Below are positions 1 through 64,000 of a DNA stretch of 64,000 bases, in pieces; position 1 is the stretch's first letter; every line of letters starts with the position of its first letter. Below the pieces are notes generated by a model that did not search any database, was not told where the DNA came from, and saw nothing but the letters and a program-made list of their open reading frames with translations. A program made the position numbers and the translations under genes. Source of the stretch: Bacteroidia bacterium (GTDB taxonomy: Bacteria > Bacteroidota > Bacteroidia > J057); contig JAWPMV010000001.1 in the NCBI GenBank assembly GCA_033391075.1, positions 4,650,001-4,714,000 of the forward strand, given 5' to 3'.

Positions 1-1
1 T

Positions 2-559
2 TCCAATCTCTGCTTCCTTCACGCCCAGCTCTTTCACCCGGCCATGAAAAACGTAGGCCCCATCCGCAGGGAACTTGGCGTAAAAACCTTCTTCAATATG
101 CTGGGACCCATGGTAAATCCTGCTTTCCCTAAAAAACAATTGGTAGGCGTATTTGATTTGCAGTTGGCGAGGCTATATGGATATCTCTATCAGAAAACGG
201 ATAAGAATTTCGTCATTCTCCATTCTCTGGACGGTTATGATGAAATTTCCCTGACAGCTGATACGAAATACCTTTCCAATGAAGGCGACAACCTGATCAG
301 TCCGGAAATGATGGGCCTCAATCGTTGGCAGGCAGAAGATTTGCATGGAGGAGATACCGTAGAAGAAGCAGCCAAAATCTTCATGAACGTTCTCCAAAAT
401 CAAGCTACAGAACCGCAGAAACAAGTCGTTATCGCCAACGCTGCGATGGCAATTCATTGTTCCAAAGGTATCAGCATTTCAGATGCAGTAGCCAGTGCGA
501 GAGAATCCCTCGATAGCGGCAAGGCATTGGATAGTTTTAAGAAGTTCATCAAAAAATAG
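2..559 (+). CDS. trpD: Anthranilate phosphoribosyltransferase, 3' part (5' end outside window)
   Basis: This enzyme joins anthranilate to PRPP to give phosphoribosylanthranilate, the second step of tryptophan synthesis. The frame is open to the left edge; its visible start reads [14 protein letters not shown], followed by [21 protein letters not shown]. Both match the conserved C-terminal lobe of the TrpD family (PAMK...RRELG.RT.FN.LGP..NP), so the true start lies upstream and the first in-frame ATG at 44 is internal. About 185 residues of a usual 330-345 are present. It is followed by trpC, trpF, trpB and trpA on the same strand, which confirms the assignment. No frameshift is visible. Confidence 0.95.
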
Positions 560-574
560 TAAGAAGTATTCTTG

Positions 575-629
575 TGTTCAGCTGTTCTCGTGTTATGGTT
601 GAATGAATCCTGACAAGAACACCTGAACA
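575..629. repeat. Imperfect inverted repeat in the trpD-trpC gap
   Basis: Arms at 575-593 and 611-629 are complementary at 15 of 19 positions, with a 17-nt loop. The element fills most of the 105-bp spacer between trpD and trpC. No T-tract follows, so it is not a standard terminator. It may be an mRNA processing or stability hairpin, or the remnant of a small palindromic repeat. Confidence 0.45.
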
Positions 630-664
630 TGAGGACAGCCCAATACGTTAACAAGGTTTTACCC

Positions 665-1486
665 ATGACCATTCTAGACGAAATAATTGCACATAAAAAG
701 ATTGAAGTAGAAGAGCGAAAAGCCCTTTATCCGATAAAATTATTGGAGAAAAGCATCTACTTCGACACTCCGGCTGTTTCGATGAAACACTATGTGAGTC
801 GGCCCGACCTAAGCGGCATCATTGCCGAGATAAAGCGAAAATCTCCTTCTAAAGGAGATATCAATCCTTTTGTATCGGTAGAAAAGGTTTCCATTGGCTA
901 TATGCAGGCTGGAGCCTCGGCCCTTTCCATCCTCACGGATACCAAATATTTTGGTGGGAAGAATGAAGACCTGACTCTTGCTCGCCAAATGAACTATTGC
1001 CCTATTTTGAGAAAGGAGTTTATCGTCGATGAGTACCAAATCCTGGAGGCGAGATCCATAGGCGCTGATGCAATTCTCCTAATAGCTTCGGCACTTTATC
1101 CCGCAGAACTCAAGAAATTGGCGGCCTTTGCAAAATCAGTTGGGCTGGAAGTACTCATGGAAGTTCACGACCAAATGGAACTGGATCGTTCTCTCAATGA
1201 GCACCTCGATCTGGTGGGAGTAAACAATCGCAACCTTAAAGATTTTAGCGTTGACATCAAGACTTCCTTGCAATTAGCAGATCAGATTCCGGCGGAGTTT
1301 ACCAAAGTTGCAGAAAGTGGAATCAGCGATCCCAAAGAGGTAGTCAAACTCAAGCAGGCAGGCTTTCAGGGATTTTTGATGGGACAAAAATTTATGGAAA
1401 CCAGTGCTCCGCATAAAGCTTGTGCAAAGTTTGTTGACGAACTGGAAAAACTCCTGAAGGAAAATAAAGTATTGCAAGGAAAATGA
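665..1486 (+). CDS. trpC: Indole-3-glycerol phosphate synthase
   Basis: TrpC closes carboxyphenylamino-deoxyribulose phosphate into indole-3-glycerol phosphate, with loss of CO2 and water. The protein is a 273-residue TIM barrel when started at ATG 665 (MTILDEIIAHKK). An upstream in-frame ATG at 629 would add 12 unconserved residues that fall in the inverted repeat. The phosphate/catalytic segment IIAEIKRKSPSKG supplies E55 and K57, matching the catalytic Glu/Lys pair known in the family. ILRKEFIVDEYQ and GVNNRNLKDF are further conserved strands, and VAESGISDP is the phosphate-binding end. It is monofunctional, unlike the enterobacterial TrpC-TrpF fusion. Its stop overlaps the trpF start by 4 bp (ATGA), which suggests coupled translation. 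Confidence 0.96.
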   Translation: MTILDEIIAHKKIEVEERKALYPIKLLEKSIYFDTPAVSMKHYVSRPDLSGIIAEIKRKSPSKGDINPFVSVEKVSIGYMQAGASALSILTDTKYFGGKNEDLTLARQMNYCPILRKEFIVDEYQILEARSIGADAILLIASALYPAELKKLAAFAKSVGLEVLMEVHDQMELDRSLNEHLDLVGVNNRNLKDFSVDIKTSLQLADQIPAEFTKVAESGISDPKEVVKLKQAGFQGFLMGQKFMETSAPHKACAKFVDELEKLLKENKVLQGK

Positions 1487-2124
1487 AGGCTGGCTCGGAC
1501 ATAAAATTAAAAGTGTGCGGCATGAAGTTCCCGGATAATGTGGAACAATTGCGGGAGCTAAGCCCCGATTTCATGGGCATGATCTTTTATGAAAAATCCA
1601 GCAGGAACGTGGGAGACAGTCTGGAAGCAAATAGGATAAAGGCACTTTCTCATCCTCAAAAGATTGGCGTCTTTGTAAATGCGGAAAAGGAATTTATGCT
1701 AAAGAAGGCAGAAGATTTTGGCCTTGACTACTTACAACTGCATGGTCAGGAAACGCCCCGACTTTGCAAAGAACTACAGGAAAGAGGGATCGGGATTATC
1801 AAAGTCTTCTCTGTAGGCAATGGATTTGATTTTAGCATACTCAAAGACTACGAGTCCTATGTCGATTTTTTCCTTTTCGATACCAAAGGAAAACATCCGG
1901 GAGGAAATGGAGTGGTCTTCAATTGGGATATTCTGAATCAATACCCCAGTCATGTACCTTTCTTTTTGAGTGGGGGAATCAGTTTGGAGAATGCCGGTGC
2001 TATCCCGAATCATCCCAGGCTCTATGCCATAGATGTAAACAGCAAATTTGAGCTAAGTCCAGGCTTAAAAAATATAGAACAGTTAAAAGAACTCAAGAAA
2101 CAAATGGCTACTGCCCAGGCATAG
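1483..2124 (+). CDS. trpF: Phosphoribosylanthranilate isomerase
   Basis: TrpF performs the Amadori rearrangement of phosphoribosylanthranilate, between the TrpD and TrpC steps. The 213-residue TIM barrel begins [11 protein letters not shown], containing the catalytic Cys of the K-C-G motif. [15 protein letters not shown] contains the catalytic Asp region (D-T/D...GG.G), and [11 protein letters not shown] and AIDVNSKFE are the phosphate-binding strands. The usual DxNSG(V/F)E reads DVNSKFE here, a conservative-looking loop variant. The ATG overlaps the trpC stop by 4 bp. Gene order trpC-trpF-trpB-trpA is standard for Bacteroidota. Confidence 0.95.
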
Positions 2125-2143
2125 TCAAAAGTATACGATCATC

Positions 2144-3340
2144 ATGAACAAGATTATAGAATCGCCCTTTCAGGTAAACGAGCATGGATATTATGGCCAA
2201 TTCGGAGGGGCCTTTATCCCGGAAATGCTTTACCCCAATATAGAAGAACTGAGAGAAAACTACCTACAGATCATAGGTGAAGCTGATTTTCAGGAAGAAT
2301 TTCGTTCCTTACTGAAAGATTATGTGGGCAGACCGACACCTCTATACTTCGCCAAAAGATTATCAGAAAGCATAGGCGCCCAAATCTACCTCAAGCGGGA
2401 AGACCTTTGCCATACGGGAGCTCATAAAGTAAATAATACGATCGGACAAATCCTCCTGGCCAAACGCCTGAATAAACCCAGAATCATTGCTGAGACGGGA
2501 GCTGGCCAACATGGAGTAGCTACAGCTACGGCTTGTGCCTTGATGGGCATGGAGTGTATCGTTTATATGGGTTCGGTAGATATCGAAAGACAGAAACCTA
2601 ATGTAGAGCGAATGAAAATGTTGGGGGCAAAAGTAGTCCCTGCAGAATCTGGAAGTAAAACCCTCAAAGATGCCACGAATGAAGCCATGCGCCATTGGAT
2701 CAACAATCCTAAAGACACGCATTATATCATTGGTTCCGTGGTAGGTCCACACCCTTATCCGGATATGGTCGCCCGTTTCCAATCGGTCATCAGTGAGGAA
2801 ATCAGGCTTCAGTTGAAAGAAAAAACAGGCAAAGAAACCCCTGATTATGTTGTTGCCTGTGTAGGTGGGGGAAGTAATGCTGCAGGTGCCTTTTATCATT
2901 TCCTGGATGATAAAGAAGTAAAACTGGTAGCAGCAGAAGCAGCAGGACTTGGAATTGATTCCGGCAAATCCGCTGCAACTACCTATCTGGGAAAAGCCGG
3001 TGTCCTTCATGGTAGCAAAACGATCCTCATGCAAACAGAAGATGGACAAGTCGTAGAACCTCATTCTATTTCAGCGGGACTCGATTATCCGGGTATTGGT
3101 CCTATCCACGCACATTTATTTGATTCTGGTAGAGGCAAATTTTACTACGTGACAGACCAGGAAGCCATGCAAGCCGGCTACAAACTCAGCGAGATTGAAG
3201 GCATCATTCCAGCCATTGAATCCGCTCATGCCCTGGCAGCTCTCGAAAAGATGGAATTGAAAAAAGAAGATGTCGTCGTTCTCAATCTCTCAGGCAGAGG
3301 CGATAAGGATTTGGCGACTTACATCAAACATCGAAAGTAA
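2144..3340 (+). CDS. trpB: Tryptophan synthase beta chain
   Basis: TrpB condenses indole with serine to form tryptophan, using pyridoxal phosphate, in an alpha2-beta2 complex with TrpA. The protein has 398 residues, the normal family length. The start [15 protein letters not shown] is the conserved N-terminal signature. The PLP lysine lies in [14 protein letters not shown] (K95). [14 protein letters not shown] and [13 protein letters not shown] are the substrate and phosphate-binding loops, and [12 protein letters not shown] is the conserved COMM/C-terminal segment. This is the TrpB1 type, which normally pairs with TrpA, and trpA follows 79 bp later. A 233-residue open frame on the opposite strand is a shadow of this gene. 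Confidence 0.97.
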
Positions 3341-3378
3341 AAGGTATTGGCGTAGGGGCGTTAAATCCAAGATCAACT

Positions 3379-3391
3379 CCAATACGCTAAC
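3379..3391. repeat. Copy of an intergenic motif (CCAATACGCTAAC) in the trpB-trpA gap
   Basis: The 13-mer differs by one base from the one at 640-652 in the trpD-trpC gap. Its core resembles AATACCCTAAC at 31384-31394 and an inverted form near 31277-31285. The motif lies in the non-coding spacer directly before trpA. Confidence 0.35.
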
Positions 3392-3419
3392 CCCCAAACA
3401 CATCAATATGCATATTCCT

Positions 3420-4208
3420 ATGAACCGCATAAAAAAACTCTTCGAACATAAATCCGGCAATATCCTATCGGTCTTTTTTACTGCCGGACATCCGGAGCTG
3501 AATGATACAGTAGAGATCATTACCGAGCTAGCTGCTTCAGGGGTAGATCTCATTGAAATCGGGATGCCTTATTCCGATCCTATAGCTGATGGAACCACCA
3601 TACAGGCCAGCAGCTTCAAAGCCCTTCAAAATGGCATGAGCATTCAGACGCTTTTTGATCAATTGAAAGGAATCCGCGAAAAAGTTGACATTCCCCTCAT
3701 CCTCATGGGCTATCTCAATCCTGTCATGCAGTATGGCATAGAGAAGTTCTGCGAGCAAGCGGAGAAAGTAGGGATAGATGGTTTTATTCTGCCGGATTTA
3801 CCCATGGCCGAATACCAGGCCTTTTATCGAAAAACCTTTGAGCAACATGCTTTGAGTAATATTTTCCTCATTACTCCACAAACCTCAGAAAAACGTATCC
3901 AGCTGATAGATGAGGTGAGTGATAGCTTTATATATGTAGTATCCACAGATAGCACTACAGGTCGCACAGAAGGCTTCAATGAGCAACAAGTGGCTTATTT
4001 TCGCAGGATACAGGAAATGGGACTTAAGAATCCCCATTTAATTGGCTTCGGCATTTCAGATCATAAAAGTTTCAGCGATGCCAGTGCCCATGCAAAAGGA
4101 GCAATTATCGGTAGTGCCTTCATAAAAGCCCTGGAAAAGGAAGGCAGCATCAGCGAAAGAGTTAGAAATTTCGTCCATAAAATAAAAGGACTGGAATTGC
4201 AGGCCTAG
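3420..4208 (+). CDS. trpA: Tryptophan synthase alpha chain
   Basis: TrpA cleaves indole-3-glycerol phosphate to indole and glyceraldehyde-3-phosphate; indole is passed to TrpB. Starting at ATG 3420 (MNRIKKLFEHK) gives 262 residues, the usual length. ATG 3408 adds four residues and is equally possible, while an open frame back to 3270 overlaps trpB and has no family resemblance. The segment LIEIGMPYSDPIADG carries the catalytic Glu (E46) and Asp (D57). FILPDLPMAE and YVVSTDSTTGRTEG form the phosphate-binding and loop-6 regions, and GFGISDHKS is the usual GFGI motif. It follows trpB and precedes the DAHP synthase gene by 27 bp. Confidence 0.94.
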   Translation: MNRIKKLFEHKSGNILSVFFTAGHPELNDTVEIITELAASGVDLIEIGMPYSDPIADGTTIQASSFKALQNGMSIQTLFDQLKGIREKVDIPLILMGYLNPVMQYGIEKFCEQAEKVGIDGFILPDLPMAEYQAFYRKTFEQHALSNIFLITPQTSEKRIQLIDEVSDSFIYVVSTDSTTGRTEGFNEQQVAYFRRIQEMGLKNPHLIGFGISDHKSFSDASAHAKGAIIGSAFIKALEKEGSISERVRNFVHKIKGLELQA

Positions 4209-4235
4209 AACCATCACCCTTGAGAAAACCATCAG

Positions 4236-5249
4236 ATGATCATACAACTCAGCAATCCCATCAAAGAATCCGACAAGCAAAATATTCTGGATAAAATTGC
4301 AGATATCGGATACAAGGCGCGTGAGATCAATACCCAGAAAGGCCACTATATGGTTGCCATCGGTAAAACTGCCTTTGATATCAGGACCATCGGAAGCCTT
4401 CCCGGTGTAAAAGATGTACATCGGGTAACGGATGCCTATAAATTTGTTTCCCGAAAATGGAAAGTCAAACCGACTGCTATTGACCTGGGAGATGGAGTGA
4501 TAATTGAAGAAGGGAAATTCAGCATCATGGCGGGTCCTTGTTCGATTGAAGGAGAAAAGCAGATCGAGCAAACCCTCAAACATTTGAAGGAGCAAGGGGT
4601 CAGAATCATGCGGGGTGGAGTTTATAAACCTCGTTCTTCTCCCTATTCTTTCAGAGGAATGGGAATAGATGGGCTAAAGATGTGGGCAACTATGGCCCGC
4701 GAATATGGCATTAAGATCATAACAGAGGTTATGCAATCTTCTCAAATAGAAGATATGTATGAGTACATAGATATCTTCCAGGTGGGAGCAAGAAATACCC
4801 AGAACTTCAATTTGCTGGATGCTCTCGGAGAAGTAGATAAACCCATATTACTCAAAAGAGGCATCTCAGGTACTATCGAAGAACTCCTCCAATCAGCCGA
4901 ATACATTTTCTCCGGTGGCAATGAAAAGATCATGCTTTGTGAGAGAGGAATCAGAAGTTATGAAAAGGCCTATCGAAACACCATGGATATCAATGCCATA
5001 GCCATGCTTAAGGATAAGTCGCATTTACCGGTGATCGCTGATCCCTCTCATGGAGTAGGATTGCGTAATTTTGTAGAACCAATAGCACTGGCTTCTGTCA
5101 TGGCTGGAGCTGATGGAGTGATCTATGAAACCCATCCCATTCCAGAAAAAGCTTTCTCGGATGCTCAACAAACCTTGAGTTTCTATGAATCCTCAGAATT
5201 AATCCGTAAATTGAGCTTAGCTTTTTCCCTTATACAAGACAAATTTTAA
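4236..5249 (+). CDS. aroF: 3-deoxy-7-phosphoheptulonate synthase (AroAI-beta type)
   Basis: DAHP synthase condenses phosphoenolpyruvate and erythrose-4-phosphate, the first committed step of aromatic amino acid synthesis. The 337-residue protein has an N-terminal ferredoxin-like domain (about 1-70), of the kind that gives feedback inhibition in the Thermotoga-type enzymes. The TIM barrel follows, with MAGPCSIEGEKQ, RGGVYKPRSSPYSFRG, QVGARNTQNFNLL, LLKRGISGTIEEL, CERGIR and VIADPSHGVG. The PRSSPYSF and DPSHG segments hold PEP and metal ligands. It lies 27 bp after trpA and so probably belongs to the trp transcript, which would couple the shikimate entry step to tryptophan supply. The symbol aroF is the usual label for this type. 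Confidence 0.93.
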   Translation: MIIQLSNPIKESDKQNILDKIADIGYKAREINTQKGHYMVAIGKTAFDIRTIGSLPGVKDVHRVTDAYKFVSRKWKVKPTAIDLGDGVIIEEGKFSIMAGPCSIEGEKQIEQTLKHLKEQGVRIMRGGVYKPRSSPYSFRGMGIDGLKMWATMAREYGIKIITEVMQSSQIEDMYEYIDIFQVGARNTQNFNLLDALGEVDKPILLKRGISGTIEELLQSAEYIFSGGNEKIMLCERGIRSYEKAYRNTMDINAIAMLKDKSHLPVIADPSHGVGLRNFVEPIALASVMAGADGVIYETHPIPEKAFSDAQQTLSFYESSELIRKLSLAFSLIQDKF

Positions 5250-5299
5250 AGCTGAAAGGCTTTCTCTGGCTACACACTCTATCGAAAGAATGTCGGGTG

Positions 5300-5321
5300 A
5301 CTTTTGTCCGAACTTTCGTCC
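5300..5321 (+). repeat. Two direct 10-bp repeats ACTTTNGTCC
   Basis: ACTTTTGTCC (5300-5309) and ACTTTCGTCC (5312-5321) are spaced by 2 bp, giving a 12-bp period, in the gap between the DAHP synthase gene and the small membrane protein. This could be a tandem protein-binding site for the downstream gene, but chance is possible. Confidence 0.3.
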
Positions 5322-5349
5322 TAAGTACAACCTTTAAAATAGCTAGATT

Positions 5350-5562
5350 ATGAAGCTGTTCACACTTATATGGATACTAATGATGGGAGGAATTAGCCTC
5401 TACATGGGTATTCTTAGTATCGTCAAGGGAAAGATTTCTACCATCTCCCCGCTCGAATGGAAGTCCAAAAGTGAGCACTCATTGCCCTATTCCATTTATG
5501 TCCTTACTCCGGTATTTCTCATATTCGGAGCCTTAATGCTAAGTCTCTATTTCTTCGCATAG
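5350..5562 (+). CDS. Small membrane protein, two predicted TM helices, unknown function
   Basis: I do not recognise the family. The 70-residue product has a hydrophobic helix at about residues 3-25, a short polar loop rich in Ser/Lys/Glu (about 26-47), and a second helix at about 48-69. This suggests a hairpin membrane protein with both ends on one side. ATG 5350 lies 100 bp after the DAHP synthase stop, with no terminator seen between them. The next gene starts 26 bp downstream. The clear hydrophobic pattern and ATG start favour a real gene. Confidence 0.6.
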   Translation: MKLFTLIWILMMGGISLYMGILSIVKGKISTISPLEWKSKSEHSLPYSIYVLTPVFLIFGALMLSLYFFA

Positions 5563-5588
5563 GTAAATGTTATAAATTTGCCTTCCCC

Positions 5589-6026
5589 ATGTTGACAAAA
5601 GCAGAAATAGAAAACGTCCACATCAGCCTTGTTGTGAATGAGGAGCAAGTCTTAGCCCTCAGAGTTTCAAAAAGTGGTGCCCTCAACCGTATGGGCGATG
5701 GCAGCGATGATCCCAAAATGCGACTGATGTTCATGAAACGCATCGAAGAGCCTCTTTTCGATCGTTTGATGGAAATACTTTCCCTTGATTTATTATCAAT
5801 GGTGGGAAGATATACCTTCCCTGATCCCAAAGGTGACATCACCCAATTACTTATTACCCTCGAAGGAGAAAAGGATACGGAGACTGGCTATGAATTTGTC
5901 TACGGATCTGACTCAGAAGGCCCTCCTGAAGAGATCATAGATTTCGTCGAATATGCAGTCGAACTTAGTGATCCCTACTGGGAAGATTTTCTCTCTCGCA
6001 AGCTGCAAGGTTCCAAAAAACCCTAA
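5589..6026 (+). CDS. Hypothetical protein, 145 residues, acidic C-terminal half
   Basis: No known family is recognised. The protein is soluble (no signal peptide, no TM). It has an N-terminal alpha/beta-looking part (residues 1-60, with VHISLVVNEEQVLALRVSKSG), a middle segment LLSMVGRYTFPDPKGD, and an acidic tail ending in PYWEDFLSRKLQ. Codon use resembles the neighbours. A TAAATTTG box at 5573-5580, matching the Bacteroidota -7 element, ends 8 bp before the ATG. If used, it would give an almost leaderless mRNA, but no good -33 element is visible, so readthrough from upstream is also possible. Confidence 0.65.
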   Translation: MLTKAEIENVHISLVVNEEQVLALRVSKSGALNRMGDGSDDPKMRLMFMKRIEEPLFDRLMEILSLDLLSMVGRYTFPDPKGDITQLLITLEGEKDTETGYEFVYGSDSEGPPEEIIDFVEYAVELSDPYWEDFLSRKLQGSKKP

Positions 6027-6142
6027 TAGGGTTTAGCTTTCTCCAATTGTATCAATTTTAAATAGAGAATCTAGCTGGTAGAAAGTCTGCCAGCCCCTAA
6101 AATGATTCGGCTTATTTAGGTGTTTATACCTCTATTTTTATG

Positions 6143-6150
6143 TAATTTTG
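6143..6150 (+). promoter_or_regulatory. Candidate -7 promoter box (TAATTTTG)
   Basis: TAATTTTG fits TAnnTTTG exactly and ends 38 bp before the ATG of the TlpA-like gene. The 162-bp gap after 6026 has no other candidate. No clear TTTG lies 19-21 bp upstream (nearest is TTTA at 6115-6118), so confidence is moderate. Confidence 0.35.
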
Positions 6151-6188
6151 CCGAAATTGCTTTCTAGAATAAAGCTCAAGCAAAACTT

Positions 6189-7691
6189 ATGCAACTCAAG
6201 ATAAATCTCTATTCTTCCTTTCTTTGTATTTCTCTCTCGGCTTTACTCTTTTTCTCCTGTAAGCAGTCAAGTACCAGTGATACCAGCTCTGCAGTAGCCG
6301 GAACCACTACTCCTGCAGTAGAAAAAGTTGACAATCGTCCGATTGACAAAAACTATGAAATTGGCGTCAAGCTCAATAATTATAGCGAACCTAAGATTTA
6401 TTTGGGCCACTATTACGGCAATACCAATCGCCTGAGAGATTCAGCCGAGCTGGTCAACGGTAGCTATTTATTTAAAGGAGAAGTAACCCTGGAGCCGGGC
6501 ATGTACCTGGTTATCCTCCCCCCTACGAATCGGTTTTTTGAAGTCGTCGTGGATAGAGACCAGCATTTCAATATTGATACGGATACCACTGATTTGATAG
6601 GCAATCTAAAAATAGAAGGTTCTGTTGACAATCAGATTTTCTACGATGATATCAATTTCCTCTCCGTGCAAAGAGAGAAGATTACTCCTCTTCAGCAAAA
6701 ATTCCAGCAGACACAGGAAGGAAGTTCGGAGTATGAAGAACTAAAAACCCAAATGGCTGAAATTGATTCTACTGTCATGAGACATAGGAGAAAATTGAAT
6801 GCTGAACATGGAGAGAAGTTTTATCCAAAATTCCTCAAGGCCATGGCAAGGATAAAAGTTCCTGATGCACCTGAAGGAGCTGAAGAAAGTTGGCAATTTT
6901 ATTACTACAGAGGTCACTTCTGGGATGATATTGATTTTTCGGATGGTCGTATGTTGCGCTCTGTAGTTTTGGGGAATAAAGTCAAGGAGTACATGGACAA
7001 TTTGACACCCAAGCATCCGGATTCTGTAAATAAGTCTATCGACCTCATATTGGGAATGGCTAAGGAAAATGATGATGCATTCCAGTATTTCGTAGCTCAT
7101 TTACTCAATACCTATGGAATTGAGAATAAGCAAATGGGCATGGATGCGGTCTTTGTACATGTAGTGGAAAGATATTACCTCTCTGGCGCTGCCTGGTGGG
7201 CGGACTCTGCTCAATTGGCCAATATGGAAGAAAGAGCCCTGGCCCTTAGCCCCAATCTCATTGGAAGAAAAGCGCCAGACTTTACTGCTTTAGATGAAAA
7301 CAATCAGCCCCGGAGCCTGTACAGTGTAAACTCACCTTATACCATCCTCTATTTCTGGGATTATGATTGTGGGCATTGTAAAACAGTAACTCCCAAACTC
7401 ACCGAAATTTGGCCAAAATTTAAAGATAAAGGAGTCGCTCTTTATGCCTTGAGTATCAATGGAGATATTGGCATCTGGAAAGAAAAAATCAAAGAATATA
7501 ATCTCACGGGAGCTGTAAATGTACAGGATCACAGAAGACAATCTGGCTTCGATGGCATGTACGATATTCGCTCCACTCCAAGAATCTTCCTCCTCGATCA
7601 GGATAAGAAAATACTTTACAAGCAATTTGCAGTAGAAGATCTGGAAGGAATCCTGGAGCATGAATTTGAAAAGGAAGAAGAGGCAGATTAA
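6189..7691 (+). CDS. TlpA-like thioredoxin-fold lipoprotein
   Basis: A signal peptide with lipobox LFFSC (Cys24) marks a lipoprotein anchored in the envelope. After a Ser/Thr-rich spacer, residues about 55-140 resemble the DUF4369-type beta domain found before thioredoxin domains in Bacteroidota. Residues about 150-350 are a helical region resembling DUF5106-type segments. The C-terminal thioredoxin domain (about 355-495) has the active site C394-G-H-C397 (FWDYDCGHCKT) and the cis-Pro loop in STPRIFLL. Such proteins reduce disulfides in the periplasm, in thiol quality control or cytochrome maturation; the substrate is not known here. The 500-residue length is typical. It appears to be a single-gene unit. 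Confidence 0.85.
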   Translation: MQLKINLYSSFLCISLSALLFFSCKQSSTSDTSSAVAGTTTPAVEKVDNRPIDKNYEIGVKLNNYSEPKIYLGHYYGNTNRLRDSAELVNGSYLFKGEVTLEPGMYLVILPPTNRFFEVVVDRDQHFNIDTDTTDLIGNLKIEGSVDNQIFYDDINFLSVQREKITPLQQKFQQTQEGSSEYEELKTQMAEIDSTVMRHRRKLNAEHGEKFYPKFLKAMARIKVPDAPEGAEESWQFYYYRGHFWDDIDFSDGRMLRSVVLGNKVKEYMDNLTPKHPDSVNKSIDLILGMAKENDDAFQYFVAHLLNTYGIENKQMGMDAVFVHVVERYYLSGAAWWADSAQLANMEERALALSPNLIGRKAPDFTALDENNQPRSLYSVNSPYTILYFWDYDCGHCKTVTPKLTEIWPKFKDKGVALYALSINGDIGIWKEKIKEYNLTGAVNVQDHRRQSGFDGMYDIRSTPRIFLLDQDKKILYKQFAVEDLEGILEHEFEKEEEAD

Positions 7692-7763
7692 CATAGCGAT
7701 CTGCTCAAACCGATATACAGGCGGCGATACTCATCGTCGCCTATTTCTTTTAATTAAATTCCT

Positions 7764-8051
7764 ATGATACTTGAAGTTGCCATCCTGAATATAAAGGACG
7801 GAAAAACGAAAGCATTCGAACAAGATTTTCAAAAAGCCAGCCCGTTCATCCAAAATAATCCTGGCTATATTTCCCATGACTTGAAGCGCTGCATGGAAAA
7901 TGATCATCAATATATCCTGTTGGTGAAATGGGAAAATCTGGAAGATCACGAAGAAGGCTTCCGGAAATCGGAGAATTATGGGCCCTGGAAAAAACTCTTA
8001 CATCATTATTATGATCCCTTTCCAGTGGTAGAACACTATGAAGCGGTCTGA
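7764..8051 (+). CDS. Antibiotic biosynthesis monooxygenase (ABM) domain protein
   Basis: This 95-residue protein is a single dimeric alpha/beta barrel of the ABM type: ILEVAILNIKDGKTKAFEQDF, then NPGYISHDLKRCMEND, then YILLVKWENLEDHEEGFRKS, then a C-terminal segment ending in PVVEHYE. Known relatives include small monooxygenases and heme-degrading or quinone-modifying enzymes, but many ABM proteins have no assigned substrate. The pattern K-x-G-K/A-F-E...F...PGY....L....V...W.....H....S is clear. The 3' end overlaps the convergent gene at 8036 by 16 bp. Confidence 0.8.
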   Translation: MILEVAILNIKDGKTKAFEQDFQKASPFIQNNPGYISHDLKRCMENDHQYILLVKWENLEDHEEGFRKSENYGPWKKLLHHYYDPFPVVEHYEAV

Positions 8052-8488
8052 GAAGTAGGCAATAACTTTCTGAGCATGTAGAGCAACAAAACAGCTCGCA
8101 AACTCCAGGCTATCGTCCTTATCCAATTGCTATTTACCAAAGCTTTAATTGCTTCGACATCATAGTTGAGTGTGATCTTATTGTGCAAAGGGACCTGAAT
8201 AAAAAAGGTACTCAACCAAATAAGGACAAGCAGCCCCAAACTAATCCAACACAAATGGGGGGAAAGCCCCTCACTTCTTTGTAGTACTAATAATACTGCT
8301 GTACCCAATTCAACTAACATAAGTGGTCCGACAATCGGGCTGATCCAGTTTCTATGAAGGATCTCATACTGCTGAAACGAAACTTCACCTACATATTCAA
8401 ACAAAGGATAATGGAGCCATTGAATGATCCAGATAATCCCACACATCATCAAGGTCGAAAGCAGGTGAATCAGGAAGAGATCTCGCAT
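8036..8488 (-). CDS. Four-TM integral membrane protein, DUF1772-like
   Basis: The 150-residue protein has four hydrophobic helices (about residues 4-24, 50-68, 80-98, 127-143). Between helices 3 and 4 lies IQVPLHNKITLNYD, followed by NSNWIRTIAWSLRAVLLL. The P-x-H...NW(I/L)RT..W..R pattern is shared by a group of uncharacterised bacterial membrane proteins. Function is unknown. It reads leftward from a gap facing the propeller-VWA gene and overlaps the ABM gene tail by 16 bp. The start ATG 8488 is the only good candidate. Confidence 0.7.
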   Translation of the reverse strand: MRDLFLIHLLSTLMMCGIIWIIQWLHYPLFEYVGEVSFQQYEILHRNWISPIVGPLMLVELGTAVLLVLQRSEGLSPHLCWISLGLLVLIWLSTFFIQVPLHNKITLNYDVEAIKALVNSNWIRTIAWSLRAVLLLYMLRKLLPTSQTAS

Positions 8489-8578
8489 GTTGATCGGGTA
8501 ATTTTATTCAAGTATATTCGTATTTAACTCATAATTAACATTTTTCCCCGCAACTTTGTCTTCGTTTCTGGTGTATTT

Positions 8579-10621
8579 ATGAGTATAACACATCTTTCCG
8601 CGACTATGAGATCCTTATCGATACTTATCCTTGTGATAGCCATCCTGGGCAGCCTCGAATTGCATGCGCAAAAGGGGACCAATATCCTGGATCACAAAGA
8701 CCGAATCCGGGTCAAAGAAGTTTCTACTTTAAATTCCCGTTACCGCGAGACAAACCTGTCCATTACTCCGGATGGAAAATACCTCTATTTTATGTCTCTG
8801 AGAGGAGAGCAAAGATGGTCAAGCAGTTTCATGACCTTTAAAGGTGATTCCGTTTATGATGGAGATATCTGGTTCAGTACCAAAGTCAATGGTCAGTGGC
8901 AAAGGCCGCAGGTTCTCCCCTATGGAATCAACACCTTTAGTGGAGAGGATGAACCCCATATTAGTACAGACGGGAATCGTGTGTATTATCAAAGTTGGTA
9001 TGAGAGCAGGAGTCAGAATACGGGAGGCCCTTATTATGTGGCACAAAGAAATGGTAAATCCTGGTCAACTCCCAAAGGGCTGGGAGGGGGTATCGCCGAG
9101 TTTTTCAGCTTTGTCCCGGCCACTGATGGTATGACGATTTCTCCGGATGAAAGACGTTTTATTGTCGCGGCAGGTATGGAGTATGATAAACCCATGGATA
9201 TTTACATGAGTAAGCGGACGAGCCAGGGTTGGGGATATATGAAACGACTTCCAATAAGTACAGATCGAGACGAACGTTCAGTTTTTCTGGCTTCGGATGG
9301 AAAAACCCTCTATTTCGCATCGAATGGATATGGAGGATTCGGAGGTCTGGATATTTTCAAGACCACCCTCAATAGTGATGGAACCATGGGAGAAGTAATT
9401 AATATTGGAGAGCCTTTCAATTCTTCCCGGGATGATTATGGATTTATATTGACTGGAGATGGGAAGGAAGCCTACTTTATTCGAGATGGGAATATTCAAT
9501 TTGCCGATCTTAGAGAGGCAGACGAAAGGATAAAACCTGAGGTACTTATTGTAAATCATACCTTGAAAGGAAGTGTAAAGGACAGCTCCAGCTGGGTAGG
9601 ATTGAGAGCTACCGTCCAATTGTACAATGCCCGAACCAAACAGTTTGTTCAGCAAATCAAGACCTCCAGCTCAGGAAAGTATTCAATTACCCTGGCGAAT
9701 AAGGATCGTGTATATGATCAGGTGATTTTGGTAGATGGTTATCCTCCGAAAAAGAGAAGAATCACGATCAAAGCCCTGAGCTATTCTAAAACCATCCCCA
9801 GCAATTTCCTCATGGGCAAACCTCAATCCGAGAAACCCCCAATTGCGGAGGCCACAAAACCAAAACCTCAACCAGTCAGACCCAAGCCTCAGCCGAAGCC
9901 CAGAGAGCCCAGAGAGCCCATAGCTGAGAAACCCGTAGAGAAAAAACCAAAACCGACTCCCAAACCCATTGAGCAAATGGGAGACTTGAAAGCTTCCGAG
10001 CAGAAAATTGCCGAAAAGAAAATAGAAGCTCCTAAGGCGGAAGAAGTTAAGGTTCCCGTTGATCCCTATTCTTTTGAAGGAGTTGCCGAAAATAATCTCA
10101 TCCTGCTTCTTGACGTATCAGCCTCAATGAAGCGTCCCGACAAACTGCCTTTACTGAAAAAATCTTTTGCTAAAATGCTGGATCATATGCGGGCTGAGGA
10201 CAGAATTTCGATAATCGTGTACTCGGGGGAGGCTCGGGTAGTTTTGGAAGGAGTTTCTGCTGCCCGTAAACAGACCATAGAGGAAACCATCGACCGTTTG
10301 CGGTCATCAGGCAGCACCAAGGGTAAAAATGCCTTAAAGCGAGCCTATAAACTCGCAGAGCAATACTTCATCCCGGGTGGTAACAATCGTATTATCATGG
10401 CGACAGACGGTTACTTTGATGTACCGTCCCTATATAGTATTCCTGAGCGTAGTTCCAATCAGGGAGTAGCTCTGACCGTATTCTCTTTTGGGAAGCTCAA
10501 GCAAAGCAAAATTGATGAATTGGCAGAACTGGCAGATAAGGGTAAAGGAAACTTTGCCAATATCACCCGCAGTAATGTTGATGAGGCCTTGCTGAAAGAA
10601 GCGAAGGCGGTAATGAAGTAA
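8579..10621 (+). CDS. Exported PD40 beta-propeller / VWA-domain protein
   Basis: A signal peptide (hydrophobic core SILILVIAILGS, cleavage near LHAQ) targets it to the periplasm or cell surface; ATG 8606 is an alternative start. Residues about 55-310 hold WD40-like PD40 repeats (ITPDGKYLYFMS, STDGNRVYYQS, SPDERRFIVAAG, ASDGKTLYFASNGYGGFGGLDIF). A CarboxypepD-type beta sandwich follows (about 325-400), then a Pro/Lys-rich linker (about 415-490) and a C-terminal VWA domain (about 505-680). The VWA metal site is intact: D512-V-S-A-S, the Thr in SSGSTKG, and ATDG. In Bacteroidota, PD40 plus an OmpA or VWA domain is common in envelope proteins. The linker could span peptidoglycan, but no OmpA domain is present. 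A perfect terminator follows. Confidence 0.85.
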   Translation: MSITHLSATMRSLSILILVIAILGSLELHAQKGTNILDHKDRIRVKEVSTLNSRYRETNLSITPDGKYLYFMSLRGEQRWSSSFMTFKGDSVYDGDIWFSTKVNGQWQRPQVLPYGINTFSGEDEPHISTDGNRVYYQSWYESRSQNTGGPYYVAQRNGKSWSTPKGLGGGIAEFFSFVPATDGMTISPDERRFIVAAGMEYDKPMDIYMSKRTSQGWGYMKRLPISTDRDERSVFLASDGKTLYFASNGYGGFGGLDIFKTTLNSDGTMGEVINIGEPFNSSRDDYGFILTGDGKEAYFIRDGNIQFADLREADERIKPEVLIVNHTLKGSVKDSSSWVGLRATVQLYNARTKQFVQQIKTSSSGKYSITLANKDRVYDQVILVDGYPPKKRRITIKALSYSKTIPSNFLMGKPQSEKPPIAEATKPKPQPVRPKPQPKPREPREPIAEKPVEKKPKPTPKPIEQMGDLKASEQKIAEKKIEAPKAEEVKVPVDPYSFEGVAENNLILLLDVSASMKRPDKLPLLKKSFAKMLDHMRAEDRISIIVYSGEARVVLEGVSAARKQTIEETIDRLRSSGSTKGKNALKRAYKLAEQYFIPGGNNRIIMATDGYFDVPSLYSIPERSSNQGVALTVFSFGKLKQSKIDELAELADKGKGNFANITRSNVDEALLKEAKAVMK

Positions 10622-10640
10622 CTATTTTTCCAGAAAAGAT

Positions 10641-10678
10641 ATCAAAAAAGGGCTGGTGTTGATCAGCCCTTTTTTGAT
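10641..10678. terminator. Strong bidirectional rho-independent terminator
   Basis: A perfect 15-bp stem (10641-10655 with 10664-10678, core AAAAAAGGGCTG / CAGCCCTTTTTT) surrounds an 8-nt loop. The A and T runs at the two ends make it usable on both strands. It lies 20 bp after the propeller-VWA stop. Confidence 0.9.
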
Positions 10679-10847
10679 TACAGAGAAAAAACACAGCCTT
10701 TGACCAGGCAGAAATTTGAATGCCAGACTAACGCCAGGAGGAGATTTAATGCTAAATGTATTCGAAGCAGCTGATTTGAAATTGAGAATGCCTACACTTT
10801 TCCATTCCGGGTAAAACATAGATTCCTCTATAAGTTCGGCGAGACAA

Positions 10848-11030
10848 TAACTTTGTCTTTACTCTCATCTAGCGCTATCTCATTTCAATTCTTTTTGCCA
10901 GAGATTTTATATAATCTAGCTAATAAGCAAATGTGAGCAATCCCATATATTTTCATGAGCTGCTCTTAATACAGTTCATACGCTACCTAAAAATAAAAAG
11001 GCCTCCCAATGGGAGGCCTTTTTTATTTGC
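10848..11030 (+). ncRNA. Possible small RNA between a TAACTTTG box and a terminator
   Basis: The 427-bp gap between 10621 and rpsA has no credible gene. On the + strand, TAACTTTG at 10848-10855 fits the Bacteroidota -7 box exactly, and the hairpin at 10991-11028 with its T-run can terminate + strand transcripts. A transcript of about 165 nt (roughly 10862-11028) would result. No TTTG -33 element is visible about 20 bp upstream, and no homology to a known RNA family is recognised. This is an inference from signals only. Confidence 0.25.
10991..11028 (-). terminator. Terminator after rpsA (bidirectional)
   Basis: A 13-bp stem AAAAAGGCCTCCC / GGGAGGCCTTTTT with a 3-nt loop is flanked by A- and T-rich ends. 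It sits 20 bp past the rpsA stop on the - strand, and is also able to end + strand transcripts. Confidence 0.9.
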
Positions 11031-11048
11031 TAAGGATAGAGACTAGCT

Positions 11049-13223
11049 CTACTCTTCTGCTTTTGCATCATCAGCTGCCTCTTCAGCGGCTTCAGCAACC
11101 TCTTCTACTTTCTCCTCAACTACTTCAGCAGCAGCTTCTGCAGTTTCTTCTACGGCAGCTTCTACTACTTCTTCAGCAGCTGGAGCTTCCTCTTCTTTAG
11201 GAGCTTCCTCCTCTTTAGGTGCTTCTTCCTTTTTGACAGCTTTCTTCTTCGCTTTCGCCTTTGGCTTTGGAGTATCTTTGTTCTCCTCAGCTTCCATTTG
11301 CGCCTTCAATTGAGCCAGAGCGTCGATATCTCCAAGGGTAGTGGTACTCGCTTTGGCTGCAGGAGCTTTTTGCTGAGACTTACCTTTGGCATTAGGACTT
11401 TTGGCTTTTTGACGAGACACTTTTGGTTCAGGAACTTCTTCTTCCTTCCAGGTATGCAAGTGAGACATCACCAAACGCTTCGCATCTTTGTTGAATTCAA
11501 CAACAACAAATTCTGAGCGGTCGTCTGCTTTCAGTTCTTCCTTGCCATCCTCAACTTTGAGGAATTTGGTAGGAACAGTTCCTTCTACACCGTACTCAAG
11601 CTCTACAATACCGCCCTTCTTGTCAATACGCTTGATAGTACCTTCGTGCTTGGAACCGAGGGTGAAGATAGAAGCGAAAGTTTCCCAAACGTCTTCGGTG
11701 AGCTGCTTGTGTCCAAGGCTCAAACGTCTGTTATCTTTATCAATATCCAGAACCACTACATCGAGATTCTCGTCAACCTTCACATATTCTGAAGGATGCT
11801 GGAATTTCTTGGTCCAAGAGAGGTCGGAAATGTGAACAAGTCCGTCAACTCCTTCTTCCAACTCAACAAAGAGTCCGTAGTTGGTCATGTTTCTTACCAA
11901 ACCAGTGTGCTGGCTGGCAACAGGATATTTAATTTCAATATCTGACCATGGATCTTCTTTAAGCTGCTTGAGTCCGAGAGACATCTTGCGATCTTCGCGG
12001 TCGATGTTCAGAACTACAGCTTCAAGCTCCTGACCTTCTTTGAAGGTTTCTCCAGGGTTTTTGATGTGCTGAGACCAGGACATTTCGCTGGTATGAATAA
12101 GTCCTTCCACACCGGGAACAACTTCCAGGAATACTCCGTAATCAGCTACAGTAACAACTTTACCCTTGATCTGAGATCCTTCTACCACTGTTTCAGGCAA
12201 TGAATCCCATGGATGTGGAGTAAGCTGCTTCATACCCAGGCTGATGCGTTTTTTCTCATCATCAAACTCGAGTACAACCACATTGACCTTCTGGTCAAGC
12301 TCAAGCACTTCGTCTGGGTGGTTGATACGTCCCCAGGAAATGTCTGTAATGTGCAGAAGTCCATCTACGCCACCCAGGTCGATGAATACACCGAAATTGG
12401 TCATGTTTTTCACAGTACCTTCCAGTACCTGACCTTTTTCCAGGTTGGCAAGGATCTCCTTGCGTTGTTCTTCGAGTTTAGCCTCGATAAGGATTTTGTG
12501 AGATACAACTACGTTTTCGTAGGCGTGATTGATCTTCACAACTTTGAATTCCATGTTACGCCCAACAAATGCGTCGAAATCACGCACAGGCTTAACATCG
12601 ATTTGGGATCCAGGCAAGAATGCCTCGATTCCATTAATGTCAACGACGAAACCACCCTTTGTACGTCTCATTACGAGACCATTCAGGATAACATCGCTCT
12701 CCATAGACTTGTTGATAAGTTCCCATGAGCGCATGTTTTTGGCACGCTTGCGGGATAGCAACAATTGTCCATTCTGATCTTCCACCTTTTCGATGAAGAC
12801 TTCTACTTCATCTCCGGCTTTCATTTCAGGGAGGTCGCGAAATTCCGAAATGGGTACAATTCCTTCAGATTTGAATCCGATGTTCAGAACTACTTCTTTG
12901 TCACCGATACTTACTACGCTTCCGTTAACGATTTCATTTTCGTTAAACTCGCGGAGAGTACCTGCGTAGAGTTTTTCCAACTCTGCACGTTCTGTAGGTG
13001 AATAGTCGTCTTCGTCTTTCCACCAATCATCATCATCATCGTCATCTGAGGATGCTACTTCTACCAATTCTGCCTTTGAGACAGGCTTTTCTTCGGGAGT
13101 AGCCTCTTCGGCGGGAGTTTCTGCAGCCGTTTCTGGCTCCGGGGTCGTTGTCTCAGGGGTAGGTTCTACTACCTCTGGAGTTTCCTCGTTATTCACGAGA
13201 TTCTTGTCGTTTTCTTCTACCAT
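11049..13223 (-). CDS. rpsA: 30S ribosomal protein S1, long form with acidic ends
   Basis: S1 binds mRNA upstream of the start codon on the 30S subunit, important where Shine-Dalgarno sites are weak, as in Bacteroidota. Six S1 OB-fold repeats are visible: about residues 98-168, 185-250, 268-338, 352-425, 440-510 and 525-597. Repeats 3-5 are the best conserved (e.g. VKNMTNFGVFIDLGGVDGLLH, VRNMTNYGLFVELEEGVDGLV). The N-terminus (1-75) is acidic and includes a seven-Asp run followed by WWKDEDD. The C-terminal 120 residues change from Lys-rich to a low-complexity Glu/Ala tail. At 724 residues it is longer than the enterobacterial protein (about 557). The tail explains several open frames on the opposite strand here, which I regard as shadows. 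Confidence 0.95.
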   Translation of the reverse strand: MVEENDKNLVNNEETPEVVEPTPETTTPEPETAAETPAEEATPEEKPVSKAELVEVASSDDDDDDDWWKDEDDYSPTERAELEKLYAGTLREFNENEIVNGSVVSIGDKEVVLNIGFKSEGIVPISEFRDLPEMKAGDEVEVFIEKVEDQNGQLLLSRKRAKNMRSWELINKSMESDVILNGLVMRRTKGGFVVDINGIEAFLPGSQIDVKPVRDFDAFVGRNMEFKVVKINHAYENVVVSHKILIEAKLEEQRKEILANLEKGQVLEGTVKNMTNFGVFIDLGGVDGLLHITDISWGRINHPDEVLELDQKVNVVVLEFDDEKKRISLGMKQLTPHPWDSLPETVVEGSQIKGKVVTVADYGVFLEVVPGVEGLIHTSEMSWSQHIKNPGETFKEGQELEAVVLNIDREDRKMSLGLKQLKEDPWSDIEIKYPVASQHTGLVRNMTNYGLFVELEEGVDGLVHISDLSWTKKFQHPSEYVKVDENLDVVVLDIDKDNRRLSLGHKQLTEDVWETFASIFTLGSKHEGTIKRIDKKGGIVELEYGVEGTVPTKFLKVEDGKEELKADDRSEFVVVEFNKDAKRLVMSHLHTWKEEEVPEPKVSRQKAKSPNAKGKSQQKAPAAKASTTTLGDIDALAQLKAQMEAEENKDTPKPKAKAKKKAVKKEEAPKEEEAPKEEEAPAAEEVVEAAVEETAEAAAEVVEEKVEEVAEAAEEAADDAKAEE

Positions 13224-13266
13224 GTCATATAGGTCTCCTTTCTGCCCAGTTTTACTGAGGCGGCTG

Positions 13267-13297
13267 CAAAGTTAATAATTATTTAGGGTTAATCAAT
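13267..13297 (-). promoter_or_regulatory. Candidate rpsA promoter (ATTG-N19-TAACTTTG)
   Basis: Read on the - strand, the -33 ATTG lies at 13297-13294 and the -7 TAACTTTG at 13274-13267, spaced by 19 bp. The -7 box is an exact TAnnTTTG. It ends 43 bp before the rpsA ATG. Confidence 0.55.
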
Positions 13298-13467
13298 ATC
13301 TATTGACAAGAAGACGGGCAATTAAGCCTATTTTCGCAAAATGTCCTCAATATTTCTGCTGAAGAAAAGGGAAATTGCTGGTTTTGAAGCAGATGAGAAA
13401 AAATAATTGAAAGGATTTCCACACTTTTGACCATTTATCTTACAATTACTCCTCTTCATAAGGAATC

Positions 13468-13494
13468 TTGGACAATCGGAGATTTTTATGTTTG
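13468..13494 (+). promoter_or_regulatory. Candidate metK promoter (-7 box TATGTTTG)
   Basis: TATGTTTG at 13487-13494 is an exact TAnnTTTG match 69 bp before the metK ATG. The only upstream TTG (TTGG at 13468-13471) is spaced by 15 bp, shorter than usual, so this is less sure. Confidence 0.35.
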
Positions 13495-13563
13495 TATTTA
13501 TACGACAAGGGATGCAAATTTGGGGGTTAATTAATTTTTCAGGTAAATAACAAACAAAAAAGC

Positions 13564-14898
13564 ATGCCTTATTTATTTACTTCAGAGTCCGTGTCTGAAG
13601 GACATCCCGATAAAGTAGCAGATCAAATATCAGATGCGGTTCTCGATGCAATGCTCGCTCAGGACCCTGACTCCCGCGTAGCTTGTGAGACATTAGTTAC
13701 AACAGGGCAAGTTGTATTAGCTGGAGAGGTTACTACTAAAGCTTTTGTAGATCTTCAGGACGTAGTAAGAAAAACCATCGAAAGGATCGGTTATACATCA
13801 GATGAATACCAATTTAGTGCAGCATCTTGCTCCATCATGTCTGCCCTTCATGAGCAGTCCGCTGATATAGCAAGAGGAGTAGATAGTGATGAGGATGCTA
13901 ATAAGGACCAGGGTGCAGGGGACCAGGGAATGATGTTTGGATATGCAAGCAAAGAGACGAAAGAATATATGCCCATGGCATTGGCTTATTCTCATCGCCT
14001 GGTTGAAGAACTCGCACATATCAGAAAGCATGAGGCTCACCTCATGCCTTATCTAAGACCCGACTCTAAATCTCAGGTTACTATAGAGTATGGAGACGAT
14101 AATCAACCGATTCGGGTACATACGGTAGTTCTCTCAACTCAACACGATGATTTTGTACAGCCTGAAAATGATTCGGCAGCCGCTCAGGTAGCAGCCGATA
14201 ATGCTATGCTTGCAAAAATTAAAGAAGATGTAGTCAATATCCTCGTTCCTCGTGTGATCGATGCAGATCTGCTCGATGAAAACACCATCTACCACGTAAA
14301 CCCTACCGGTAAGTTTGTGATTGGTGGGCCACATGGTGATAGTGGACTGACAGGAAGAAAGATCATTGTTGACACCTATGGAGGTAAAGGAGCACATGGA
14401 GGAGGAGCTTTCTCTGGAAAAGATTCTTCCAAAGTAGATAGAAGTGCTGCTTATGCTTCTCGCCATATTGCCAAGAATCTTGTTGCAGCAGGTGTTGCAG
14501 ATGAGATTCTCGTACAATTGGCCTACGCGATTGGAGTTGCAGAACCGGTATCTATCAATATCAATACCTATGGAACCAATAATGTAGACCTGAGTGATGC
14601 AGAAATCGCTGAAAGAGTAAAAGCCAATTTCTCATTCACACCGGCTTCTATCGTGAAGCACCTCGGTCTTAAGAATCCTATCTTCTCTGCAACTGCTGCT
14701 TACGGACACATGGGTCGTGCCAGCTTTGACAAAGAAGTAGAGACTCGTTATACAGAAATAAAGAAAGAAGGTAATACAGAATCAACCGTTCGTAAAATAG
14801 AAATGAAAACGGTAAGTTTCTTCCCCTGGGAGAAACTGGATCTGGTTGAAAAGATCAAAACTGTATTTGCTGCAAATTTTAAGAAAGAACCTGTTTAA
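13564..14898 (+). CDS. metK: S-adenosylmethionine synthase
   Basis: MetK makes S-adenosylmethionine from methionine and ATP, supplying the methyltransferases of the cell. The N-terminus [18 protein letters not shown] contains the ATP-binding GHPDK motif. [14 protein letters not shown] is the MetK signature loop, and [21 protein letters not shown] and [19 protein letters not shown] hold the phosphate, Mg and K ligands. At 444 residues it is slightly longer than E. coli MetK (384), because of an insertion around residues 155-210 and a C-terminal extension. Both are usual in Bacteroidota. It is preceded by its own promoter candidate and followed by a terminator, so it is probably monocistronic. 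Confidence 0.97.
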
Positions 14899-14914
14899 GG
14901 TTCACGCATGTAAA

Positions 14915-14950
14915 AAAATCCGATGTGAGATCAATCTTGCATCGGATTTT
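14915..14950 (+). terminator. Terminator after metK
   Basis: A perfect 11-bp stem AAAATCCGATG / CATCGGATTTT (14915-14925 with 14940-14950) has a 14-nt loop. It lies 16 bp after the metK stop and upstream of the next gene's ATG at 14981. The following T-run is short. Confidence 0.75.
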
Positions 14951-14980
14951 GCGTATATAAAGAAATCATTGCCAACAATT

Positions 14981-15682
14981 ATGCGATACCCTAAAGTCTT
15001 ATGCCTGATTTTCCTTTGCAGTATTCTTTTCTATGCCTGCGGAGAGAAGGATAAATCCCAGCAAAATCCACAGGATGAACTGATTTCAGATGCCTTAGAA
15101 GATTCTCGATTAGATATAGATGAAGATTGTCCCGGAGGCCTTATGGTTATCTGTAATTCCGGTTTGAGTTTCGCTCCTTTGGGACTAAAGATTGCGGACT
15201 TGCATGCCATCGGGATTGAAGAGGTGGAAGAAGCAGATTCGCTGGATTATGAAATGGGTTATGTGAGATTGAATCGAAGTTTTTCTTTCAGCAATGGCTT
15301 TATCCTCCTCGAAGGAGATGCCCTGACAGAAGAAGGCGCATCAGCAGAGGAAATTTCGGATAGCAATCTCTCCAGGATAAGAATTGAAGCAAAAGGATTT
15401 AAGACACCGGATGGGGTTCATACCGGTATGAGTGTATCAGAACTCAGTGAGCTGTATTCAGATGAAGACTTAAGCGTTCTTTCTTTTGCCAGCTTTGAAC
15501 AATTCAGAGACAATCCTCGCTATCAGTTTCTCATTCTGAATCCGGAAAAATATCCCAATATCACCTATCTCCTCCCCGATCCGGGAAATCAACTTTTCGA
15601 ACAATTAGAAAATAAAGAGGATATAAAACTGAGTCAGCTCCCAAAGGAAACCATGATCAGTAGTATCGTAATCAGTGTTTAG
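14981..15682 (+). CDS. Hypothetical lipoprotein, 233 residues
   Basis: The signal peptide with lipobox LFYAC (MRYPKVLCLIFLCSILFYAC) marks an envelope lipoprotein. ATG 14981 is chosen because the open frame further upstream runs through the metK end and its terminator. The mature protein begins with an acidic linker, then CPGGLMVICNSGLSFAPLG, an alternating beta-rich core, and a segment GVHTGMSVSELSELYSD. That last segment resembles the G(M/L)..G.S..EL...Y pattern seen in proteins with a repeated periplasmic alpha/beta unit. No enzyme motif is seen and function is unknown. Its 3' end converges with the WG-repeat gene (5-bp gap). Confidence 0.75.
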   Translation: MRYPKVLCLIFLCSILFYACGEKDKSQQNPQDELISDALEDSRLDIDEDCPGGLMVICNSGLSFAPLGLKIADLHAIGIEEVEEADSLDYEMGYVRLNRSFSFSNGFILLEGDALTEEGASAEEISDSNLSRIRIEAKGFKTPDGVHTGMSVSELSELYSDEDLSVLSFASFEQFRDNPRYQFLILNPEKYPNITYLLPDPGNQLFEQLENKEDIKLSQLPKETMISSIVISV

Positions 15683-15687
15683 CGGAA

Positions 15688-16941
15688 TTAGTTTTCCTGG
15701 ATATAAATGATATCCCCATCCAGGTTCATGAAGGCATATAAGCCCGCATAATCATTATGGGTAGGACCTAAACGAACCTGAGCCATTCCATTCTTAAAAT
15801 TGCCGGCCCATAAAAATTCGTATTCTGTAAGCATACTTCCGTCAGGTTCCATATAGCCCCAATATTCTCCCCTCTTAACCGCCGCTACTCCCTCTACGAA
15901 GCCTTTGGCATCTTGAAAAACAGGATTGTGCACAAAGTGCCCAAACATATCGATGAATCCCCATTTGGGTCCGCGATTACCAATGATCTGTTTATCAGGA
16001 TTATATTTTAAGGTATCTGGATTGCTTCCAACTAAAACAGGGGCAAGTCCACTCCCAAAATCTCCGATCTTGTCAAACTGTGCGGTAAACATAAATTTCC
16101 CACTGGTATCGATCAGGGCATATTTGATTTCGTCATCATCCTGAATCGATTGCCCCAACATTTTGGGTTTGACTACGGCCAATCCATCTTTAAATTCAGA
16201 GACAATCCGGTACATAGGCAGTTCTCGCTCTCCTTTGGTATTATAGATCACTTGCCGGAGATCTTTCCCCATAGCGAGTATCCTCCCTTGTGAGAATTCA
16301 ACTGGATACACAAACTGAGGTTCAATGATGATTTCTCCCCAATAATTTATATATCCCCAGGAACCATCAATGTAAACTGCAGCAAGTCCTTCTTTAAATC
16401 GCCTTGCTGAACGAATGGGATAAGTCTTAATGCTATTATCTTCTTCTTTCTTCCAGGCAGATGCTATATATAAGGTATCTTTTAATTTATCAGCCAGAAA
16501 TCCGATATAGAACCATCTCCCTTCTTTGTAAACAGGAGCGAGACCTTCTGAAAAAATATAGCCTTCATGCATAGACATCGAAAGATCTCTGAGGTCATAG
16601 GGCTTTGCATAGGTAGGGGGAGAGTCGTATACGGGATTTATCAGGAACCTTCCATAAGAATCTACAAAGCCCCACTTCCCATCTGTAGGAAAATGATTGC
16701 GATAGCGGGTACCTCCGATATTTACTCCGCCAAATCCTTCTGAAAACTCTGTTGCGTAATCAAATTGCTGTGGAATGGCGATGTTTCCTGATTCATCGAT
16801 ATATCCCCACTGTCCTCCTACGCCTCCCTGCACTGGCCAACGTTGTTCGAAAGGACTTTCCTCTCCTCCCTCGCAAGAAGCCAGTAAAAAAAGCAGCGAT
16901 ATTCCCAAGCAAATCCTGAAATATGTAGAAAGCTGTTCCAT
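15688..16941 (-). CDS. WG-repeat lipoprotein
   Basis: The start at ATG 16941 (MEQLSTYFRICLGISLLFLLASC) gives a signal peptide with lipobox LLASC; a further upstream ATG at 16995 would add 18 residues before the hydrophobic core. The mature protein is built of WG (KWG) repeats of about 45-75 residues, visible at WGYIDESGNIAIP, WGFVDSYGRFLINP, WGYINYWGEIIIEP, WGFIDMFGHFVHNP and WGYMEPDGSML. They alternate with F..G.A.V segments. WG-repeat proteins are common in Bacteroidota envelopes and are assumed to bind something, but no substrate is established. It is convergent with the lipoprotein gene at 14981 and lies 77 bp downstream of radA. Confidence 0.88.
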   Translation of the reverse strand: MEQLSTYFRICLGISLLFLLASCEGGEESPFEQRWPVQGGVGGQWGYIDESGNIAIPQQFDYATEFSEGFGGVNIGGTRYRNHFPTDGKWGFVDSYGRFLINPVYDSPPTYAKPYDLRDLSMSMHEGYIFSEGLAPVYKEGRWFYIGFLADKLKDTLYIASAWKKEEDNSIKTYPIRSARRFKEGLAAVYIDGSWGYINYWGEIIIEPQFVYPVEFSQGRILAMGKDLRQVIYNTKGERELPMYRIVSEFKDGLAVVKPKMLGQSIQDDDEIKYALIDTSGKFMFTAQFDKIGDFGSGLAPVLVGSNPDTLKYNPDKQIIGNRGPKWGFIDMFGHFVHNPVFQDAKGFVEGVAAVKRGEYWGYMEPDGSMLTEYEFLWAGNFKNGMAQVRLGPTHNDYAGLYAFMNLDGDIIYIQEN

Positions 16942-17018
16942 ATTGTGTGTGAAGCTACTATTATTTTTTAAGGATTTGAGCAGATTTAGTTTCAAAAAAT
17001 GTACTAAAGCTTTATTTA

Positions 17019-18383
17019 TCAGGAAAATACCGATCGAAAAACCTCCTCCAGCTTGCTTACTCCGATGACTTTTATGTCTTTAAATTGCTTGGCCAAACCG
17101 GATGCGGAACTTTTTGCTACGTAAATCTCTTTGAATCCCAACTTTTCAGCTTCTGCTATACGAGGTTCCAATCTGCTCACAGCCCGTATTTCTCCAGATA
17201 GCCCAACCTCAGCAGAAAATACCGTTTTGGGACTGATGGATAAGTCGTGTAAAGAGGAAATGACTGAGCATATCAAAGCCAGATCTATGGCAGGATCCTC
17301 TACCCTGAGGCCTCCGGTTATATTGATAAAACAATCTTTCTCTGCCATCTTAAAACCAGCCCTTTTTTCCAAAACGGCCAGGAGCATATTGAGCCTGCGC
17401 AGGTCAAAACCTGTAGCTGATCTCTGAGCATTTCCATAAGCCATCGGCCCAACGAGTGCCTGGGTTTCAATCAGCAATGGACGCATCCCTTCCATGGTCG
17501 CGGCGATGGATACTCCACTAAAATTTTCGTCAAAATCAGAAAGAAAGATTTCTGAAGGATTACTCACCTCTCTTAAGCCATCTGCCAGCATTTCATATAT
17601 CCCGAGTTCATGTGTGCCTCCAAAGCGATTTTTCACAGAACGGATGATCCGATAACTATTGTGTCGATCTCCTTCAAAGCTCACGACCACATCTACCATA
17701 TGTTCCAGGACCTTGGGACCAGCCAGGCTACCTTCTTTGGTTATATGGCCAATCAGGAACATGGGGATGTGTAGCTCTTTGGCAACTCGGATCAGTCGAG
17801 AAGTACATTCCCGCACCTGTGAAACACTGCCCGGAGCGGAATCCAAATTATCGGTAAAAACCGTCTGAATAGAATCAATGACAATGAGGTCCGGTTGCAT
17901 ATCCTCATAAAATTTGAGAATCTTTTCCAGATGGGTTTCCGAGACTATGTATAATTGATCATTCTCAGCGGGGATACGCTCAGCACGGAGTTTAATCTGC
18001 TGCTCGCTTTCCTCCCCACTCACATAGAGAATTTTCCTCCCTTTCAACTGCATAGCGATCTGCAGCATAAGGGTACTTTTGCCAATCCCCGGTTCGCCCC
18101 CTAAAAGCGTAACAGAACCCTCCACGATTCCTCCCCCCAGCACTCGATTCATTTCAGCATCAGGGCTGATCATTCTCTTTTCCCCAACAGACTCTATCTC
18201 TGCCAGTTTCCGGGGCTTAGAACTTCTACCTGCATGGATTGCTCCTATGCCTTTTTGAGCTTTGGGTTGAGTCAATTCTTCAACCAGGGTACTCCATTGT
18301 CCACAGCCACTACATTGGCCGGACCATTTTAAATGAGAGGTGCCACATTCCTGACACACATATACTGTTTTCACCTTTGCCAT
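17019..18383 (-). CDS. radA: DNA repair protein RadA (branch migration ATPase)
   Basis: RadA promotes branch migration and processing of recombination intermediates together with RecA. From ATG 18383 (MAKVKTVYVCQECG) the protein has 454 residues. It has an N-terminal C4 zinc finger (CQECG...CSGCG), a RecA-like ATPase with Walker A GGEPGIGKSTL, Walker B LIVIDSIQTV, the RadA-specific KNRFG motif (VKNRFGGTHELG), and a C-terminal Lon-protease-like domain ending in GVSKLEEVF. An ATG 18 bp upstream adds six residues and is less like the family. All key motifs are intact. Confidence 0.96.
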   Translation of the reverse strand: MAKVKTVYVCQECGTSHLKWSGQCSGCGQWSTLVEELTQPKAQKGIGAIHAGRSSKPRKLAEIESVGEKRMISPDAEMNRVLGGGIVEGSVTLLGGEPGIGKSTLMLQIAMQLKGRKILYVSGEESEQQIKLRAERIPAENDQLYIVSETHLEKILKFYEDMQPDLIVIDSIQTVFTDNLDSAPGSVSQVRECTSRLIRVAKELHIPMFLIGHITKEGSLAGPKVLEHMVDVVVSFEGDRHNSYRIIRSVKNRFGGTHELGIYEMLADGLREVSNPSEIFLSDFDENFSGVSIAATMEGMRPLLIETQALVGPMAYGNAQRSATGFDLRRLNMLLAVLEKRAGFKMAEKDCFINITGGLRVEDPAIDLALICSVISSLHDLSISPKTVFSAEVGLSGEIRAVSRLEPRIAEAEKLGFKEIYVAKSSASGLAKQFKDIKVIGVSKLEEVFRSVFS

Positions 18384-18860
18384 TGCTGATAAAATTAGCA
18401 AATATTGACCTTAAGGGGAAATTTTCGCATAAAAATTTAGCGTTTAGGATGCTTTTGCTAATATCTCTCTGTTTTTTATGAAAAAGTGAGTTCAATCCGG
18501 GTAAAAGAAAGTGGATATGTTATGCAGGAAATGACAAAATACTTCGACAGTCCTTATCTATTAACAAAAAAGGTTTAATAGGCCTCACAGAAAAATTACC
18601 AATTTCGAAATATTAATACAGTCGAATCAAAAAACCCATTCCCAACAAATAATAGTGATTTCACCCAAACAAAGTAACCACTCAGACCAATATATTTGAC
18701 TAAGTAGATAAAAACCAATACCCTTAGCATTAGGAATGCGGGTATATTATATACGCAAAAATCCCTCTTTCCTAAACCCACCCATTCGTCGTGAAGAACT
18801 AGGTACTGAAACTTCCTTTTCAGTACTGCAGCCTATTTTGAAGTCGCCAAAACGCCAAAG
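18384..18860. other. AT-rich intergenic region, divergent radA / GNAT genes
   Basis: This 477-bp spacer contains no convincing gene. A hydrophobic 61-residue frame on the - strand (18596-18781) has no family resemblance. A perfect 9-bp hairpin lies at 18803-18826. No exact TAnnTTTG promoter box was found. Confidence 0.5.
18803..18826 (+). repeat. Perfect 9-bp inverted repeat before the GNAT gene
   Basis: GTACTGAAA (18803-18811) and TTTCAGTAC (18818-18826) are separated by 6 nt, 35 bp before the ATG at 18861. It could be an operator or a 5' UTR hairpin. Confidence 0.35.
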
Positions 18861-20585
18861 ATGCAGACAATTCATATTCTTCATGGATCGAAAGCCCTTG
18901 GACTCATAGAGGATAAAAAATTCCTGGAGGAATGGTTGAATTTAGCGGATCATACTCCGGGATTCAGCACATTGCAGGAACCCGATTTTGTACAATGCTG
19001 GTACAAACATTATGCTGACTTATTTCAGCCAGTTCTTGGCTTTTCCAGAGATGAGAAAGCTAATCTCCGCGCCTTTGTCCCACTTGCCCTTCACAGGTCT
19101 GAAGGATATCTCACGCATGCAGGATCGGTTTATGCAGAATACCATGGATGGTTAGCCCGACCGGAAGACACGACAGAATTCTTCTCAAAGCTTTTGCCCC
19201 AACTTAAGGCAGAATTCCCCTTGAAAAAATGGGAATGGCAGTGGATACCGCCTCATGTCTCCTTCGAGCCATTGCTAGGTATTAATTTAAAAGAGCTGGG
19301 AATTTATCTGGATTTTGATTGCCAGGAGACTCCGGAATGGAATCTGTTGGATGAGGCCAAGCTCACAAAAACCTGGAAGAGTTCCTCTTTGAAATCAAAA
19401 ATTCGCCGATTGAAGAAAAGAGGGGTATACAAATTTGAAGTTATTGAAGATCCTCAGAGATTATATGAGGTACTCCAGCTTGCTAAACATCAATGCGACT
19501 TCCGCAAAGAAGCCGTAAACAATGTCCGTCCATTTGCGGATGATCCCAGAAATATAGGCTTTTCAAAAGCTATATTGGAAGGCTCGTCTGGCCTTCACAA
19601 TAGTGCCCTTTGGCTGGATGATCAATTGCTGGCTTTTCATAGTGGCACGACTGATGGAGAAAGGCTATGCCTTGGCATGATCAGTTTTGATCCCACAGAA
19701 TTCAAATCATCACCAGGTACTATACTACTAGCTGAACTTGCCCGGCATCTCTCAGAAAATGCTTATAAAACCTTTGATATAACTCCCGGGAAAGATGGCT
19801 ATAAAAATCGCTATGCCAATCATCATACGCCGCTTCGAAAACCGATGGTTTATTTTAGTCGATCTAGCTATCTCAAAGCTCAGCTAACAAAACACATCAA
19901 AGGCATGGTCGAGACTGTTCTTGAGCGTTACTTCCCAAAGATCATTGGAGTGCCGCATTTAAAAAGAATAGCTCAGGATCATCTTTCGAGGATTAAGGAA
20001 TTAAGACTTTCAAGCTTTATTTCATTTATCGGATCTCGTTTTTTTCGCAAGATGGTTTTCCGGATATATCGCATTAAAAACCTTTCTGATGAGCTTGGCC
20101 GAAATTTCTCCGAAATAGTAAACAAACAGTCTTACCAGGACCTAATGCTTTATGATGATAAATTCCCTCATCTGAGTCGAAGGAGTCTGCTCATTGAAGC
20201 AATGGATAAATTTAAATCCCAGGATAAATTATATAGCATTTCTGAAAATGGACAGCTGCTATCTTATGCATGGATGAAGCAAACCAAAGAAGACAGCACT
20301 ATTTTTGAAACTCATATCCCGGCAGGAGCCTTTATCTTCCAGGATTTTTACATAAAGGAAGGAAAGACTGGGCAAGATAGTTTTGCAAAACTTATCGCAA
20401 GCATGTTAGATGACGCACATAAGGAAAAAGACAAGCAGATTTATCTCCTTATGCGCAAAAACTCCAAACTTAAACCCGGCCTCCTGAATACCGCGCGATT
20501 GCACTCCGTGATCGAGGTTAGTAAGATATTTATTCTTACAGCTCTTACTTCCAAAAAAAGAAGACTGCAATCATTCAATACATAA
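18861..20585 (+). CDS. Two-domain GNAT protein of the CelD/BcsL type
   Basis: The N-terminal half (about 1-330) matches the CelD/BcsL-like acetyltransferase group (Acetyltransf_6) associated with exopolysaccharide or cellulose modification. It shows FSTLQEPDFVQCWYKHYAD, the Lys/Arg-rich KSKIRRLKKRG segment, NSALWLDDQLLAFHSGTTDGERLCLG and the C-terminal strand FDITPGKDGYKNRYAN. After a basic linker (about 340-420), residues 425-574 look like a second, diverged GNAT fold (YSISENGQLLSYAWMKQ, then FIFQDFYIKEGKTGQDSFAKLIASML). Such proteins acylate polysaccharides or lipid-linked sugars; the substrate here is unknown. No exopolysaccharide genes are adjacent. A terminator follows the gene. Confidence 0.75.
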   Translation: MQTIHILHGSKALGLIEDKKFLEEWLNLADHTPGFSTLQEPDFVQCWYKHYADLFQPVLGFSRDEKANLRAFVPLALHRSEGYLTHAGSVYAEYHGWLARPEDTTEFFSKLLPQLKAEFPLKKWEWQWIPPHVSFEPLLGINLKELGIYLDFDCQETPEWNLLDEAKLTKTWKSSSLKSKIRRLKKRGVYKFEVIEDPQRLYEVLQLAKHQCDFRKEAVNNVRPFADDPRNIGFSKAILEGSSGLHNSALWLDDQLLAFHSGTTDGERLCLGMISFDPTEFKSSPGTILLAELARHLSENAYKTFDITPGKDGYKNRYANHHTPLRKPMVYFSRSSYLKAQLTKHIKGMVETVLERYFPKIIGVPHLKRIAQDHLSRIKELRLSSFISFIGSRFFRKMVFRIYRIKNLSDELGRNFSEIVNKQSYQDLMLYDDKFPHLSRRSLLIEAMDKFKSQDKLYSISENGQLLSYAWMKQTKEDSTIFETHIPAGAFIFQDFYIKEGKTGQDSFAKLIASMLDDAHKEKDKQIYLLMRKNSKLKPGLLNTARLHSVIEVSKIFILTALTSKKRRLQSFNT

Positions 20586-20591
20586 TAGAAA

Positions 20592-20618
20592 AAAGCCTCT
20601 GAATTTATCAGAGGCTTT
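20592..20618. terminator. Bidirectional terminator between convergent genes
   Basis: A perfect 11-bp stem AAAGCCTCTGA / TCAGAGGCTTT has a 5-nt loop. On the - strand it is followed by six Ts, so it mainly serves the T9SS gene ending at 20622. Confidence 0.88.
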
Positions 20619-20621
20619 CAT

Positions 20622-22628
20622 TTATTCTATTTGAATTTTTCTAATTCCAGACTCCCGATCTCCTTCATAATAAAAGAAGTACATACCCGGGCTGAGTTGG
20701 CTGACATCCACCTGCTCACTGCCACTTTTATCGGCCAGGTCCCATTCTTTTTTGTAAGTCACTTCTCCCAAAAGATTAAGGATACTGATACTGGAAAGCC
20801 GCACATCACCAGACCAGCTTAGATTCAATTGATCCTGTACTGGGTTAGGAAATAGCTTTATTTGAATGCCAGGAAGGGCTTCAATTTCGATTTCGACGCT
20901 TTTGCTGTATTCGAAAGCACCATCCAAATCTACCTGCTTAAGTCTATAGACTAATTTTCCCCTAACAGAAAAAGGGAGATCAGTATCCTGAAATTGGTAG
21001 AAATTCACCTCACTACTTGTTCCTGCAGCTTCTAGCTGGCCGATTTTCGTAAAGATATCTCCCCCATTCATTGACCTTTCTACCTCAAAATGGCTGGCAT
21101 TCAATTCTGAAGCAGTCGCCCAATCCAATTCTACTCCCTTATCTCCCTCTCGGGCTGTAAAGTCTAACCATTCTACGGGGAAACTACTTCCATTACCATG
21201 TACTGTGATAATCACACTGGCTTTGGCCGAACCATCCACATCACTCATATTATAAACGAAGAAGTCAGGACCTACATAATCGGTATTGGGGATGTAGTCA
21301 TAATCTCCATTGGAATAGAATACTACATTGCCATGCGTTGGAGGCGTATCCAGGCTATAATTGATAACATCTCCATCCGGTTCAAAATCATTAACAATCA
21401 CGGTTTGCCCGAAGCGACCGGTATTTCTGGGCATGGTGATGGCATCGTCCATAGGAATAGGAGGATTGCCTGTATTGGGGCTGGATTTCACCCTGATGGT
21501 AACCAATCCAATATCGCAAAGAGAAGGGCTGGCATCATCACATACTTGATAAGAAAAAAGATCATAGCCAGTAAATCCGGCATTAGGCGTATAGGTGATA
21601 TTTCCATTTGCCTCATACACTACGCTTCCATAAGAAGGAGCACTATGAGCAGTTGGAGACAGTAAGGCATCTCCATCCTGATCTATATCATTGAAACGAA
21701 CATCGAGTTCTATGCTGCTTCCTTCCGGAATACAGACAGCATCCAGATTGGCCACTGGAGGATTATTGGTCGGTTGGGTATCGATCACCTCTATATAAAC
21801 CGTTGCCTGCACACATCTGGCCGGACAATAGGTATCATCACATATTTGATAGGTAAATTCATCTTCCCCGCTGAAGCCCGGATTGGGTACATAAACCATA
21901 CTTCCATCCGGATTCAAGGCCAGGCTGCCATTGAAGGGACCACCCAGAACATTCAGATCGTAGTTTTGACCCGTTTGCAGGTGATCATTGTTGAAAATGT
22001 TCCCCATGACCGGCTGATCTGTCAGGGTATTGAGGAAATCATCTCTTGCCTGGATGAGAAAAAAGATGAAACACTTCCGGACTCGCATATAAACACCTGC
22101 CTGATCCAAATCCGCACATACACCAGTACTGTTTATAAGACTGATCAGATCATTGAGATCGTCTTGTCCCGGACTAAAAGAGGATAGGTCTAAATAGTCC
22201 GGGCTGGAAGGATCATCCTCATACACTAAATGATGCATGCGATAGACCCCTGCCTGGCTGACACTGAAAATCGGTGAGGAAGAAGAATCGATATAGGCGA
22301 GTCCACTTCCTTTGGTCAGAATATACAAGCTCTTATAGCCCGCTGGAATGACAGCATTTCCATTGGAGCTGGCACTTATTTCGACCTGCCCGGCAATCAG
22401 GCAGAATTCTCCATTGGCGCAATCAGGGCTCATAGACCCCGCATCTGCTGTACAACTCCTCAAATTTTCCAAAGGTTCAGCAGGAAGACTTAGGGAGAAA
22501 GTCAAGAAGAAAAGTAGAAAGTAAAATGGCTTTACAGAACTTTGTGCAATAGTAGGTATTCGTGCAATTTCACAGATCCTGTAAGCGGGAAAAGTAGGTA
22601 GTTTTTCCTTGGTGGTTGTAGTTCCCAT
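20622..22628 (-). CDS. Secreted protein with Ig/cadherin-like repeats and type A T9SS sorting tail
   Basis: A hydrophobic signal segment lies at about residues 34-50 (FYFLLFFLTFSLSLPA), after an unusually long polar N-terminus, so the real start could be internal. Residues about 200-475 hold three tandem beta-sandwich repeats of about 90 residues. They share the pattern NPPVANLDAV...D.DGD...YG.V....G..TYTPN.GF.G.D.F.Y..CD (the Big_9/VCBS-like type). A fibronectin-like segment follows (FPVEWLDFTA...WATASELNASHFEVERS, about 490-585). The C-terminal 75 residues (LFPNPVQDQLNLSW...GMYFFYYEG) form a type A T9SS sorting domain. The protein is probably exported by type IX secretion and attached to the surface or released. 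Function is likely adhesion or display. Confidence 0.85.
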   Translation of the reverse strand: MGTTTTKEKLPTFPAYRICEIARIPTIAQSSVKPFYFLLFFLTFSLSLPAEPLENLRSCTADAGSMSPDCANGEFCLIAGQVEISASSNGNAVIPAGYKSLYILTKGSGLAYIDSSSSPIFSVSQAGVYRMHHLVYEDDPSSPDYLDLSSFSPGQDDLNDLISLINSTGVCADLDQAGVYMRVRKCFIFFLIQARDDFLNTLTDQPVMGNIFNNDHLQTGQNYDLNVLGGPFNGSLALNPDGSMVYVPNPGFSGEDEFTYQICDDTYCPARCVQATVYIEVIDTQPTNNPPVANLDAVCIPEGSSIELDVRFNDIDQDGDALLSPTAHSAPSYGSVVYEANGNITYTPNAGFTGYDLFSYQVCDDASPSLCDIGLVTIRVKSSPNTGNPPIPMDDAITMPRNTGRFGQTVIVNDFEPDGDVINYSLDTPPTHGNVVFYSNGDYDYIPNTDYVGPDFFVYNMSDVDGSAKASVIITVHGNGSSFPVEWLDFTAREGDKGVELDWATASELNASHFEVERSMNGGDIFTKIGQLEAAGTSSEVNFYQFQDTDLPFSVRGKLVYRLKQVDLDGAFEYSKSVEIEIEALPGIQIKLFPNPVQDQLNLSWSGDVRLSSISILNLLGEVTYKKEWDLADKSGSEQVDVSQLSPGMYFFYYEGDRESGIRKIQIE

Positions 22629-22960
22629 TGCTTGATACTTAGGTTAAACAGTAAAGCGACATAATTTCTAACATCACCTAAAACGATGGAATAAGGAATT
22701 TATTTCCTTTTAGTTCGTCTTAGGAAATGAGTAAATGGGTCGCTAAGTGTCTGTGTATCAATATCCAACAGGGGAACACACAAGTTAAAACAAAAAACTC
22801 GTTGTCACCGATTAGAAATTCTCCTTTAAAATCAGTCTATTTTTTCAAAAATACAACATCTGGAAGTTCTTAAAGCTGTATTTGCTACAATCCTCCCTAA
22901 AAAAAATGTCCTCTATGCCTGAAAGACAAAGAGGACAAATATCGTTAAGAACTTATTTTG
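22629..22960. other. Intergenic region before the T9SS gene
   Basis: This 332-bp gap contains the terminator at 22907-22937 and upstream DNA of the T9SS gene. I found no exact TAnnTTTG box and no credible small gene. Confidence 0.5.
22907..22937 (-). terminator. Terminator after the DUF4407 gene
   Basis: TGTCCTCT (22907-22914) pairs with AGAGGACA (22930-22937), with a 15-nt loop. On the - strand a run of seven Ts follows. It lies 24 bp past the DUF4407 stop. Confidence 0.75.
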
Positions 22961-24337
22961 CTACTTGGAAATGGCTTCTTCTTTCTTCGAATGGCCATTT
23001 ATAGGTGCAGGTTTACTACTTGGAGTCTCTTCTTCAACGCTGCTATTGTTTCTTGCCTGCAACTGCATACTTGCATTGAGGTCGTAATTCATATCAGAGA
23101 TATGACGGAGAGCTTCTACTTTCTTATGATGCTCAATGCGACTCAATAAGTAGTCATACGGCCCTCTCCTTGTAATCAATTTCACGAATACAGGAGAAGT
23201 TTCCAGCAGGATAAACAAGAGTACAATTAGGTTACTCATCCACCAGATCGAAGAATCATCGTCTTTCATTTTCTCCAACACCTGAATTCTGGCAGGAAAT
23301 CCTTTGCCGTATTTCTGTGCTTTATCCAATGCTCCAGGCAATTCTTTTTCTCTCTGCTCCTCTTTCGAAGCTATCTGATTAGCGATGACCGTACGTTGTC
23401 TCTGTAGCATACCGATTTCTTCAGACACACTTTCGGCAAATGCCTCACGTACATCTTTTCTTTTGGCCTCCAGTTCGGTGGCATTTTTCTTGGCATCACT
23501 CAGCCGCTTTTTCAAATCTTTATTGATATTATAAAGGCGATTGCTTTGCTCCAGCCATTTACGAGGGAAATCCCATCTTACAAATTTCTTTTCGCCATTG
23601 GCATCCGTCTCATATACTTTAGTAGCATATTTATTCCACAGCCAGGTACGTCGCTTTTCATTGGCTTCCATACGAGGGCCATGGATGCGGTACAGACTAT
23701 CATAGGTAGTCTGGGCTTTGTAGTATTCATTGCTGACTTCTCCAAAATCAAAGGAGGTAGGTTTCCCTTCTTTGAGTTTTTTGTAGCCTTGCCTGATACT
23801 ATCGACTGCATGCAATTCTTTATACAGAGAATCCAGCCCCAGTTTCTGATCCAGTTTACCTTCTGCTTCGCGTTCGAGGTCCGCAGTATAGGCAAAGAGT
23901 TCTGAATTGATCTGGTTGTTGAACAGCTCCACCTCAATAGGTTTTGTGATCACAACGGAAATCAATACTGCCAGGATCATACGAGGCAAGGCCAATCCAA
24001 TCTCAAACCAGGGTCTTCCTTCTTTTCTGATACTGGAAACAATGTATCTGTCCAGATTAAAGATCAATGCCCCCCACAAGAGGCCAAAGAAGAAGGATAC
24101 CACTGCATTTTCAACCAGGGTATAAATCGCAAAGGATCCGGAGATAACTGCCATACAAGCAGTCAGGAAGATCGTAGCACCGATCCCCACATATTTTGTG
24201 TGTTCGGAGGGAGTAACTTCAAGGATTCGAACATAAGCTCCAGCACATGCAAAGAAAAATCGCTTAACTTTTCCGGGCACCTGCCTCTCATTTATAATCC
24301 TGTCGTCATCCGCATAATAAGTAGAAAAATCGCTCAT
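22961..24337 (-). CDS. DUF4407 membrane protein with long coiled coil
   Basis: DUF4407 proteins have four TM helices and a long periplasmic or cytoplasmic coiled coil; their role is unknown. From ATG 24337 (MSDFSTYYADDDR) the helices are at about residues 51-75 (YVGIGATIFLTACMAVISG), 78-98, 116-136 and 362-382. About 225 charged residues lie between helices 3 and 4 (ELFNNQINSELFAYTADLE onward), strongly helical. An ATG 36 bp upstream would overlap the upstream gene by 32 bp; the chosen start lies 4 bp after that gene's stop, so translation is probably coupled. The operon partner is the zinc-ribbon/Ig protein. A terminator follows. Confidence 0.85.
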   Translation of the reverse strand: MSDFSTYYADDDRIINERQVPGKVKRFFFACAGAYVRILEVTPSEHTKYVGIGATIFLTACMAVISGSFAIYTLVENAVVSFFFGLLWGALIFNLDRYIVSSIRKEGRPWFEIGLALPRMILAVLISVVITKPIEVELFNNQINSELFAYTADLEREAEGKLDQKLGLDSLYKELHAVDSIRQGYKKLKEGKPTSFDFGEVSNEYYKAQTTYDSLYRIHGPRMEANEKRRTWLWNKYATKVYETDANGEKKFVRWDFPRKWLEQSNRLYNINKDLKKRLSDAKKNATELEAKRKDVREAFAESVSEEIGMLQRQRTVIANQIASKEEQREKELPGALDKAQKYGKGFPARIQVLEKMKDDDSSIWWMSNLIVLLFILLETSPVFVKLITRRGPYDYLLSRIEHHKKVEALRHISDMNYDLNASMQLQARNNSSVEEETPSSKPAPINGHSKKEEAISK

Positions 24338-24341
24338 TTTC

Positions 24342-25964
24342 TCAGGTATTTGACTTTTTGTTACGTTTTCCAAAGAGTTTTTTAAACAAGCCAGAAAGCT
24401 CTTCTCTTAGCGTGGCTTTTTCCAGGGACAGCAAGTCTTCAGTAAGGTCCATTTTCTGGGCCCGTTGAATATGGACATCGCGTTTGCGCTGCTTGATATC
24501 CTTGCGCAATTGCTTCTCCATTTCCTCGAAGTCTTCTAAATGCATAGGTAAATCGTTGTTTCTTAAATCCGGCGTTTCATCGATTTCCTGCCCATTTTTG
24601 ACGAGACCATCGTCCAGGGGAATAGGAAAGCGAGTGATGTTGAAGGTTTTTTGCGATTCACCTGAATGCCCTTTAGCATACAAAGTGTAAGTAGTAAAGG
24701 CAGCTTCAGGCTTCACTTTGACTTCTCCGGTAATATCTACCTCCCCAATATCCTGGTCGATATAGACCTCAAATGCATTTTCTACATCCCAACTAAGGGT
24801 TACAGGTGCTCCTTCTGTTGAAAGCTCAGAATCACCCGCAAAATGCTGGATCTTCGGGGGAGGAAGTTCCAGTTTAATTCGTTTCTCAATCAGTCCGACA
24901 TGATTGATGGCACGTAAAGTATAGGTAGTGGTCCGATCCGGGAACACCTCTACTTTATTGTCCTCAACTTTACCGGGTGATGGATAAACTTCGACAAGTT
25001 CGGTATTGTGTACTTCCCACATGAGGAGGTTCGCTTTACCGAGCCTAATTGTTTGTGTGTCGGCAGTCAGGCTCATGATCTCCGGACGCCGCATGGTCAA
25101 CTCAATGGAAGCTTTAACCTGGCCACTCCTGTTCTTGGCAATCAGGGTACAAGTCCCAGGTTTTGTCAGATAAGCTTCTGTAAATTCTTTGCCCGAAACA
25201 TCTCCGATATCCATATTGATTTCGAGATGCTCGGCATTTAATGCTTTCCAACTCAGGATGGTGGGAAAGCCTACGGTCACCTCTTTCTCGGCGGCCTTAA
25301 ACTGATTGATTTTAGGAGGGGCGAGGGTAACTTTTGTGCTAAGTTGCTTGCTACCCGTCTCATTATAAGCTGTGAGAACATATTCGGTAGTCTCCATGGG
25401 CTCCACATCCAGGACCCCGATATTTTCCACCAATTCATTACCCGGATTGATGATGACCTTCTGGGCATTTTCAACCTCCCAGGTCAGGCGTATGGGATTG
25501 CCAAACTTTATTGCTCTGCGAGATGCCTTGAAGAGGGCTATGGTAGGCAAAACTCCTCCACAGGATCTGCATTGATTATCTTTCTTATGATTTCTTGTAC
25601 CGCATTCCAGACACTCCCACTTTACACTTTTCCTGCGACTGGTATTTTTTGTCCGTTTTGTTTTTTTGGCCCTTCTACGAACAGGTTCATCTTCATTGCG
25701 TAGTTTATCTTCCAGAATGGTACTTTTTGTGGAATTGCCAACATCTTTACCCCGGACGAAAGTCTTTTCTTCCGGTAGTTCAAACGGGATCTTAGTTTCC
25801 GTTGCGGGGTTGGTTTTAGCATTCACAGGTCCAGCCATTGCGCCAGGGTACAAATAATTTTTTTTTGGTAAGACTGGGATATGGGAATATTCATTCATCC
25901 GTATTCCCTTAATACCCCAAATATTCAAATCAATATAATTCTTTCGACTTAGCTCGAAGGCCAT
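24342..25964 (-). CDS. RanBP2-type zinc ribbon, four Ig-like repeats and coiled coil; unknown function
   Basis: There is no signal peptide and no TM, so it is probably cytoplasmic. Residues 80-115 are basic (RRRAKKTKRTKNTSRRK), followed by W-x-C-x2-C-x10-C-x2-C (C118, C121, C132, C135), an exact RanBP2-type zinc-finger spacing. Residues about 140-460 hold four repeats of about 80 residues with the pattern I..F.A....I..G....L.W.V.NA..V.I....G.V...G...V.P..TT.Y.L.A.N..G, an Ig-like beta sandwich. The tail (about 470-540) is charged and coiled-coil-like (MEKQLRKDIKQRKRDV). ATG 25898 is an alternative start. The gene is 4 bp upstream of the DUF4407 start, so the two products probably act together, possibly with the beta repeats binding the membrane partner. 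I do not know the function. Confidence 0.75.
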   Translation of the reverse strand: MAFELSRKNYIDLNIWGIKGIRMNEYSHIPVLPKKNYLYPGAMAGPVNAKTNPATETKIPFELPEEKTFVRGKDVGNSTKSTILEDKLRNEDEPVRRRAKKTKRTKNTSRRKSVKWECLECGTRNHKKDNQCRSCGGVLPTIALFKASRRAIKFGNPIRLTWEVENAQKVIINPGNELVENIGVLDVEPMETTEYVLTAYNETGSKQLSTKVTLAPPKINQFKAAEKEVTVGFPTILSWKALNAEHLEINMDIGDVSGKEFTEAYLTKPGTCTLIAKNRSGQVKASIELTMRRPEIMSLTADTQTIRLGKANLLMWEVHNTELVEVYPSPGKVEDNKVEVFPDRTTTYTLRAINHVGLIEKRIKLELPPPKIQHFAGDSELSTEGAPVTLSWDVENAFEVYIDQDIGEVDITGEVKVKPEAAFTTYTLYAKGHSGESQKTFNITRFPIPLDDGLVKNGQEIDETPDLRNNDLPMHLEDFEEMEKQLRKDIKQRKRDVHIQRAQKMDLTEDLLSLEKATLREELSGLFKKLFGKRNKKSNT

Positions 25965-26089
25965 AGTTTCCCCAACTGGCAGATTTACCGTTTGAAGTGT
26001 ATAGCTTTTATCAAGGAGAACTTTTAGTCAAAGAATCCTAGACTATAGCTAGAACAAAAACCATGCAAAAGATGAATTTGCGCGACTGA

Positions 26090-27280
26090 TCAATTTTCAA
26101 AAAGCAGCTCCAAAATACTGGTATCTTCCAGGTCAGGATACTTGCTTTGGAGAATCTCGCTGATACGCTGAATATAGATCTGATCCAGCTCTTCCGCATT
26201 CAAAACCGTGGTTCTGAGTTCAAATTGACGAGATAGTAAAGGGCCGCTTGCCTTTTTTTCGTGTTGCTTAAATGCTCCTCCAGTGAAGAGGGTATTGATG
26301 TATTTTTTGATCTCCGTCCGGGCAATTTTTTCTGACACAGTATCCTGAATAAAATCAAACATTTCATTCATTGACATAACCGGCTGTTTTTGGTAAGAAA
26401 TCCAAAGGGCTTTGGAGATTTTAAACCGATGTTTGGGAGAAGGATTGTACTTGAGTTTTTTGGTAAGAAATTGAGAAGCCTGGTCCTGAGAACAAACTTC
26501 TTTTCGGGGAGGAATGTCTATTTTTCCTTCCAGAAAATATACCTTCGGTAGCGTATCTTCTGTCGTATCTACCTTCTCCACCAGATCATTCAAGAGCGAA
26601 TTCACAAAGGCTTTGAAAGAAGAAAATCCTAAATCTTTTTCAGAGAAAGAAGAGTCTAGTCTCAACAATTGTTGCTTCAGGCGGGCCATCAGAACCGGGC
26701 CTTCATCCGTTCGACTTTTGAGAAAGCGAATGACCAGATCCCTTCCGGCACTCTTGTCAATTTCCTCTACCATATCAGAAGAAGGTGATTCCTCTTCGGG
26801 TTTGCCTATGAGTTCTTCCAGAGATTTGAATTCCCCGCTATTCCTTTTCACCAACTTTCCTACACTATGCTCAAATCCCATTACAATGACCTTCTTCCCT
26901 CTTGCTCTTAAACGCTGAATAAGCGGGATAAAATCAGTATCACCTGATCCGATAATAAAGGTTGAAACCTCTGCATATAATCCCAGATAGTCCATGACAT
27001 CAATAGCCAAACGAACATCTGAACCATTTTTCCCCTGAGAATTAGTCTCTGGTAAATGAACCAGATCAAAGCCTTGCTCCATCAAACGAGTCTGGTATTG
27101 GGAAAACATATCCTTCGACCAGTCCGCATAGGCTTTTTTCAGACATATCACTCCCTTACTGGCAGCAAAGTCCAGTATAGGTTCTATCAACAAGGGCTTG
27201 CGTTTTGACGGATAGACTGTATCTGCCGAAATCGCAAGATTTTCAAAGTCTAAATAGACAGCTATGGATGATCCTTCCAT
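26090..27280 (-). CDS. NYN (LabA/DUF88-type) nuclease-like protein with OST-HTH/LOTUS domain
   Basis: The N-terminal NYN domain (about 1-155) has the acidic residues of PIN-like RNases: D11 in VYLDFENLA, D88 and D94 in NGSDVRLAIDVMDYL, and D114/D116 in IGSGDTDFIPLIQRLRARGKKV. A LOTUS/OST-HTH-like segment follows (about 180-255, GPVLMARLKQQLLRLDSSFSEKDLGFSSFKAFV), and a second helical segment at about 270-380. NYN-LOTUS proteins in bacteria are thought to bind and perhaps cleave RNA (known eukaryotic relatives include MARF1). All catalytic acids are kept. The gene ends 125 bp upstream of the zinc-ribbon gene on the same strand; whether they share a transcript is unclear. Confidence 0.88.
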   Translation of the reverse strand: MEGSSIAVYLDFENLAISADTVYPSKRKPLLIEPILDFAASKGVICLKKAYADWSKDMFSQYQTRLMEQGFDLVHLPETNSQGKNGSDVRLAIDVMDYLGLYAEVSTFIIGSGDTDFIPLIQRLRARGKKVIVMGFEHSVGKLVKRNSGEFKSLEELIGKPEEESPSSDMVEEIDKSAGRDLVIRFLKSRTDEGPVLMARLKQQLLRLDSSFSEKDLGFSSFKAFVNSLLNDLVEKVDTTEDTLPKVYFLEGKIDIPPRKEVCSQDQASQFLTKKLKYNPSPKHRFKISKALWISYQKQPVMSMNEMFDFIQDTVSEKIARTEIKKYINTLFTGGAFKQHEKKASGPLLSRQFELRTTVLNAEELDQIYIQRISEILQSKYPDLEDTSILELLFEN

Positions 27281-27505
27281 TCAATTAAGGTCCTGGGCTA
27301 AAGGGTTCTACTAATTAATAAACAGGACAAGTAGCAAGGAAGGTGTGTATAGCACCCTGGGGGTAATCCTCTAGAATGAGCGTATTCTGATGCTATAACG
27401 TATGAGTATGCAAATTTAGTTAAAAGCAGCTAAAATTTTCTTTTAAGAGAAGGAATTGCAGCTCCTATCTTACATGCAGAAAGAATTTTTGCGTAATGAA
27501 TCTAT

Positions 27506-28222
27506 TTATTTCGCCGAACGTACATAATGCATTCTGCGAATTTCGTCCGTATCCTGAAGCTGGAAACCACAGCCAGCAAGGAGATTTAGTATCCTTTCTT
27601 TGCTTAAGCGGAGTTTAGGATAGCTACTTACTTTTTGCTTCCAGTTTCCGCCTTCATTTTCGTGTAAAAGATCTGTTACGATTACCTTGTCTTCCTGGTA
27701 TTCTAAAAAGCAGGTATGTATGCGATTCTCATCAGCCCGTACCGGAATAAATCTTTGTTCTTCTTTCAACTCAAACTGATAATCTCTAAAAGAGCAGATG
27801 AATTGACCACCGGAACGAAGGCTTTGGTAAACCATTCGGAACATTTGTTCTAATTCTTCAAAGCTCAAAAGGTGGGCCAAAGTATCTCCCATGCAGACAA
27901 TCAAGTCAGCTGATGGGGTTTCTTTAAGGTAGGAAAGGATATCACTTTGAAAAAGTTCGATCTGAAGTTCGCCTTTTCTCTTCCCCAGGCTGTCCAGCAA
28001 TTGTTGATTGAAATCTACTGCTTTCACCTCATAGCCCAAATTTGCCAGAGCTATGCTTTGAAAGCCATGTCCTGAGCCCAGATCAATCGCAATTCCTTTA
28101 CCAGAGGAAATGCCTTTATCCCGAAAATATTGTTCCTGAGATTCCCGACCAAGCTCAAAATCCCCGGCCATCCATTCGTAAAAATTTCCCAGATGAGAAT
28201 CGTAATGCTCCTTTACAGACAT
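27506..28222 (-). CDS. Class I SAM-dependent methyltransferase
   Basis: The 238-residue protein has motif I IAIDLGSGHGFQSIALANLG, motif II acidic end EVKAVDFNQQLLDSL, and the motif IV region ADLIVCMGDTLAHL with LRSGGQFICSFRDY as motif VI-like strand. The fold is a single Rossmann-type methyltransferase without extra domains. The substrate cannot be inferred; the small size suggests a small molecule rather than RNA. It begins 25 bp after the stop of the desaturase-CDGSH gene and is probably co-transcribed with it. Confidence 0.85.
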   Translation of the reverse strand: MSVKEHYDSHLGNFYEWMAGDFELGRESQEQYFRDKGISSGKGIAIDLGSGHGFQSIALANLGYEVKAVDFNQQLLDSLGKRKGELQIELFQSDILSYLKETPSADLIVCMGDTLAHLLSFEELEQMFRMVYQSLRSGGQFICSFRDYQFELKEEQRFIPVRADENRIHTCFLEYQEDKVIVTDLLHENEGGNWKQKVSSYPKLRLSKERILNLLAGCGFQLQDTDEIRRMHYVRSAK

Positions 28223-28247
28223 AATCGTGAATTATGTCTTGAAGATA

Positions 28248-29351
28248 CTAATTCAAATCTTCCGCTTTGAGTTCAACATGCGAATTATCGCAGAAGGGTC
28301 CTTTTTTCGTAGCCTTACAATTACAAAGTTTTATGGCACCATCTCTTTTAGCCGTAAACAAGAGAGGCTTATACTTGCTTCCGTGATGAGTTCCATCGCA
28401 GAAAGGTTGATTCTTGCTCTTCCCGCACTGACACCAGAGATAGTTTTTCCCTTTCTCCAACTTGACCATAGCGGGTTCCAGGCTTTTGGTACTCTCTTTT
28501 GTATAGCCTTTGGACAGTTCACTTTTTGGATCGCTGGATTTTACCAGCGGATAGAAATAAGCCGCAGCCCAGGATTCCTTAGGATCATTCATCAAACCTA
28601 GTTCAGAGGGGAATTGCTGGGTAAAAGTCGCTGTTCCAAACATTTGGTCCCAGAGGGAAAACATATTGCCATAGTTGCCATTAGGATCACTTACTCCATC
28701 CACCATAGATTTTCCATGATGGGCATGGTGAAAGGCAGGTGTAATGATGATGCGTTGGAGAAAATTGACGACTGGACGAAAGACTTTGCTTTTATACAAA
28801 GGCTCATCCCAATGGACAGTACTGTGTGAACCAATGATCACCAATTGTTTTAGGATCAATCCCAGGGCAACAGCTTTAGCTCCCCCCATAAAAACAACAA
28901 AAGATAGCCACCAGATATTGGGCATGAGGATGTAATAGAGAGCAGCATTTCGGTAGGAAATGAAAAAACCCATTTCTTCTGCCTGATGATGGGGTCGGTG
29001 TAATTTCCATAACCACTCATATTCATGAGCCGAACGATGATACCAGTATTGGAGCACATCATCTATCAGAAGATAGAAGGGTAATATTAACCACATACTG
29101 TATTCTGCCAAAATTCCGGCTGCCCCAGGAACGATCAGGTTAGCAAGGAAAGGAATTCCTATGACAACCAGCAAGGGTTTGATAACCAGGGCAAGCATCA
29201 GCCAGCCTCCAGCCTCCTGTATCCAGTCAGAGGCCGTTCTTTGGGTTCTGTGAAGATAACCAGAGATGATTTCCAGCATACCAAAAAAAACGAGTATGCC
29301 GACGACCATGTAAACATCAAAATTTTCGATTCCGAATAGCGCTTTGTCCAT
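28248..29351 (-). CDS. Sterol desaturase-family hydroxylase fused to two CDGSH iron-sulfur motifs
   Basis: The membrane part (about 1-250) has several TM helices and the di-iron histidine boxes of the fatty acid hydroxylase superfamily: H105-x3-H109 (WYHRSAHE), H118-x2-H121-H122, and H208-H209 with H211-H212 (FHHAHH). The last 75 residues hold two CDGSH-type [2Fe-2S] motifs. The first is C307-x-C309-x8-C318-x3-H322 and the second C343-x-C345-x8-C354-x3-H358, both with the full three-Cys-one-His ligand set. A CDGSH pair on one chain could pass electrons to the di-iron centre; this is inference. A methyltransferase follows and a Crp/Fnr gene precedes it on the same strand. Confidence 0.85.
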   Translation of the reverse strand: MDKALFGIENFDVYMVVGILVFFGMLEIISGYLHRTQRTASDWIQEAGGWLMLALVIKPLLVVIGIPFLANLIVPGAAGILAEYSMWLILPFYLLIDDVLQYWYHRSAHEYEWLWKLHRPHHQAEEMGFFISYRNAALYYILMPNIWWLSFVVFMGGAKAVALGLILKQLVIIGSHSTVHWDEPLYKSKVFRPVVNFLQRIIITPAFHHAHHGKSMVDGVSDPNGNYGNMFSLWDQMFGTATFTQQFPSELGLMNDPKESWAAAYFYPLVKSSDPKSELSKGYTKESTKSLEPAMVKLEKGKNYLWCQCGKSKNQPFCDGTHHGSKYKPLLFTAKRDGAIKLCNCKATKKGPFCDNSHVELKAEDLN

Positions 29352-29353
29352 GA

Positions 29354-29380
29354 GAGTAAATTGCGAGTAATAGTTTACTC
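29354..29380 (-). repeat. Inverted repeat just before the desaturase-CDGSH start codon
   Basis: GAGTAAA (29354-29360) and TTTACTC (29374-29380) are separated by 13 nt. The nearer arm lies 2 bp from the ATG at 29351. It may be a binding site for the adjacent Crp/Fnr regulator or a 5' UTR hairpin. Confidence 0.35.
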
Positions 29381-29433
29381 AAGGTACACAAGATTTTGGC
29401 AAAGCCACTTTACACATGTTAATCGGTGGAAAA

Positions 29434-30018
29434 TTAATTTTCCGAGCGCCGCTTTATGATACGGGAAAGAGATACAGGCGTAATTCCCAAATAATTGGCG
29501 ACATGCTTATTGTAAGCGGTTTCGAAAAACTGAGGGCTTCTTTTCAACAATGCCTCATATCTCTCTTCAGGAGCTTTATCGATCAGGGTTTCGACCCGGT
29601 AGATCAGGGTTTGTATGTTTTCCTGATAAGAATGCAGAAACACCTGCATTATGCGCGGATTTTCATAGCCCAGGTCCAATACTTTCTCATAATCGAAAAT
29701 CAGCAAATGGGTTTCTGTTACCGACTCAAAAGTATATTTGGTTGGACTTTGGCTAAACAGGGATTCGGGAGCGCCGGTGATTGTATGTTCCGGTCGCAAA
29801 AAAATGTTTTTTTCTTCGCCTTTCTCATTGATAAAGTAGCCCCTTATCATGCCTTTCAAAATAAAAAAAGCTTTTCGGCTAATTTGTCCGGCCTCAATCA
29901 GGCGATCCTTATTCCCTAACAGCTGATAATCAGCATAGGAAATAAATAAGGCTATATCTTCTTTGCCCAAAAAGGGAAAGCTTGCTCTGAGGATACCAGC
30001 TTGTTCTTCCGGGGTCAT
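29434..30018 (-). CDS. Crp/Fnr-family transcription regulator
   Basis: The 194-residue protein has a cyclic-nucleotide-type beta-barrel domain (about 10-120; RLIEAGQISRKAFFILKGMIRGYFIN), the dimer helix, and a short C-terminal helix-turn-helix (KHVANYLGITPVSLSRIIKRR). It contains no N-terminal Cys cluster, so it is not an Fnr-type iron-sulfur sensor. The ligand is unknown; such short Bacteroidota members often bind no cAMP. ATG 30018 is chosen; a TTG 6 bp upstream is the longest alternative. It starts 9 bp after the cysteine desulfurase stop, suggesting one operon, and is followed 82 bp later by the desaturase-CDGSH gene, its possible target. Confidence 0.85.
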   Translation of the reverse strand: MTPEEQAGILRASFPFLGKEDIALFISYADYQLLGNKDRLIEAGQISRKAFFILKGMIRGYFINEKGEEKNIFLRPEHTITGAPESLFSQSPTKYTFESVTETHLLIFDYEKVLDLGYENPRIMQVFLHSYQENIQTLIYRVETLIDKAPEERYEALLKRSPQFFETAYNKHVANYLGITPVSLSRIIKRRSEN

Positions 30019-30027
30019 GGCCAAGGC

Positions 30028-31170
30028 TTAAACGGGCATAGGAACGTATTCCTTGAGTTTTTCGATGGTGATATCGATTTCTTCCCGGCTATTCTGAACC
30101 CCAAATGAAAAACGAATTGCATTTAAGAGTTGTGCTCCTTCTACTCCAATTTCACGGAGGACAAAAGATCCCATCACGGCTCCACTGCTACACGCTGAGC
30201 CACCAGAAACACAGATGCCCGACAAGTCGAGGTTAAAAAGAAGCATACAATCTTTCTCGTTGCAGGGAAGAGAAACATTTAGAACGGTAGGAAGTGATCG
30301 TCCAGGCTCTGTTTCTCCATTGAAACTAACTCCCGGAAAAACTTCCATCAGTCGTTGTTTCATATAGTTTTTCAAATCCCAAAGTTTTTCGGATTTGCTA
30401 TCAAAGCTGTTGTAGCACTTATCAAAAGCATATGCAAGGCCTACGATGAAAGCGGCATTCTCAGTTCCGGCTCTGCGATTTCTTTCTTGTCCTCCACCGG
30501 AAATAAAGCCCGGTACATTCAGGCCTTTTCTGATGTAGAGGAAACCAACCCCTTTAGGTCCATAAAACTTATGTGCTGAAGCCGTAATGAAATCCACCGG
30601 TGTATTGGCAAGATCGTATTTGAGATTGCACATCGATTGGACGGTATCAGAATGAAAAATCGCATCATACTCGCGGCATATTTCTCCAATCGCATGGATA
30701 TCATGCAGAGTGCCCAATTCATTATTGGCATGCATAAGCGAAACCAAAGACCTGGAATTTGTCGCCAATGCCTCCCGCAGTTCTTCATGATCAATATGCC
30801 CTTTTCCATCCACACTCAACCATGTCACCTTGATCTTCCCTTTTTCCTCGAGATCCTCCAGGGTATGACTCACCGCATGATGTTCAATCCGGGTAGTAAT
30901 CACATGCTCAAGGTCAAAAGCTTCCAGGCTACTTTTTATTGCCATATTATCGGCTTCTGTTCCCCCACTGGTAAAACAAATTTCTCCAGGAGTAACTCCC
31001 AGATGTTTGGCAACAGTTCTGCGGGAATCTTCTATAGCATTTCGTAAGGTTCTCCCATGAGCATGGGTAGAGGATGGGTTTCCAAAATGATCCAGGAAGT
31101 AAGGCTTCATCGCCTCAAAAACTTCGGGATCCATAGGAGTGGAAGCAGCATTGTCCAGGTAGATGATCAT
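30028..31170 (-). CDS. Cysteine desulfurase (NifS/IscS type)
   Basis: This PLP enzyme takes sulfur from cysteine as a persulfide for Fe-S cluster or thio-cofactor assembly. ATG 31170 (MIIYLDNAASTPMDP) gives the typical 380-residue protein; the open frame continues 55 residues upstream through the nested palindrome and shows no family resemblance. Visible motifs are FTSGGTEADN, HSDTVQ, the PLP lysine in SAHKFYGPKG, and the mobile-loop Cys in SGGSACSSGA. The assignment as NifS- or IscS-like is not settled by sequence here, since no iscU is adjacent. A Crp/Fnr gene lies 9 bp downstream. Confidence 0.92.
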   Translation of the reverse strand: MIIYLDNAASTPMDPEVFEAMKPYFLDHFGNPSSTHAHGRTLRNAIEDSRRTVAKHLGVTPGEICFTSGGTEADNMAIKSSLEAFDLEHVITTRIEHHAVSHTLEDLEEKGKIKVTWLSVDGKGHIDHEELREALATNSRSLVSLMHANNELGTLHDIHAIGEICREYDAIFHSDTVQSMCNLKYDLANTPVDFITASAHKFYGPKGVGFLYIRKGLNVPGFISGGGQERNRRAGTENAAFIVGLAYAFDKCYNSFDSKSEKLWDLKNYMKQRLMEVFPGVSFNGETEPGRSLPTVLNVSLPCNEKDCMLLFNLDLSGICVSGGSACSSGAVMGSFVLREIGVEGAQLLNAIRFSFGVQNSREEIDITIEKLKEYVPMPV

Positions 31171-31258
31171 AGCATTCTTGTTCAAATCTGAATATCCTTC
31201 AAATATCGGGAAGAAGTAGGAAGGAAACAAAGGAGAGGGAATTGAAAATGATGAGGAA

Positions 31259-31396
31259 GTGTTAGTGTGTTTGGATGTTAGCGTTTTAGGGTAATGAGAG
31301 GGAGGTATCTTAGCGGAATCCATTACCCTAAACAAAAGGCAAACTTCTAAGCATAATCAACTATATTAGAACCCTAACACACTAATACCCTAACAC
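31259..31396. repeat. Nested palindromic intergenic element
   Basis: The outer arms GTGTTAGTGTGT (31259-31270) and ACACACTAATAC (31377-31388) match at 11 of 12 positions. The inner arms TTTAGGGTAATG (31285-31296) and CATTACCCTAAA (31321-31332) are perfect, with a 24-nt loop. CCCTAACAC occurs twice (31372-31380 and 31388-31396). The core AATACCCTAAC at 31384-31394 resembles the trp-gap motifs. It fills the gap between the divergent desulfurase and oxidoreductase genes. Confidence 0.6.
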
Positions 31397-31409
31397 CCTC
31401 GAACTGTTT

Positions 31410-32390
31410 ATGAAAGCCATCCTAATCGACAAGCCCGGAGGCCCAGAAGGTTTATACATCGGCGAATTCCCACGTCCAGAACCAGCTTCGCATGAAATCT
31501 TGGTAAAAGTTGCTGCTACTGCCTTAAATCGGGCAGATACCATGCAAAGGGAAGGTCGATATCCTCCTCCTCCGGGAGCAAGTCCGATCATGGGGCTCGA
31601 AATGTCGGGTACGGTAGTTGGAATGGGAGCTCAAGCGAGTAGGTGGAAAGAAGGAGATCAGGTCTGCGGCTTATTGCCGGGAGGTGGATATGCAGAGTAT
31701 GTCGTCATCCATGAAGATTTGGCTATTCCTGTCCCTGAAAATATGGATATGCAAACAGCAGCAGGGCTGCCAGAGGTTTTTATGACCGCTTATCAGGCGA
31801 TGTTTTGGTTAGGAGAATTGGAAACTGGGCAGACGGTTTTATTGCATGCAGGAGCAAGTGGTGTGGGTACAGCAGCCATTCAAATGGCTAAAGCTAAGGG
31901 CGCAAAGGTTTGGGTAACAGCCTCTGCCGGAAAACATGATGCTTGTCGCTCTCTGGGAGCAGATCAATGCATTGATTACAAAGCCCAGGATTTCGCTGCT
32001 TTCATCCAAAAAGAACATCCACAGAAAGGTGTAAACCTTATCGTTGATCCCATAGGAGGAGCATATTTTCCCAAGAACCTAGATGTGATGCTTCCAGATG
32101 GGAAATTGGTGGTGCTGGCTTTTATGGGAGGAATGCATAGTGAGATCAATCTGGCAAAAGTGCTTATCAAGCGTTTACGGGTACAGGGATCAACCTTGAG
32201 GGCAAGAGATATAAACTACAAAATTGCACTCGCGAAGGACCTGCAAAAGGATTTTGCTTCTGCTTTTTCTTCAGGGGAAATAAAGCCTGTAATCGATAGC
32301 ACTTACGACTGGACAGATGTCCAGGAAGCACATCGATACATAGAAGCCAATAAAAATATTGGCAAAATTATCCTGAAATTAGGTGCTTAA
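31410..32390 (+). CDS. NAD(P)H-dependent quinone oxidoreductase (zinc-free MDR, PIG3-like)
   Basis: The 326-residue protein is a medium-chain dehydrogenase/reductase: an N-terminal GroES-like domain (LVKVAATALNRADTMQREGRYPPPPGASPIMGLEMSGTV) and a Rossmann nucleotide domain (LLHAGASGVGTAAIQMAKAKGA). The catalytic and structural zinc Cys of alcohol dehydrogenases are absent, and the NRAD...R.G.Y..P.G motif matches PIG3/quinone oxidoreductase members. It likely reduces quinones or enones with NADPH. It starts 13 bp after the end of the nested palindrome, and its stop overlaps glmM by 4 bp (convergent). Confidence 0.88.
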   Translation: MKAILIDKPGGPEGLYIGEFPRPEPASHEILVKVAATALNRADTMQREGRYPPPPGASPIMGLEMSGTVVGMGAQASRWKEGDQVCGLLPGGGYAEYVVIHEDLAIPVPENMDMQTAAGLPEVFMTAYQAMFWLGELETGQTVLLHAGASGVGTAAIQMAKAKGAKVWVTASAGKHDACRSLGADQCIDYKAQDFAAFIQKEHPQKGVNLIVDPIGGAYFPKNLDVMLPDGKLVVLAFMGGMHSEINLAKVLIKRLRVQGSTLRARDINYKIALAKDLQKDFASAFSSGEIKPVIDSTYDWTDVQEAHRYIEANKNIGKIILKLGA

Positions 32391-33769
32391 AGACTGGCTT
32401 TTAGCTCATCAATGATTTGATTGGCGAGCGTATCGGCAGCATCCTGACTCTGGGCCTCGGTATAGATTCGGATAATAGGTTCCGTATTGGATTTACGAAG
32501 GTGAACCCAGGAATCCTCAAAATCAACTTTTACGCCATCGATATCATTGGGCTTTTGGTCTTTGTATTTTTCTTTGAAAGTGGCCAGAATACTATCCACA
32601 TCCATACCTGCTTCCAGTTGAAGCTTTTGTTTGGACATATAGTAATCCGGATAAGTAGCTCTCAATTCGCTACACTTCATCCCGCTTTTCACCAAATGAG
32701 AAAGAAATAAAGCAATCCCGATCAGAGCGTCTCTCCCATAATGTAATTCGGGGAAAATGATTCCTCCATTTCCCTCGCCTCCTATCAGGGCATCAGTTCG
32801 CTTCATGATTTCAACCACATTCACCTCACCTACTGCAGAAGCATAATATCTGCATCCATGTCTTTCTGCCAAATCTCTTAAAGCCCGACTCGAAGACAGA
32901 TTGGATACGACAGCACTTTTGTTATGCTTCAATACATAATCAGCCACTGCCACAAGGGTATACTCTTCTCCAAACAGCTCCCCATTTTCATCTACCAATA
33001 CCAGACGATCCACATCCGGGTCAACTGCTATCCCGATATCTGCGCCTTCTTTTTTGATGAATTCGCAAATCTCGGTCAGGTTCTTTTTGACAGGTTCGGG
33101 ATTATGACTAAACCAACCCGTAGGTTCGCAATTTAGTTTCACGATGTCTTTCACCCCCAAAGCTTCCAGCAATTCCGGCACATAAATACCTCCTGTACTA
33201 TTTACTCCATCTATTACTACCTTCAAATTGGCTTTCTCAATGGCAAAGGAATCTACCAGATTGACCTCTTTGATCATCTTGATGTGAGTAGCAGAAAAGT
33301 CTTTGACCTCTTTAATTACGCCCAGTTCGCGAACTTCTTTGAAGGGATAGAGTTTATTTTCAAGGATCTCCAAAATCTCCAAACCGTCCTTATGCGTAAT
33401 AAACTCTCCTTTGTAATTCAGGAGTTTTAGCGCATTCCATTCCACCGGATTATGAGAAGCTGTAAGGATAATCCCACCAGCGGCTTTATATTCTGGTACG
33501 GCAACTTCCACTGTAGGCGTAGTAGAAAGTCCCAGATCAATTACATCAAATCCCAGGCTAATGAGGGTATTTGATACAAGGCCCTGAACCATAGCCCCGG
33601 AAGGCCTGGCATCTCTTCCAATCACAACGGTTTGACTCTGAGCTCTTTTCAAGGAAAGCCAGGTACCGAAAGCAGAAGCAAAGTTCACGATATCAATGGG
33701 AGTAAGGTTCTGTCCTACCTGCCCCCCAATCGTACCACGGATTCCAGAAATAGAGGAAATTAATGTCAT
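32387..33769 (-). CDS. glmM: Phosphoglucosamine mutase / phosphomannomutase
   Basis: The enzyme converts glucosamine-6-phosphate to glucosamine-1-phosphate on the way to UDP-GlcNAc for peptidoglycan and LPS. The 460-residue chain starts SSISGIRGTIGG. It has the active-site serine loop TASHNPVEWNALKL (S105), the Mg-binding DPDVDRLVLVD, the sugar-recognition GGEGNGGI, and the phosphate loop KSNTEPIIRIYTEA. The Bacteroidota enzyme is often annotated as phosphoglucosamine mutase; phosphomannomutase activity cannot be excluded. Its promoter candidate is listed at 33793-33825. The 3' end overlaps the oxidoreductase by 4 bp. Confidence 0.93.
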   Translation of the reverse strand: MTLISSISGIRGTIGGQVGQNLTPIDIVNFASAFGTWLSLKRAQSQTVVIGRDARPSGAMVQGLVSNTLISLGFDVIDLGLSTTPTVEVAVPEYKAAGGIILTASHNPVEWNALKLLNYKGEFITHKDGLEILEILENKLYPFKEVRELGVIKEVKDFSATHIKMIKEVNLVDSFAIEKANLKVVIDGVNSTGGIYVPELLEALGVKDIVKLNCEPTGWFSHNPEPVKKNLTEICEFIKKEGADIGIAVDPDVDRLVLVDENGELFGEEYTLVAVADYVLKHNKSAVVSNLSSSRALRDLAERHGCRYYASAVGEVNVVEIMKRTDALIGGEGNGGIIFPELHYGRDALIGIALFLSHLVKSGMKCSELRATYPDYYMSKQKLQLEAGMDVDSILATFKEKYKDQKPNDIDGVKVDFEDSWVHLRKSNTEPIIRIYTEAQSQDAADTLANQIIDELKASL

Positions 33770-33792
33770 AAAAGGATGTCTTAGTCGAGTGC

Positions 33793-33825
33793 CAAATATA
33801 GAGAAATTTAAGGGGCAAGGTCAAG
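33793..33825 (-). promoter_or_regulatory. Candidate glmM promoter (CTTG-N21-TATATTTG)
   Basis: On the - strand the -7 TATATTTG lies at 33800-33793 and a -33 CTTG at 33825-33822, spaced by 21 bp. The -7 box is exact and ends 23 bp before the ATG. Confidence 0.45.
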
Positions 33826-33874
33826 GCTTTATTTGAATTGCGTAAATTGATCCGCCAACAATAATTTAAGGGCT

Positions 33875-34864
33875 TTGGGATCAATAGCTACATACCAAAA
33901 ATTGAAAGAGAAAATCCTCGATTTAAGCGATCCTGAGCTTTTGGGTCAAAGTAGGGTCCATGCCTTACATTCTTTTTCTTCTGCTGATCAAAAGGTATAT
34001 GTAAAAAGGGAAGATGAGACAGGTTTTTCCATTTCGGGGACTAAAAGAAGAAAATATGCTTCTCTGCTTCCTTATCTGGAGCAAAGGGGAATCAAGGAAG
34101 TGATTCTTATGGGAGGAGAGCATTCCAATCATTTACCAGCCATTATCCAGTTGTTACGGGAGAGAGGCATTCGTTTCAAAGTATGCGTAAAGAAATCTCA
34201 TCCCACTGCAAAGAAGGGAAATAGATTTTTGTTGCACCTATTAATACAGGAGGAGGAAATTGAATACCTTGATTCGGCAAGCTGGAAACATGCAGAGGCC
34301 TATTTGCTGGATAAATATGGTTCAGCAGCATTTATTTTACCTGAAGGTGCTTCCTGTAAGGCTTCGCTCGCAGGTGCAGGAAGTCTTGGGCTGGATCTTC
34401 GAAGAAATGAGGAGGAATTGAAGCTGTCCTTTTCTCATCTATTTCTGGACGCTGGTACGGGTATGAGTGCAGCGGGAATGATCCTCGCTCAAAGTCAGCT
34501 TAAACATCCGGCCCATATCCATGTCACCCTTATGGCTGGTGAAAAGGAAGAATTTCTTCAGCAACTACATACATATGCCCGAGATTGGGAGGAAATATTC
34601 GGAGAGAAGATTTCGGAATTTCCACCCCTGCATCTCTACTATCCCCCATCCGCCAAATCATTTGGTTCCATCAATCGGGAAGTCCTGAAAATCATCCGTG
34701 AGATGGCCCTTAAAGAAGGTCTTTTATTAGACCCAATCTATAATGCCAAGCTTTTCCAAAACGCTTTCCAGCAGATAAATGAACAGCAGCTCATGGGAAA
34801 TATTTGTATCATCCATTCTGGAGGAGGGAGTGGGCTGATGGGCTTTGCAGAAAAGTTTGCATAA
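33875..34864 (+). CDS. PLP-dependent enzyme, ACC deaminase / D-cysteine desulfhydrase family
   Basis: The fold-type II PLP enzyme of 329 residues has the pattern VYVKREDETGFSISGTKRRKY (PLP Lys in the family position), GGEHSNHLPA, GSLGLDL, FLDAGTGMSA and SGGGSGL (cofactor phosphate loop). Substrate could be ACC, D-cysteine or another amino acid; the motif GTKRRK differs from the usual GNKVRK. The only possible start is TTG 33875: an in-frame stop lies at 33848-33850, and no ATG, GTG or other start falls between it and the conserved N-terminal region. A terminator follows at 34868-34890. Confidence 0.85.
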   Translation: MGSIATYQKLKEKILDLSDPELLGQSRVHALHSFSSADQKVYVKREDETGFSISGTKRRKYASLLPYLEQRGIKEVILMGGEHSNHLPAIIQLLRERGIRFKVCVKKSHPTAKKGNRFLLHLLIQEEEIEYLDSASWKHAEAYLLDKYGSAAFILPEGASCKASLAGAGSLGLDLRRNEEELKLSFSHLFLDAGTGMSAAGMILAQSQLKHPAHIHVTLMAGEKEEFLQQLHTYARDWEEIFGEKISEFPPLHLYYPPSAKSFGSINREVLKIIREMALKEGLLLDPIYNAKLFQNAFQQINEQQLMGNICIIHSGGGSGLMGFAEKFA

Positions 34865-34867
34865 AAA

Positions 34868-34890
34868 AAACCCGACCTAAGGCCGGGTTT
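34868..34890. terminator. Bidirectional terminator between convergent genes
   Basis: A 10-bp stem with one mismatch (34868-34877 with 34881-34890) and a 3-nt loop has A-rich and T-rich flanks. It separates the PLP gene (+) from the 711-residue HTH gene (-). Confidence 0.8.
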
Positions 34891-34909
34891 CTCTTATTTT
34901 TCAGGATAC

Positions 34910-37045
34910 CTAAACACTTCTTATCATCATCGCCTGTTCTTTTCCGAGTCTGTTCATCACATTCTCTCTGATCAGTCGGTAGAAATGTTTACGACCTGTT
35001 GCTTTATCCTGACGGATAATTCCTTTCTCTATCATGATCTTGATATACTTCTTTGCCGTGGTACCTTTAATGTTGAGCTTTTGCTCCAGGTCCTGTGCAA
35101 AGAATCCATCCTGGGCATTTTCCACCAGGAATTTTGGCATATCAAATACAACTTCAAAGATGGTTCCGGCTCTGTATAAGTCGAAGAACATATAACGGAT
35201 TCCTTGTTCCAGCTGCTTATTATTGGTCAATTGCATGCTGAGGAAAAAGCCCAGACGATTTACTTCTTTGAAAGTGATATAGGATCTGAGGTTTCTGTAG
35301 GAGAAATTCAGATGCTCAGCAGCTAAAGGAAGGTCCCCTTTGCTGATATTTATACATTTATTGATAGTTTTATTTCGAACGGAATTGGGTACGTCTTTGA
35401 ACTCTCCTTCTTTCCAATCGCCTTGAATAAAGCTCAAAGGATTGTCTTTATTCTCGAAGGATTTGATCAGTTGTTCGCTCAACCTAAGGGCAATCGCATC
35501 TTTGCTAACCAAAGCAGATACTCTCAAGGATTTCAACTCATACAACTGATACTTGAAATATGTCCGTATGCTAAAGTGAGAAATGGGTTCCATATCCATA
35601 TAGATGGACAAGAGCTCATCTATCTGAGATTTGCTGAAAAACTCAAGATTTTCCTCTATGCTGTCAATGATCTCGGCAACCTTATCAAAAAATTCGTCCA
35701 GGATATCGACCATCCAGGAAACACCGGGTTCTTTGGCCTCTATCAAAAATACCTGATTGGCCAGGCTCAATCCGGAAATGATCAGGTTTGCGCCTCCTTC
35801 CTCAATCCGCTTACTTCCTTGTTTGAGGATATTTGAAATCAACTCATAGGACTTCTGCGGATTTCCGTTTAGCCGTACATGATCAACATAGCTTTTGGCT
35901 GCTTCAATGTACAGGGGATAATCCTGATTTCTCCGATAAAACTGGACAGTCTCTTTAAGATCTTTTTCTGTGAGATTACGACCCGTCTCGTACATCGCTA
36001 CAGATCTTTGCAGCTTGTACTTCATAGCAGAATTCTCATCATTCCTTTCTTCTGAAATCTCTATGGCTTTCTCAATTTTCTCTACCGCATGCTTAGAGAA
36101 ACTCGCCTGCTCTAAATTATCATTGGTCATGCCGTACAACTGGCGATAGAGGCTCCCTACGAAACTAAGGATTCTTGCCTGCGTAAAGGCTGGAAGATTC
36201 TCGCGGACCTGGTGAAATTGAGATTCAACTTCTCTCAATCTTTGCTGGCGGTCCTCCAACATCAGTTGCTTGCTATCATAATTTTTGGAGAAAGTCCCAT
36301 TTACGACACTGGTTTCCAACTCATAAATAGCATAATCATAAATCTTCTGGCCAATCGGAGTATCCATACTATCCCTTATTTCTGGAAGTTCATGGATAAG
36401 ATCCTGTAGTTTCTGAGGAATGTCTGTTCCTTCTTGTTGGATATAAAATGCGATCAGGAAAAAGTACACAGAGAGTTTGTGTTCTGGATTACTTTCTCTA
36501 AGCGCTTTGTCCAGCCAGATTTTACTCTTATTTACCTGATCTTTGTTATTTTCATTAAGATATACATAACCAATCAGGGAAGATACATCAGAAATCAGAG
36601 ATTCATCTATTTTTTGCCATTCGATGGCACTGATGTGGGTTTCGAAATTATCTATAGAGGTTTTACGGATTTGGCGGTCGAAAGAGATCATCAACAAATC
36701 CAGATAGGCTTCCCAGCCCTCATGGTTCATAGTGGCATGCTGTACATTCTTGAGAGAATTGCTGCGATGACGCACAATGTCCATAACAAATTTATAACCC
36801 TCCGTATCTCGGCGATAAAAACTGTATAAAAGGGCCTGCTTTGCAATAAACATATAATAATCCTGGTCCTTCTGATTGCCTAAAGGGGCATTTTGAAGTT
36901 CCAGTGCCAAAGCTTCTTCCAGCTTACGGCAGTCTTTTATGTCAAGTTGCTTTAAAAGCTCTTTTAACGCATTGGGAATGGATTGTCCCCGCGATAAACT
37001 GTTCAAATCGAGGAGAAACTGGTAGGGAAAAGCATTTTCGTACAT
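34910..37045 (-). CDS. Large helical protein with two C-terminal HTH-like segments; unknown
   Basis: I do not recognise a family for the first 560 residues. They are predominantly helical with a TPR-like look (many A/L/Y-rich helices such as YDYAIYELETSVVNGTFS and VEKIEKAIEISEERNDENSA) and have no signal peptide. Residues 569-595 (KGDLPLAAEHLNFSYRNLRS) resemble a helix-turn-helix, and 646-695 (DLEQKLNIKGTTAKKYIKIM, then IEKGIIRQDKATGRKHFYRL) resemble a winged helix. This suggests a DNA-binding regulator with a large sensing or scaffold part. It is flanked by a 527-bp AT-rich gap upstream and a terminator downstream, so it is probably monocistronic. Other possibilities include a structural protein in which the helices are coincidental. 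Confidence 0.55.
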   Translation of the reverse strand: MYENAFPYQFLLDLNSLSRGQSIPNALKELLKQLDIKDCRKLEEALALELQNAPLGNQKDQDYYMFIAKQALLYSFYRRDTEGYKFVMDIVRHRSNSLKNVQHATMNHEGWEAYLDLLMISFDRQIRKTSIDNFETHISAIEWQKIDESLISDVSSLIGYVYLNENNKDQVNKSKIWLDKALRESNPEHKLSVYFFLIAFYIQQEGTDIPQKLQDLIHELPEIRDSMDTPIGQKIYDYAIYELETSVVNGTFSKNYDSKQLMLEDRQQRLREVESQFHQVRENLPAFTQARILSFVGSLYRQLYGMTNDNLEQASFSKHAVEKIEKAIEISEERNDENSAMKYKLQRSVAMYETGRNLTEKDLKETVQFYRRNQDYPLYIEAAKSYVDHVRLNGNPQKSYELISNILKQGSKRIEEGGANLIISGLSLANQVFLIEAKEPGVSWMVDILDEFFDKVAEIIDSIEENLEFFSKSQIDELLSIYMDMEPISHFSIRTYFKYQLYELKSLRVSALVSKDAIALRLSEQLIKSFENKDNPLSFIQGDWKEGEFKDVPNSVRNKTINKCINISKGDLPLAAEHLNFSYRNLRSYITFKEVNRLGFFLSMQLTNNKQLEQGIRYMFFDLYRAGTIFEVVFDMPKFLVENAQDGFFAQDLEQKLNIKGTTAKKYIKIMIEKGIIRQDKATGRKHFYRLIRENVMNRLGKEQAMMIRSV

Positions 37046-37572
37046 GATTCCTTATTTCTTTTCTTTTCTTGCTAAATACTCAATAGTTAACGATTCAATA
37101 ATTCTGAATTACTGGTCCATGTCGCGATATCCTGTGATGCATGGAACCATGTTCACATTGTGTGTTCAAAGTGCTTATTTAGAATTTCCCTGAGTTTTGC
37201 GGCTTACCTTGTGTTTTCTGTTGTTCTTGCTTTCGAATTCGTATTAGTCAATTTGTTTCTATTTGCCAAACAATGGCCGCTATCCGAAGATTTTTGTTTC
37301 AGCAAAAATTACTCCAATAATCTATTGATTGTAAATCTCTCAATAATGAAATACATATTAATTTTTGGCTCGGCAATTACGCAGATTTAGCACACATATC
37401 CAAACTAATAATTGTGATTTTTGTACTGGATTCACCAGTATTTTAACAATTCAAACTTAGCTCGGATGAATACATGACATATTTCAGGTGTTATACCCTA
37501 CTAACTGCACAAAAGATCAGATTGTTTATAATTCAAAATATAAGGAATATTTACCAGGGATAAAAAGCATTC
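37046..37572. other. AT-rich intergenic region, no gene seen
   Basis: This 527-bp gap holds a small inverted repeat (TCCATG/CATGGA around 37116-37145) and a 76-residue GTG-started frame (37160-37390, +) that I do not consider a gene. On the - strand TAAGTTTG at 37459-37452 fits the -7 box but has no -33 partner. I see nothing else. Confidence 0.5.
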
Positions 37573-40155
37573 CTACTGTTGTTTATGGACACTCATAAGC
37601 TCAGTTTCCCTACCAAACCATTTTTCCAGGGTTTCGGCCAAAAGCTCCCAACGAACAGGCTTTGCCAAAAAATCGTCCATTCCTGCTTTAAAACAGTCCC
37701 TTTTCTCAGATTCCATAGCATTTGCTGTAAGTGCAATGATGATAGGCTGTTGGGGCAATGAGGTACTATCCAGTTTCCTTACTTCTCTTGTAGCTTCCAA
37801 ACCATCCATTTCAGGCATTTGCATATCCATGAGGATGAGGTCATATCTTTTTTCTCCTACTGCTTTCAGTACTTCCAGTCCATTCCCGGCAATATCTGCA
37901 TGAAGACCGAGTTTCCCCATAATCTTCTTTATCACTTTTTGGTTGATTGGATTATCCTCTGCAATCAGAATCTCTATAGGCTTTGCCAGATTCACCAGCA
38001 TATCTGACTTTTCCTGGACTTTTTTCTTCTTTTCGGGGGCTTTATTGCTCAGACATTCTGTAATCACCTTTTTCAACTGAGACTTTCTGCATGGTTTTGT
38101 CAGGAGGGCCCTGAAAAGCCCACTTCTTGACTCTGGAGGTAATTGCGCTACCGAGCTTAATAAGATAAAGGGTGGGCCCTGATCTTTTAATTCATCCCGA
38201 CTTTTCCTGGCCAGATCTATCCCGTTCATGCCCGGCATGTGAAGGTCGGTTATAACCAGTTTTATCTCATTTTTTGTCCCCAAATGCTCCCAGGCTTCTT
38301 CGGCACTAATGGTGGAAATCGGATGCACCCCCAGGGCTTTACAATGGGTCTCAAGAATCTTCAAATTGGTTGTATTATCATCAACCAAAAGTACCTGGAT
38401 CAGCTCTTCCTTTTTATTTTCAGGGGAAAGTAATTTTTTCTTCTCCTCTTTTTTCTCGCTGCTATAGGTTTTGATCTCAAAAAAGAATTCTGTGCCCTCA
38501 CCTTCTACACTTTGGACCCATATTTCTCCTTGCATCAATTCTACCAATCTTTTGCAAATAGCCAGTCCTAAACCCGAGCCTCCATACTTTCGATTGGTCG
38601 AGGCATCTACTTGCGAAAAGGAACGGAATAAACGGTGAATCTTGTTTTTTGGAATTCCAACTCCTGTATCTTTTACTGAAAACTGGAGGACATGTCCTTC
38701 TTCCCACCTTCCCTTGCATCTAACCTGTACTAGTATTTCTCCTTTTTCTGTGAATTTGATCGCATTATTAATAAGATTTACAAGTATTTGCTGAATTCGG
38801 ACTATATCCCCTTTGATGAAATCTGGCATATTGTCTCCAAACATTGCCAATAACTCCAATCCTTTTTCACGGGCTTTAGGTCCTAATAAATCCAGGGCAT
38901 TATCAATCGGATCACTAAATCTAAAATCAATAAATTCCAGCTCCATATTGCCAGATTCGATTTTGGAATAGTCCAAAATATCATTGATCACAGAAAGGAG
39001 GTTGTTTCCCCCTATTTTTATGGTATCCAGGTAATCTTCCTGGGTATCATTCAGGCGAGTTTCGGCAAGTAAGCCTGCCATCCCTATCACTGCATTGAGT
39101 GGAGTTCTGATCTCATGACTCATGGTAGACAGGAATTCCGACTTCGCACGAGTAGCAGCCTCGGCAGCATCTTTAGCCTTTATCAGGTTCTCCTCAATTT
39201 CTTTTTGCATACTGATATCCTGCAAAATCCCTCTGACGCAAATGAGTTTGCCTCTATCATTTTTTATGGGCTTAAATATCATGAGCAAATCTCTCTCCTC
39301 TTGTTGGGCAGTAAATACTTTGAATTCCAGCCGTACCTGTTCGCTCTCCTCTACAACATTTCTCAGGGTATTCTGTACTTTCAGGCGATCAGCCGGATGG
39401 ATAAGGCCATATACATCCCCGATCGTTAGGGAGCTTCCATGTTCCATACCCAAAATATCCAGAACCGCATCTGACCATTCCCAATAATTGCTTGAAGGGT
39501 CCCAACTCCAGTTCCCCAAATTGGCTATTCCCTGTGCTTCTTTTAAAATATACTGGTCAGCCTTTATTCTGTTTGTATTCATTTGTTTGGCCTCATAATA
39601 ATGCTGAATGATTGCTACAAGGCTGACAAAAACCAAAACATTTAATAGGGTATTGAAGAGGAAAACATCCTGAGGAGTCCCCATACTTTGAGGAAAGAAG
39701 GGAAAGATCTCAAAAAGAACAAGTCCATAAAGCGCTACTGCAAAAGTTATGGATATCGCTCGTTTTATAACCTCAGCATGCGAAAAAATCAAGAAGGGAA
39801 GCAAAGCAAAAATATAAAAGCCATTTTGCAAGCCATTTCTCGATTCAAAATATGCACAAACTATGTATAGGGAAATACTCAGACCCGCCAGGGCACCAAA
39901 ACGTACCAAATCAAGCAGACCAAATTTCCGGAGGTAAATCAGTAAAAAGGAAAGTGCAAATATTCCAACCGTAACCAACTTGATACTCAGCAAGAACATC
40001 TGAGTCTTCCAGGAAATACAAAAAGCCGCAAGCCCACCTACCAGAATATACAGTAATACCGTATTGGTAATCTTACTTACACTCCGCATGTGATCGGGAC
40101 CAAGGTCAATTCCTCGTCGAATAATACTTTGATACCCTGATTGCAAACGACCCAT
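37573..40155 (-). CDS. Hybrid sensor histidine kinase with two receiver domains
   Basis: From ATG 40155 (MGRLQSGYQSIIRRG) the protein has 860 residues. The start at 40203 is unlikely because the promoter -7 box at 40190-40183 lies inside that extension. About six TM helices (residues 25-205) are followed by a PAS domain (about 215-335; LGNWSWDPSSNYWEW, IHPADR), a HisKA box (FLSTMSHEIRTPLNAVIG) and HATPase motifs (NLINNAIKFTEKG, DTGVGIP, GSGLGLAI). Then come a REC domain with Asp in VITDLHMPGMNG and a second REC with Asp in LILMDMQMPEMDG. It lacks a DNA-binding output; a phosphotransfer or separate output protein is not adjacent. The signal it senses is unknown; membrane placement suggests an envelope or respiratory cue. 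Confidence 0.93.
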   Translation of the reverse strand: MGRLQSGYQSIIRRGIDLGPDHMRSVSKITNTVLLYILVGGLAAFCISWKTQMFLLSIKLVTVGIFALSFLLIYLRKFGLLDLVRFGALAGLSISLYIVCAYFESRNGLQNGFYIFALLPFLIFSHAEVIKRAISITFAVALYGLVLFEIFPFFPQSMGTPQDVFLFNTLLNVLVFVSLVAIIQHYYEAKQMNTNRIKADQYILKEAQGIANLGNWSWDPSSNYWEWSDAVLDILGMEHGSSLTIGDVYGLIHPADRLKVQNTLRNVVEESEQVRLEFKVFTAQQEERDLLMIFKPIKNDRGKLICVRGILQDISMQKEIEENLIKAKDAAEAATRAKSEFLSTMSHEIRTPLNAVIGMAGLLAETRLNDTQEDYLDTIKIGGNNLLSVINDILDYSKIESGNMELEFIDFRFSDPIDNALDLLGPKAREKGLELLAMFGDNMPDFIKGDIVRIQQILVNLINNAIKFTEKGEILVQVRCKGRWEEGHVLQFSVKDTGVGIPKNKIHRLFRSFSQVDASTNRKYGGSGLGLAICKRLVELMQGEIWVQSVEGEGTEFFFEIKTYSSEKKEEKKKLLSPENKKEELIQVLLVDDNTTNLKILETHCKALGVHPISTISAEEAWEHLGTKNEIKLVITDLHMPGMNGIDLARKSRDELKDQGPPFILLSSVAQLPPESRSGLFRALLTKPCRKSQLKKVITECLSNKAPEKKKKVQEKSDMLVNLAKPIEILIAEDNPINQKVIKKIMGKLGLHADIAGNGLEVLKAVGEKRYDLILMDMQMPEMDGLEATREVRKLDSTSLPQQPIIIALTANAMESEKRDCFKAGMDDFLAKPVRWELLAETLEKWFGRETELMSVHKQQ

Positions 40156-40182
40156 TATTTGATTCAATGATTGGATTACTAT

Positions 40183-40213
40183 CAAACATAATATTATCAA
40201 CAATCAAAACAAT
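40183..40213 (-). promoter_or_regulatory. Candidate promoter of the hybrid kinase (ATTG-N19-TATGTTTG)
   Basis: On the - strand the -33 ATTG lies at 40213-40210 and the -7 TATGTTTG at 40190-40183, spaced by 19 bp. The -7 box is exact. It places the likely transcription start about 20 bp before ATG 40155, supporting that start. Confidence 0.5.
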
Positions 40214-40263
40214 TGAGAAAACGGGAGTTATATTACCTCTGTTAGGAAAGGCAGGGAATGTTG

Positions 40264-42411
40264 TTATAGCAAACTATTAAGCTTACGTACTATCCACTCT
40301 ATTGAAAGCAGTGAAAGTAGAATCCCCAATATCCAGGGGAAATTGTGGAAAGGGGTTCGGCTTCTTCGGGTATCCAATTGAGGTTTCATACCCGGCAGTG
40401 ATTTGAGTTTAGCAGAAAGCTGAGCTAAATCTCTGGCAAACAGGAAGTCTCCTTCCGTACGCAGGGATATCTGCTCCATCAAGTCCTTATCAGCCTGTAA
40501 TTGAAAGTGCTCAACATTTGACCTCCCCACAGAGAACTGCCCCCGATCTGTACCAATCATGGCATTATCTTTTCGACCTTCTGCTGTATAGGAATAGGTG
40601 CCTTCCTCCAATTTGGGAATCTCGATAAAGTATTGAGCGTCCTGGGTTTCATTGAGGAAATAATCCGTAGAGCTCCCATCCGGAGATTTGATGCTTAATT
40701 TGATAGCTACTTTGGGTAAAGGATTATAGCTATCGTCATATGCCTGTCCACTAAACAGAATGGGATCAGAACCGGTGAATATTCTTTTGGAAGGATTGAC
40801 CTTGAATTTCCGTTTGTCATCTGATACAATCAGCCATTTGATGTTGTTGAACAACCAGGCATCAAATTGCTCAAAGTCTCCGGATTCGGTATAGCTGTGA
40901 GCACGCATACGCCAGAAATTCTCACCAAGAAATACCATATTTTTTCTACCCAGATGATTTTGCAAGGCATATACCGGATAATCCAATTGAACATTCTTGA
41001 TCTTGGCGGTAGCGTATACCTCAGCTGTTTTCTTGGCTTCCCAGGCAGAATTATTTCGGTATACCGGAGGCACACTATTGGCCCATTGTAACCAATTGTC
41101 TGCAAAGGTAAAGGTAGAGTGGTTGCTATATTTCTTTTTAAAATCCGGGATAACCTCCTCTGCGCGTGGGCTATAGCTTTTGGGGCTTATTGCCATATAT
41201 TCAAAGAGAGGCTGCATACTTCTGAGGTCAGTAAAAATCCCTGAGAAATACATAACGGGCTTGTTTTGCTCTTTGATCTGTTCGCTTACTTTGGCCACCA
41301 TAGCTTTATCTGCAGAGCTTCCCGGCCAATTGTGTAAAATAAAGAGGTCGTAGTCCTCGAGGTTTACGGTATTGGGATTCAGGTAGTAGGAGCCGGATTG
41401 TTTTAGAATAAATTCATCCAGCTCATAGCTTTTCTCCCGCTTCAAAGCAATTCGCAAAGCGCCCAAATCCGGATGAGGAGAACCTGCGAAGAGGGCAATC
41501 TTTACTCGTGTCTCCAGAACATTGACAAAGAAATTGCGGCTATTGTTTCTATAGCTAATTTCATTTTCCAGCCGGCTCACCTCAATTCGAAATTGTTGTA
41601 ATCCCACCTCTTCCGGTTTCACCAGGAAAGTGAGTTCCCCCTGATTTTTCGCACTCCCAAGATTTAACGTCTGGGTTTCCAGTACTTTGTCCCGGTTTCT
41701 CAATCGGACCTGTAAGGGAGCACGGTCAAATCCATTACTCTGGATTTTTACCCGTATAGGCATATCATTGTTGAGGTAGGCTATTTCATTGAAAAGCACC
41801 TCTTTTATGATGATATCCTTTTGGTCGGAGGTATCTCCGAGCAAGACCGTATAAATAGGGACTTTATTTCCTTCCAGGCCATACAGCGGGTTGATTCCTG
41901 AAGTCAGAATCCCATCAGAAGCCAGAACCACTGCTTGTAGATTCTGGTTTTGATATAATTTCTTCAGGTCTTTTAAGGCCTGCGAAATATTGGTTCCGGT
42001 TTTTGAGAAGTTCAGGGAATCGAGCTCCACTTTACTTTCCAGAGAGGTTCCAAAACCAAACATTTGGAAATCAAAGTTATCTCCACTGAACTGTCCCTGC
42101 AAATCTTTTACAAGCGCAGGATATTCATTTTTGACAAATGCAGAATCTTTCTGAACCAGTAAGCTTTCTGAATTGTCCTGGAGAAAAGCGATGACAGGCG
42201 GATATTCCACCGAACTTCTCATAACCATCATGGGCTTTAGCAGGAGAATAGCTATCAGGCATAAGGCCACAAATCGAAATACTCCTAAAAATATTCTCCA
42301 TCTCCGGGAAAGGATTTCCGACGTTCCCCTATACATAAAATAGGACAGACCAGCTGCCAATGCTATGATCAGGAGAATAAAGAGAGGAGAGTTACTAAAG
42401 CTTATATCCAT
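40264..42411 (-). CDS. VWA-like membrane protein, BatA/YegL-type envelope
   Basis: Two N-terminal TM helices (about 10-28 and 40-60), a long periplasmic part and a C-terminal TM helix (about 692-708) make it a membrane-anchored protein. The start MDISFSNSPLFILLIIALA is hydrophobic. Residues about 70-200 have a VWA-like pattern (VIAFLQDNSESLLV, then TNISQALKDLKKLYQNQNLQAVVLASDGILTSG), in which the first metal site reads D-N-S-E-S. A large beta region (about 225-420) and a glutamine-amidotransferase-like Rossmann segment (about 310-400, VKIALFAGSPHPDLGAL) follow. Such proteins are widespread in Bacteroidota, with unknown role. The gene begins 22 bp after fabG, suggesting one operon. Confidence 0.75.
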   Translation of the reverse strand: MDISFSNSPLFILLIIALAAGLSYFMYRGTSEILSRRWRIFLGVFRFVALCLIAILLLKPMMVMRSSVEYPPVIAFLQDNSESLLVQKDSAFVKNEYPALVKDLQGQFSGDNFDFQMFGFGTSLESKVELDSLNFSKTGTNISQALKDLKKLYQNQNLQAVVLASDGILTSGINPLYGLEGNKVPIYTVLLGDTSDQKDIIIKEVLFNEIAYLNNDMPIRVKIQSNGFDRAPLQVRLRNRDKVLETQTLNLGSAKNQGELTFLVKPEEVGLQQFRIEVSRLENEISYRNNSRNFFVNVLETRVKIALFAGSPHPDLGALRIALKREKSYELDEFILKQSGSYYLNPNTVNLEDYDLFILHNWPGSSADKAMVAKVSEQIKEQNKPVMYFSGIFTDLRSMQPLFEYMAISPKSYSPRAEEVIPDFKKKYSNHSTFTFADNWLQWANSVPPVYRNNSAWEAKKTAEVYATAKIKNVQLDYPVYALQNHLGRKNMVFLGENFWRMRAHSYTESGDFEQFDAWLFNNIKWLIVSDDKRKFKVNPSKRIFTGSDPILFSGQAYDDSYNPLPKVAIKLSIKSPDGSSTDYFLNETQDAQYFIEIPKLEEGTYSYTAEGRKDNAMIGTDRGQFSVGRSNVEHFQLQADKDLMEQISLRTEGDFLFARDLAQLSAKLKSLPGMKPQLDTRRSRTPFHNFPWILGILLSLLSIEWIVRKLNSLL

Positions 42412-42433
42412 GAATAAAATCTTATCAGGCTTC

Positions 42434-43183
42434 CTACATCATCACCATACCCCCGTCGACATTAAATACCTGTCCGGTGATATAAGAGGACATATCTGAA
42501 GCCAGAAACACACATAAATCAGCTACGTCTTTGGGCTCCCCGGCTCTTTTGAGGGGTATGCCTTCCAACCAATTGGCCAATTCTTTTTCTGGTAGTTCAG
42601 CGGTCATTTCTGTAGCTATAAATCCGGGAGCAACAACATTGGCACGAATCCCGCGAGAACCAATTTCTTTGGCCACAGATTTCGTAAAGCCGATCATACC
42701 TGATTTAGAGGCAGCATAATTTGCTTGGCCGGCATTTCCAGTAAGTCCCACTACAGAACTAATATTAATAAAAGAACCACTACGCTGCTTAAGCATAGGT
42801 CTTAGCAAGGCCTTGGTCGTGTAGAAAACGGAATTCAAATTCGTTGTAATCACTTGATTCCATTGTTCTTCATTCATTCTCAAAAGCAGGTTGTCTTTGG
42901 TAATACCTGCATTGTTCACCACTACATCTATGCGACCAAATGTTGCCAAAACATCGTCCAGTGTTTTCTGAATTCCTTCAAAATCACTGGCATCGGTTTG
43001 ATAGCCTTTTGCCTCGACTCCTTTTGCCTTCAACTCTGCTTCGAGCGCCTGGGCTTTTTCGACTGATGAGCGATAGGTAAATGCTACCTGAGCGCCCTGT
43101 GCAGCGAATTCTTCCGCTATGGCTCTTCCTATTCCTCTGGTGGCACCAGTTACGAGTGCAATTTTTCCTTCGAGTAACTTCAT
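42434..43183 (-). CDS. fabG: 3-oxoacyl-[acyl-carrier-protein] reductase
   Basis: FabG reduces 3-ketoacyl-ACP with NADPH in fatty acid elongation. The 249-residue short-chain dehydrogenase has the cofactor motif TGATRGIGRAIAEE, NNAGIT, and the catalytic Ser-Tyr-Lys triad in INISSVVGLTGN and YAASKSG. GFIATEMTAELPEKE and SDMSSYITGQVFNVDGG are FabG-specific C-terminal segments. A VWA membrane gene follows on the same strand 22 bp later, but no other fatty acid genes are adjacent. A TATATTCG box at 43215-43208 (one base from consensus) is a weak promoter candidate. Confidence 0.92.
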   Translation of the reverse strand: MKLLEGKIALVTGATRGIGRAIAEEFAAQGAQVAFTYRSSVEKAQALEAELKAKGVEAKGYQTDASDFEGIQKTLDDVLATFGRIDVVVNNAGITKDNLLLRMNEEQWNQVITTNLNSVFYTTKALLRPMLKQRSGSFINISSVVGLTGNAGQANYAASKSGMIGFTKSVAKEIGSRGIRANVVAPGFIATEMTAELPEKELANWLEGIPLKRAGEPKDVADLCVFLASDMSSYITGQVFNVDGGMVMM

Positions 43184-43342
43184 ATTGACTTGATTCTAAT
43201 TGACCTGCGAATATACGCCTTTCATCGAAATATTAAGGCTTCATTCGATAAGCTCAATCATCTGCTATACAAAAGCCCTGACTTTTGCAAAACAGTCAAT
43301 ATAAATAATAGCATTATGTGTGGGGTATTTTTGCGATCAGGT

Positions 43343-43690
43343 TCAGAGATTCTCAATTTTCTCCATGACCTTATTGTAAATGGGATCTACAAAGAAAAGG
43401 AATCCAAAACCCATACCTGCCATAATAAAGAAGGGGGTTTCTAAGGTAGCCGTTAAAGCTATTCCGAAGAACATAGAACAGAGAAAAAATGCCCAGCCAA
43501 ACTTATTCTTCCTTATTTTTTTAACTTTTGGCTTTCTATTTTTCCTTCTGCCGCGGGTTTCTGTTACTTCAACAGGCACATAGATTTCAGCCTCCGGATT
43601 AAGGTGTCTTTCTGTAGCAAGGTTCTGGTCTCCTTCCAGAATTTCGTGTTCTACGATATCAAACTTGTTTTCTTCTTTGGAGAAACTCAT
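43343..43690 (-). CDS. Hypothetical membrane protein, basic middle segment
   Basis: No family is recognised. The 115-residue product has an acidic N-terminus (EENKFDIVEHEILEGD), a basic segment RRKNRKPKVKKIRKNKFG (about 46-63), then two hydrophobic helices (about 64-83 and 85-103). The basic stretch before the helices suggests the N-terminus stays in the cytoplasm. It is divergent from the LRR gene; that gene's promoter -33 element lies in its first codons. Confidence 0.6.
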   Translation of the reverse strand: MSFSKEENKFDIVEHEILEGDQNLATERHLNPEAEIYVPVEVTETRGRRKNRKPKVKKIRKNKFGWAFFLCSMFFGIALTATLETPFFIMAGMGFGFLFFVDPIYNKVMEKIENL

Positions 43691-43706
43691 AGGGCATGTA
43701 AATTTG
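43676..43706 (+). promoter_or_regulatory. Promoter of the LRR gene (TTTG-N19-TAAATTTG)
   Basis: TTTG at 43676-43679 and TAAATTTG at 43699-43706 are spaced by 19 bp, an exact consensus Bacteroidota promoter. It ends 52 bp before the TTG start at 43759. The -33 part overlaps the first codons of the divergent gene. Confidence 0.65.
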
Positions 43707-43758
43707 ATCGCGAAGGAATTACTCCTTCCGACTAAAGATACAACAAATCGACTGAAGG

Positions 43759-44715
43759 TTGAAGATTTCAGATAATATTCTCACAAAACTCGACCATCCG
43801 GCAAAAATCGTCGATTTAGCACTGGATTGGGAGCTTATTTCTTCGCTACAGGAAAAAAAGTGGGAAGAAATTCCTGAGCTTTCTGCCTTCATTCATCTAA
43901 AAAAGCTGAGCCTGGCGGGCCATGAAATTCAAAAGCTGGAGGGCTTAATTGCTTCACTCACTCAAGTTGATCTCTCCTACAACCTGCTTAGAGAAACTCG
44001 AGGACTAGCTCCCATGGATAATCTCAAAGAGCTGGACCTTTCCTTTAATGAATTGGAGAACATATCAGAAATTGCCGGATGTCAGCAATTGACCCGATTG
44101 AATCTTGCCCACAATTTTCTCAAAGACCTTTCGCCCCTCTCTACTCTGAATAAACTCCAGCTACTAGCTATCTCAGGAAACAAAAGGGTGAAAGATCTAT
44201 CTTTTGCTTTGAACATGGAAGATTTACAGACCTTTTATGCCAAGCAATTGAGTCTCATGGATTGGGGACAGCTAAATAATTTATCATCACTGGAAGCCCT
44301 ATATATCAGCCCCATCTCATTTGAAAGCCTAAACAGCCTCCGCTCCCTTCCCAAACTGGAAACTTTGCATCTGAGTGCAAATAAAGTCCCTGAGCATGGG
44401 GTTTTGCCATATTTCCCTCACCTAAAGCACTTGAGCATCTTAAAAGGGAAACATCTACGCAAACTGGATGGAATCGACAAACTGACAGGGCTGACTCATT
44501 TAAATTTGGCCCAAAATCAATTAGAGCAGCTTCCTGACTTGAAGGGAATGCAGAATTTGGAAGAAGTAATCCTCAAACAAAATCCCTTGTTATCAATTGA
44601 TGCACTCTTCGAATTGAATAATCTGAAAAAACTGGACATCAGGGATACCGGCTTAAAAGGATCAATGGTAAAAAAGTTGATCCAACATTTTGCAGAGGCA
44701 GAGGTCCTGTTTTAA
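43759..44715 (+). CDS. Leucine-rich repeat protein
   Basis: The 318-residue protein is built of about 11-12 LRR units of 20-24 residues with the pattern L..L.LS.N.L..(L/I)..L..L (e.g. LKELDLSFNELENIS, LTRLNLAHNFLKDLS, LTHLNLAQNQLEQLP). There is no signal peptide, so it is probably cytoplasmic, which fits an SDS22-like architecture. The start is TTG 43759: a stop lies 2 codons upstream (43753-43755) and the first in-frame ATG is inside the repeats. Role: a protein-protein interaction scaffold; the partner is unknown. A consensus promoter lies upstream. Confidence 0.85.
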   Translation: MKISDNILTKLDHPAKIVDLALDWELISSLQEKKWEEIPELSAFIHLKKLSLAGHEIQKLEGLIASLTQVDLSYNLLRETRGLAPMDNLKELDLSFNELENISEIAGCQQLTRLNLAHNFLKDLSPLSTLNKLQLLAISGNKRVKDLSFALNMEDLQTFYAKQLSLMDWGQLNNLSSLEALYISPISFESLNSLRSLPKLETLHLSANKVPEHGVLPYFPHLKHLSILKGKHLRKLDGIDKLTGLTHLNLAQNQLEQLPDLKGMQNLEEVILKQNPLLSIDALFELNNLKKLDIRDTGLKGSMVKKLIQHFAEAEVLF

Positions 44716-44872
44716 TCCCCTTTTCAAAAGCTAAAATTAAAGGAAGCAGAAATTGCATCTTTGAAAGAAGATAGGGCTTACAATTACCTGATGCTCATTT
44801 CAAGTCCTGGAAATGCTTAGAACGGCAGACCGGACGCCATTCATTTTTAAAGATGGGGATATGATAAGATAA

Positions 44873-45709
44873 TCAGGGACTTAGGTATTCAGCAAGGCGG
44901 GAACCTTCTTTTTTGATCCGTTTGGCAAAGGCCCACTTAAGACCTCCATCGGCATGCAGCCGACGATCACTGGTCCAGGCTCTCGAGTCTTTACCGGACA
45001 AATACTTAAGACGTCCAATTTTCATCAACATCAAGGCCATATGTCCATCCTCGCTGCCTGTGGGTGTATGCTCATAGCTCCCATGCTCTAAACCATCCTT
45101 TCTCCGAAAGGCAGAATTGAATCCATGCACATTGATGTAGGCCCTTTTCCTCCGGCGAATGGCGTAAAGAATGTTACCCAGACTTTCGTGCAGGCAAAAA
45201 CTCAATCTCGAACGCCCATATTCAGACACAAAAGAATGCGAACCATAGGCTACTGCATTTGAGGGATCTTCAAGCTGTTGGACATAGGAAAGTCCCCAGT
45301 CTAAGGGATAAAGGGTATCAGCATCTGCCTGAAGGATAACATCCCCTCTGGCTGCCTCCAAACCTTTTTGGCGGGCTCCTTTGGGACGCATATTGAAAGG
45401 CAAAAGCAATTCATTTACCCCCATATCCTCAAGAATTTGAGACGTATTGTCTTTGCTGGCATCATTGACCACCAATAATTCTGTAGGAAGCTGATCCGGG
45501 AGTTTTAGTTCGGAAAGAGAAGAAAGCGTTTTTAGGAGAAAGCGCTCTTCATTATAGGCAGGAATCACAATAGATGCCCGAGGATTTTTGACCTGATAGC
45601 GCTCCAGGCCTTTCCTGATATGGGAGAGGCGATCTTTGCTCAAATCTTCCGGCATCTTCGCCTCGAGATTATGCTTAGTGATCCAATGTGGAGTATTAAA
45701 AGGTACCAT
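44873..45709 (-). CDS. Family 2 glycosyltransferase
   Basis: The GT-A fold enzyme of 278 residues starts with a 35-residue leader and then SIVIPAYNEERFLLKTLSSL, the nucleotide-binding DASKDNT, and the metal-binding DADT (VILQADADTLYPLDWG) that serves as the DXD motif. The acceptor-side region contains HGFNSAFRRKDG and TGSEDGHMALML (ED dyad). It transfers a sugar to a lipid, protein or polysaccharide, unknown here. No TM helix is seen. It stands alone, with no polysaccharide genes near it. Confidence 0.88.
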   Translation of the reverse strand: MVPFNTPHWITKHNLEAKMPEDLSKDRLSHIRKGLERYQVKNPRASIVIPAYNEERFLLKTLSSLSELKLPDQLPTELLVVNDASKDNTSQILEDMGVNELLLPFNMRPKGARQKGLEAARGDVILQADADTLYPLDWGLSYVQQLEDPSNAVAYGSHSFVSEYGRSRLSFCLHESLGNILYAIRRRKRAYINVHGFNSAFRRKDGLEHGSYEHTPTGSEDGHMALMLMKIGRLKYLSGKDSRAWTSDRRLHADGGLKWAFAKRIKKEGSRLAEYLSP

Positions 45710-45910
45710 TTATTCCGTCCAAACTTCTTGCAAAGTAGCTTTTCAGTTTTGAGGAAAGCCTCTCAAAAGTATGAGTGGTAATTTTTTCCTCTTAAAAAGT
45801 CTATTTTGCCTGACAAAGAAATTTATCCCTTTAGGAAATACAGCCCCGATTTCTTTATAGAACTTGCACAGATAGGAATCAGCTTTTCTTTGTCGATTTT
45901 TGGACGAAAA

Positions 45911-45943
45911 AAAACGGGACAAGATACTCTCCTGTCCCGTTTT
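45911..45943 (-). terminator. Terminator after the SPFH gene
   Basis: A perfect 11-bp stem AAAACGGGACA / TGTCCCGTTTT has an 11-nt loop, and on the - strand it runs into eight Ts. It lies 18 bp past the SPFH stop. Confidence 0.9.
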
Positions 45944-45960
45944 GCTCATATGAGCTTTTT

Positions 45961-46779
45961 TTAGTTTCCTCCCAAGATCAAGGGAAGGCCATTATCACCA
46001 CTTCCAACGATAATGGTTTTGGCTCCTTGAGACTTGGCCAGTTCCAGGGTAGCCTGGATTCCTTTTTCTCTCAGGATTTTATCTGTCAAACTCGCACTTA
46101 GAATACGGTTTGCATCAGACTTGGCTTGTGCCTCAATCAAAATCCTTTCTGATTCTTTCTTTTGACGTTCGATCTCAAAGTCGATCTTATCAGCCATCTC
46201 TTTTGCCTTCAGTTTATCCTGAATGGCATTTTTGATTTGGTCAGGGAGATCAATATTTCGCAAAAGAGCTGATTCCAAAATGATGTTTTTCTCCGCCAGT
46301 GAAGCTGAAAGATTTGTTTTGATCAGGTCTTCAATTTCTTCACGCTTATTTCTATAAAGCTCTTCTGGCGTATAGCGTCCTACAACCCTACGAACTGTAG
46401 AGCGGGTAAGGTCAGCAATAATGGTTTGTCCATAATTTCTACCTATTTCTTCATGGAGAAATCCAATTTTATCCTGTACCGGACGGAAACGAACAGAAAC
46501 ATCGATATCAATGGCAAGGCCGTCTGCAGAAAGAACATTCATTTCTTCTTCCTTGATCATCTCCCTTACGTCATACACGTACATCGTATTCCAGGGAGCG
46601 ATGACATGGAAACCCTGATCATAAACAGTTTCCTTATCCAATCCTCCTCCAAATTTCTTAAACAGGACACCTCTTTCTCCTGCTTCGATAGTTACAAATG
46701 CTCCTGAGGTAAGGAACAATAGCAGCATGAATCCAAAGAATACCATTACTGCCGTTGACACGACTCTAGATTTATTCAT
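45961..46779 (-). CDS. SPFH/prohibitin-family membrane protein
   Basis: One N-terminal TM helix (about 9-30, STAVMVFFGFMLLLFLTSG) anchors an SPFH domain (about 28-200; VTIEAGERGVLFKKFGGG, AIDIDVSVRFRP) followed by a helical coiled coil (about 190-245, RQKKESERILIEAQAKSDA). Prohibitin homologues form ring or cap assemblies in the membrane, often with FtsH-type proteases. Function here: membrane microdomain or quality control, inferred. It ends with a hydrophobic tail TIIVGSGDNGLPLILGG. A terminator follows. Confidence 0.9.
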   Translation of the reverse strand: MNKSRVVSTAVMVFFGFMLLLFLTSGAFVTIEAGERGVLFKKFGGGLDKETVYDQGFHVIAPWNTMYVYDVREMIKEEEMNVLSADGLAIDIDVSVRFRPVQDKIGFLHEEIGRNYGQTIIADLTRSTVRRVVGRYTPEELYRNKREEIEDLIKTNLSASLAEKNIILESALLRNIDLPDQIKNAIQDKLKAKEMADKIDFEIERQKKESERILIEAQAKSDANRILSASLTDKILREKGIQATLELAKSQGAKTIIVGSGDNGLPLILGGN

Positions 46780-47154
46780 GATCGATAAATTTAATTTCTA
46801 TTTCTATAATTAGGTTTGTATTTAATTCAATCTTTCAGCTTCAATCTGCTGGAATTACAAATTACCCAAATTCTTGACACTATTCCAGCAGCTTTCGTTA
46901 CAGCCTAAAGGAAAAGACGAGAAAAAATCGGAAGGGTCTAAAAATTCTTTCATAAAATTGAGAGATTCCTAATCCCTGTCTTTTCATTCCAGCCACAATT
47001 TCGCCATACGGGAGAGAATTCGCAAATACGGCTTTTCATCCCCTATTTCCTCGCCCATATAATATGACCGTTCGCAGATCATTTTGTTTCCGAACACGGG
47101 ATATTTGTACATTTGGTCTTTATTGGAAATTCTATATTCAAGTAATTCTAATTC
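46780..47154. other. Divergent intergenic region SPFH / M1 peptidase
   Basis: This 375-bp spacer contains the strong promoter at 47083-47115. Otherwise it is AT-rich, with no credible small gene and no hairpin of note. A promoter for the SPFH gene was not recognised. Confidence 0.5.
47083..47115 (+). promoter_or_regulatory. Promoter of the M1 peptidase gene (TTTG-N21-TACATTTG)
   Basis: TTTG at 47083-47086 and TACATTTG at 47108-47115 are spaced by 21 bp, a full match to the Bacteroidota consensus. It ends 39 bp before the ATG 47155. Confidence 0.65.
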
Positions 47155-49074
47155 ATGCTACGTAATATAATGCTCCTGGCATGTATTGCACTTCTTTCAG
47201 GAATGCAATTGCAGGCCCAGGAAAGCGGACTACCTATCGCGGATGTTTATCAGAAAGCCATAGAAAAGGGAAGCCGAACTACAGATGGAAAACCCGGCCC
47301 CAAGTACTTTCAAAACCGCTCTGATTATCAGATCAAAGCTCGATTAGAGCCTTCAAGCCGTACCCTCTCCGGAACTGTAAATATCAAATATCAAAACAAT
47401 AGCCCGGATGCCCTGGATCAAGTTGTCCTACGACTCTACCAGGATATGTATAAAAGGGGCTTTGAAAGTGATGATAATATTGCTGAAGAAGACCAGACGG
47501 ATGGAGTGGAGATTTCACAGATATTGCTAAACGGCAAAACCCTGGAGCTGAATTCGGAGCAATCTCCTGTCAGCAGAAAGGGAACCAATATGTTTATCCA
47601 ATTGGAAAATGCCCTTCAAAGCAGAGCCACACTTCAGTTGGAAATTGGCTGGAGTTTTCATATTCCCTCCAAAACGCATGTTCGCATGGGTGAATATGGA
47701 GAAGGATCCTACTTTATCGCTTACTGGTTTCCGCAGGTAGCAGTATATGATGATATGTTTGGCTGGGATGTCCTTGATTATACTGGTACCCAGGAGTTTT
47801 ACAATGACTTTGGAGATTTTGAGGTTGAAATCAGTGTACCGGATGACTATGTGGTTTGGGCTACGGGTGTATTGCAAAATGCAGAAGACCTGCTTACCAA
47901 AGATTACTACCAGAAATACCGGGATGCACATAGTTCTGATGAAGTGATTCAGATCGTGGGGAAAGAAGACTATGAAGCAGGAAGGCAAATCACTCAAAAA
48001 GGGATGGATGGATATAATAGCTGGAGATTTCAGGCAGACTTTGTCCCTGATTTCGCTTTTGCAGCGGCCAACTTTTACCATTGGGATGCTGCCAGTTCAG
48101 TAATAGATGAAAGTGGAAAGAGGGTTTATGTTGATGCCTGTTATAAACCTAAAGCCAAAGACTTCCCGGAGGTAGCGGGCTATGCAAGAGATATCATCAA
48201 TGATCTTTCTATGAGAAGTCCCGGAATTGCCTATCCGTATCCAAAAATGACTATTTATCAGGGTGATTTTGGTGGCGGAGGGATGGAATATCCTATGATG
48301 GTAAATGATGCTTCTACTTTTAGTCCCGGCTTTGCCTTTAGCCTTACCTATCATGAAATTGCACATACCTATTTTCCCTTTTATATGGGGATCAATGAAC
48401 GTCGCTATGCCTGGATGGATGAAGGATGGGCTTCTTTCTTTCCGGAAGACATGATGGTCAGTAGAGGGTTTAGCAGAAAACCGATGGGAATGAACGTACA
48501 GGGATTCACTTCTTTTGCGGGAAGTCCGACTGCAGAGCCGCTCATGGCAGAATCTGTAGACCTGCAAGGCATGACCTATGGGGTAAATTCCTATTTTCAT
48601 CCGGCGACTGCCTATTATTTATTACGCGATCTCCTGGGCGAGGAACTTTTCCTCAAAACCCTTCGCGGCTATATGAATCGTTGGAATGGAAAACATCCTA
48701 ATCCTTATGATTTTTTCTACAGCTTCAATGATCTTTCAGGCCAAAACCTGGATTGGTTTTGGAAAGCCTGGTTTTTTGAAACAGGTATGCCAGACCTCAA
48801 GCTGAAGGTAAAAAGCGTCAAGAAAAAGAAGATGAATGTAGTGATAGAGAATGTAGGTGATTTGCCGCTTCCTATTTACCTGACAATCAGATTTGCTGAT
48901 AATACGACTGAGGTAATTCGTGAAACAGCCGCAGTCTGGAAAGATGGTGCAAAAAGCTTTCCCATCAATCGAAAGTTTGATCAGAAGATCAAATCGATCA
49001 AGTTGGGAGAAAACTGGATTCCGGATAAGGCTACTAAAAACAACAGCTATAAGGTAGCTAAGAAGAAGAAATAA
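47155..49074 (+). CDS. M1-family zinc aminopeptidase, exported
   Basis: A signal peptide (MLRNIMLLACIALLSGMQLQA) suggests periplasmic or surface location. The N-terminal beta domain (about 55-270) has the M1-type pattern LEPSSRTLSGTVNIKYQN. The catalytic domain has the exopeptidase-like motif GGGMEYP (family form G-A-M-E-N, here Y in place of N) and the zinc site H400-E-I-A-H404 with E423 18 residues later (MDEGWASFF). A Tyr-rich C-terminal part (about 480-560) is typical. It likely trims peptides for nutrient use. At 639 residues it lacks the long C-terminal helical domain of ERAP-type enzymes, so it may be a shorter M1 with altered specificity. Confidence 0.9.
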   Translation: MLRNIMLLACIALLSGMQLQAQESGLPIADVYQKAIEKGSRTTDGKPGPKYFQNRSDYQIKARLEPSSRTLSGTVNIKYQNNSPDALDQVVLRLYQDMYKRGFESDDNIAEEDQTDGVEISQILLNGKTLELNSEQSPVSRKGTNMFIQLENALQSRATLQLEIGWSFHIPSKTHVRMGEYGEGSYFIAYWFPQVAVYDDMFGWDVLDYTGTQEFYNDFGDFEVEISVPDDYVVWATGVLQNAEDLLTKDYYQKYRDAHSSDEVIQIVGKEDYEAGRQITQKGMDGYNSWRFQADFVPDFAFAAANFYHWDAASSVIDESGKRVYVDACYKPKAKDFPEVAGYARDIINDLSMRSPGIAYPYPKMTIYQGDFGGGGMEYPMMVNDASTFSPGFAFSLTYHEIAHTYFPFYMGINERRYAWMDEGWASFFPEDMMVSRGFSRKPMGMNVQGFTSFAGSPTAEPLMAESVDLQGMTYGVNSYFHPATAYYLLRDLLGEELFLKTLRGYMNRWNGKHPNPYDFFYSFNDLSGQNLDWFWKAWFFETGMPDLKLKVKSVKKKKMNVVIENVGDLPLPIYLTIRFADNTTEVIRETAAVWKDGAKSFPINRKFDQKIKSIKLGENWIPDKATKNNSYKVAKKKK

Positions 49075-49103
49075 TCAGCTAAGGGAACTTAGCTTTCATT
49101 ACC

Positions 49104-49167
49104 GAAGCCCTTCCTTTTCCTGGGAATTACGCATAGCATGTGTACGCCCGGCTTTGCGAAGGGCTTC
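49104..49167. repeat. Inverted repeat GAAGCCCTTC downstream of the peptidase gene
   Basis: Perfect 10-bp arms GAAGCCCTTC (49104-49113) and GAAGGGCTTC (49158-49167) enclose 44 nt, which carry a shorter TGGG/CCCG pair. There is no T-tract directly after the second arm. It could be a processing hairpin or a repeat element. Confidence 0.4.
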
Positions 49168-49262
49168 AGTATGTCTGGCTTCGTCCTTCTCTCATATAAC
49201 CAAAGGAGAATGGTAAATCATGAGCCTTAGGTCCCTCCACTGAGCCCAAATGAAGAGCTTGC

Positions 49263-49952
49263 CTACATCTCTCCCGAGTTAGCGAAAGAGTAATACCCCC
49301 TCGAAGAGATGATCACATGATCCAAAACCGGTATATCAAAGAGTTTTCCGGCTTCCTTACACTTTAGGGTAATGTTTCTATCGGCCTGACTCGGTTTTAA
49401 ATTACCGGAAGGATGATTGTGAACGAGAATAAGGGAGCTGGCAAGCTGATTTACGGCTTCCCGAAAAATAATGCGGGTATCGATCACCGTTGCATTTACC
49501 CCTCCTTCAAATAATTGCTTTTCTGACTTAAGTTCATGATTGCGATTGAGGAAGAGTACATAGAAAACCTCATGATCCAAATCTGCCAACTGAGGGCCCA
49601 GGTATTGGTGAACAGCTTCTGCAGAATTGAGTTTGAGTAGCTTTCCGGATTCGAGGGCCTTCCTTCGGCCCAGTTCAAATGCAGATGCAATGCTTACTCC
49701 CTTTGCACGACCCACTCCCTTTACTTTCATCAAATCTTCAAGAGAAGCTCTTGCAAGTCCCTGTAGACCTCCAAATTCTGAAAGTATGCTTCTCCCCAAT
49801 TGAATGGCTGATTGCTTCTGACTACCAGTACGCAGGATGAGGGCGAGCAATTCGGCATCGGTGAGGGCAGAGATCCCCCTTTGGATAAGCTTCTCTCTCG
49901 GGCGATCCTCGAGCGCCCAGGCACTGATAGGTTGATGTTGATAGGTCTGCAT
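49263..49952 (-). CDS. radC: RadC-family JAB-domain protein
   Basis: The N-terminal HhH-like part (about 10-95) has REKLIQRGISALTDAELLALILRTG and VKGVGRAKGVSIASAFELGRR. The C-terminal MPN/JAB domain carries the zinc motif HNHPSGNLKPSQAD plus the upstream Glu region. RadC was named for a repair phenotype later ascribed to other genes, so its role is still open. ATG 49952 (MQTYQHQPISAW) is chosen; an upstream start at 49976 falls inside the inverted repeat at 49956-49978. It lies in the same direction as rpsT, after a 114-bp or longer gap. Confidence 0.88.
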   Translation of the reverse strand: MQTYQHQPISAWALEDRPREKLIQRGISALTDAELLALILRTGSQKQSAIQLGRSILSEFGGLQGLARASLEDLMKVKGVGRAKGVSIASAFELGRRKALESGKLLKLNSAEAVHQYLGPQLADLDHEVFYVLFLNRNHELKSEKQLFEGGVNATVIDTRIIFREAVNQLASSLILVHNHPSGNLKPSQADRNITLKCKEAGKLFDIPVLDHVIISSRGYYSFANSGEM

Positions 49953-49955
49953 AAA

Positions 49956-49978
49956 TTGTGTTTTATAATTAAACACAA
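49956..49978 (-). repeat. Perfect 8-bp inverted repeat just upstream of radC
   Basis: TTGTGTTT (49956-49963) and AAACACAA (49971-49978) are separated by 7 nt, and begin 4 bp from the radC ATG. The symmetric 23-bp site looks like an operator or a translation-blocking hairpin. Confidence 0.4.
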
Positions 49979-50112
49979 GCTATGCTAAGCGCTATCCAAT
50001 GCCATGGAAAAAGTACAGAAAAGGTAACGCAAAATGCCCGACCAAAAGGCCAGGCATTCGCAATATCTTCTTGGTAATCAATAGAAAACCAAAACCGAGA
50101 GGTAAAACTGGA

Positions 50113-50367
50113 CTAAGCGAGTCCGTTTACAAACTTGGTTAATTTGCTCTTATAGTTAGAGGCGGTTTTCTTATGAATGATGTTGGCTTTCGCTACTCTG
50201 TCGATGTTACTCAAAACAGAAGGCAGCATTTTTTCAGCTTCAGCTTTCTGTTCAGTAGCACGCAACTTCTTGATCATGGAGCGCATAGTCGTCTTCTTAT
50301 AGCGGTTTCTCAACCTTCTTTTCGCACTTTGACGGATACGCTTAATTGCTGACTTATGATGTGCCAT
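50113..50367 (-). CDS. rpsT: 30S ribosomal protein S20
   Basis: S20 is a primary 16S rRNA-binding protein of the small subunit. ATG 50367 (MAHHKSAIKRIRQSAKRR) gives the typical 84 residues, all-helical and basic (RRLRNRYKKTTMRSMIKKLR, then NIIHKKTASNYKSKL). An open frame extending to 50565 upstream overlaps the lipoprotein gene end and is not conserved in character. It is 92 bp downstream of the lipoprotein gene. Autoregulation by S20 is known in enterobacteria; no such site is recognised here. Confidence 0.95.
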   Translation of the reverse strand: MAHHKSAIKRIRQSAKRRLRNRYKKTTMRSMIKKLRATEQKAEAEKMLPSVLSNIDRVAKANIIHKKTASNYKSKLTKFVNGLA

Positions 50368-50458
50368 ATTTCTATTTGAAACCTGTTTTCTTAATCGGTT
50401 GGCAAATATAATGCTTCCTTTCGAGAAGTTCAAAGGTCTTGAGAGAATTTTTTCAATA

Positions 50459-51271
50459 TCAATTGCCCAAATGATAAAGAACAAAGCTTGCTCCGCACTG
50501 AGGATTGAGAAATCTAGCCCCGGATTCGCTTTCCTCCAATAAAAAATCAAGCCGGCAATCCGCATCCAACTCTTCTTCTTTTCCCTGATTCATTTCAAAA
50601 TAAGCATTGGGCATTGTTTCCATATAGTCTGCTTCCCTAAAAATGCTTCCATCCTCATTCCAGCTTTTCCATCTCAGGGTAAGGATACTTGAATTACCTC
50701 TGATCTGCAATTTCCCATATCTACCTGCTGTGGTTTGATAGAGCAGGATGGAATTAGGGAGCAGCAAATTTTCCTGATTGGGGGTAGCAGGGATTTTCTC
50801 GCGGGAAAGTTTCGCACGCAAGGCTTCCTTGCGTTCAATCCGGTCGAATAGTTTGATTCTATTGTTTCGGCTAAAGAGAAAGCTTTTTACTGTATCCAGA
50901 CGATCATCTTCATGGTCTTCTTCGAATATTATTTCCATTTTTCCGCTACTCAATAAGGTCAGGGTTTGTTTTATTTTTAGTCCTTCTCCCAGCCAAAGCA
51001 TCTCCAAGGGGCCAGCTTCCAGTTCATAAGCCTTGAATAATCGGCTTCCCCATTCGCATTTATCAGGAAGGCAATTTCCCCACAATTGAATAGAAACATC
51101 CCCTCCTTCTTTTTCCAGTATGATTAGCTGGTCTATTTCTCCGTCAAATACATTTAATCTCTCCCAATGCCCCACAAACTCAGCCAGGATGTCTACCTCT
51201 TTAAAAGGCTCCTCTGGAGCCTCACAGCTCATCAGCAATAGTAGGACAGGTAAAACAATAAACAAGCGCAT
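50459..51271 (-). CDS. Hypothetical lipoprotein, 270 residues
   Basis: The signal peptide ends in lipobox LLMSC (MRLFIVLPVLLLLMSC), so it is an envelope lipoprotein. The mature chain has a beta-rich pattern: ILAEFVGHWERLNVFDGE, VSIQLWGNCLPDKCEWG, LLSSGKMEIIFEED, NSILLYQTTAGRYGKLQIRGNS. This resembles a lipocalin/calycin-like layout (VGHWE...W.G......L). No ligand residues can be assigned and I do not recognise a family. It follows the 1600-residue gene, separated by a terminator, so it has its own promoter or reads through. Confidence 0.75.
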   Translation of the reverse strand: MRLFIVLPVLLLLMSCEAPEEPFKEVDILAEFVGHWERLNVFDGEIDQLIILEKEGGDVSIQLWGNCLPDKCEWGSRLFKAYELEAGPLEMLWLGEGLKIKQTLTLLSSGKMEIIFEEDHEDDRLDTVKSFLFSRNNRIKLFDRIERKEALRAKLSREKIPATPNQENLLLPNSILLYQTTAGRYGKLQIRGNSSILTLRWKSWNEDGSIFREADYMETMPNAYFEMNQGKEEELDADCRLDFLLEESESGARFLNPQCGASFVLYHLGN

Positions 51272-51288
51272 AACTTAACATAAAAAAA

Positions 51289-51316
51289 ATCGCTCCCTGT
51301 TCATACAGAGAGCGAT
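51289..51316 (-). terminator. Terminator after the 1600-residue protein gene
   Basis: A 12-bp stem with one mismatch, ATCGCTCCCTGT / ACAGAGAGCGAT, has a 4-nt loop and is followed on the - strand by eight Ts. It lies 22 bp past the stop at 51339. Confidence 0.85.
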
Positions 51317-51338
51317 CTTTTTTCGGCAGAATCTCTAC

Positions 51339-54300
51339 CTATTTGATGTATTTCACGACAAAGTCCTGACGGAAACGGCTCACTTCATCCTCTGGAGCAA
51401 CTTCCAATCTGAAGCCATCATTGCTCTTGGACTTGTCAATCATTTCCTGAAGGGGACGATTGTATTTTTCATAATCACTTCCAACCGTATATAATACCTG
51501 GTCTTCGAAGTGGAAGTACACCCAGCTGAATTCGTCAACTTCCAGATAAATAGTCAAGCGATCTGGCTCCTTATCACCCACTCCATCGATGCGACCAAAT
51601 TTGTAAACGATCTTGGCACCCACCTTTTTATTTACGACCTCCCCATTGATTCCTACCAAACCAACTTCCGCATCGCTAAACAAGGCTTTGTATTCCCTGC
51701 TGTAGTTAAAGTCTATACCAGACATCAAGAGCGTAAATGGAAGTTGTTGGGCAAGTTTGATATCGGTATATACCAAAGAGTTTTGGGTATTGGCGATGAA
51801 CTTGGTGGTCTCCCTTTCGCCTGCTTTCCCTTCATCCAGTAATTCAGATATATTTTGGATGAAAGCCCGCTGACGGAAATCGATATTCTTACTTGAAGTG
51901 GTAAGGAATTGGAAGTTGGTCGCCAAATGCTCCAATTGTTCCTTAGGGATCAGGTCATTGAAATCAACTCCCATGATGATATCAGTAGACAGCTGACGTT
52001 TCTTCATATCCTCTTTCCACAAACCTGCCATTTTCACTGAGATCGTTTTATCTGCAAAATCAAATGGGAAGTTCAGGAAGCCCTGAGAAGTGATCGTATT
52101 CTGGGCATCATTGAAACTCACAGTAGAACCTTTGTAAGTCTGGTTCTTAAGTTTCTGCTCCTGCCCGATCCTGAATTCTTTCTTTCTTCTGTCGAAAGTC
52201 AGACCTCCAGAAGCTGTCAATACTTCTATGTCATCTTCTGCTTCTTTCGCTTGCAGGAAATTGGAGTAAAAGATTCTGTTTTCAGGAACAAAATTCAATC
52301 CTACGGTCAGCACCTCATCCAGGTCATTGGTAAGGTCATCTGCAATCGGGATAAATACTGAATCCGGATTCACCAGGGTCTTTTCGAAAGTGAACCATGC
52401 ACCTTTAAACACAGGGTTTTCAGATTCGATCTTCACTTCTCCCTCGAAGGTGAGGAATTTCTGTGAAGCATCCAGAGAGGCCTTTCCTTTAAAGAAGATT
52501 CTTTCTGTGAGGTAGAATCCATCGGTCTCGGTGATATCTCCGGAAGCAGTAGTGGTGGTATCTGAGTTTACATCAATATTACTAAAGTCTATGTATTGTT
52601 TCTTTCCATTGACTTCGATGTAATCGTATTTACCTCCACCTGTATATTTGTTGCGGCTCATGATCCGCACATTGGCTTCGTAGATTTTGTGGTATTTGGA
52701 TTCCTGATCTGCCTCTACCAATGCATTGGTCAGGATTTTCATATCCCCACCTTCTTCCAAAATCACTTTTTTATCTTCCGGGGTGATCATCGCATCAGCA
52801 ACGAAGATGTATGGAACCCCATTGATGTCGATTCTTCCGTCTTCAATATCGTACTGAGCATCTTCAGCCTTAAATCTCAGGCTATCCTTTTCCGCGGCAG
52901 TAGCTACAAAATAATTATCCTTTAGATAAGAACTCAATCCTACAAGTTTCAGATCGCGTGTTGAACGTTGGTATTCTCCTTTTGCCAGGGAGGTTGCATA
53001 CTCATGTCCTGGGAATTTGGCCAGTTGTTTACCCACTTTCTTGGCCTCGAAACCAGATTTATGACGGTAGACATCATATTTCACAAATACATCTTCTGCT
53101 ATGAAGTGAGTATACTCAGGATCATCAACATCCAGCACTATGAAATCCCCTTCTACGTTGAAGTCCATATCATTGAAAATGATGCTATCACCACGAACTT
53201 TTATTTCCCCCAGAACAATCTCACCATTTCCGATCATTCCCTGCTCGGTGATTTTAAGGGTTCCCGTAAACTCTGCCTGCCCATCAAATACAGATATAGC
53301 TTCTTCCTGAGAAGTGATGCCCAGGGCATTTTCTTTCGTATACCAGGTATATAGGGCTTTGGGCGCACCTACTTTCGGGAAATAGACACCTCCACGGAAT
53401 CCTCGCCGCATGTCAAAGTTATTGACCACGGCCATCACAGAGTCAAAATGGAAAACAAAAGAATCACTTTGGGCAACTGTTCCTAAAAACTCTATGGTAC
53501 CATTGCCCTGCAATCCATTTCCATCCAGGGTTATTTCATTGGTGAACTTTCCTTTATCCTCATAAATCCGATAGCCCCTCGGAGGCGTTTCTGCCTTGAA
53601 GCCCAGGGTAAAGTCAGGCATAACCTGTAGGGTCTGCCTGAATTTGGGGAATATCTCTGAAGAGAAGAATTCTCCCTCAAATATCAGGTCCTCCGCTTGA
53701 AGATTTTCTATGCCCGGCAAGACAAAAGGGTCCAGTGAAAAGTTCATTTTATCCTTTTCATAAACTCCCCCCTCAATATGAGGTTTTTCCCAGTACAGAT
53801 AAGATCGGGAATAGGAGTCAAATACTGGAAACTGTTTGTAGTCTTTCTCCCCGGATTTGTTGTTGGGGTCATCTACGTGTATGGCTCCCGTGATTCCTTC
53901 AAAGACAGTATTGTCCAGGGCTTTTTCAAAAGGCGTAGGTTCATAGCCCGGGGGCGGGTTTCGCACCAGAACGAATCGAAGGGAATCGATCGAATCACAG
54001 GCTATCTTATAACTTTCATAATCAAAGGTAAAGCTGGGACGGTCTACATCACTTGAATAAAAGTTGATGTTTCCACTTGCCACCAGTCCTCCGAATTGAA
54101 GATTCCGATCTTTCTGAACAGCCACTTCTCCTTCTAATGGGAGCACACGCAGGAAGACCGAATCACTCAAGGAGAAAATATTAACCCCTCTCATCCGGAT
54201 GTCCATATCTTCCAGATTCATCGAGGCATGAGCCCCGCTATCCACTTTGGATATGATCTGGATGGCATCAAAGTCTTTCTTCTTTCTTGCAGCCAGGGCC

Positions 54301-56141
54301 CAGTTGGTCAACTTGGGCAGAGGCGTAATCTCCTGGGTCTTTTTATTGTATTTGATAAATCCGGAACCTTCCAGACCAGGAAGCGATCGTTTGAAAGCTG
54401 TCAGGTCTGCTTTGGCCGAACGATAGGCAGGATCAGATAAGATGGCCTGCGGGAAGATCGGCATATCCGGGTTTTTACTTTTATATCTGTGTATGGCTCC
54501 AATCGGGTTGAACTTCAGAATGTTTTTAAACTGATTGAAGCGGGAGCGGGTAAAGTAGTCAAAGGACTCGATTGCTGAGACTTTGTTTTCCCGGTCGATA
54601 AAGGCGGTAAATTGAAGTTCGTCTGTATTCAGGTCCCAAACAATGGTCTCAAAGTAGAGAAAGTATTCGTGGTAGGAGCTGGCGAAAGGTACACTCCGAT
54701 AGGTTCCTACATTGGATTTTTTGAGGGTAACCAGGGTATCTTTGGCAGAGTAAAGGGCATCCATACCTGGATGGTAGATACTGTCCTGGTCAGAAGTTTT
54801 GATGATGGTCTCGAGATTTTTCCCAACCATTCTTACCTCATCCAGCACAAAAGTCTCTCCTTGCAGCATAATTACAGGATCTCCCTGACGGAGGATATCC
54901 ATTTTGGCTTTGATATGGTTTAGGACCATTTCAGTGGTTGCCTGTAGTTCCTCTTCCTCTGTACCCCACTCATCTGTATCCCAATTGGTATCATCCGATT
55001 CAAAGGAGGAAGTCTGGGCTTCTTCATAATCCCATTGATCCTCTCCCCATTCGTCATCTTTCTTTTCATCTTCACTCAGTTCAGAAGACGAAATGCCATT
55101 ATACCAACTGTCAATTTCAGGATTGCCTGTATTGCTTTTCTTGATCGGAACCTCTTCCAACAAATCATAGGAAGTCCCCAGCCTTCTCACTCCCTGAAGA
55201 GAAAATCCTCCTTCGTATCGAAGGTTTGGAATGAGTTTATCAATCACAACTCCTCCTCCATGGCTTTTGAAGTAGGGATAATTGGCCTTCTTTAAACTTT
55301 TGAATCCTACGTTTCTATCTTCAAATTTTCCGACCAGATACCCGTCAATCATACTTTTGTAATAAAACTGAACGGTATCTACTTTAACCAGACCAAAGTT
55401 TGCATTGATCTTGTACTTGCCGAATTCACAATAAACATCTTCCTTATCCAGTCCCAATTTAGACCAGTCAACACGTCCCTTTTCTCCAATAAAAGTCTTT
55501 CCCAATAGATTATAGTCTCCCTTAGTAGCATATATATGGGTGCTGTCTTTGGGTCTGAAAGATTGATAAACAAGGTCTGTCTCTGAAAAACGAACCACCG
55601 GGAAGGTATAATTCCCGTTTTCATCTGCTACATTAATGATGGTTAGCAAAGGATCTTCCTGACTTACTTGCCAGTGGAAAATTCCTTTTTTCAGCAAATA
55701 GCCTTCAGGAATAAACTCTAGAAGTCCTCTGAAAAATTTACTCAGCTGATCTTTCTTAATCGTCTTGACTGATTCCCCTGTAACCTCAAGGAAATTGGCC
55801 AGCGGAATTTTTATCCGCGTATCCTGTCGTTTAAAATGCCCATAAAGCAAGGTAAAATTGGCCAAATCGGGCGAAGTTCTCATTCGCTTATCCACCAGTT
55901 TATTGATAACCTCAATAAATTCAGGTTTCTCCAAATCTGACATCTGACCTCCGGTCCAGAGATTATTAAGCTCTGTACTGGCTTTGAGGGAAATCTCGGT
56001 ATTTTCCTGATTAAGGGTTTTGGTAAACTCTTTCAGAAACTCATCCGGATCTGTAGAGAAGAAATCAACCCCCTGGGCAAATAGCCCCTGCCCCAGGAGA
56101 ACAAGGCTGACAAAAGTGCTGATCTTAGCAAATACTTTCAT
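51339..56141 (-). CDS. Very large exported beta-rich protein, unknown function
   Basis: The 1600-residue product has a signal peptide (VSLVLLGQGLFAQ, cleavage near residue 23). I do not recognise the family. After a helical N-terminal part (about 25-145), the chain is almost entirely beta-rich, with many strand-turn units such as GNGLQGNGTIEFLGTVAQSD and GKASLDASQKFLTFEGEVKI. That look is shared with OstA/LptD-like or AsmA-like repetitive envelope proteins, but no such domain can be confirmed by eye. Residues 351-400 are a strongly acidic Trp-rich insert (DEWGEDQWD, TNWDTDEWG). No T9SS tail is seen; the end reads EVSRFRQDFVVKYIK. The start lies 22 bp after prmA, so the two genes are probably co-transcribed. 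Confidence 0.6.
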   Translation of the reverse strand: MKVFAKISTFVSLVLLGQGLFAQGVDFFSTDPDEFLKEFTKTLNQENTEISLKASTELNNLWTGGQMSDLEKPEFIEVINKLVDKRMRTSPDLANFTLLYGHFKRQDTRIKIPLANFLEVTGESVKTIKKDQLSKFFRGLLEFIPEGYLLKKGIFHWQVSQEDPLLTIINVADENGNYTFPVVRFSETDLVYQSFRPKDSTHIYATKGDYNLLGKTFIGEKGRVDWSKLGLDKEDVYCEFGKYKINANFGLVKVDTVQFYYKSMIDGYLVGKFEDRNVGFKSLKKANYPYFKSHGGGVVIDKLIPNLRYEGGFSLQGVRRLGTSYDLLEEVPIKKSNTGNPEIDSWYNGISSSELSEDEKKDDEWGEDQWDYEEAQTSSFESDDTNWDTDEWGTEEEELQATTEMVLNHIKAKMDILRQGDPVIMLQGETFVLDEVRMVGKNLETIIKTSDQDSIYHPGMDALYSAKDTLVTLKKSNVGTYRSVPFASSYHEYFLYFETIVWDLNTDELQFTAFIDRENKVSAIESFDYFTRSRFNQFKNILKFNPIGAIHRYKSKNPDMPIFPQAILSDPAYRSAKADLTAFKRSLPGLEGSGFIKYNKKTQEITPLPKLTNWALAARKKKDFDAIQIISKVDSGAHASMNLEDMDIRMRGVNIFSLSDSVFLRVLPLEGEVAVQKDRNLQFGGLVASGNINFYSSDVDRPSFTFDYESYKIACDSIDSLRFVLVRNPPPGYEPTPFEKALDNTVFEGITGAIHVDDPNNKSGEKDYKQFPVFDSYSRSYLYWEKPHIEGGVYEKDKMNFSLDPFVLPGIENLQAEDLIFEGEFFSSEIFPKFRQTLQVMPDFTLGFKAETPPRGYRIYEDKGKFTNEITLDGNGLQGNGTIEFLGTVAQSDSFVFHFDSVMAVVNNFDMRRGFRGGVYFPKVGAPKALYTWYTKENALGITSQEEAISVFDGQAEFTGTLKITEQGMIGNGEIVLGEIKVRGDSIIFNDMDFNVEGDFIVLDVDDPEYTHFIAEDVFVKYDVYRHKSGFEAKKVGKQLAKFPGHEYATSLAKGEYQRSTRDLKLVGLSSYLKDNYFVATAAEKDSLRFKAEDAQYDIEDGRIDINGVPYIFVADAMITPEDKKVILEEGGDMKILTNALVEADQESKYHKIYEANVRIMSRNKYTGGGKYDYIEVNGKKQYIDFSNIDVNSDTTTTASGDITETDGFYLTERIFFKGKASLDASQKFLTFEGEVKIESENPVFKGAWFTFEKTLVNPDSVFIPIADDLTNDLDEVLTVGLNFVPENRIFYSNFLQAKEAEDDIEVLTASGGLTFDRRKKEFRIGQEQKLKNQTYKGSTVSFNDAQNTITSQGFLNFPFDFADKTISVKMAGLWKEDMKKRQLSTDIIMGVDFNDLIPKEQLEHLATNFQFLTTSSKNIDFRQRAFIQNISELLDEGKAGERETTKFIANTQNSLVYTDIKLAQQLPFTLLMSGIDFNYSREYKALFSDAEVGLVGINGEVVNKKVGAKIVYKFGRIDGVGDKEPDRLTIYLEVDEFSWVYFHFEDQVLYTVGSDYEKYNRPLQEMIDKSKSNDGFRLEVAPEDEVSRFRQDFVVKYIK

Positions 56142-56163
56142 ATCAATCTTTCTAAAGAAGCAA

Positions 56164-56991
56164 CTATTTTGTAAAAGCTGCAGCGACCCAATTATTCTCC
56201 TCCACCCGAGAAGAAAAAGTCAGCCCCTGCTCTTTTGATAATTCTTTTATTTCTATTTCATCCTGGGTGTAAAAACCACTCAGGAAAAGTTTTCCATTTT
56301 CTTTCAGATGACCTGCATAAACAGGAATATCTTGCAGCAAGACATTTTTATTGATGTTGGCGAAAATGAGGTCATATTCCTCAGTGGGAATATCTTTCGC
56401 AATCCCTTCTATAACCTCGATGCCCTCTGCTTCATTCAATTGAGTGTTTTGCTGGGTATTTTCCACACTCCAGGGGTCTATATCTATGGCAAAAACCGAG
56501 CTAGCTCCCATCTTTAAGGCAAGAATACCCAGTATACCCGTTCCACAGCCCATATCCAGGATATGTTTTCCTTTCATGTCTTCCGCTTTCATCAATCTGA
56601 TCACTGATCGGGTAGTTTCGTGGTGTCCGGTTCCAAAGGCCATTTTAGGATCGACTACTACTGTATGAGTAAAGGAATCATCTGCTTTTCTGAAGGAAGG
56701 GATGATTTGGCAGAAATCATCTATCTCTACATTTTCCCAGGATGCTTCCCATTCTTCGTTCCAGTTTCGAGGAGCAATTTCCTTTATAGAAATAGAAAAA
56801 GACTCCCGATCCAATGAGGATAATGCCTCCATCATAGCCTCCTGATCAAAATCGGGACTATCGATATAGGCCTTCACCCCTTTTTGAGTTTCCTCAAATG
56901 CCTGAAACCCCACCATAGAGAGCCAGGCAATCGCCACTTCAACTTGAGTGGGATCGATCTCGATGGCGACTTCTGTTAAGTTCGTCTTCAA
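56164..56991 (-). CDS. prmA: Ribosomal protein L11 methyltransferase
   Basis: PrmA trimethylates lysines and the N-terminus of ribosomal protein L11. The 275-residue protein has an N-terminal alpha/beta domain (EVAIEIDPTQVEVAIAWLSM) and a Rossmann methyltransferase with MAFGTGHHETTRSVIRLM, motif I ILDMGCGTGILGILALKMGA, FAIDIDPWSVENTQQN and the catalytic-loop strand DLIFANINKNVLL (NxxxN type). The start is TTG 56991; an in-frame stop sits 9 bp upstream and no ATG is available. It precedes the 1600-residue gene by 22 bp. Confidence 0.93.
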   Translation of the reverse strand: MKTNLTEVAIEIDPTQVEVAIAWLSMVGFQAFEETQKGVKAYIDSPDFDQEAMMEALSSLDRESFSISIKEIAPRNWNEEWEASWENVEIDDFCQIIPSFRKADDSFTHTVVVDPKMAFGTGHHETTRSVIRLMKAEDMKGKHILDMGCGTGILGILALKMGASSVFAIDIDPWSVENTQQNTQLNEAEGIEVIEGIAKDIPTEEYDLIFANINKNVLLQDIPVYAGHLKENGKLFLSGFYTQDEIEIKELSKEQGLTFSSRVEENNWVAAAFTK

Positions 56992-57081
56992 ATTCGAGCT
57001 TTAAACTTTATCAATAAAAATGGGGTAAAGCTCTGGCTATAGGCAATGACATTGATGAAATGAAAGGAAAATAAAGAAATG

Positions 57082-57450
57082 TTACTGGCAACCTACCGTT
57101 GTACGAAATTCCGTGTAGGCAATACTAAAGTCTGCAAAGCCCTTTACATCTTCTACATAAATCGTAAAATCTGCAAAGCCTCTGACATCTGTGAAATACC
57201 AGTGGCCGGCCTCATTTGCAAAACCTTCGGAATCTTCCTTGAATACCACCATATCCGCAAAAGATTCAATGTCCTCAACAAAAACGCGATAATTGGCAAA
57301 AGCAGCCACATTTTCGACATAGACAGCTCCCATCAATTTGCAATAGTCAGGAGGTGTTTCAGCAGGCATACGCAACTCACTGGAAGCGAAGCCCATGAAT
57401 AAAGGAGACAGAAAAAGAACCCCAATTAAAAGTTTGCGGAGATGATTCAT
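57082..57450 (-). CDS. Small exported protein with 13-residue FA(D/N) repeats (DUF6150-like)
   Basis: The 122-residue product has a signal peptide (LRKLLIGVLFLSPLFMGFAS). Residues about 43-115 contain five tandem units with F-A-D/N at positions 51, 64, 77, 92 and 105 (spacing 13, 13, 15, 13). Each has the form (V/I)-(Y/F)-x-(E/T)-D-(V/I)-x-x-F-A-(D/N). This resembles the DUF6150 repeat family, whose role is unknown; the regular period suggests a beta-roll or a solenoid. Single Cys residues (C37 and C121) flank the array and could form a disulfide. It stands alone between prmA and the M24 peptidase. Confidence 0.65.
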   Translation of the reverse strand: MNHLRKLLIGVLFLSPLFMGFASSELRMPAETPPDYCKLMGAVYVENVAAFANYRVFVEDIESFADMVVFKEDSEGFANEAGHWYFTDVRGFADFTIYVEDVKGFADFSIAYTEFRTTVGCQ

Positions 57451-57553
57451 AAAGATTGGCTTGTATTTATGTGTGGTAAAATAGGAATAATGTCTTTATT
57501 AACGCAAGAAAAGCGCATTCTTGTCTAACAGGGTAATTATTTTGGTATAAAAA

Positions 57554-58861
57554 TCACTTTATGGTCCGATTCTTTGCCATGGCTTCTTCTACTTCTTCCG
57601 CCTCCAGGAGGATATCCTTCATTAGATTTATCGGTCCTTCTTCACTGATCAGAATATCATTTTCCAATCTGATGCCGATATTTTCCTCCGGGATATAGAG
57701 TCCTGGCTCACAAGTGAGCAGCATGCCTGCCTTGAAAGACTGATACTTGCTCCCTACATCATGTGTATCCAAGCCCAGAAAGTGCGAGATACCATGCATA
57801 CAATACTTGCGATATGCCTGTGGATCGTTTGCATCTTCTTTCGCCAAATCTTCCTTTTTCAACAAACCCAGCTCAATACACTGCTCCGTAATAAACTTCC
57901 CTACTTCTTTATTGTAGTTCTCAAAGGTATTTCCTACCACCAATTGAGAAGTTGCAAATTTCAGGATGGCCAGGGTTCCCTTATAAATATCTCTTTGGCG
58001 AGTGGAAAAGCGTCCATTTACCGGGATAGTCCTTGTCATGTCTGCACAATAATTTCCATATCGGGCGCCCATATCTATCAGAATAAGATCTCCATCTTTC
58101 ACTTCTTTATCATTATGGATATAATGCAGGACACAAGAATCCTTACCGGAAGCTACGATAGTATCAAAGGCGGTTCCTGAAGCCCCCTGTCGTATAAACT
58201 CATGGAGAATTTCAGCTTCTATTTCATATTCGTATTGGCCAGCCTCCACAAATCCCAGAACCCGATGAAAAGCATCCCCCGTAATAGAGACTGCTTTTTC
58301 CAGCATTTCAATTTCTGCTTCCTTCTTTATCACCCGCAAATCTTCCATGATAGGAGCTGCCCGATGAAGTTGATGCGTTGGATAAGTCTGTCGAAATTTT
58401 TCGGCGAGTCGATGGGCAGCACTAGGTACAAAGGTATTCAATCGACTATGCTCATTGATATCCAGGTAAATCCCGGAGAAATGGTACAAAAGCCGGGAGA
58501 TGACATTTTCAAAATCCTTAAAGAAATAAACCGTTTCAATTCCGGAGACAGCTCGTGCTTCTTTCTTTGAATATTTCCAGCCTTCCCATACCTGTATATG
58601 CTTATTGGTAGCCTTGATAAATAGCATCTCTCTAAAGCGTTCTTCTGGTGCATCGGGAAAGAGCACAAGAATCACCTCTTCCTGATCCAAACCTGTGAGG
58701 TAATAGAGGTTATTATTTTGAACAAATTTGTAGTTTGCATCCCCATTGCTGGGATAAAGATCATTGGCATGAAAGATGGCAATGCAGTGAGACTCCATTT
58801 TACCTGCAAAGGCTTTTCGGTTCTTAATAAAGAGCTCAGAAGGCGGACTTTTATATCGCAT
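57554..58861 (-). CDS. Xaa-Pro aminopeptidase (M24B)
   Basis: It removes N-terminal residues before proline, using two metal ions. The 435-residue chain has an N-terminal non-catalytic domain (about 1-165; NNNLYYLTGLDQEEVILVLFP) and an M24 pita-bread domain. The metal ligands are visible: Asp in LILIDMGARYGN, Asp in CADMTRTIP, His in MHGISHFLGLDTHDVG, Glu in LTCEPGLYIPEE and Glu in GIRLENDIL. The length and architecture match PepP. It faces away from tRNA-Gln, sharing the 121-bp gap. No promoter match was found for this strand. Confidence 0.94.
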   Translation of the reverse strand: MRYKSPPSELFIKNRKAFAGKMESHCIAIFHANDLYPSNGDANYKFVQNNNLYYLTGLDQEEVILVLFPDAPEERFREMLFIKATNKHIQVWEGWKYSKKEARAVSGIETVYFFKDFENVISRLLYHFSGIYLDINEHSRLNTFVPSAAHRLAEKFRQTYPTHQLHRAAPIMEDLRVIKKEAEIEMLEKAVSITGDAFHRVLGFVEAGQYEYEIEAEILHEFIRQGASGTAFDTIVASGKDSCVLHYIHNDKEVKDGDLILIDMGARYGNYCADMTRTIPVNGRFSTRQRDIYKGTLAILKFATSQLVVGNTFENYNKEVGKFITEQCIELGLLKKEDLAKEDANDPQAYRKYCMHGISHFLGLDTHDVGSKYQSFKAGMLLTCEPGLYIPEENIGIRLENDILISEEGPINLMKDILLEAEEVEEAMAKNRTIK

Positions 58862-58924
58862 GTTCCTTTTTATCAGAGGATTTGAAAAAAATTAGGACAA
58901 AATGTAAAAAAAAGTTGACAGACA

Positions 58925-58956
58925 TTTGATAGAAAAAAAAGAATAGTATACCTTTG
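58925..58956 (+). promoter_or_regulatory. Promoter of the tRNA-Gln / prs unit (TTTG-N20-TACCTTTG)
   Basis: TTTG at 58925-58928 and TACCTTTG at 58949-58956 are spaced by 20 bp, an exact consensus. It ends 26 bp before the tRNA 5' end. Confidence 0.7.
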
Positions 58957-58982
58957 CAAGCCAATTGAGAGATATTTGACAA

Positions 58983-59054
58983 TGACCCGTGGTGTAATTG
59001 GTAACACACCTGGTTTTGGTCCAGATATTGGGGGTTCGAGTCCTCCCGGGTCAA
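58983..59054 (+). tRNA. tRNA-Gln (anticodon TTG)
   Basis: All four stems can be drawn. The acceptor TGACCCG/CGGGTCA is a perfect 7 bp, the D-stem is GTGT/ACAC, and the T-stem GGGGG/CCTCC has loop TTCGAGT. The anticodon stem CCTGG/CCAGA surrounds loop TTTTGGT, with anticodon TTG at 59016-59018. The outermost anticodon-stem pair is a C-A mismatch (59009/59025). No CCA is encoded. The prs ATG starts only 9 nt after the tRNA end, with no separate promoter in between, so tRNA processing would also shape the prs mRNA 5' end. Confidence 0.96.
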
Positions 59055-59063
59055 CAAGACACT

Positions 59064-60002
59064 ATGTCATCACCGATTAAAATATTTTCGGGCTCTGCAT
59101 CGGAAGATTTAGCAGAGAAAATATCAGACTTTTTTGGATCTCCTCTCGGTGAAATTGAACTCTTAACCTTCAGTGATGGAGAGATGCAAGTTTACTACGA
59201 GGAGTCTATCAGAGGGTCTGATATTTTTATTGTGCAGTCTACCTTCGCACCCGCTGATAATCTCATGGAGTTGTTCCTCCTGATAGATGCAGCTAAACGC
59301 GCCTCTGCAAATCAAATCATAGTAGTTATTCCCTACTATGGATATGCAAGGCAGGATAGAAAGTTCAAATCCCGTGTATCGGTAGGTGCAAAATTAGTGG
59401 CCAATGTATTAACGGCAGTAGGAGCAGACAGAGTTGTGACGATGGACCTACATGCTGGACAGATACAAGGTTTCTTTGATATACCGGTTGATCATTTGGA
59501 TGGTACAGCAGTTTTCATCCCTTATATAGAGAGTCTCAATTTAGAGAATCTTTGTATCGCCTCTCCAGATATAGGAGGTTCGGCAAGGGCCAGAAGATAT
59601 GCTAAACATCTTTCTGCAGAACTGATCATTTGCGATAAGCACAGGCTCAAGCCAAATGAAGTTGCTTCTATGCAAGTAATCGGGGATGCTAAAGGAAAGA
59701 ATATCATCCTGATCGACGATTTGGTAGATACGGCTGGCACCCTCTGTAAAGCAGCAGAAGTATTGCTCGATGAAGGAGCACTTTCTGTTAGAGCGATTGC
59801 CACCCATGCGGTACTTTCGGGTCCCGCCTACGAAAGAATACAAAATTCAAAATTGAAGGAATTGGCAGTTACAGATACCATTCCTTTAGATAAAGATAAA
59901 AACATAAGCAAACTGAGGGTTTTGAGCGTTGCTCCAATCTTCGGGAAAGCTTTCAGAAAAATACATAACAATGAATCTATCAGTTCATTGTTCCTAAAGT
60001 AA
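59064..60002 (+). CDS. prs: Ribose-phosphate pyrophosphokinase
   Basis: Prs makes PRPP from ribose-5-phosphate and ATP, feeding nucleotide, histidine and tryptophan synthesis (PRPP is also the TrpD substrate). From ATG 59064 (MSSPIKIFSGSASEDLAEK) it has 312 residues. Motifs: DRKFKSRVSVGAKLVANVL, MDLHAGQIQGFFDIPVDHL and the PRPP loop IILIDDLVDTAGTLCKAAEVL. An earlier GTG at 58998 would read through the tRNA and is rejected. It begins 9 nt after tRNA-Gln, with no Shine-Dalgarno site visible, and is followed 5 bp later by rplY. Confidence 0.97.
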   Translation: MSSPIKIFSGSASEDLAEKISDFFGSPLGEIELLTFSDGEMQVYYEESIRGSDIFIVQSTFAPADNLMELFLLIDAAKRASANQIIVVIPYYGYARQDRKFKSRVSVGAKLVANVLTAVGADRVVTMDLHAGQIQGFFDIPVDHLDGTAVFIPYIESLNLENLCIASPDIGGSARARRYAKHLSAELIICDKHRLKPNEVASMQVIGDAKGKNIILIDDLVDTAGTLCKAAEVLLDEGALSVRAIATHAVLSGPAYERIQNSKLKELAVTDTIPLDKDKNISKLRVLSVAPIFGKAFRKIHNNESISSLFLK

Positions 60003-60007
60003 AAGTG

Positions 60008-60631
60008 ATGAAAAGCACGGAGCTAAAAGCATTTAAAAGACCTGATACAGGTAAAGCTAGTTCAAAGCATATGCGCAGAGAGGGCAAAGTACCTGGTGTT
60101 GTATATAACAACAGTGAGGCTACGCATGTCTTCTTTGACTATAAAGAACTCAAAACCGTTCTCTATACTCCTGAAACCTATATCGTAAATCTTGATGTAG
60201 AAGGAGAGAAAGTAAGCACCATCGTAAGGGATGCAGATTACCACCCGGTAACTGAAAAAATCCTGCACGTTGAAATGCTCAGCGTATCTGAAGACAAGCC
60301 GGTAATCGTTTCTCTTCCTGTTTCTTTGGTTGGAAAACCATTAGGAGTTGGTAAAGGGGGTAAATTGCTTACCAAGCTTAGAAAGATTCAGGTAAAAGGC
60401 ATTCCTTCTCAGCTTCCAGATAAAGTAGAGATTGATGTAAGCTCACTTGAATTGGGACATACTATCAAGATTGCTGATGCAAATATTACAGGTCTTAACA
60501 TTGTAACCCCACAAACAGCAGGAGTTGCAAGCGTAGAGATTCCACGTGCACTGAGAAGCGCAGGTGCTGTAGGAGAAGATGGAGAAGAAGTCGCCGCAGA
60601 AGGTGGAGAGGAAGCTGCAGCAGAAGAATAG
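60008..60631 (+). CDS. rplY: 50S ribosomal protein L25 (CTC/TL5 form)
   Basis: L25 binds 5S rRNA. The 207-residue protein is the long CTC form: an N-terminal L25 domain (about 1-90; AFKRPDTGKASSKHMRREGKVPGVVY) and a C-terminal beta domain (about 95-185; PVIVSLPVSLVGKPLGVGKGG, ISQ-like SSLELGHTIKIADANI), ending in a Glu/Ala tail. The ATG at 60008 is preceded in frame by GTG 60005. Order prs-rplY-pth is common in bacteria. It starts 5 bp after prs. Confidence 0.95.
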   Translation: MKSTELKAFKRPDTGKASSKHMRREGKVPGVVYNNSEATHVFFDYKELKTVLYTPETYIVNLDVEGEKVSTIVRDADYHPVTEKILHVEMLSVSEDKPVIVSLPVSLVGKPLGVGKGGKLLTKLRKIQVKGIPSQLPDKVEIDVSSLELGHTIKIADANITGLNIVTPQTAGVASVEIPRALRSAGAVGEDGEEVAAEGGEEAAAEE

Positions 60632-60658
60632 GATATTCAATATCAAAACATATACATT

Positions 60659-60687
60659 TTGCCAATTCCTCAAAAAGGAATTGGCAA
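60659..60687 (+). terminator. Hairpin between rplY and pth
   Basis: A perfect 12-bp stem (TTGCCAATTCCT/AGGAATTGGCAA) has a 5-nt loop; only three Ts follow, so it may reduce rather than stop transcription into pth, whose ATG lies 17 bp later. Confidence 0.5.
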
Positions 60688-60704
60688 TTTCCATATAATA
60701 GGAT

Positions 60705-61313
60705 ATGAAATACCTCATTGCAGGTTTAGGAAATATTGGAAGTGAATATGTGGATACTCGCCACAATATCGGTTTCATGGTTTTGGACCATTTGGCTGAA
60801 AAACTCAAAGTGACTCCTGAGCTAAGTCGTCACGCCTATACCGTTACAGCTAAGTACAGAGGGAGAAGGTTAGTCCTGGTCATGCCTACTACTTTTATGA
60901 ATTTGAGTGGAAAGGCTGTGAAATACTATATGGACCAGGAGAAGATTCCCCTGGAGCGAATCATGATTGTTACGGATGACCTCAATCTTCCATTTGGCAC
61001 AATAAGGATGCGGGCGAAAGGTTCTCATGGCGGGCACAATGGATTCAAGCATATCGATCAGGTCTTAGGGACCAATAATTATGCACGGATCAGAATGGGA
61101 ATAGGAAATGAATACCTCAAAGGTCAACAGGTAGATTATGTACTTTCTCCATTTACAGATGAAGAATTTGATCAGTTACCTGAGCTTCTGGAAAAGGCCT
61201 GTAAAGGCATTCTATCCTATGTAAGCATAGGAATAGGCCGGACGATGAACGACTTTAATAAGAAAAAGAAAAAGCCCAAAGAAACCCAGGAACCTAAACA
61301 GCCCGATAACTGA
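60705..61313 (+). CDS. pth: Peptidyl-tRNA hydrolase
   Basis: Pth frees tRNA from stalled peptidyl-tRNA in the cytoplasm. The 202-residue protein starts MKYLIAGLGNIGSEYVDTRHNIGFMVL (shown split here as LIAGLGNIGSEY and DTRHNIGF), with the catalytic His in RHNIG. TTFMNLSGKAV and DDLNLPFGTIRM hold the substrate Asn and Asp, and GSHGGHNGFKHI is the signature loop. A Lys/Pro-rich tail (KKKKKPKETQEPK) extends past the usual end. Its 3' end overlaps the convergent dehydrogenase gene by 20 bp. Confidence 0.96.
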   Translation: MKYLIAGLGNIGSEYVDTRHNIGFMVLDHLAEKLKVTPELSRHAYTVTAKYRGRRLVLVMPTTFMNLSGKAVKYYMDQEKIPLERIMIVTDDLNLPFGTIRMRAKGSHGGHNGFKHIDQVLGTNNYARIRMGIGNEYLKGQQVDYVLSPFTDEEFDQLPELLEKACKGILSYVSIGIGRTMNDFNKKKKKPKETQEPKQPDN

Positions 61314-62421
61314 TTCTATAAATCACATCAGCAAAATCATCCGAGACCAGAAGCGAACCATCTGGCAACTGGATTATATCTACAGGCCTTCCCCAGGCCT
61401 TGCTTTCCCCTAACCATCCCTCCGCAAAAGCTTCATAACTGACTGCTCGATCTCCCTCCAGCTTCACCCGGGAAATTCGATAACCCTGCGGTTGAGTCCG
61501 ATTCCAGGAACCATGCTCCGCAATAAGGATGTCATGTTTAAAATCTTCGGGGAACTGAGAGCCCGTATAGAATTTCATTCCCAGAGCTGCAGTATGAGGC
61601 AGCAATCTTTGAGCCGGTGCTGTAAATTCATTACACTCTCGTTTTTTGCCAAAACGAGGATCAGGCAAAGTCCCTTCATGGCAATAAGGAAAACCAAAAT
61701 GCATACCTTTTCGCGGCGCATGATTGAGTTCATCATGCGGAACATCATCGCCCAACATATCGCGGCCATTATTCGTGAACCATAGTTCTTTGTTTTCCGG
61801 ATGCCAGTCAAAGCCCACTGAATTCCTCACCCCCTGAGCAAATACTTCTTTCTCCGACCCATCTATATTCATACGCATGATGGTCGCATATCTCTCATCC
61901 TCTTTTTCGCATACATTACAGGGAGCGCCTACCGGAACATAGAGCTTATCATCCGGACCGAAAGCAATGTATTTCCAGCCATGCCAGGCATCATCGGGGA
62001 ATTGATCATCCAGGAGGGTTTTATTGGGGGCCGAAAGATTATTTTCAATATCATCATAGCGCCAGATCTTATCGATTTCGGCAACATATAGATTCCCATC
62101 TTTATACGCCACTCCATTTGGCGTATTCAATCCCTCCGCCAATACGATCACTTCTTCGGCCTTAAAATCTCCATCTGTATCTTTGATCGCATAAACTTTC
62201 CCGGCTCCCCTACTTCCCACAAAGAGGGTTCCTTCATCTCCGCGAACCATAGAACGGGCATTTTCTACCCCTTCGGCAAAAATGGATATTTCAAATCCAT
62301 CGGGTAGCTTGATTTGGTCCAGAGGGAGGGTATCCAGCTTTTCTTCCGGACGATTTACACTAAAACATGCGGATAAGGCAGTGGAAAGAAATATTCCGTA
62401 GAGGAGTGTTTTGAAATTCAT
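61294..62421 (-). CDS. Sorbosone-dehydrogenase-like PQQ/beta-propeller lipoprotein
   Basis: The signal peptide ends in lipobox LSAC (MNFKTLLYGIFLSTALSAC; ATG 62421 chosen, a start at 62457 adds 12 residues). The mature protein is a six-bladed beta-propeller of the GSDH/L-sorbosone dehydrogenase type: LPDGFEISIFAEGVENARSM, GTLFVGSRGAGKVYAIKD, GVRNSVGFDWHPENKELWFTNN, NRTQPQGYRISRVKLEGD, DIIQLPDGSLLVSDDFADVIYRI. Family members oxidise sugars with PQQ or a related cofactor at the cell surface; activity is not proven by sequence alone. It lies 58 bp downstream of the T9SS gene, perhaps in one operon, and overlaps pth by 20 bp. Confidence 0.85.
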   Translation of the reverse strand: MNFKTLLYGIFLSTALSACFSVNRPEEKLDTLPLDQIKLPDGFEISIFAEGVENARSMVRGDEGTLFVGSRGAGKVYAIKDTDGDFKAEEVIVLAEGLNTPNGVAYKDGNLYVAEIDKIWRYDDIENNLSAPNKTLLDDQFPDDAWHGWKYIAFGPDDKLYVPVGAPCNVCEKEDERYATIMRMNIDGSEKEVFAQGVRNSVGFDWHPENKELWFTNNGRDMLGDDVPHDELNHAPRKGMHFGFPYCHEGTLPDPRFGKKRECNEFTAPAQRLLPHTAALGMKFYTGSQFPEDFKHDILIAEHGSWNRTQPQGYRISRVKLEGDRAVSYEAFAEGWLGESKAWGRPVDIIQLPDGSLLVSDDFADVIYRISYRAV

Positions 62422-62479
62422 AAAGCTGAAATAAGGGAAAGCAGTAATCAATCCCAAATTTCAGCTTTATCTGATAAAA

Positions 62480-64000
62480 TTATTTAATCAGGGTCAGGGT
62501 ACCCGATTTCTGGGTTCTGACTGGCTCATTATTTCTATCGGGAAAGACGTATTCATATACCCAGACATAAACACCTTCCATACAAAGGCCATTATTACAG
62601 CTTCCGTCCCAGGCCTGATCGGGATTGTCGGTTTCAAAAACCAGTACTCCCCATCGATCGAATATCTTTAATCGTGCCTCTTGCAGATTACAGAATGTTT
62701 CAGCTTTGAAAAGGTCATTTACCCCATCAAAATTTGGGCTAAAGGCAGAAGGAACGTTCACGATGCAGTTACAAATTTCGGTGAATACAACCACAGAGTC
62801 CGCACTCACCCCACAATTGTTGCTAACTTCCAGCGTAATCAAACCGCCTTGTTGAACCAGATAAAAGGGATCGGAACTTCCATCCTGCCATAGATAGGTT
62901 TGACCCGGAGAAGGTTTCACCTCCAACCTCAATTGCCCTAAATCTTCTTCGCAAAGCAATTGATCTGCGCCGAGGTCTACCACTGGTAGATCCTGATAGG
63001 CTACAAAAATTTCATCTGTTTCTATGGCACAATCATTAAAGACCTGAAGGGAATAAGCTCCGGGAGAACGAACCACAAAACTCATTTCATCTGAGCCATC
63101 CTGCCAGAAGTATTCAAAGCCGGCCTGAGTGCTTTCCAATAAAAGCGTATCTCCCGCACATAAGGTAACATCCTGCCCAAAGTCGAAAGGCTGAGGTACC
63201 GCCTGGAAATCGACGACAATCCCTGCATCTACAGCTCCACAAGCATTGCTTACTGATACTACATAACCAGCAGGCTGAGTGATCGTCCTGACAGGTCCTA
63301 TAAAACCATCATCCCAGATATAAGTAGCACCTGGCCAGGTGGCATCCAGGGTAATCGTTTCTCCCTCACATAATAAGGTATCATTTCCCAGGAAAATTTG
63401 TGGTAATGGATTGAAGGTAGCTTCTATTGTATCAGCATTTACTCCGCAACTATTGCTGACTGCTACCCAGTAAGTCCCAGATGAAAGTACCCTATAGCTT
63501 GTTAAGGTAGAACCATCCTGCCAAAGGTGATCTATTCCAGTAGCATTTGTTGCCAAATCCAGGGTATCTCCCTGACAGAGGGTTGTATCATTCCCGAGGT
63601 TTATCACGGGTGGCGGATCTACAAAATTGATTTCAACTGTATCTATATCTGTTCCACAGAAATTACTGACTCTGACCCAATACTCTCCACTATTATTGAC
63701 CTGAAAGGTCGAATTAGTGGAACCGTCCTGCCACTGATAGGTAGAAGCAGGGGTCCAACTCGCATCTAGTACACGCGTAGTTCCGGTACAAAGAGTAGTA
63801 TCATTCCCCAAAAATATATCTGGCCTCAAATCATAATTCACATTGATTGAATCCCTGACAGTCCCACAGGCATTACTTACTTCTACCCAGTATAAACCGG
63901 AAGAACTTATTGAAAATGTGGGAAGGGTCGAATTGTCTTGCCAGAGATAAGTTGCCCCTTGAAGACTTACGTCAAGATCGAGGGTGGCTGTACCACAAAG
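62480..64000 (-). CDS. Secreted PKD/Ig-like repeat protein with gliding-motility C-terminal (type B T9SS) domain, 5' part missing
   Basis: The frame stays open to the right edge, so the N-terminus lies outside; the apparent ATG at 63841 is internal. About six tandem beta-sandwich repeats of about 75-80 residues are visible, each with LG(N/A)D..LC.GDTL.L, a W(Q/D)DGS segment and SG.Y.V.VSN.CG. The last repeats have diverged (e.g. FGQDVTLCAGDTLLLES). The C-terminal 85 residues (VPSAFSPNFDGVNDLFK, FDRWGVLVFETDNPDQAWDG, GVYVWVYEYVFPD) form a CHU_C domain used as a type B T9SS signal. The protein is likely a surface adhesin or polymer-binding protein. Two Cys per repeat may form disulfides. Confidence 0.9.
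   Translation of the reverse strand, partial: LCGTATLDLDVSLQGATYLWQDNSTLPTFSISSSGLYWVEVSNACGTVRDSINVNYDLRPDIFLGNDTTLCTGTTRVLDASWTPASTYQWQDGSTNSTFQVNNSGEYWVRVSNFCGTDIDTVEINFVDPPPVINLGNDTTLCQGDTLDLATNATGIDHLWQDGSTLTSYRVLSSGTYWVAVSNSCGVNADTIEATFNPLPQIFLGNDTLLCEGETITLDATWPGATYIWDDGFIGPVRTITQPAGYVVSVSNACGAVDAGIVVDFQAVPQPFDFGQDVTLCAGDTLLLESTQAGFEYFWQDGSDEMSFVVRSPGAYSLQVFNDCAIETDEIFVAYQDLPVVDLGADQLLCEEDLGQLRLEVKPSPGQTYLWQDGSSDPFYLVQQGGLITLEVSNNCGVSADSVVVFTEICNCIVNVPSAFSPNFDGVNDLFKAETFCNLQEARLKIFDRWGVLVFETDNPDQAWDGSCNNGLCMEGVYVWVYEYVFPDRNNEPVRTQKSGTLTLIK

Follow-up and report, generated by a model that had tools for sequence, protein, structure and literature searches.

The window, a 64,000-nucleotide stretch of contig JAWPMV010000001.1 from a Bacteroidia bacterium (GCA_033391075.1), carries a two-gene unit encoding an Ig-domain protein with a zinc ribbon and a membrane protein of the DUF4407 family (Table 1). 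The sequence-only reading had placed the two genes 4 bp apart, and the open reading frames agree with this. No match to a Bacteroidota promoter consensus was observed at the pair. Sigma-70-like sites are no commoner than chance (6 found vs 9.6 in shuffles), and one of them, at 26069-26042(-), lies between the NYN-LOTUS gene and the Ig gene. A Pfam scan of the six neighbouring genes identified none involved in signalling or defence apart from NYN-LOTUS, and no restriction or other defence genes, PP2C genes or vWA genes were found among them. With PADLOC, neither protein of the pair was matched up to E 1, while the NYN model matched the NYN-LOTUS neighbour (8.3e-7). NCBIfam and PADLOC together gave only weak zinc-ribbon, coiled-coil and NYN matches for these genes.

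Table 1. Features of the two-gene unit and its surroundings, in window positions.
Feature	Position	Strand	Basis or remark
Two-gene unit	22961-25964	minus	4 bp between genes
Head-Ig-tail protein, 540 aa	24342..25964	(-)	ORF; without signal peptide, presumably cytosolic
RanBP2-pattern zinc ribbon (head), residues 116-135	25560..25619	(-)	Alignment, profile; AlphaFold confidence low here
Ig-like domain 1, residues 139-216	25317..25550	(-)	Repeat analysis, AlphaFold model
Ig-like domain 2, residues 216-293	25086..25319	(-)	Repeat analysis, AlphaFold model
Ig-like domain 3, residues 293-369	24858..25088	(-)	Repeat analysis, AlphaFold model
Ig-like domain 4 and FPIP motif, residues 369-449	24618..24860	(-)	Part common to kinase-Ig and PLD-Ig proteins
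C-terminal helices, residues 477-531, proposed docking tail	24372..24536	(-)	Docking inferred
DUF4407 membrane protein, 458 aa from ATG	22961..24337	(-)	ORF, Pfam, four predicted TM helices
Long helical hairpin, residues 137-362, beta tip 239-256	23252..23929	(-)	Predicted periplasmic, positive-inside pattern
Intrinsic-terminator-like hairpin and T run, end of unit	22899..22937	(-)	-17.7 kcal/mol, z -5.07
NYN-OST-HTH/LOTUS gene	26090..27280	(-)	Neighbour, excluded from unit

The RanBP2-type pattern is WxCx(2-4)Cx3Nx6Cx2C. The zinc finger noted from the sequence is present in the Ig protein as W116-x-C118-x2-C121-x3-N125-x6-C132-x2-C135. Its four cysteines are retained in seven of the eight aligned family members and are all gone in the remaining one (L040), and the stretch N-terminal of them is poorly alignable among members. 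The form WxCx2Cx3Nx6Cx2C occurs in five of the seven ribbons, those of the window and four of the six others, and when solved structures were searched with a profile built from all seven, the RanBP2-type fingers of Nup153 were matched (E 1.2e-4), and eL40 and GATA fingers less strongly. The window ribbon differs from these fingers in scoring below the PF00641 cut-off of 27 bits, both as whole protein (14.7) and as segment (21.2), in being a single finger on a bacterial Ig array, and in belonging to a family in which Pfam DZR matches more members (6/7) than RanBP2 does (3/7). The four Ig repeats that had been read from the sequence were also recovered, at residues 139-447, and are predicted, over residues 141-446 of the model, to be beta-sandwiches with pLDDT mostly >90; the region matches Ig arrays in the PDB (best E 3.4e-12). 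As had been stated, a signal peptide is missing, since the N-terminus is not hydrophobic: 15-residue hydropathy peaks at 0.12 within the first 60 residues, whereas two Ig proteins that carry signal peptides reach 2.47 and 2.73. No protein kinase domain was matched by Pfam in the 540 residues.

The DUF4407 protein matches nearly the whole of Pfam PF14362 (E 4.6e-63, 213.7 bits vs a cut-off of 31.3) and shares the LDRYIV stretch with that family; no solved fold was matched at E 0.001 or better. Hydropathy of 50 sequences and an AlphaFold model (pLDDT 89.6) predict four TM helices, the last of them preceded by a long helical insert. The claimed coiled coil of about 225 residues corresponds to this TM3-TM4 interval of about 226 residues, which is predicted to be mostly helix. 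In the same 50 sequences, K+R is 0.14 in loop 1 and 4.28 in loop 2. After TM4, K+R (3.16) is lower than D+E (4.82), so the topology on that side is weakly supported. Among the DUF4407 proteins of the zinc-ribbon group, identity is 67-88% in the TM helices and 73-80% in the membrane-near cytosolic parts, and 38-55% in the hairpin. Identity among their Ig partners climbs from 30% in the ribbon to 47% in Ig4.

Pairing of the two genes was proposed in the sequence-only reading, which named rare co-occurrence as evidence against it. On the zinc-ribbon side the pairing stands, as DUF4407 adjoins the Ig protein in all eight family genomes that carry an Ig protein of this lineage; the converse does not, as 71 of 80 DUF4407 loci, selected by likeness to the window protein, have no Ig partner (two of the 71 are cut at a contig end). 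The pair is found in 8 of the 13 family genomes, once without the ribbon; a ninth (G012) has a PLD-headed Ig protein adjoining DUF4407, and four have neither gene. Seven relatives of the window Ig protein share 34-46% identity with it, and seven relatives of its DUF4407 partner 54-67%, indicating that the pair is more than chance. In G009, the Ig gene is apparently split over two contig ends. In 125 loci with 1,554 ORFs, the Ig profile matched 17 ORFs, and each of these immediately precedes a same-strand DUF4407 gene; nine are in the 80 loci found by DUF4407 alone and eight in loci fetched for matches to both proteins. Within this set L037 and L123 are one contig, the DUF4407 of L041 was read separately, and the Ig gene of L043 and the DUF4407 gene of L039 are cut by contig ends. 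An Ig-tail profile was also searched against 395 genomes of the class, scoring at most eight candidates per genome, and all five non-family genomes at E <1e-14 have DUF4407 adjoining; Ig matches without DUF4407 occur in 5 of the 12 fetched non-family genomes, a set that leaves out G590. At L212, DUF4407 lies near a kinase and no Ig match is seen.

The sequence-only reading had missed that, at other loci, the Ig-tail and DUF4407 unit bears heads of kinase-like or PLD-like type. The last Ig domain, the FPxP motif and the tail are common to proteins encoded directly upstream of DUF4407 in other Bacteroidota. Comparison of the window family with a kinase-Ig protein gave a probability of 98.4 and 38% identity over 101 columns, located on Ig4 and FPIP. 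When the four Ig models were compared, Ig4 scored best in 9 of 11 partners; the exceptions, L208 and L041, are also without FPxP. The heads of ten proteins were scanned, and a kinase match was found in eight, six of them above the Pfam cut-off and two (L181 and L142) below. vWA and PP2C were tested by Pfam at four loci, the others being read by eye: in L124 and L131 all three domains (vWA, PP2C and kinase) exceed the cut-off, L181 has vWA and PP2C above and kinase below, and L135 has vWA below and no PP2C match. L022 has a PLD head (E 2.1e-22) and just two Ig domains, and it shares with the window protein the same last Ig, an FPLP motif and a DUF4407 neighbour; L041 has a weak PLD match. The label dPLD was assigned here to L256, L262 and L263, with PLDc_2 below cut-off in L256 and no match in the other two. 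At L256, the Ig-tail and DUF4407 genes lie beside contractile-injection-type genes.

In the DUF4407 tree, the zinc-ribbon proteins form one clade (100/100) with a long stem branch (1.3 in the first tree). In the careful tree, these eight and five kinase-linked proteins are joined at 97/95, with 42 of the 71 partnerless loci included in the trees and six rows of the first tree dropped (L208, L262, L256, L263, L128 and L138), of which L128 and L138 were partnerless rows inside the kinase/zinc-ribbon group. An AU test did not reject a grouping of the zinc-ribbon proteins with partnerless ones (p 0.221). Descent of the zinc-ribbon pair from kinase-linked relatives is favoured but not proven. A PP2C_2 search of the window's genome, made to find a TerY-P triad that could act in trans, gave three matches, one of them at C1:2398157, and no such triad was found: the neighbourhoods of the other two were read by eye, and one has a kinase-like gene while neither shows vWA.

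RanBP2-type fingers are able to bind RNA, and the sequence-only reading had suggested that NYN-LOTUS could add RNA processing to the zinc-ribbon and DUF4407 proteins, so that the three would form a membrane RNA-processing complex with NYN-LOTUS as the nuclease. The gene has orthologues (55-61%) in five relatives, yet it adjoins the pair, on the same strand, only in G000, G004 and G006; in G001 and G007, adjacency may be masked by contig ends. As an obligate component it is ruled out by G003 (3 contigs), where it lies about 29 kb from the pair on the other strand, and by G005 (90% complete), where the pair is kept and the best match reaches just 7.5e-4. Related NYN genes, with 47-49% identity over the N-terminal part, are present in G002 and G010, both without the pair. 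The sigma-70-like site between NYN-LOTUS and the Ig gene also speaks against a joint unit, although such sites occur at chance level. This complex is considered very improbable. An anti-phage or conflict system, in the form of a stripped TerY-P-type defence module whose ribbon would detect invading nucleic acid at the membrane or bring an effector to it, is improbable as well, if less so. Three kinase-headed relatives match STK_OB of PADLOC (L137 1.4e-49, L135 9.2e-50, L142 5.8e-54), type I restriction genes were found at two of three loci with downstream genes scanned (L124 and L135), the PLD head of L022 has a DrmC match (1.8e-9), and the available part of PMC11090510 reports that TerY-P-like modules containing a kinase-OB protein act as antiphage systems on their own. 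However, the pair has no effector enzyme, and its own proteins and neighbours gave none of these defence signals beyond the NYN match.

Somewhat more weight, though still that of an unlikely explanation, is given to a housekeeping pair of the envelope, with DUF4407 as a general inner-membrane spacer of Bacteroidota, the Ig protein as a cytosolic stabiliser without signalling and the ribbon merely stiffening the N-terminus. The kinase-like and PLD-like heads on the same Ig tail would not be explained by a pure stabiliser, and the four cysteines are retained in nearly all members despite the poorly aligned stretch before them. On the other hand, DUF4407 is above cut-off in 121 of 395 sampled Bacteroidota genomes, most of its loci are partnerless, the scanned neighbours of the window pair are not signalling or defence genes, NYN-LOTUS excepted, one member has lost the ribbon, and the AU test permits kinship with partnerless proteins.

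Relatives have a kinase or a nuclease-like domain where the window protein has its zinc finger, which makes the pair resemble a plug-in signalling module of a kind not described so far. Since the docking unit carries kinase-like or PLD-like heads elsewhere, the preferred reading, given about an even chance, is an adaptor of two proteins docked at the membrane, which most likely derives from a TerY-P-like signalling platform and lacks its kinase. DUF4407 would be anchored in the inner membrane by four helices, with the long hairpin reaching into the periplasm and the N-terminus, the LDRYIVSS loop and the C-terminal PYD helix on the cytosolic side. The tail and last Ig domain of the cytosolic partner may dock on this cytosolic face, forming the membrane-tethered complex already suggested from the sequence. 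The Ig array would serve as a spacer arm and the zinc ribbon as an outward head, with nucleic acid or protein as its putative ligand. An envelope signal would be passed by the hairpin to the head, and the window pair would now be retained among housekeeping genes.

The TerY-P triad consists of vWA, PP2C and a Ser/Thr kinase that ends in a zinc ribbon or an OB fold, as described in the accessible part of PMC11090510; a zinc ribbon is also found on these kinases. Relatives of the window protein's Ig tail form the C-terminus of kinase-like proteins, and the operons of the fully tested loci (L124 and L131) combine vWA, PP2C and kinase. In contrast, the window pair is without kinase, PP2C and vWA, and its C-terminal part is an Ig domain with an FPxP tail and a DUF4407 membrane partner, which the available part of that paper does not describe. 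Neither DUF4407 nor an Ig-tailed TerY-P kinase is named in the accessible portions of PMC11090510, PMC7159879, PMC10853773 and PMC12839542. A literature search turned up DUF4407 in three papers, PMC10551460, PMC10719396 and PMC9603813, and gave no study of it; the mentions in the available parts of the latter two are table rows.

A broader and more tentative proposal, considered possible rather than probable, is that the Ig tail and DUF4407 form a general transmembrane receptor chassis of Bacteroidota, with a periplasmic helical hairpin that is coupled via four TM helices to a cytosolic Ig dock bearing interchangeable kinase-like, PLD-like or zinc-ribbon heads. Its settings would include TerY-P-like operons and, in at least one case (L256), a place next to contractile-injection-type genes, and in the window's family it would have become a chromosomal zinc-finger adaptor. 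If true, this would be an architecture for receptors that did not come up in the searches made. With one DUF4407 branch linked to an Ig dock whose heads can be exchanged, this family has a testable role, as a membrane platform for kinase, nuclease-like and zinc-finger heads. It would also supply TerY-P-like signalling, whose kinases end in a zinc ribbon or OB fold in the part of PMC11090510 available, with a membrane-bound form.

The Ig protein of the window and its DUF4407 partner are encoded by neighboring genes, and ORF reading bears out the order and the 4-bp gap noticed earlier, with DUF4407 downstream. The sequence-only reading had joined the two proteins in one complex, and their pairing is conserved. 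The comparison set from the window's order comprised 22 genomes, 13 of them from the window's family. Of the 13 family genomes, nine have both DUF4407 and an Ig protein of the window kind, and four (G002, G008, G010 and G011) have neither; in G002 and G010 the only Ig matches are weak ones, inside frames of about 1,860 residues. The two genes adjoin in all nine genomes that have them. Eight carry the window's lineage of the pair (G000, the window's genome, and G001, G003, G004, G005, G006, G007 and G009), and the ninth, G012, has only a form with a PLD-like head. In G009, the Ig gene is seemingly divided where two contigs meet.

The upstream NYN-LOTUS gene, suggested earlier as a possible addition, did not hold up as an obligate partner. 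It is a direct neighbor of the pair in G000, G004 and G006 and may be one in G001 and G007, where contigs end. In G003, about 29 kb separate the two, and G005 keeps the pair with no good NYN-LOTUS orthologue. Relatives of NYN-LOTUS also exist in two genomes that lack the pair, G002 and G010. The neighbors of the pair in the window are of the housekeeping type. TTTG-N18-21-TANNTTTG is a Bacteroidota promoter pattern; a scan of the window gave five matches (42072, 43676, 47083, 50403 and 58925) against 1.46 expected, none of them at the pair.

Features of the gene pair and of two nearby genes in the window
Feature	Position	Strand	Description
Ig protein gene	24342-25964	-	ORF, 540 aa
DUF4407 gene	22961-24337	-	ORF, 458 aa
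Stem-loop and T run 3' of DUF4407 gene	22899-22937		-17.7 kcal/mol, z -5.07
Gene just downstream of pair	20622-22628	-	adhesin-like; three Big_9/cadherin-like repeats, type IX secretion tail
CDGSH fusion gene	28248-29351	-	two CDGSH-type iron-binding stretches fused to fatty-acid hydroxylase

The Ig protein contains one zinc ribbon (residues 116-135) and four Ig domains (residues 139-447). In the predicted model, the N-terminus and the linker after the Ig domains are of low confidence, and two C-terminal helices lie beyond the linker. No signal-peptide-like stretch was found in the protein, in agreement with the earlier reading. The four ribbon cysteines are kept in 7/8 members of the window's family and are all gone in the eighth, L040. 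RanBP2 fingers follow the pattern WxCx2Cx3Nx6Cx2C, which five of the seven ribbons match exactly, and a profile of the seven searched against the PDB ranks a chain named RanBP2-type zinc finger (5.1e-12) and the Nup153 fingers (1.2e-4) above eL40 and other, weaker matches. The window ribbon scores under the Pfam RanBP2 cut-off, and the double-zinc-ribbon model matches more ribbons (6/7) than RanBP2 does (3/7). The earlier name, RanBP2-type, is fair.

The partner is identified as DUF4407 by Pfam (E 4.6e-63). Its predicted model (pLDDT 89.6, pTM 0.64) places the four hydrophobic stretches in helices 43-75, 78-102, 109-138 and 362-388, with a long helical stretch, interrupted by a beta hairpin, between the third and fourth TM. 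Across 50 DUF4407 sequences, K+R counts are 0.14 for loop 1 and 4.28 for loop 2; the stretches that follow TM3 and TM4 have 2.84 and 3.16. This distribution favors a predicted topology with both termini cytosolic and the helical hairpin periplasmic, which is only weakly supported on the side after TM4 because D+E there is 4.82.

Related Ig proteins carry other heads before their Ig domains. In G012 and at a second G003 locus, DUF4407 directly follows an Ig protein with a PLD-like head; Pfam PLD matches are E 2.1e-22 in L022 and, below the cut-off, E 9.9e-4 in L041. Named genomes were also scanned with the DUF4407 alignment, and of 459 relatives the best 80 were kept. Nine of those 80 loci have an Ig protein directly upstream of DUF4407, and the remaining 71 show none; among the 71, the contigs of L125 and L151 start at the gene. 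One of the nine, L123, is a contig of G001; the other eight have kinase matches in the Ig protein (Chitinophagaceae UBA2793, Anditalea andensis, Flavobacterium J49, Bizionia arctica, F. segetis, a Crocinitomix MAG, Algoriphagus antarcticus and F. frigoris). The Pfam kinase cut-off is passed by six of these, with L181 and L142 under it, and L142 nevertheless matches PADLOC STK_OB (5.8e-54). Operon partners were tested at four kinase-headed loci: vWA and PP2C are both over the cut-off in L124, L131 and L181. At L135, the scan showed a further kinase-like gene, a PLD gene and a vWA under threshold, with no PP2C match found. At three loci with downstream genes scanned, type I restriction genes follow in L124 and L135 and a DUF2779 gene in L184. 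In L208 (G429), one additional gene separates the kinase-headed Ig gene from DUF4407. At L212 (G375), a 1,016-aa DUF4407 protein lies near a kinase gene (Pfam) and a PP2C-like gene (by eye), with no Ig match found at the locus; the vWA-PP2C-kinase triad may have a further membrane-bound version here.

The Ig-tail profile, run on 395 genomes of the class with at most eight candidates scored per genome, reached E 1e-6 or better in at least 19 genomes; the matches listed comprise 6 family genomes and 13 others. Twelve of these 13 were followed to the locus (G590 was left out), and DUF4407 adjoins the Ig gene in seven (G526, G520, G551, G542, G505, G703 and G515; in G551 the head lies beyond the contig end) and is absent beside the match in five (G465, G189, G154, G579 and G303). 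The partner has two Ig domains in L256 (G505), L262 (G703) and L263 (G515). Pvc16_N, glycosyl-hydrolase-18, DUF4280 and nSTAND1 genes near L256 suggest a contractile-injection neighborhood; L262 and L263 are similar by eye only.

The part shared by proteins with differing heads is the tail. In an alignment of 18 Ig tails, I, F and W positions are invariant and two prolines nearly so, and FPxP follows the last Ig in all except L041 and L208 (16/18). HHalign places the Anditalea kinase-headed protein on window Ig4 plus FPIP (probability 98.4, 38% over 101 columns). When the four window Ig domains are modeled separately, Ig4 scores best in 9/11 partners, again except L208 and L041, in part because its model includes the FPxP extension. 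In the zinc-ribbon clade, DUF4407 conservation is 67-88% in the TMs, 73-80% in membrane-near cytosolic parts, 38-55% in the hairpin and least, 26-30%, at the two ends. In its partner, conservation rises from 30% in the ribbon to 47% in Ig4, drops to 17% in the linker and returns to 45% in the C-terminal helix. Such a pattern would be expected if the tail docks on DUF4407's cytosolic face, but it does not prove docking.

The zinc-ribbon DUF4407s likely descend from kinase-linked relatives. A quick tree of 68 rows grouped 8 zinc-ribbon, 13 kinase, 1 PLD and 2 partnerless rows (96 SH-aLRT). A careful tree, from which six long or uncertain rows were removed, including those two partnerless rows, united 8 zinc-ribbon with 5 kinase rows at 97/95, and these with L041 at 88/93. 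The alternative, in which the zinc-ribbon rows go with partnerless rows, was not rejected by the AU test (p 0.221), and descent from kinase-linked relatives is therefore likely, not shown. A second, distant DUF4407 of the window's genome lies outside the window (L092 8260-9612(-), G000:C1:1675437-1676552, 116.5 bits). No Ig partner was found at its locus; a weakly TPR-like 255-aa gene is near and a 1,881-aa gene without a Pfam match lies farther upstream.

In the mechanism proposed here, the DUF4407 hairpin would sense or span the periplasm, and the protein would offer a cytosolic dock for the Ig tail, with the Ig array carrying the head. Relatives have either a PLD-like head or a kinase-like one, the latter encoded in vWA-PP2C-kinase operons at the fully tested loci; the head in the window's family is a zinc ribbon, which probably recruits nucleic acid or protein. 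The kinase of known TerY-P triads (vWA, PP2C and kinase) is described as having a zinc ribbon or OB fold at its end, and the OB versions are reported as antiphage systems; the available portion of this description names neither an Ig-tailed form nor DUF4407 (PMC11090510). Mentions of DUF4407 in the available portions of the literature searched were table rows. The window pair differs in having no kinase, PP2C or vWA and is not a member of these triads. No vWA-PP2C-kinase triad was seen in the PP2C neighborhoods examined in the window's genome; the version with the ribbon therefore seems to act by itself, in surroundings of housekeeping-type genes. The window pair may work like a reduced TerY-P triad.
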